Below, in pieces: positions 1 through 22,913 of a stretch of DNA of 22,913 bases. Source of the DNA: a virus. The notes under the pieces are model-generated. The model was not told the origin of the DNA, did not search any database, and was given only the letters and a program-made list of their open reading frames with translations. The stretch covers positions 1 through 22,913 of IMG/VR virus record IMGVR_UViG_3300009550_000068; one strand, written 5' to 3'. Positions within the stretch are counted from its first letter, which is position 1. Each line of letters starts with the position of its first letter. The position numbers and the translations under genes are program-made.

Positions 1-1969
1 CACTATAAAGGTATGAGTTAGATTTGTTCGTAACACCTTCGAATACTTGTACATCTGTTATACCACCTTCAAAGGATGCGATAGTACCACCTGAGTCTGC
101 AGGGAAGTTATGGTTTTCATTTGTTAAGAAAGAAGTAACCGCATCGACACCATCAGTACCATCAGTACCATTACTACCATCTGCACCACCTTCTACTTTA
201 AATACTTTTATACTATCATCTAATGAATCTTTATTTACTTCAATTGTAATTGGTAGGTCAGACTTTGAAACAACCTTTCCTGCGGCAGGACTAGCACCAT
301 TATCAAATGTAATACTACCACTTAATAAACCAGAACCATCAGATACAACGCCATCAATAGAAGGAGTGGTAATTGCCCCACCACCTGCTTTAGTAATTGT
401 TATATCACTTGTTGCAACAGTTCCACTAAGATTTTGTTGGTTAATAATAAATGATATAGAACTTGGTGTTGATGTATTGTCTGAGGAATCATCAAATGCA
501 AATACTTGAGAATCTACTGTAACTTGTAATGCTTTTGCGTCTGACCCTGCGAGACCTGCAGTACCTTGTTTTGATTTAACTAAGGACATTGTTTTTGCAA
601 GTTGTGTACTTGCACTAACTGCGGTGATTATTACTGAACCACTATCGTGTCCTAATGCTGATATTGCTAGTACATTTCCATTTGTACCACTTAAAGTTGA
701 TGTTACTCCTGCACTACCTGTTCTACTATAATTATAGTTTGCGGTTTTATCTGTAACACCTTCAAATACAATCATGGAAGAACTTGCGTCAGTAAAACTA
801 ACAATTGTTCCATCTGATTGTGCAGCGAAGGTATGTGCTTCATTAGTTAAGAATGTAGTTACTGCGTCTACACCATCTGTACCATTAGAACCATCTGCTC
901 CACCCTCGACCTTAAATATTTTAATTGTATCTGTTAATCCATTTTTAGTTGCAGATATAGTTAAAGGGAAATGAGATTTTGTCCCTTCCATACCACCTGA
1001 ACTTAAGTTGTTTCCAAATACAATACTACCTGATGATATACCACTATGTTTACCACCACTATTTGTTACACTATTATTATCAAAAGCAAAACCTGTTACT
1101 GATGAACCACCTGAAGTTGTGATTGTAATATCACTTGAACCAAGAGTGGCATTTAAGTTTTGTTGATTAAATGAAAATATAATGTTTGTAGGTGTTGCTG
1201 ATGAATCACTTGAGTCATCAAATGCAAATACTTGTGATGATACACTTGCAACTAATGATTTTGCATTAGAACCATCTAATCCGGCAGAACCTTGTGCACC
1301 ATTAGCACCATCTGTACCTGCGTTTGATTTAGCAAGTGACATGGTTTTAACTAATTGTGTACTTGCGCTAACTGCAGTTATAGTAAGTGAACCACTATCA
1401 TGACCCATCGCAGTAATAGTAAATGTATCCGTGCTTTGATTAAAACTAACACCTAATGAACCCGTACCACTAAATGAATAGTTTGATGTTCTATTTGTTA
1501 TACCTTCGAATACAACTATATCTGTAGCGCCTGTACTAAAGTCTGATACCGTACCTGATGAATTAGCAGGGAATGTATGAGATTCATTAGTTAGGAATGC
1601 CGTTACTGCGTCTGTACCATCTGTTCCGTCTGAACCACCTTCTACTTTTCCTATTGTTGTTGTATCGGTTACACTATCTTTACTTACTACAAGACTTAAT
1701 GGTAAATCAGATTTACCTAAACTTAAACCACTAAACGATAAACTACCACTTTGTTGTCCTGAGCCAGATACATCAACAACACCACCTAATGAAGGTGTTG
1801 ATATACTTGCTCCACCCGCCTTTGTGATTGTAATATCACTTGTTGCGATTGTACCTGATAGATTTTGTTGACTAACTACAAAGTTAATTACATTTGGTGT
1901 AGCGGTTGTATCACTTGAATCGTCAAATGCGTATACTTGAGAGTCAACAGTAATTTGTAATGATTTTGC
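1..1969 (-). repeat. Three tandem protein-level repeats of about 240 residues
   Basis: Repeat units start at 1969, 1264 and 538 (residues 1019, 1254 and 1496), giving unit lengths of 705 bp (235 aa), 726 bp (242 aa) and a third cut by the window edge. Each begins with AK(S/A)L followed by QV(F/Y)AFDDSSD, passes through SDITIT and KVEGG(A/S)DG, then VTxFLTNExH and VFEG(V/I)T. The two complete copies continue with GHDSGS and VSASTQL. All offsets are multiples of three, which independently supports the long open frame. The copies have diverged at DNA level, so this is domain duplication rather than a recent DNA repeat. Confidence 0.9.
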
Positions 1970-4900
1970 AGTATTTGATGCCGTTGCTTCGTTAATCGCC
2001 TGTTGTACATCATCACCACTTGGGAATTGCAAAGTACCTCTAATAGTTAATGCACTCGTAGTCGGATTCCAAACAAGTCTATCACCTAATGAAAAGTTTG
2101 AACCTGAATCTACATAAAATCCTGTACTTGAGTGATTATAAGTTCCTGCGCCTGTAAACAACTTACCACCAGTCATATTGATTCCACCAATAGAACCTGT
2201 GTTTGCTATTATACCACCTTGAAGGAATACATTATCTGTTGCTAAACCAAAACCTGGCGTTGCACTACCAAATACTTTTGTACTTCCTGCCAATCCACTC
2301 AAGTCACCAAGTCTAGCTCTTAATGCAACATCATATAACCCACTACCAGTTCTTTCAACTATATCCATAAATGGAGTATCAGTATCTCGTGGATTTGCAT
2401 TCATTTTTATGTAACCACTACCATTCAGTCCTGTCGATACTAAAACTTGTCCTTCATCATATGATTGTGATGTTGACGCAAGGTCACCTACAAAGTCACC
2501 TTGTGACCCACTTCCAAATCCTCTTGTTACATAAAGTCTACCATGTACTTCATCCGCATTAGTATTATCACCATCGAGTGACGCTGAATTTACTAAAATA
2601 TATTCTGTCTGAAATCCTGTTCCATCTACTTTCTTGGCTAATAATATTTCACCTGTCGTAAATCCACTTGCGTTCTTAACAGACATAGTAGTATCATTTG
2701 CGGTGATATTTGAACCTGTTAGTGTTGTTGCGTTAGTAACCCATAATTGACCACCAACTGCGTTTACTGATTCTTTTTCAAATGTCGTTGTTCTTAGTGT
2801 ACCTCTAATTCTTACATTTTCAAACTCTGCAGTACCATTACCTTCAGATGATATTTTCCAACCTCTTAGTCCACTTGCAAAGTCTCTTGTTTGTAAAATA
2901 CCTGCAGGTCTCATTAATAAGTTTCCACCCTCAATAGTGTTAGGTGTTATTTCCCAACCACCAATTGATGCGGATTTGAATGAAGCGAATCCATCTGCGT
3001 CAATAGATGATGACGCATTTTGTTTTGTAGAGGCACTTCCACCAATGTTTGCAGGAGTACGAATGTTATTTGCGGTTACTGCACCTAATATAGTTACACC
3101 ATCTGTAATTGTACCACCTGATAGTAATACTCTTGATGCGGTTATATCACCTGCAGCTTTTAATCTTAGTGCATTATCAGATGACCTTATTTCATCTGAA
3201 ACTATATCAAACCCTGCAATAGATGCGGATGCGAATCTTGCAAAACCATCAGAGTCTATTGAAGATGATGCGTTTGTTTTTGTTGCAGGTGAACCATTTA
3301 TGATTGCAGGAGTTCTAATTTGATTTACTGTAAGAGATGATTTAATGGTTGCATTTGTACCAATCACCAATTGATTTGAAATAGGGTCTAAGTGAAAGTC
3401 AGATGAACTAATTTCAATCTTACCACCAGAACCACTCATGAATTGACTGCCTGGCGTTCCTATAAAAAACTTATTTGCTTTTATATCTAATTCACCACTA
3501 CCTGATGTTGTAAATTTAAGATGGCTTTCATCATTCTCACCAACAAATTCAAAACCAACACCTTCCATTTGGTCAACACCAACTAAAAGATTTCCACTAC
3601 CAGAATATATTATAAATCCACCTGGCCCTTTTCCTTCGGATGCGGATGTAAATCCTTCATATCCAACTGACCTTAAGAATCCACTACTTGCACCACCTAT
3701 TTCAATACCACTACCCAATGCGTTTGATATGAAAATAGAGCCCGTTATTAAAGAACCTTTACCACCTATAAAAGTAGGTGAACCTGGAAAAACAATATCC
3801 TCTATTAATACAAATGTTTGGGATGGTTCGTTTTTACTATTTAAAAATTCTATCTTAATTGTTTTTGGGTCACCAATATGTTTAGATGGTATTGGTACTG
3901 TATATGTAAATGCTACAACTGAATCATTAAAAAGATTTGTTGATATAGTTTCAAACTCTGTACCCAATCCTTTTGATTTTACAGATGTTCTTAATTGGTG
4001 TACTTCACCTGATATTGGTTGAGTATTTGTAATAGTAAATGTTGCTGCGGTTTGTAAGTTTGCAGTTGTCCCTTGTGATGCCGATGAAAAGAATTCTACT
4101 TCAGTTGGGATTGTATCACTATCTGTAAATCTATAAACATGATTTGAACTTCCTGTTATCTCATCTTTGATTTGTAATATATTACTACTTGATACGCTTA
4201 ATATTGAAGATGTAAATTCTGTTGGTTGGGTTACATTTGTTTGTCTTGGAAAAACAGTTTGACTTGATAGGTCGAATCTTATTTCACCACCAATCATTTC
4301 AGAGGTAAATGCATTACCACTTGTTTTAGTAATTATCACATCATCACCGAAACTTGATTTTTGATACTTAGTGTTGAATGATGAAGTTACTTTTGTTAGT
4401 GTTGACTTTCTTCCTTGTCCTAAATCGTCACCTTCACTATCTAATTGAAATGACGCAAATGGTCTTAAACTTGATGATACTTGTGCAGTTGGTAAAGTTT
4501 TTTCATCAAATATAATTTCTGATGATGTTTTTTCATTTACTCTTACAGGTATTCTTCGTGTCCATATTACATCTTGATTTGTAGTACTCTTACCTTTTAC
4601 AATTATTTTAGCTTCACCTGGCGCAGTATTTTCACTTTGGATTGCTCTACCCGAATATACCCAAATAGCTACTAACCTACCACCATCTTTACTTAAAAAG
4701 TTTGGTATTTCATGATATATGGGGTTTCCTAACGCATCTTCAATTTCAATCTCAATTTCAGAATTCCTTCTAAGTAAAGAAGAACCCAATACTCGGATTG
4801 TATTTTTACCTGTTCCTAAATAAGAAGGAATGTCCGTAATATTAAAATATGTTGAGTTAGGGTCAGTATCTTCTATAACAAATGTCGCAGATGGAAGTGG

Positions 4901-5023
4901 GGGTCGTCCAGTCGGTGCTGTGCCCAAAGTATCATCAGTCCCACCCCTATCTGTTGTTTTTGGTGTGGGTGCGAACTTCCTATTTAGATTTTTCTTACCT
5001 CTTCGTCTGAATGGTATTGCCAT
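1..5023 (-). CDS. Giant tail-fibre / tail-tip protein with tandem repeats (3' end outside window)
   Basis: The reading frame opens at ATG 5023-5021 and I read no stop down to the left edge, giving at least 1674 codons; the C-terminus is missing. A GGAG Shine-Dalgarno at 5031-5034 lies 7 bases before the ATG, and the preceding gene stops 19 bases upstream. The protein is rich in Ser, Thr, Gly and Asn with almost no Cys, typical of phage fibres. Residues 569-573 and 654-658 (IRTPA) mark two related 85-residue units. Around residues 940-1015 there is a tail-tip-like stretch containing GSIGGINMTGGK and SLGDRLVW, of a kind I associate with phage tail-tip/host-specificity proteins. From residue 1019 onward there are three copies of a unit of 235-242 residues, the last one cut by the window edge. 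Short collagen-like Gly-X-X runs such as GADGSNGTDG lie inside the repeats. Likely role: the distal tail structure that contacts the host. The fibre assignment is good; the exact position in the tail is inferred. Confidence 0.85.
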   Translation of the reverse strand, partial: MAIPFRRRGKKNLNRKFAPTPKTTDRGGTDDTLGTAPTGRPPLPSATFVIEDTDPNSTYFNITDIPSYLGTGKNTIRVLGSSLLRRNSEIEIEIEDALGNPIYHEIPNFLSKDGGRLVAIWVYSGRAIQSENTAPGEAKIIVKGKSTTNQDVIWTRRIPVRVNEKTSSEIIFDEKTLPTAQVSSSLRPFASFQLDSEGDDLGQGRKSTLTKVTSSFNTKYQKSSFGDDVIITKTSGNAFTSEMIGGEIRFDLSSQTVFPRQTNVTQPTEFTSSILSVSSSNILQIKDEITGSSNHVYRFTDSDTIPTEVEFFSSASQGTTANLQTAATFTITNTQPISGEVHQLRTSVKSKGLGTEFETISTNLFNDSVVAFTYTVPIPSKHIGDPKTIKIEFLNSKNEPSQTFVLIEDIVFPGSPTFIGGKGSLITGSIFISNALGSGIEIGGASSGFLRSVGYEGFTSASEGKGPGGFIIYSGSGNLLVGVDQMEGVGFEFVGENDESHLKFTTSGSGELDIKANKFFIGTPGSQFMSGSGGKIEISSSDFHLDPISNQLVIGTNATIKSSLTVNQIRTPAIINGSPATKTNASSSIDSDGFARFASASIAGFDIVSDEIRSSDNALRLKAAGDITASRVLLSGGTITDGVTILGAVTANNIRTPANIGGSASTKQNASSSIDADGFASFKSASIGGWEITPNTIEGGNLLMRPAGILQTRDFASGLRGWKISSEGNGTAEFENVRIRGTLRTTTFEKESVNAVGGQLWVTNATTLTGSNITANDTTMSVKNASGFTTGEILLAKKVDGTGFQTEYILVNSASLDGDNTNADEVHGRLYVTRGFGSGSQGDFVGDLASTSQSYDEGQVLVSTGLNGSGYIKMNANPRDTDTPFMDIVERTGSGLYDVALRARLGDLSGLAGSTKVFGSATPGFGLATDNVFLQGGIIANTGSIGGINMTGGKLFTGAGTYNHSSTGFYVDSGSNFSLGDRLVWNPTTSALTIRGTLQFPSGDDVQQAINEATASNTAKSLQITVDSQVYAFDDSSDTTATPNVINFVVSQQNLSGTIATSDITITKAGGASISTPSLGGVVDVSGSGQQSGSLSFSGLSLGKSDLPLSLVVSKDSVTDTTTIGKVEGGSDGTDGTDAVTAFLTNESHTFPANSSGTVSDFSTGATDIVVFEGITNRTSNYSFSGTGSLGVSFNQSTDTFTITAMGHDSGSLTITAVSASTQLVKTMSLAKSNAGTDGANGAQGSAGLDGSNAKSLVASVSSQVFAFDDSSDSSATPTNIIFSFNQQNLNATLGSSDITITTSGGSSVTGFAFDNNSVTNSGGKHSGISSGSIVFGNNLSSGGMEGTKSHFPLTISATKNGLTDTIKIFKVEGGADGSNGTDGVDAVTTFLTNEAHTFAAQSDGTIVSFTDASSSMIVFEGVTDKTANYNYSRTGSAGVTSTLSGTNGNVLAISALGHDSGSVIITAVSASTQLAKTMSLVKSKQGTAGLAGSDAKALQVTVDSQVFAFDDSSDNTSTPSSISFIINQQNLSGTVATSDITITKAGGGAITTPSIDGVVSDGSGLLSGSITFDNGASPAAGKVVSKSDLPITIEVNKDSLDDSIKVFKVEGGADGSNGTDGTDGVDAVTSFLTNENHNFPADSGGTIASFEGGITDVQVFEGVTNKSNSYLYS
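2950..3328 (-). repeat. Pair of 85-residue repeat units in the giant fibre gene
   Basis: Two copies of a unit starting (N/I)xIRTPA, followed by ASSSID(S/A)DGFA and SASI(A/G)G, lie 255 bp apart (about 3328-3215 and about 3073-2950). The pattern resembles the repeated beta units of phage fibre shafts. The spacing is measured directly from the sequence; the structural reading is inferred. Confidence 0.7.
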
Positions 5024-5030
5024 TTATACT

Positions 5031-5034
5031 CTCC
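5031..5034 (-). promoter_or_regulatory. Ribosome binding site of the giant fibre gene
   Basis: GGAG on the minus strand, 7 bases before ATG 5023-5021 and inside the 19-base gap after the recombination gene. It fixes the start of the long open frame. Confidence 0.65.
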
Positions 5035-5042
5035 ATATATAA

Positions 5043-8000
5043 CTATAAATATGAAACTTTTGAGAACCCACGAACTTTACTGATATCTATTATTTGGTCT
5101 ACCATGTCTCTTGTTTTATCAATGTGAGATATTGTAACAATAAAATCAAATTGTGTTTTAAGGTAATCAAATAATAAATATAGAGAATTAAAGTTATCAG
5201 TATCAAGTGAACCAAATCCCTCATCAATAGCTATAAAGTTTGGTCTTGGTAAATTTGATACATTTATTAGTGCGGTTCTTATTGCGATTGATGATATAAA
5301 CTTTTCCATACCACTTGTTAATTCAAGAGGCCAGTATTCATCAGTTCCATATGCAATATAAGAATTAATATTTTTCCCATCAGTATTTAATAATACTTGG
5401 AAATCTACTATTGGTGATAATATGTTATTTATTTCAATTTCTAATTTTGGTAATACTTCGGATATTAATTGATATGGTATTCCATCTCTTCTAACACATT
5501 TTAAGTAGTATTCATACCCATCGTATTTAATTTCCATATCGCGAAGTTTTTCGATTGATTCGTTAACTTGTTGTATAGATTTTTCTGCTAATTTAATATC
5601 AGAGTTAATCGACATCACCTCTTCGTTAACCTCAGATATTTTGTCTTTTAAAGTTTCTCGTGTGTCTTTAAAAGAATTTATTCTTTCATTGACCAGCTTG
5701 TTGTGCTCAACTGCTTGTTGTTGCTCATCTGCTTTTTTGATTAGTTCACTTAACGAGTTAATCTCTGATTTATATCCATCTACTAACTTGATACATTCAT
5801 CATAAATCTTAGTCGCATCTAACCATTCTTTATCTAATAGACGAGAATCATCTGTTAAGGTTTCATAATCTTGTAATTCATTCTTAACATCATATTGTGA
5901 CCTTTCGTCTAATATCTTAATCTTTTCTTTAATTAGTTTTTCAAACTTAGTATTTTGACTTTTGATATCTTTTTGTAATTGTTCTGTTTGCTTTACAATT
6001 GGTGTATTTTTATTCTGTACACAATGGTCACAATTATCATCAAAGGTTAATTGACCGATTCCATCTAATGTAGACCTCATATGCTTTAGGTCTAATTCAA
6101 TAGTCTGAGATTCTTGTTCTAATTTATTATACTTTGTATCTAATCTATTGTACTTAGTATTTTTCTTTTTAAGTTCTTTGATGTTTAACTTAGATAGTTT
6201 AGATTCGATATCTTTTTGTTTCACTTCAATATCATTGATTTGTAATTTATTAAAATCACATTCTGAGTTTTGATTATCAAAAAGAACTTTAACTTCATTT
6301 AACTTAGATTGTAAAGTTTCTTTATCACCGATATCTTCTACTGGTTTTAAAGTTCTTACTTCATACTCCATTTTCATAATAGTATTATCTAACTTTAAAT
6401 CAAGTTCATCTTTTCTTTCTTGTAATTCATCTAAAGAACCTGTGATTGATGTTAACGATTGTTCTGCTTCAATCAGTTGACTTGGGAAGTCTTCTTTTTT
6501 ATATTCTCTAAGTAATGTGTTTAGCTCTCTAATCTCTTCACTTGCTATCGCCCATAAATCTTCAAATATATCCATATCTAAAAATTGTGCTAATAGTTCT
6601 TTTCTTTCCTTTTGAGATTTTTCTATAAACCCACTACTATTAGATTGTGTTGACATCGCAGTTAAAACAAAGTCTTCATATGTTCCAATATATTCACGAA
6701 TACTTGCATTGGTTTCTCTTCTTTGTTCACCATTTAATGATTCTTTTTGACCATCAACCATACGATAGAAATCAACATCAACTTTTACAGTTCCTCTCTT
6801 TGGACTTTTCTTTGCTTTTCTTTCTATAAAGTAAGGAGTGTTGTTTAGTTCAAATTCAAACTTACAATCAAAGTTCATTTTAGAGTAGTTCATTACATCT
6901 TCTGCTCTGATTGTTCTTGAACATTTATCAAACATACAAAATGATAGTGCGTCCCATAGAGTTGATTTACCACTTGCATTTGGTGCGAAGATTCCATATG
7001 CACCTTTCATATTTGTAAAGTCAATTACATTGTTTGTTCCATATGAAAACATATTAGAAAACTCAAATCGTTTTGGAATCCATGTAGAGTTAGACAAAAT
7101 GGTATGTTTTCCGAGTTTATCATTAATGTCGTTGTTTATATTTGTAACAACCTCAAGTTGGTCTTTTGTAAGATGTTCAGTTTCTTCTAAATAATCTTGT
7201 ATTAGTTTATTTTGAAATCCTGTATCTCTTACATTTTGTAATATAATAGATTGGTGTTCTATATCTCTTTTACGAGTAAGTACTTTTTGAACAGTAAGTT
7301 CTTGAACATCTTTTCCTTTTTTTATCTTTGCAATTAATTTATTTAATTGTGATGTTTTTGTATCCTTTACTCTTATTCTAATTCTTGGCTTATTTGGTAT
7401 TGGATTGTCAGATATTATTTTACCATTTTCAATATCAATAGTAACATATCCATAATCATTATGAACAGGAACAAACTTACTTTTAAGTGTGTTCATGTCC
7501 CAAACTAAAATACCATGAATAGGATATTTAGCTTCACCATGATTTTGAACTATAAGAGAACCTGAATATTTTATGTGAGGTTGTTTCATCACCTCATTAT
7601 TAGGTTTATGAATATCACCTAACAATGCTAAATCATATCCATCAAAGTGAGATACTTTAACATTTTTATTTTGGATAATAAATCCATGCTCTGTTTCTAT
7701 ATTATCTACTGGTCCATGAAATACTGCAATCCTACCATTGTTTTCTTTAAATCCTTTTGCGGATGGAAATCCTTCTGATTTGTCCCAAATAGATTTATGT
7801 ACAAATGTATAACCACCGATTCCATATCCACCCGTATCTTTCAGATAGTATATATTCTCATGGTCCAATGCTGATATGATTGGACTCAATGCGTCAAGTC
7901 TTGATGTATTGTTTAGATTTGCGTCATGATTACCAGGTATTACAATAGTTGGTAATAGGTCTGCTAACTTACAGAAAAACTCTTGTGTTAGGTCAACCAC

Positions 8001-8213
8001 CTCAGGTGACATATCTGTCTTTGCGTGTACAATATCACCTGCAATATAAATAATATCGTTTTTACCCATAGTAGATAATATGTGCCCATACAATTGTGAG
8101 AACACTTGACGATACTCTTTATGTCTTTTTAGATTTCTAATATGGACATCGGCGATATGATATATCTTGTCTATTTTTTCGATACCGATATCGATGTACT
8201 TTATTTTTCTCAT
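5043..8213 (-). CDS. Fused Mre11/SbcD nuclease and Rad50/SbcC ATPase (T4 gp47-gp46 fusion)
   Basis: This 1056-aa polypeptide carries both halves of the phage recombination exonuclease complex, which resects DNA ends for recombination-dependent replication. The N-terminal calcineurin-like phosphoesterase shows the metal motifs in order: DVH at 22-24, GD at 59-60, GNHD at 94-97, H166, and GDIHKP at 199-204 (the usual last motif is GHxH). The ABC-type ATPase starts near residue 378: Walker A GIFAPNASGKST 407-418, a long Lys/Glu-rich coiled coil, the zinc-hook CDHC at 728-731, signature LTSGMEKF 965-972, Walker B IAIDEGFGSLD with DE at 997-998, and the switch His at about 1030. In T4 these are two genes (gp47, 339 aa, and gp46, 560 aa) in the same order, and no stop or restart separates them here. 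The start overlaps the primase stop as ATGA (8213-8210), suggesting coupled translation. All catalytic elements look intact. Confidence 0.95.
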   Translation of the reverse strand: MRKIKYIDIGIEKIDKIYHIADVHIRNLKRHKEYRQVFSQLYGHILSTMGKNDIIYIAGDIVHAKTDMSPEVVDLTQEFFCKLADLLPTIVIPGNHDANLNNTSRLDALSPIISALDHENIYYLKDTGGYGIGGYTFVHKSIWDKSEGFPSAKGFKENNGRIAVFHGPVDNIETEHGFIIQNKNVKVSHFDGYDLALLGDIHKPNNEVMKQPHIKYSGSLIVQNHGEAKYPIHGILVWDMNTLKSKFVPVHNDYGYVTIDIENGKIISDNPIPNKPRIRIRVKDTKTSQLNKLIAKIKKGKDVQELTVQKVLTRKRDIEHQSIILQNVRDTGFQNKLIQDYLEETEHLTKDQLEVVTNINNDINDKLGKHTILSNSTWIPKRFEFSNMFSYGTNNVIDFTNMKGAYGIFAPNASGKSTLWDALSFCMFDKCSRTIRAEDVMNYSKMNFDCKFEFELNNTPYFIERKAKKSPKRGTVKVDVDFYRMVDGQKESLNGEQRRETNASIREYIGTYEDFVLTAMSTQSNSSGFIEKSQKERKELLAQFLDMDIFEDLWAIASEEIRELNTLLREYKKEDFPSQLIEAEQSLTSITGSLDELQERKDELDLKLDNTIMKMEYEVRTLKPVEDIGDKETLQSKLNEVKVLFDNQNSECDFNKLQINDIEVKQKDIESKLSKLNIKELKKKNTKYNRLDTKYNKLEQESQTIELDLKHMRSTLDGIGQLTFDDNCDHCVQNKNTPIVKQTEQLQKDIKSQNTKFEKLIKEKIKILDERSQYDVKNELQDYETLTDDSRLLDKEWLDATKIYDECIKLVDGYKSEINSLSELIKKADEQQQAVEHNKLVNERINSFKDTRETLKDKISEVNEEVMSINSDIKLAEKSIQQVNESIEKLRDMEIKYDGYEYYLKCVRRDGIPYQLISEVLPKLEIEINNILSPIVDFQVLLNTDGKNINSYIAYGTDEYWPLELTSGMEKFISSIAIRTALINVSNLPRPNFIAIDEGFGSLDTDNFNSLYLLFDYLKTQFDFIVTISHIDKTRDMVDQIIDISKVRGFSKVSYL

Positions 8214-9145
8214 ACATTAAATAACTGATACTCCATTAGCTTTCTCAAGTCTAATGTTGGGGTATCATAGATTTTTTGGTTTATAGTTTCATATCCCATT
8301 TCAGATGGGTCTTCATCACCCAAATCAACCAAATGCGTATCTATCCCATATGACATAAACTTCTTAGAAAGTCCTATGGCATTAGATATCGCATCAGAAT
8401 CTAAACAAATATACAACTTTTTTACTTTATTTGCAACTATTTTCTTTTCTAATTCTGATTGTATTGATTTTCCGAATAATGGTATTGCATTCCTACGAAT
8501 AGCTATTGCGTCAAATGCTCCTTCACATAAAACCAACGGAATATCCCAATTCACTAAAAGGTCGAACCCTACAATGTTTTTTGATACCTTTGGATTTTTA
8601 TGTTTAAATTTACTTTGGTAAAACGACCTACCTACAAAAAAGTTTAATCGTCCTCTTTCATCGTATGATGGTATAATTATCTTATCTTCATATTCTCCTG
8701 TTTCACAATATCCTATATTATATTTAACAATATCCTCGGGCCTTACACCTCTTTTTAACAAATAATTTAATGCGTGTTTATACTTAAATGATTTTGACTT
8801 TTTGTAAAGTGGTTTAAACTCCTTTGGAAGTTCTACTATTTCACTTTTATTATTATCTTGAAAATCTAAATTGTATCTGTTTATTCTACTGAATATACTA
8901 TTGTACTCATCCCATGTTTGTTTAGATACACGAAGTTTCTTAAAAAGAGTTTTAATAGTTCTACCCTTTTCATCCGATATCCAACAATGCCATGGATTCC
9001 TTCCATCAGAAGTAATTCTAATGTTTACTTCTAACTTAGGTTTATAGTGGTCTACAAAAGGTGAGTAAAACGCATAGTTGTCACCAGATGTTCTCTTGGA
9101 TTTACCAAGAATAGACTCTAATAATTCAAGTAGTCTTTCTTCCAT
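8210..9145 (-). CDS. DNA primase, DnaG/TOPRIM type, without zinc-binding cysteines
   Basis: This 311-aa protein should make RNA primers for lagging-strand synthesis. The TOPRIM core is clear: VLCEGAFDAIAI gives the catalytic Glu, LYICLDSD the DxD, and GDEDPSEMG follows. Upstream, a segment around residues 130-195 with RGVRPEDIVKYNIG and IIIPSYDERGRLNFFVGR matches the region before TOPRIM in DnaG-like primases. The N-terminus (about residues 20-75, including YSPF and PWHCWISDEKG) has the layout of a CHC2-type zinc ribbon but only one Cys remains. The protein is short compared with bacterial DnaG (about 580 aa) and close to T4 gp61 (342 aa). Its TGA stop overlaps the next start by four bases. 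A weak Shine-Dalgarno precedes it in a 39-bp gap. No helicase gene is present in the window. Confidence 0.9.
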   Translation of the reverse strand: MEERLLELLESILGKSKRTSGDNYAFYSPFVDHYKPKLEVNIRITSDGRNPWHCWISDEKGRTIKTLFKKLRVSKQTWDEYNSIFSRINRYNLDFQDNNKSEIVELPKEFKPLYKKSKSFKYKHALNYLLKRGVRPEDIVKYNIGYCETGEYEDKIIIPSYDERGRLNFFVGRSFYQSKFKHKNPKVSKNIVGFDLLVNWDIPLVLCEGAFDAIAIRRNAIPLFGKSIQSELEKKIVANKVKKLYICLDSDAISNAIGLSKKFMSYGIDTHLVDLGDEDPSEMGYETINQKIYDTPTLDLRKLMEYQLFNV

Positions 9146-9184
9146 TTAGTATAAAGTTACCTTAATATACAAAAAATAATTCAA

Positions 9185-9610
9185 TTAACCAAAGAATTTC
9201 GTAATTGGTTTTTCATCTATCCAATCTTGAGGTATTTCTTTTTTAGCCCATTTTAATCCGTTCTTTTCACACCATTGTGCATAAGTAGTCTTAGAGCCTT
9301 TGTATATTTTACCATTTGGGGATTGTAATACAAACCTTAAATCCATAGTAGGGTTCTGTTCTTTAATTAATAAGTGTTTCTTCCTATCTTCAGGTAAGAA
9401 CCATCCTTTTGATTCTATAAAAATACCATTTGGTAATTTAAAATCAGGTTTGTAAGTATGATGAGTTGCTGGTATTGTGTATGATACCTCGTGTTTTTCA
9501 TACTCACCATCAATACCTTGAGCTTTTAATTGTTCGTCAATTCGTGTCTCAAGGCCGGACTTGTGTCCTTTTTGTTTTTGGATGTGACTCCAATTGCCTT
9601 TTTTATTCAT
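9185..9610 (-). CDS. Endonuclease I, Holliday-junction resolvase (T7 gp3 family)
   Basis: This 141-aa protein is close in length and layout to T7 endonuclease I, a homodimeric enzyme that cuts four-way junctions and branched replication intermediates before packaging. The catalytic PD-(D/E)xK set is in place: E21 in SGLE, D56 in KPDF, E66 and K68 in IESKG. From memory the T7 residues are E20, D55, E65 and K67, a constant offset of one. Other shared blocks are IPATHHTYKPDF, LPNGIFIESKG, DRKKHLLI, YKGS and IPQDWI. It starts two bases after the stop of the lectin-like structural gene, with little Shine-Dalgarno, so translation is probably coupled. It heads a cassette with primase and the Mre11-Rad50 fusion. 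Confidence 0.94.
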   Translation of the reverse strand: MNKKGNWSHIQKQKGHKSGLETRIDEQLKAQGIDGEYEKHEVSYTIPATHHTYKPDFKLPNGIFIESKGWFLPEDRKKHLLIKEQNPTMDLRFVLQSPNGKIYKGSKTTYAQWCEKNGLKWAKKEIPQDWIDEKPITKFFG

Positions 9611-9612
9611 AA

Positions 9613-11322
9613 CTATTCGAAATCTAATCTGACATCGATAGTTACATCGACATCTTGTCTCTTTTTAAGCGGTGACCCTAATTTAGCTATTGCTAATAAG
9701 TCGCCTGTATCATTGTATAATCCTATTGAGGTGATGTATGGTCTAAAGTCTGAACCTGTAACAAATGGTATTAAATCATTTGAGTAGTCACCATCACCTG
9801 CTCTTAGAGTATTATTTTGAGATACATTAAACTCACTCTTACCTATTTCACATAAAAATGATTGTTGTACTATATTTTTAGTTGACTTGTATGTAAATTC
9901 AAATCCTTTTTGTGTATAATCAAAGTTACCATTACCTAAAAAACAATTTTGATATTTTGGTCTTGGGTCTGTTACTACTATCAATCCTTTTTCATAATAA
10001 ACATATCCAACATCTCTTGTTTGATATGCAGAACCACTAATGACATGATTATTTGATAAAGACGATAAGTGGTCGGCTGAAAGATGTGTGCTATAAAGTC
10101 TAACCTCATCAACTGAACCACTTGTACCTGTATTTGCGGTTGCGTTGTCACACATTATAGTAATGTCTGAATCATTTTGGAAGTGGTGTTTTCTGTTTGT
10201 TTGTAGTGAACTTCCTTGCTTGACACCATCTATGTAAAATTCAAATTTATTCATAGGAAATCCAAAATTATGATTTACTATAACATTGTGCCATTGATTA
10301 TCATTATACTTTGCAGATGAACTTACAGTCATCAAATGACCTTTGTCTGCTCTACCATCACTATATTGAAAAACAAGTTGTCCGTTCTTTGCACCTGCTC
10401 TTTGATTGAATACACTAATATCAAATGGATATTGTCCATCTGTTGGTGTATGTAATTGTGCAGCTCTTGAATTGTAATTATACGGGTCTCGTTTTTGATT
10501 TGATTTTTTTATCAGAGTGTTTGTTAAGTTTTCTGTATATGATTGACTTGGTGGTAATTTTACCCACATTGAAATAGCGAAGTCATTTGATGGAGTAAAG
10601 AAGTTATAATTGTAACTACCTGCAGTTGAATATATGTAAGATTCTTGAGTAGTATCTATCCCATAACCACTTGCACTAACTTCACCTGTCGTTGTTATAC
10701 CTTTGACTATTCTTACTTTTTCTATATTAACATTATTTCTTCGTGGACTTTCTTCAATTGTTCTTTTATAGAATTTATTAAATGTTCCATCTTGAAATCC
10801 TAAATAGAATTGTAGTTTTTCTTTAGGTACAAACTTAGTGTGGTCTATTACTGTATCGTATATAATACCACATTCTGGCGTATGTTTTGATTCACTCAAA
10901 AATAAAGAAGCGGATGCCGCTACCTTGGAGTGGTCAGTTATACTTACTGAACCTGGTTTAATTCCACCACCAAACTTATTTTGTGGTATTGATATTATAG
11001 ACGCAGTTGGGTGTAGTAAATGACCACCATGCCCATGTTTGAAACAAGAAGTGTTAATAGTGTTCCACATAATTTTTTGTGGTACTTTATTTAACTCTCT
11101 TGATACTGCTCTGGATCCTGTTAGTAGGGTATTGTTATATTCTATACCTTGGTGTTTAGAACGAGATACTTCAGTTAATGTTCCGTTTGGTGATATTGCC
11201 CTTAAAATGGATATTTCAAAAGATGAGGAGTGATTAACATCCGTTACCTCATATTTTTTATATGCCGTATAGGGATAGTTGGTTATCCCCTCGTTGAATA
11301 TCCTTTTTAAAACTTGTGCCAT
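9613..11322 (-). CDS. Virion structural protein with LamG/concanavalin A-like lectin domain
   Basis: This 569-aa protein has three visible parts. Residues 1 to about 225 are a beta-rich head of no family I can name. Residues about 228-430 form a LamG-like jelly roll, marked by FAISMWVKLP, DNQWHNVIVNHN, FEFYIDGVKQG and the closing SGSVDEVRLYS. Residues about 437-569 form a C-terminal module ending YITSIGLYNDTGDLLAIAKL and VRLDFE. The same module closes the preceding gene product. LamG domains in phage virions usually bind glycans, so a role in host-surface contact or virion decoration is likely but inferred. It starts 11 bases after the upstream gene, with a weak Shine-Dalgarno. It is not an enzyme by any motif I can see. 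Confidence 0.8.
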   Translation of the reverse strand: MAQVLKRIFNEGITNYPYTAYKKYEVTDVNHSSSFEISILRAISPNGTLTEVSRSKHQGIEYNNTLLTGSRAVSRELNKVPQKIMWNTINTSCFKHGHGGHLLHPTASIISIPQNKFGGGIKPGSVSITDHSKVAASASLFLSESKHTPECGIIYDTVIDHTKFVPKEKLQFYLGFQDGTFNKFYKRTIEESPRRNNVNIEKVRIVKGITTTGEVSASGYGIDTTQESYIYSTAGSYNYNFFTPSNDFAISMWVKLPPSQSYTENLTNTLIKKSNQKRDPYNYNSRAAQLHTPTDGQYPFDISVFNQRAGAKNGQLVFQYSDGRADKGHLMTVSSSAKYNDNQWHNVIVNHNFGFPMNKFEFYIDGVKQGSSLQTNRKHHFQNDSDITIMCDNATANTGTSGSVDEVRLYSTHLSADHLSSLSNNHVISGSAYQTRDVGYVYYEKGLIVVTDPRPKYQNCFLGNGNFDYTQKGFEFTYKSTKNIVQQSFLCEIGKSEFNVSQNNTLRAGDGDYSNDLIPFVTGSDFRPYITSIGLYNDTGDLLAIAKLGSPLKKRQDVDVTIDVRLDFE

Positions 11323-11333
11323 ACTTGTTCATT

Positions 11334-11760
11334 TTAGAAATCTAATTTAACTTTTATCAATATTTCGTTAGAGAAAGATTTCAATAGAGGTTTAGAAAGT
11401 TTAGCAATCGCCAATAATTCATTGTCATTATTAAATAAACCAATGTTCGTTATGTAAACTTTTGGGTCACCTATAAAAGTTGCCTGATTTAGTTTACCTT
11501 CTGAACCTGAAATGAATGTTGGATTATTACTAAAATTATACTCTGCGTTTTTAGCTCTAACAAAATAAAATGTAGACTTTATCTCTTCTTCATTTCTTGC
11601 TTGGAATCCATTCGCTGCATTATCACTTGCTGCGTTTTTAATTCTTGTAAATAGTTTACCATGATTTTGATTGTCAGCTTGAGTTCTTGTTGTTCCCATA
11701 GACCCTGATTGGTCAAGTGAGTGTGCACCTAATACAATGATACCATGTTGTGGGTATACC
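11334..11760 (-). repeat. C-terminal module, copy 1 of a pair
   Basis: Encodes the last 130-140 residues of the 433-aa protein. Copy 2 is at 9613 to about 10014 in the 569-aa protein. The two align through HGIIVLG/KGLIVVT, a GF segment before the Cys/Phe-rich strand, ITNIGLFNNDNELLAIAKL/ITSIGLYNDTGDLLAIAKL and KVKLDF/DVRLDFE. Similarity is at protein level. Confidence 0.75.
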
Positions 11761-12635
11761 TCACCGAATATTTGAGTGCTAGAGTGTACACCTGCTGCTA
11801 ATGAACCACTTACAATATTGTATTTAGTCTGTCTTGGATTACCAGCTTGGTTTGTATCACCACTATCATCAATCAATCTTAACATTGGTTTACCTGCCGA
11901 AGCGGATATACATAGTTCCCAATTTCCTGGGTCAAGTCTATCTTTTAATCTAGCTCTGTTTACTGCAATTGCGTAAACATCATTTTGATTAGTATCTTCG
12001 AATCTAAAGAATTTTTGATTTGCAGGTAACAACACTTGTTGTAGTTGTGAGTATATTGCAGATGAAGGTGAGTCTTCATTTGTTCCTGCTGAACCACTAC
12101 CTGCGTAGTGTCCGTATGCTATTGAGAACTGAGGTTCGTTTGTAGATACTGATGAGTCACCATTATATATTTCGTAGTAATACGCTTTTTGAGTATTTGA
12201 CTGAAAAGATGATGTGTGGAATACTGTTAATTCACCACTATTACCACTCCATAATCCTCGTGTTATTCTTTTAGTTCCACCCTCTACAATATCATCTGTT
12301 GTAAATGCGGTGTAAACTTTACCACTACCAAAGTCATATGCTCCTGGTGGAATTACAGGAGATTCATTTTGAGTAGTATCATTTAGTATAATGTCGTTGG
12401 TGTCTCTTATATTACCATCGATTACTAATGGGCCAGTATTGGAAGGACCACCGCCAGTTCCACCACCGCCACCATTGAGTTGGATTCCATCTATATAAGG
12501 TTGTTGATTATAACTAATGTCGTTTCCGCCAGCAAAATTGCCGCCATATCCATCGTAGCCGTAACCCATATTTCCACCATAGGGAACTGGTCCCCCCATG
12601 TATCCACCCATTCCATAATTATTAAAAACTGCCAT
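11334..12635 (-). CDS. Virion structural protein with Gly/Tyr-rich N-terminus and shared C-terminal module
   Basis: This 433-aa protein has a low-complexity N-terminus (about residues 1-65) very rich in Gly, Tyr, Asn and Met, including a GGGGGTGGG run. A beta-rich body follows, with LRLIDDSGD around two thirds of the way. The last 130-140 residues match the C-terminal module of its downstream neighbour: HGIIVLG aligns with KGLIVVT, and VYITNIGLFNNDNELLAIAKL with the corresponding block there, ending VKLDF. An AAGGG ribosome binding site (12643-12647) overlaps the stop codon of the upstream frame and sits well for ATG 12635-12633. I do not recognise a named family. It is probably a baseplate-, neck- or tail-associated protein, and the shared module may be the part that docks both proteins onto the virion. 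Confidence 0.72.
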   Translation of the reverse strand: MAVFNNYGMGGYMGGPVPYGGNMGYGYDGYGGNFAGGNDISYNQQPYIDGIQLNGGGGGTGGGPSNTGPLVIDGNIRDTNDIILNDTTQNESPVIPPGAYDFGSGKVYTAFTTDDIVEGGTKRITRGLWSGNSGELTVFHTSSFQSNTQKAYYYEIYNGDSSVSTNEPQFSIAYGHYAGSGSAGTNEDSPSSAIYSQLQQVLLPANQKFFRFEDTNQNDVYAIAVNRARLKDRLDPGNWELCISASAGKPMLRLIDDSGDTNQAGNPRQTKYNIVSGSLAAGVHSSTQIFGEVYPQHGIIVLGAHSLDQSGSMGTTRTQADNQNHGKLFTRIKNAASDNAANGFQARNEEEIKSTFYFVRAKNAEYNFSNNPTFISGSEGKLNQATFIGDPKVYITNIGLFNNDNELLAIAKLSKPLLKSFSNEILIKVKLDF

Positions 12636-12642
12636 ATCTTAT

Positions 12643-12647
12643 CCCTT
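12643..12647 (-). promoter_or_regulatory. Ribosome binding site of the Gly/Tyr-rich structural gene
   Basis: AAGGG on the minus strand, 7 bases before the ATG at 12635-12633 and overlapping the stop codon of the previous gene. It supports this start. Confidence 0.6.
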
Positions 12648-12862
12648 TATCCGTTAACTATTACTTTCGGTGAAAGTGTTATATCTACTTCAGCTCTACC
12701 ACCAGTTTCATTACCAATGATAATGATTCTTGTAGTTGTAACTTGGTTAATCGGTAAAGTATTAGTTGGTGTAAATGTAAATTGATTTAAACCTGTAACT
12801 TGTATCGCTTTACTTGTAGCGTATGAATTAAGGTTAATCATTTGTGCTTGTTTACCCGGCAC
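12647..12862 (-). CDS. Small virion protein segment, start uncertain (separate gene from GTG or 3' half of an interrupted gene)
   Basis: From the first conventional start, GTG 12862-12860, this gives 71 aa. An AGGA lies about nine bases upstream of that GTG, so initiation there is possible. However, the frame stays open and protein-like for another 39 codons, up to the TAA that ends the 104-codon gene at 12980-12982 in the same frame. The combined 110-codon stretch reads as one beta-sandwich-like domain, with GYTAILLNSDVGVI before the GTG and ATSKAIQVTGL and FTFTPTN after it. Starting at the GTG would cut that domain. The product is therefore either the C-terminal half of a roughly 215-aa virion protein interrupted by TAA, or a separate protein using a rare start such as ATT. 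No named family is recognised. Confidence 0.6.
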   Translation of the reverse strand: MPGKQAQMINLNSYATSKAIQVTGLNQFTFTPTNTLPINQVTTTRIIIIGNETGGRAEVDITLSPKVIVNG

Positions 12863-12979
12863 TCCACCATTTCCTACGATTACACCGACATCACTATTAA
12901 GTAATATTGCTGTATATCCTAATTGTTCATTACCACCATTTTTTGTATTTACATTAATTGTAGTTGCAGTTCCTTCTTC
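12863..12979 (-). other. 39-codon open extension between an in-frame TAA and the first GTG
   Basis: No ATG, GTG or TTG occurs in this stretch, but all 39 codons are open and give a plausible beta-strand sequence that runs directly into the next segment. An ATT occurs eight codons in, 12 bases after an AAGGA-type stretch. This is why the upstream and downstream pieces may be a single gene product. Confidence 0.6.
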
Positions 12980-13294
12980 TTAACTCGCGATAGTTGTAGG
13001 AGTTACTTCTAAGAATGGTAACTTAACCGTTGCTTTTGGTAATGATAATAATTTATATTTCATTAGATATGATTCATCGGTAATCGCCTCTAATACAGGC
13101 ATATTCTCGATTACAATACCATAAAAATCACTACCTAATGAGTGTGCTGGATTCCAAAGGTCATAATCAACCTCATCGTCAGCTAATGCAAATTGTGTTA
13201 TTGCAAACTTGTCTCTGCCTTCAGCTAATAACTCTCTACCCCTCTTTGTGAGTATTGCGTCTACTGTTACAGATGAATTATCTAAAAATCCCAT
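12980..13294 (-). CDS. Small conserved-looking virion protein, possibly the N-terminal half of an interrupted gene
   Basis: This 104-codon gene starts MGFLDNSSVTVDAILTKRGR, with ITQFALADDEVDYDLW, ENMPVLEA and MKYKLLSLPKATVK further on. I recall this kind of sequence from structural genes of large marine phages, though not a named family. The start is well supported: AGAGGA at 13302-13307 lies seven bases before ATG 13294-13292, and a 76-bp non-coding leader precedes it. The TAA at 12982-12980 is followed in the same frame by 110 more open codons, so the natural protein may be about 215 aa. It lies between the 1466-aa tail protein and the two module-sharing structural proteins. Confidence 0.75.
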   Translation of the reverse strand: MGFLDNSSVTVDAILTKRGRELLAEGRDKFAITQFALADDEVDYDLWNPAHSLGSDFYGIVIENMPVLEAITDESYLMKYKLLSLPKATVKLPFLEVTPTTIAS

Positions 13295-13370
13295 AGTTGT
13301 TTCCTCTTTTACTTATATAAATATAGTTTTTTTTATTTTTAAATCATTTTTTCGTTATACATCTAAAATA
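13295..13370 (-). promoter_or_regulatory. AT-rich leader, the largest gap between genes; possible late promoter
   Basis: The 76 bp between the 1466-aa gene and the small virion gene are the longest non-coding stretch in the window. Read on the minus strand it is nearly pure A/T, with A-runs, then TATATTTATATAAG and the ribosome binding site. The TATATAAG stretch is loosely like a T4-type late element (TATAAATA) but not exact, and no G+C-rich stem for a terminator is present. A transcript start here is inferred from the gap size and AT content only. Confidence 0.3.
13302..13307 (-). promoter_or_regulatory. Ribosome binding site of the small virion gene
   Basis: AGAGGA on the minus strand, seven bases before ATG 13294-13292. 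It is one of the strongest such sites in the window and sits in a true non-coding leader. Confidence 0.7.
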
Positions 13371-16300
13371 TTATCCACCACCCTGATTATTTAGGTAATT
13401 TGATATTGGATTATTTGTGTTTGTTGCACCACTTGTATTTCCATTAAAAAACCCACCTGGTACAGGATTAGTGTTAACATTTCTTCTACCATTAGACCTA
13501 TTGATTGCGGCGTTTGCTGCGTTTACATCAAGACCAAAAGGAACTCCATTTGCTCTTCGTGTAATAATCTGACCTTGTGGTTTTGGAGTTGCAACAGGCC
13601 TAGATGGGAATGGTGTTGGTCTACCAATAGGTACTGGTCTAAATATGTTATATGCGTCTGATACTAACTGCCCTTTGCCTGGGTCTAATTCGTTATCAAG
13701 AATATTTTGTACTGAAACTAAATCAGCTGGCTCTACTACTTTAACATCTTTTGTTGTTGATGATACAATGTCTAAAGAACTACCTTGACCAGGAGTATTG
13801 AAAACTAATATATTTGGGTCTACTGTTGTTATTTGTACTACTGGTGTATTATCAGGAGTATCAGGTGAATTTGTTGTTAAAGAATCACTTGATATTCTAC
13901 ATCCTAAATAAAATAAATTATTTAGATTACCTGTTAATCTATCATCTTGAACTCTTGCAAAATGGAATGAAGCTGAGTTTGCATATGTTGGTCCTTTTGA
14001 AGCTGAAAAGTCTGTACTATAAAAATACTTTGGCTCAAGTGCGCTTCGTGAAAGTCTTGCGTCTAATACAGTAGAACCTGTTGGTGAATATTCCCAATAA
14101 GGATTTGATTGAGTTACATACACATAGTTAGAACCACTACCAACCATTATATCAGTATACTTGTATATAGATGGTGCAAACGAATCTTTTGTTATACTAC
14201 TTGTATATGTTAGGTATTCTGCTGATGAAGATTCCATAACTTTTACAGGAGAGGTTTCAAACATATGTTGACTATAACTTATAGTATCTGGTCTTTTAAA
14301 ATTATTTCTTTCAAGTACATGGGGTTCAATTAAAATACCCTTATGCCAATCTGCCCTTGCAGGTACTATTTGTTTCATAGTATCAAAGATTGACATATCA
14401 TATCGTGATAACATTCCTATTATAATATTAAGAGCAGTTCCTCTATTATATTTTTGGAAGTAGTTTCTTGCTCTAAAGTCTAATAAGTCATATCCATCGT
14501 TATTTCTAACATCAGTATCACCAATTAAGTCATCTACATCAAAGTATCCCTCTGATGCGTAGATATCAAAGTTTACTGTGTCTGTTGTTGAAAAATAAGT
14601 TCCAAGTAAATTTGAGTCTTGTGGTGCTTGGTCATACTGACTTAATTCGTTACTTTTATCTGTTTGAAGATTTCCTCTTAATGAAGAAGATTCTATTCTT
14701 ACTTTTTGATTATTTAAGTTAAGTGCGCCTACTGATGGGATAGTTACAAACTGTGTATCTACTTCACCAGACAATCTACTTGCGTTTGAATTTTGATAAG
14801 ACGCTGATAAAAAGAATCCTCTATCAGATGCCGTTACTTTTTGATTTGGGTGTCTTGATGTTATAAAACTACTTGTAGTATTATATTGACTATCTGGGAA
14901 TATTCTGTAAAGAACATTTTCAAAAGATGTGTCTATATCTAAGTCAGTCGTGTTATCATCAGAATAGTATGCCTCTCTATTTTGTGCGTGTCCTAATATT
15001 ACTTCACTACTTAATTCTTTTTTATAGTATCTTAGTTCTTGTATACTTGCAGTAGTTGTTGTGCCTGTAAATGGTGCTTCAACATTATTTAAAAATGTAG
15101 AACCACTTGAATGCCAAATGTAATTCCAATTACCACTATCAGTTGATGCGGTTGGTTGTGCAAGTGCGTCACCAAAGTCATCTACCCATGCTGCGTCTAA
15201 ACGATACCCATTTGACCCTGATGATAATCCTACTACAACATCTCTTTGTTGAACATATGGAAAATAGGATGAACTTATAGTTAATGTTGGACTACCACCT
15301 TGTACTAAGAATCTAGCGTCTTTTGTTACTGGTCTGTACTCCCACTTTACTCCAAGAGTTCCACCATCTTTTTGGTTTATTCTAAATAGGTTATGACTTC
15401 CTCGTGGTAGTTTAGCGATATATTCTATTGTTTTAGGTCGATTACCACCAATTGTATCCCATGGTTGTTTACTACTTGTATTACCATCTAATTGTAATTT
15501 GTAAACATATCTTTCGTGTTCAAATAAGTTTTTATCTTCTTTTACTCTTGGACCACCATATTCTCTAATTTTAAGAAAAGCACTTGGAATACCATAAGAT
15601 GCGATTAGTGTTTTAAACGACCTAGCACTACCTTTTGTTTTATATATTCCTGGTAAGTTATTTAATAATCTTCGCCAAGTTTCTTGTACTATTTCTTTAG
15701 TTGGCTTTGAATATAGTGAACCTGATTGTTGTGGGTCACCACTTTGATTTATACCAAACTCATATTGCCATAAACCTGTATCTGAATATCCATTAAATAG
15801 TTTCCACCCAAATGAGTTTGCTACTATTTCAATTAACTCACTTGCCAATCCATCTTGAGGATGTTCTTCTCTTTGATTTATTGATGTAAGTGAGTTTATA
15901 TATTTCCAAGATATATCAAAATGCTGACCTATCATGTTTATGAAAAGTTCATAGTCTCTGTTTAACTCATCATCATTAATGTTTACAGGAATAATCTTAC
16001 TAAGTTTGTTAGCATTTTGTGCGTCATATGCAGAGGCACTTAAAAGTGTTGAGGTTCGCCAGTTTCTTCCTTCACTTGATGTACTATGATATAATACATC
16101 AGGGTTTCTACTTGATTTTGGATATGCGTTTATTGTAAAGTCAGAAGAACTAAAGTGTGTATATAGTTCTGAGTCGTGATTATAATATAACCAATACTCA
16201 AAGTCATCAAAAGTTCCTATTAGTTCATTTCTTCTTCTTCTTGATGATGAAATGTTTGTTAATGCGTTTGAACCACTTACTCCACCTAATACACCGATTC

Positions 16301-17771
16301 TTCTATCAAATGCCTCTATTTGCTGTAATTTATAATAAAAGTTTTCAACTCGTTCTTCTGCTGAAGAAAAGTTTACAAAGTTTTTAAAATTAGAGTGGTC
16401 TGTATTTAGTTTTATGTTTCCAAGTGAACCACTAAAGAACTTGTCAATAATTTTTTGTTGTGTTGTAGTACCAGCGTCTAATAAACTATTCCATGTTTCA
16501 AACTCACCACTACTACCTTTACCATCACCTAAATCTATGTTAAAGTTAGGGTCTGAGAAGTATTCTGTTTGGTCTATTCCTAAATTTCTAAATAGAATAA
16601 TTTTTTCGACATAAGACCTCATTAGTTGGGTTGACAATCCCATGTTTTCGTTTACTGCAATAGTTTCTGGTAATGGATTATAAAGTTTTAGTATCGCCTC
16701 ATCAACAGATACTATATCTGTATTTAATTTTCTATATTTTACACTCCAATTATATGGTTGCCCTATTGGAGTTACTACACCACCACCTATTTGATTACTT
16801 GGTGAATTTTCTGATTGTGCAAAATTACTACCACCACTTGGTTGTTGCCAATATCCATTTCTTTCAACCGCTCTAGCTATTCTTTCTGGAACATCAAGTG
16901 GAAGTGAACCTGAACTTATAACATCACCTAATGAAAACTTTCGTTCCCAAGCAAGTTCTGTGTTTGGTTGTTGTACTATTTTAAACTCTTCAAATTTACC
17001 AGTTAATTCAAAGTTAGGTGTGGTTAAGTTTGGTCGTTTAACATACCTATCTATTTTAACTTCTGCAAAAGTTTGATATGGAGTTTCACCATCTTCGTCT
17101 AATGCTGCTTCAAGAGCTCTATCGTCTACTGGAAAAAATATAGTTCCTTCTGTATCACCTATTGGGTATTGTAGATATGCGTCTACCTCACCAACAATCT
17201 GTCCATCAAATTGAGCGTTAACAATTGGTATTAGTTGGTTGTTTCCTAAGTTTACCATAGCAGGCGTATATGTACTTGGGTTATCACCAAATGAATTTTC
17301 TCTTATCTGGTTATTAGATAGTTGTCTTAGTGGTGCCAGTCCATTAGCAGCCAAACTTGTTATTTTAATTTCAGTTCTATCTCCTGATATTTCTTTGATT
17401 TTTGCGTCTGAAAGATTGTGAAGAAAATTGTAAACTACTGTATATGTTCCTTGGTTAAATCCGGCACTTCTAACATCCGCTTCTGGCTTTACATATAAAG
17501 TGTAACCACCACCCTCATTTCCGATTCCTTCTAATGGTTGGTTATATTGAGATTGTACTAAACTTGCGCCTGCATAGTAGTGTTTTTCTACGGATGGACT
17601 ACTAACTGTACCGTTACTAGCAAAAGGAATCCCTAAGATATCGGCATTTTTTAAAGGCACTCGGACTTGGTTAGCCTCTAAACTAGCTCTATCTTGGTTA
17701 TCAAAAACTTGACCAATTGCTGGTTGTTTTGATAGTACCTCTTCTTCATTGTAAAATCTATCTAATGCCAT
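13371..17771 (-). CDS. 1466-aa tail/baseplate structural protein with gpI-like segment
   Basis: This very large virion protein begins MALDRFYNEEEVLSKQP. Around residues 697-742 it has LPGIYKTKGSARSFK and ASYGIPSAFLKIREYGG, a pattern I associate with P2 gpI-type baseplate proteins and related large marine-phage tail proteins (a chain that must pass a short-fold region before the fibre). Residues about 813-930 look like a LamG-like beta sandwich, with ASIQELRYYKKELS near its end. Around residues 1127-1157 lies MKQIVPARADWHKGILIEPHVLERNNFK-type sequence (quoted in part: KGILIEPHVLER), also typical of baseplate-linked proteins. The last 90 residues are Pro, Asn and Gly rich and end NNQGGG. The start overlaps the nucleotidyltransferase gene by 14 bases. 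Likely role: a large baseplate or tail-fibre connector; domain-level function is inferred. Confidence 0.78.
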   Translation of the reverse strand: MALDRFYNEEEVLSKQPAIGQVFDNQDRASLEANQVRVPLKNADILGIPFASNGTVSSPSVEKHYYAGASLVQSQYNQPLEGIGNEGGGYTLYVKPEADVRSAGFNQGTYTVVYNFLHNLSDAKIKEISGDRTEIKITSLAANGLAPLRQLSNNQIRENSFGDNPSTYTPAMVNLGNNQLIPIVNAQFDGQIVGEVDAYLQYPIGDTEGTIFFPVDDRALEAALDEDGETPYQTFAEVKIDRYVKRPNLTTPNFELTGKFEEFKIVQQPNTELAWERKFSLGDVISSGSLPLDVPERIARAVERNGYWQQPSGGSNFAQSENSPSNQIGGGVVTPIGQPYNWSVKYRKLNTDIVSVDEAILKLYNPLPETIAVNENMGLSTQLMRSYVEKIILFRNLGIDQTEYFSDPNFNIDLGDGKGSSGEFETWNSLLDAGTTTQQKIIDKFFSGSLGNIKLNTDHSNFKNFVNFSSAEERVENFYYKLQQIEAFDRRIGVLGGVSGSNALTNISSSRRRRNELIGTFDDFEYWLYYNHDSELYTHFSSSDFTINAYPKSSRNPDVLYHSTSSEGRNWRTSTLLSASAYDAQNANKLSKIIPVNINDDELNRDYELFINMIGQHFDISWKYINSLTSINQREEHPQDGLASELIEIVANSFGWKLFNGYSDTGLWQYEFGINQSGDPQQSGSLYSKPTKEIVQETWRRLLNNLPGIYKTKGSARSFKTLIASYGIPSAFLKIREYGGPRVKEDKNLFEHERYVYKLQLDGNTSSKQPWDTIGGNRPKTIEYIAKLPRGSHNLFRINQKDGGTLGVKWEYRPVTKDARFLVQGGSPTLTISSSYFPYVQQRDVVVGLSSGSNGYRLDAAWVDDFGDALAQPTASTDSGNWNYIWHSSGSTFLNNVEAPFTGTTTTASIQELRYYKKELSSEVILGHAQNREAYYSDDNTTDLDIDTSFENVLYRIFPDSQYNTTSSFITSRHPNQKVTASDRGFFLSASYQNSNASRLSGEVDTQFVTIPSVGALNLNNQKVRIESSSLRGNLQTDKSNELSQYDQAPQDSNLLGTYFSTTDTVNFDIYASEGYFDVDDLIGDTDVRNNDGYDLLDFRARNYFQKYNRGTALNIIIGMLSRYDMSIFDTMKQIVPARADWHKGILIEPHVLERNNFKRPDTISYSQHMFETSPVKVMESSSAEYLTYTSSITKDSFAPSIYKYTDIMVGSGSNYVYVTQSNPYWEYSPTGSTVLDARLSRSALEPKYFYSTDFSASKGPTYANSASFHFARVQDDRLTGNLNNLFYLGCRISSDSLTTNSPDTPDNTPVVQITTVDPNILVFNTPGQGSSLDIVSSTTKDVKVVEPADLVSVQNILDNELDPGKGQLVSDAYNIFRPVPIGRPTPFPSRPVATPKPQGQIITRRANGVPFGLDVNAANAAINRSNGRRNVNTNPVPGGFFNGNTSGATNTNNPISNYLNNQGGG

Positions 17772-18342
17772 TCTTTAAATCCAAAAATTTACCATTATAG
17801 GTTTTTTCTCTAATTCTTTTGTTTACTTTTGATATTGTAAAATAATCGTATCCTTCAATTTCATATAATCCACTAACTAATTCTTTTACTGCTAAACTTT
17901 TAGGTAGTGAAACTTCTTGTAATGTTAGTCCGTTGTAAGTTTTTATACTTTTTTTATGATTTTTAATTCTTTTAAATTTTGTATTTACCTTAGATGGTCT
18001 TTCACATTTTTTTCTAATACCCAAATGTTCTTGCCACAATGCCTCATTACTCCATTTAATATCAATAAACATATTTCTTTCAAAACCCATAATCATTGCG
18101 GTGTCTAAAATCTCTTTTAGTTTATCGTAATCTTTTATTTCATTTCTTAGTACAATGTCAACATCCATTGTTGGTATTTTTGCACCATAAATGTTTTCTG
18201 CAAATGCACCAACTAAATAAACTTTATAGTCTGATAAATCAACTTCTTTGTTAAAGTTATTCCACCATCCTTTAAATTTATCGTACCTCGGTTGTTCCCA
18301 AGGTTTTGTAGTTTCAATATTTCCAATTCTAAAATAAAACAT
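17758..18342 (-). CDS. Nucleotidyltransferase-fold protein within the baseplate genes
   Basis: This 194-aa protein shows the pattern of the polymerase-beta-like nucleotidyltransferase fold: YLVGAFAENIYG (residues 42-53), then MDVDIVL with the paired acids D60 and D62, then a third acid D94 in MFIDIKW. The classical GS pair is GA here (G45, A46). A basic C-terminal half (CERPSK, KRIKNHKKSIK) may bind nucleic acid or protein. The metal-binding acids suggest an active enzyme that transfers a nucleotide to an unknown substrate. Overlaps are tight: one base with the 318-aa gene (TAATG) and 14 bases with the 1466-aa gene, so it is translated with the tail proteins. There is no HEPN or antitoxin-like partner, which argues against a toxin-antitoxin pair. 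The fold is well supported; the substrate is unknown. Confidence 0.78.
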   Translation of the reverse strand: MFYFRIGNIETTKPWEQPRYDKFKGWWNNFNKEVDLSDYKVYLVGAFAENIYGAKIPTMDVDIVLRNEIKDYDKLKEILDTAMIMGFERNMFIDIKWSNEALWQEHLGIRKKCERPSKVNTKFKRIKNHKKSIKTYNGLTLQEVSLPKSLAVKELVSGLYEIEGYDYFTISKVNKRIREKTYNGKFLDLKNGIR

Positions 18343-19298
18343 TACATTGCCAATCTTTGATTGTACTTATCTAATAACTTTTGTCCATTATATAAATCAA
18401 ATACCATATAAGAGAATTTAGAACCTATCCAATTTGTAAATCTTCCCATGAGTGTTGGTTTTTTTACTACACCCATTTTGTATCCCATATATTCTGTCCA
18501 TGGTTTAAATAACCAATATGCAAATTTAGTATTATTAGGATTCGTTCTCATGTACTTAACAACTTTTCTTGCCCACATCTGATATCCGATTACCAATTTA
18601 GGGTCTTTTTCAAACATCATCTCACCATATCTTTCATCAGCGTCCCACATCTCTTCTGATAAGAATCCTTGTCTATATAACTCATTACAAATAATTTTAC
18701 CACCACCTTGGAAGGATGAGTTTGAAGTTGGGCCTGCGCCAACTACTCCACCAAAGTTGGTTGTACCTGAATCAACATTTCCTTGTTGTCCTTGTGGTCC
18801 TACGCTTGTTTGTCCAGAAGTATCAGGTTGTGGTGTGGTTGTATTTAATTCATTCTCCGCTCCACCACTACCCATTGGTGGATAAACATCGCCAGGGTTA
18901 CCATAGTTTAATGGTGTGATTGTTCCATCAGGATTAACTGAATATGGTGGCCATGGAATGGCATTCAAAGCAGTTGAGTTTTCAATACGATAAAAATACC
19001 CTTGTTGTGGGCCTGGTGAGAATTGTGTTGTCTGACCAGGTTGACCTATATTCAGACCCCATTTAGCTTTTGTTCTAGCTAATTGTTTTGGTTTTATATC
19101 TCTTAGTGGGAAACTTAATTCTTTTATTTCAGTATCAGTATTATTAAAGATATCTGATTTAAAGTATCTCGCAGGTTTTGTTTGAGTTCCATCTTCTTTT
19201 TCTATAAAGAAAACTCTACCATAGTTCTGCCCCTCTTGTTGAATTGGGTAAGAAACTATCTGCCCTCTACTATTTCTATTTACATTTCTATCTGCCAT
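18342..19298 (-). CDS. Structural protein with Pro/Gly linker and compact C-terminal domain
   Basis: This 318-aa protein has a short beta-rich N-terminus (about 1-80), a flexible linker rich in Pro, Gly, Gln, Asn and Thr (about 85-200), and a Trp/Tyr-rich helical C-terminal domain (about 200-318). The latter starts KIICNELYRQGFLSEEMW and continues with DADERYGEMM, IGYQMWARKVVKYM and a hydrophobic end. A similar CxELxRQG followed by a DP..xxGYxxWA pattern recurs in many phage tail-region proteins, where its role is not settled to my knowledge. The gene overlaps both neighbours by one base (TAATG at each junction), which ties it to the baseplate gene set. A role as tail-tip or baseplate accessory protein is inferred from context. 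Confidence 0.72.
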   Translation of the reverse strand: MADRNVNRNSRGQIVSYPIQQEGQNYGRVFFIEKEDGTQTKPARYFKSDIFNNTDTEIKELSFPLRDIKPKQLARTKAKWGLNIGQPGQTTQFSPGPQQGYFYRIENSTALNAIPWPPYSVNPDGTITPLNYGNPGDVYPPMGSGGAENELNTTTPQPDTSGQTSVGPQGQQGNVDSGTTNFGGVVGAGPTSNSSFQGGGKIICNELYRQGFLSEEMWDADERYGEMMFEKDPKLVIGYQMWARKVVKYMRTNPNNTKFAYWLFKPWTEYMGYKMGVVKKPTLMGRFTNWIGSKFSYMVFDLYNGQKLLDKYNQRLAM

Positions 19299-21376
19299 TA
19301 TCTAACTACCTTAAAGTAAAAGTTGTCATCGTAATATCTTATATTGTTACCTTGGTCTACTCTAAAACAAAACTTGTAAAATCTTTCAGGTTGTAATCCG
19401 TTAAACCAAAAATTAAAATAATTACCACTACTATCACAACTTAACTTCGTGTAGTTTGTATCAAATGGAATTATAACTTGTTCAGTTTGAGAATCAACTA
19501 CTGAGTAATATGAAGTGCTTGGTAAGTATTTTACTGTCTTCAACGGAGTTGTTGAGAATGTTCTTGTTGGGTATCGTTCTCTTCCAAATACTCTTATTTT
19601 ACCTTTTGATGTTTCTTTGTACTCCTGTTGTAAATTTTTAACATATAATATGATATCATCACCAGTTAAAGCCTCTAATGACCCCGTAACAAACGATGAG
19701 TCATCCCATCGTGTTTCTAATACAGGTGGGTATATGGTGTTAGTATCTGATGAAAAGAATTTTATTGAACCAAACTTAGTTGTAGAGTTTTCGTCTACTT
19801 TAGATTTCTTAACTATAAAACCATTATTACTTCGTGTTCCATTTAACCATTCGTTTACATATTCTGTAACTGGTAAATCTAAGTTGTTGGTTGCTTTTGT
19901 AAAACTTTGTGTATAATGTGTGCCTGCACTAAATGATGATGTGAACCATGTTCCACCACCCGAGTTCGTATTAAAGTGTGCTTCATAGAGACCATCATGA
20001 AATGCTGACCCTGTTAGGTCGTGGTCTGTTGATTGTATTTTAAAGTTGTCAATCGAACCACTTGCTTGAAGCGTACTACCACTTGCAAAGTAAGACCATC
20101 TGAATCTATATTCACCGGTTTCTCTTGCTTGGAATTTAATATTTACATCTTGACTTGATGTTATAAATCTTACTGAATTTGAAAAATCATTTACATCCAC
20201 TAATCTACCTGTTGGTGTTTGCATTGTAAACTCTACTCCTAATGGAGTTCCACCACCATTTTCATTTGGAAAGTTTCCAGGGTCAAGTGAAAAACTTGCA
20301 GTATAGTTTCTATTTTCTTGCAAGTCAAATTTTCTATTTAAAGTTGCTCCACCTAATTTAGATGAAGTTATATTTAGTACTCCGTTGCTTATAAACGCAG
20401 AACCACTAATACCATCTGTATTGTTAATTCCTTCATTGATAATATATGTTGTTGGTAGACCCGTTCCTATATTTACACCATATTGGTCATCTACTAATAC
20501 TGAATCTTCAGAGGTACTAAATAAATAAAAGTTATCTATTGAACCCTGTGAACCATCAGTACCATTGTCATCGAAGAATGAATATTGTACTTTGTAAACT
20601 CCAGGCATACTTGCAGTAAATGCCATCTTATAATTTGCCGTTGCAACTAAAGACTCTTGGAATCCAACAATATCATTACTTAGTAAAGAACCACTTGGAT
20701 TAATTACATTAAAGTCTACACCACTTAATGATTCTCTGTTAAAATCAAAGTGTATGTTATATATTGTGTTTGCTTCAAGAGATGCCGATAGGTTTGCAGT
20801 ACCACCACCAAAGTTTGATGCGGACATAGCTAACTTACTACCTGATACGATTAGTATTGGGTCATCGCCTGTACTACCTTTTATTTTGTCTACTAATTCA
20901 AACCCACCTATACTTCCTGCGAAGTTAAAATAGTTTACTAAAGAATTAATTGTATCTGGGTCAGTTGGTTGCCCAACTAATGCGTTTTCAATATCCCACT
21001 CCGTACCTGTTACTCTGTTTTCCCAAGAACAACCATCTTCAAAGTGTGGTGTATCCGACTCTACGCCTAACCCCTCTATCCAATTTTCTTTTATTGGATA
21101 TACAAATAAATTATAGTTATCTTGAATTTCTCTACTTTCAATATTTTCTAATCTTAATCTATAATGAGGTGATGTTATTGTTCCTGCTGAAACTGACCTT
21201 GATATTTCAGATAGGTTAAATTGTACCAACGCTCTACTGTTACCTAACAAGGTAGTGTTATCGGAATCGTATAACTTTCCTACTTCAAGGATTTCATCTT
21301 TACCTACATTTTGAGCTTTACGATTTGAATCTTCGTAGAGTGTAGTATCTTTATTTGAATATATTCTATAAATCAT
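19298..21376 (-). CDS. Baseplate/tail structural protein: DNRLRE-like fold with two inserted beta modules
   Basis: This 692-aa protein starts MIYRIYSNKDTTLYED, typical of DNRLRE-like beta sandwiches: it includes LVQFNLSEI (50-58) and SWENRVTGTEWD (117-128). The expected second half appears only at about residues 474-556 (VTEYVNEWLNGT, RSNNGFIVKKS, PPVLETRW). Between them sit two related jelly-roll-like modules, each ending GSIDNF (278-283 and 440-445), which resemble carbohydrate-binding modules. The C-terminal part (about 557-692) has GRERYPTRTF, VIIPFDTNYTK and NGLQPERFYKF, a block I associate with marine phage virion proteins. An AAAGG ribosome binding site at 21384-21388 lies just before ATG 21376, overlapping the stop codon of the gp6-like gene. 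Glycan binding is plausible but inferred. Confidence 0.72.
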   Translation of the reverse strand: MIYRIYSNKDTTLYEDSNRKAQNVGKDEILEVGKLYDSDNTTLLGNSRALVQFNLSEISRSVSAGTITSPHYRLRLENIESREIQDNYNLFVYPIKENWIEGLGVESDTPHFEDGCSWENRVTGTEWDIENALVGQPTDPDTINSLVNYFNFAGSIGGFELVDKIKGSTGDDPILIVSGSKLAMSASNFGGGTANLSASLEANTIYNIHFDFNRESLSGVDFNVINPSGSLLSNDIVGFQESLVATANYKMAFTASMPGVYKVQYSFFDDNGTDGSQGSIDNFYLFSTSEDSVLVDDQYGVNIGTGLPTTYIINEGINNTDGISGSAFISNGVLNITSSKLGGATLNRKFDLQENRNYTASFSLDPGNFPNENGGGTPLGVEFTMQTPTGRLVDVNDFSNSVRFITSSQDVNIKFQARETGEYRFRWSYFASGSTLQASGSIDNFKIQSTDHDLTGSAFHDGLYEAHFNTNSGGGTWFTSSFSAGTHYTQSFTKATNNLDLPVTEYVNEWLNGTRSNNGFIVKKSKVDENSTTKFGSIKFFSSDTNTIYPPVLETRWDDSSFVTGSLEALTGDDIILYVKNLQQEYKETSKGKIRVFGRERYPTRTFSTTPLKTVKYLPSTSYYSVVDSQTEQVIIPFDTNYTKLSCDSSGNYFNFWFNGLQPERFYKFCFRVDQGNNIRYYDDNFYFKVVR
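19945..20992 (-). repeat. Two inserted jelly-roll-like modules in the 692-aa protein
   Basis: The first module covers about residues 153-290 and the second about 322-452. Both begin with a short GS strand, carry an LNxxNxY-type or NTIYN/NRNYT strand near the middle, and end with a V/F-Y-x-x-x-YSF/WSYF strand followed by GSIDNF. The match is at protein level and moderate; they interrupt the DNRLRE-like sandwich. Confidence 0.55.
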
Positions 21377-21383
21377 AGTTTAA

Positions 21384-21388
21384 CCTTT
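21384..21388 (-). promoter_or_regulatory. Ribosome binding site of the 692-aa structural gene
   Basis: AAAGG on the minus strand, seven bases before ATG 21376-21374, overlapping the stop codon of the gp6-like gene, which implies coupled expression. Confidence 0.55.
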
Positions 21389-22913
21389 AAAATAGTGGTA
21401 CTACCCTTCCTCTAATATCTTGGTCTGGATATTTTACTTCAAATATGGATGGGTCTTTTGGTGGATAAACTACACCATTTCTTGTTGCGCCCTTAATATC
21501 ATATCTTCTAGGAGAATAATTTCCACCAAATTTATTACTAACTTGTAGTCCACCAATCCCATCTTTGTCAGGTCTTACAACACTCTGTACACCATCTACT
21601 TCATCTAACATAACATATAAGTCTGATAATAATATTGGTTGATTAATACTTCTTTTTTCAATCTTAAAATAGTTTCTAAGTTTTTCAATACACTTAAGAA
21701 GGATGTCATTTGAGTTATAGTTTGGTTTAACTACTATTTCAAAATCTATTCCTATGTTTACAATGTATCCATCTTTTATATTGATTGCGTCTGTTAATAT
21801 TCTGTAATAAGACAAATAGTTTCTTAAGTTTTGTTTTGTTGCAGGGTTTAAGTTAGACATTTTATTATTATTGTCATACCCTAAACAATAAAAGTTAATC
21901 GCTAGTTGATTTAGGTATTGTTCGTTTGTTTGAGGACCATCATCAAGTTGAGTTTTGATTTGAAAGTCAGGAGCGACAAATGCTTTTGCTACCGAACCAA
22001 ATTGTGGTGGTAATGCGTATGCTCTAACTAAGTAATCTTCTCGTGTTACACTTCTGTTCTGTGCACTAAAGTATGCTTTTGCATTTTCTCTTACTTCTTC
22101 TAACTCCTCTTCAAACTTACCACCTACTGCTGGGTTTTCATTTGTTACTGCGAGTGAATCACTTGCTTCAGCAAATAACTCACCATCTAAACCTATGTTA
22201 GATGTTTCTATCGTTACATTAGAAATTGATTTTAAATCACCGGCAATTACATTGTCTGCAACGCCCTTTCCAACTCTATACTTTACTGTTAAGGTTTGGT
22301 TTGCTGGTGCAATTCCATATGTTCTTGAATATAAAAAGTTTGATGGGTCTAATCCTTGATTTAGATTTCCACTTGAATTATATAATGCAGAACCCACATT
22401 GTCAGGATTAGGAAGTAATTCTTCGTCTGCGTTTGCAGAGACTCCTGCCCCAAACTGAACTTGTATTTCACCTTCATCGGTGATTCTTGTTACATATCTT
22501 TTTGGAACTTTTTTAAGTTTAAGTAAAGCGGGTGTTTCTCTTGTAAATGCAGAATATCTTAATGAATATTCTGATGTGTTTGGTGATTCTTCAAAAACAG
22601 TATCTTGACCAAGATATTCTACTTTTGTCCAATCTTCACCATCGTCATCTGATATACTAATTACATCAATAAGACCCTCGTCATCTGATATTTTTATTTT
22701 GTCATAAACTTTTGGTGTTCCAAAGATAAACTCTTGTTCCTTTTCTTTACCACTTGTAGCTTGTACAAATTTCTTCAAAAGATACTTTACAGGTAGATTT
22801 GTATTGTCGTCTACTTGGTATACAGATATTTCTGTTGGGTCAAATGATGATGAAAAATTAAATCTCACTTTTGAATTTGTAGTAAACTCAACCTCATCAT
22901 TTGATTCTGAAAC
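21387..22913 (-). CDS. Baseplate wedge protein, T4 gp6 / baseplate J-like (5' end outside window)
   Basis: The frame is open through the right edge, giving at least 508 codons. The GTG at 22868-22866 is internal: the 15 codons before it read on as protein (ending VEFTTNSK). Landmarks of the gp6/J family are YLLKKFVQATSGK near the start, WTKVEYLGQDTVFEE, then in the middle NRSVTREDYLVRAYALP with FGSVAKAFV, and near the end INIKDGYIVNIGIDFEIVV with a LSDLYVMLDEVDGVQSVV block. T4 gp6 is 660 aa, so about a quarter may be missing. In T4, gp6 dimers form the ring of the contractile baseplate around the hub, which is the best evidence here for a myovirus-type tail. It heads the baseplate series that continues to 13371. 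Confidence 0.88.
   Translation of the reverse strand, partial: VSESNDEVEFTTNSKVRFNFSSSFDPTEISVYQVDDNTNLPVKYLLKKFVQATSGKEKEQEFIFGTPKVYDKIKISDDEGLIDVISISDDDGEDWTKVEYLGQDTVFEESPNTSEYSLRYSAFTRETPALLKLKKVPKRYVTRITDEGEIQVQFGAGVSANADEELLPNPDNVGSALYNSSGNLNQGLDPSNFLYSRTYGIAPANQTLTVKYRVGKGVADNVIAGDLKSISNVTIETSNIGLDGELFAEASDSLAVTNENPAVGGKFEEELEEVRENAKAYFSAQNRSVTREDYLVRAYALPPQFGSVAKAFVAPDFQIKTQLDDGPQTNEQYLNQLAINFYCLGYDNNNKMSNLNPATKQNLRNYLSYYRILTDAINIKDGYIVNIGIDFEIVVKPNYNSNDILLKCIEKLRNYFKIEKRSINQPILLSDLYVMLDEVDGVQSVVRPDKDGIGGLQVSNKFGGNYSPRRYDIKGATRNGVVYPPKDPSIFEVKYPDQDIRGRVVPLF

Follow-up and report, generated by a model that had tools for sequence, protein, structure and literature searches.

A single open reading frame on the minus strand of the window (the whole 22,913-base virus record analysed here, with a G+C content of 33%) encodes both halves of the Mre11-Rad50 complex in one chain of 1056 amino acids. 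The frame begins with an ATG codon and contains no internal stop. This gene is very probably the main, and probably the only, end-processing nuclease of the Mre11-Rad50 type (SbcD-SbcC, gp47-gp46) of the phage, probably acting as a homodimer that feeds a recombinase of the RecA/UvsX type. The preliminary description of this DNA had reported both halves in one continuous frame at positions 5043 to 8213, and had left open whether such fusions were already described in phages. The frame was recovered as reported, and the Pfam and PHROG domains together with 101 other loci organized in one frame establish a genuine single-chain fusion. Mre11/Rad50 fusions were described in 2011 in Mimivirus (protein R555), in bacterial plasmids, in eukaryotes and in the Bacillus phage 0305phi8-36 (Yoshida, Claverie and Ogata; PMC3175470). 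The fusion of the window is not new in kind and is an abundant member of this family. The positions of all features are given in Table 1.

Table 1. Features of the fusion gene and of its upstream neighbours (positions in the window; n = 67 refers to the alignment of homologues).
Feature	Residues	Positions	Strand	Basis
Mre11-Rad50 fusion gene	1-1056	5043..8213	-	Single ORF; Pfam and PHROG matches; 101 other one-frame loci
DNA primase gene		8210..9145	-	phrog_47, E 1.5e-31
T7 gp3-type endonuclease I (Holliday-junction resolvase) gene		9185..9610	-	PF05367, E 2.1e-53
Mre11/SbcD-type calcineurin-like phosphoesterase domain	16-204	7602..8168	-	PF00149 Metallophos, E 1.5e-11; AlphaFold model
Nuclease motif I, DVH	D22, H24	8142..8150	-	D22 and H24 invariant, n = 67
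Nuclease motif II, GDIVH	59-63 (D60, H63)	8025..8039	-	G59, D60 and H63 invariant, n = 67
Nuclease motif III, GNHD	94-97	7923..7934	-	Invariant, n = 67
Nuclease motif IV, His	H166	7716..7718	-	Invariant, n = 67
Nuclease motif V, GDIH (within GDIHKP, 199-204)	199-202	7608..7619	-	Invariant, n = 67
Putative capping-domain region	205-330	7224..7601	-	Lies between phosphoesterase and HLH; strands and helices mixed in model
Helix-loop-helix (HLH), putative Rad50-binding region	331-367	7113..7223	-	Model helices 331-345 and 350-367
Junction linker	368-376	7086..7112	-	No secondary structure in model
Rad50-type ATPase, N-terminal lobe	377-547	6573..7085	-	SMC_N match; PDB Rad50/SbcC heads
Walker A, FAPNASGKS	409-417	6963..6989	-	Motif comparison; GKS invariant, n = 67
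Ascending coiled coil	548-720	6054..6572	-	Helices in model
Zinc hook, CDHC	728-731	6021..6032	-	C728 and C731 invariant, n = 67
Descending coiled coil	738-907	5493..6002	-	Helices in model
Rad50-type ATPase, C-terminal lobe	908-1056	5046..5492	-	Model; PDB heads
ABC signature, TSGME	966-970	5304..5318	-	S967-G968-M969-E970 invariant, n = 67
Walker B, FIAIDE	993-998	5220..5237	-	D997 and E998 invariant, n = 67
H-loop	H1030	5124..5126	-	Invariant, n = 67

A dereplicated set of 67 full-length homologues, with identities down to about 39%, was aligned to analyse the conservation of the fusion. All the nuclease and ATPase motifs listed in the preliminary description are present, and their catalytic positions are invariant. 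Thus D22, H24, D60, N95, H96, H166, D200 and H202, the GKS of Walker A and the pair of hook cysteines are found in the 67 sequences, as are S967-G968-M969-E970, D997, E998 and H1030. Two nuclease motifs depart from the usual consensus: motif II is GDxxH instead of GDxxD, its final Asp being replaced by a His, and motif V is GDxH, where an Asp replaces the first His of GHxH in all 67 sequences. The GDIH that had been noted in place of GHxH is the rule in this fusion family. It has been reported for R555 too, which carries a His in motif II and an Asp (Asp242) in motif V (PMC3175470).

These replacements raise the possibility that the nuclease half is altered or inactive and that the protein is mainly a DNA-tethering ATPase; the Asp found at the first His of motif V in every sequence fits such a reading. 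We nevertheless consider it unlikely, as the expected ligand positions hold invariant residues of ligand type, whereas drift would be expected at a site that had lost its activity. An Asp is itself able to ligate a metal. The Asp of motif V is moreover shared with R555, by its published description, and with the split protein D12 of T5 type, where the motif is GDLH.

The second half of the chain is of Rad50/SbcC type. The Pfam profile SMC_N is recognized at residues 382-440 (E 5.9e-6, a value under its curated cut-off) and the PHROG profile phrog_77 (SbcC-like) spans residues 288-1055 (E 4.6e-50). The PDB matches of the fusion, by sequence and by fold, are Rad50/SbcC heads. Two consensus departures are also found in this half: Walker A has an Ala for its first Gly, and TSGME takes the place of LSGGE as the ABC signature. 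Concerning the profiles themselves, T4 gp46 begins at position 293 of phrog_77 (967 positions) and T4 gp47 covers only positions 29-377 of phrog_100 (989 positions), and this coverage suggests that both profiles include fused members.

The junction between the two halves is of constant length: the gap from L367 to W378 is exactly 10 residues in the 67 sequences. An AlphaFold model was built from the 67-row alignment (mean pLDDT 81), in which the relative placement of the domains is unreliable because the pTM is 0.48. The model contains the two helices of the HLH, a short unstructured stretch, the first ATPase strand at residue 377 and then the coiled coils flanking the hook. This predicted order matches that of a Mre11 HLH placed directly before Rad50. 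From their position and from the model, residues 205-330 would correspond to the capping domain, and by analogy with the solved Mre11-Rad50 complexes the HLH would contact the base of the coiled coil. When viral models were searched by fold, the closest were full-length DNA repair exonuclease proteins of giant viruses and phages, including those of the Tenacibaculum phages pT24 and PTm1.

The full fusion is encoded in one frame at 101 other loci, originating from many separate metagenomes and from the isolated Microcystis phage Mel-JY01. These loci were obtained by two scans of viral contigs (one with the protein and one with the alignment), from the Mel-JY01 record and from one genome contig; some of them are the same contig fetched twice. 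The full-length homologues comprise 1035 to 1073 amino acids, and further matching loci are cut off by contig ends. The preliminary description had called for a search for other full-length fusions, and these loci, with the isolated phages Mel-JY01 and pT24, answer this point. It had also considered that a stop codon or a frameshift near position 7100 could separate two genes. Among the 101 full-length loci, none is split at the junction into one gene for the Mre11 half and another for the Rad50 half. When the window is compared with its nearest relatives, the changes fall mostly at third codon positions throughout the junction; in the comparison with one relative (L018), the changes at codon positions 1, 2 and 3 number 102, 53 and 299 overall, and 6, 3 and 24 in residues 330-378. 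Judging from this bias in the aligned sequences, translation continues across the junction in this frame. It is true that this exact sequence is represented by one assembled contig only, and an error of assembly or sequencing that deleted a stop or a frameshift would create an apparent fusion of two genes. This explanation can be given practically no weight, as the same uninterrupted frame occurs in the 101 further loci, the junction does not vary in length among the 67 aligned sequences, and the third-position bias extends across it. An assembly artefact is ruled out by the independent loci.

A second alternative, also raised in the preliminary description, is that the whole fusion is translated together with a free gp46-like ATPase initiated at an internal start, leading to a mixed complex. 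An in-frame ATG (M388) is indeed present in the 67 sequences. However, M388 lies within the invariant segment NMFSY, and a product initiated there would lack the first strand of the ATPase; only two of the 67 sequences have a Shine-Dalgarno match of at least 4 bases in front of it. The other in-frame starts are scattered and M388 alone is conserved near the junction; in the 67 sequences, no internal start was found to be conserved together with a ribosome-binding site. The missing Shine-Dalgarno motif is weak counter-evidence, because the annotated starts are themselves preceded by weak motifs (3 bases in 39 of 67) and initiation signals are generally weak in these phages. Considering the position of M388 and the few Shine-Dalgarno matches, a separate gp46 product is unlikely, and a mixed complex is very improbable. 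We thus retain the single chain as the product of the gene, and a widespread lineage of T4-like phages carries the fusion as a stable trait.

A few loci present particular features. The contig fetched as L012 and L068 has one in-frame stop at fusion residue 842 (L012:8524-8526), far from the junction, which is either a sequencing error or a real truncation. In a metagenomic phage of 484 kb (LR756508.1), an insert of about 1 kb (L049:6620-7660) is located in the nuclease half, right after the GDIHK motif. This insert contains an ORF of 305 amino acids with a weak match to TnsA-like endonucleases (PF08722, E 5.8e-6). It resembles an intron or an insertion of homing type at a conserved site; an Rfam search for an intron gave no match. 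The scan of bacterial and archaeal genomes recovered two relatives only, both on small MAG contigs. One contig (CALBOT010000005.1), binned as Candidatus Nitrosopelagicus, carries the whole fusion with the primase and the endonuclease I, and is probably a misbinned phage contig. Another (JARGOJ010000027.1), binned as Planctomycetota, contains a partial fusion match.

The genomic neighbourhood is also conserved. The primase gene is located upstream of the fusion and its end overlaps the fusion start by 4 bases. A DNA primase lies directly upstream of the fusion in 92 of the 101 loci, and a T7-type endonuclease I is found within 2.5 kb upstream in 91. These are exactly the two types of genes carried by marine scaffolds with R555-like genes, many of which were proposed to come from phages because of the phage primase and the T7-gp3-type endonuclease (PMC3175470). 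Elsewhere in the window, the minus strand contains at positions 2-5023 a tail-fibre-like ORF of at least 1674 amino acids, which runs off the window end and displays repeated GxDGxxG collagen-like segments. An ORF of 1466 amino acids (13371-17771, minus strand) is situated amid tail and baseplate genes; it has no Pfam match and has relatives in the neighbouring loci. Finally, an ORF of 194 amino acids (17758-18342, minus strand) has no match in Pfam or PHROG and contains a DVDIVL segment that recalls nucleotidyltransferases, a candidate likeness.

As the window itself is a 22.9 kb fragment, the number of copies was assessed in nine related records of greater length (71-190 kb). The fusion is the sole Rad50-like match in eight of them. 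The ninth, Mel-JY01, contains extra Rad50-like matches that are weak and fragmentary (best E 7e-6), and beyond these fragments no separate gp46 or gp47 was detected elsewhere in the nine records. The fusion is the sole metallophosphoesterase of Mre11 size in all nine. Two additional PF00149 genes in two related records (G003 and G004) were rejected as Mre11 candidates, since with 252-261 amino acids they are too short for the capping and HLH regions. A match to the T4-type Gp23 capsid protein was found in nine of ten related records and a RecA-family recombinase in all ten. The search for T4 endonuclease VII gave no match, but it detected nothing in the control genomes either and is thus no evidence of absence. 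Based on homology and gene context, the fusion may have a role in recombination like that of T4 gp46/gp47.

Among known systems, the fusion closely matches the published description of the R555 type. By that description, the two have in common both domains in one chain with Mre11 first, the motifs GDxxH (motif II) and GDxH (motif V), the capping and HLH regions, the Walker A and Walker B motifs, a coiled coil and a hook, the signature of the window being TSGME. The spacer is of 9-10 residues in the window, to be compared with the linker of 9-12 residues that suits the known complex, as estimated from the Thermotoga complex (PMC3175470). R555 differs by its size (1351 amino acids against 1056), its longer coiled coil and its origin, an amoeba virus rather than a T4-like phage lineage. 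In Mel-JY01, the protein WWT39521.1 ("AAA domain containing protein") is a full-length fusion with 41% identity and a DNA primase upstream; an ORF of 174 bases separates the two genes and the upstream nuclease is annotated as GIY-YIG, not endonuclease I. Literature searches on Mel-JY01, and on Far-T4 with gp46, found nothing. The Tenacibaculum phage pT24 has a single-chain fusion with GNHD, GDIH, CxxC and TSGME as in the window, but it is longer (1310 amino acids) and its gene neighbourhood is different. Fusions are also present in metagenomic phages of 484 kb (interrupted by the insertion) and 735 kb. Proteins of the Tenacibaculum phages PTm1 and PTm5, of the Chryseobacterium phages MA9V-1/2 and of the Sphingomonas phage PAU match that of pT24 or of the 735 kb phage over most of their length. 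The proteins of pT24, PTm, MA9V and PAU are annotated as DNA repair or metallo-phosphoesterase, and the distant members share only 23-30% identity.

The two domain families occur in the same order in T4, where, as the preliminary description stated, gp47 and gp46 are separate genes (339 and 560 amino acids). Where the fusion has GDIH and TSGME, the T4 proteins have GHFH and SEGE. The gene neighbourhood of T4 differs from that of the window, while the Gp23 capsid protein and a RecA-family recombinase are common to T4 and to the fusion-bearing relatives. E. coli SbcD/SbcC and cellular Mre11/Rad50 resemble the fusion by their fold and motif order; they are encoded by two genes and have much longer coiled coils, a signature of LSGGE type and a GHxH motif. 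In the phylogenetic tree, within the limits imposed by long branches, a branch with 100/99 support divides the sampled fusions from the two-gene proteins of T4, cyanophage, T5 and SPO1 type, and the fusions do not group with the T4-type proteins. This topology is compatible with a single fusion event among phages and is no proof of it. That one event gave rise to the fusions of T4-like phages, to those of jumbo phages and to the R555-type fusions of giant eukaryotic viruses, with movement between bacterial and eukaryotic viruses, is a scenario that we put forward tentatively, with more doubt than confidence.

We infer the architecture of the dimer, the metal chemistry of the motif V Asp, the DNA substrates and the biological role as follows. 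Two chains would associate into a homodimer that corresponds to the M2R2 complex, in which the Mre11 parts would pair and the two ATPase heads would sandwich ATP. Each HLH would be placed at a coiled-coil base, probably that of its own chain, as the fixed ten-residue spacer would permit. The zinc hook would close or bridge the coiled coils, and the binding and hydrolysis of ATP would control whether DNA ends can reach the nuclease. Double-strand ends would be resected into 3' single strands for the phage recombinase of RecA/UvsX type, and this resection would support recombination-dependent replication and repair. The chemistry could differ from that of known complexes because motif II, motif V, Walker A and the signature depart from the consensus. 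The preliminary description had also argued that the fused chain constrains stoichiometry. The ratio is indeed fixed, but no new stoichiometry is created because the two-gene M2R2 complex is already 1:1. It is not established that the dimer relies for its assembly on contacts of the hook and ATPase, as the preliminary description proposed, because the Mre11 phosphoesterase is itself a dimerisation unit in solved complexes. The observation of the preliminary description is confirmed and its interpretation is partly supported.

The genome context of this phage backs the proposal of 2011 that R555-like fusion genes, which are abundant in the sea, are largely phage-borne, and the window adds clean genomic context and evidence of conservation in a lineage of T4-like phages. 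With its short coiled coils and its length of about 1056 residues, such a Mre11-Rad50 encoded by one gene would be handy for structural and single-molecule work on end resection. If the single origin is true, these viruses would share a single-chain resection machine of fixed geometry, with the distinct active-site signature GDxxH/GDIH and TSGME.
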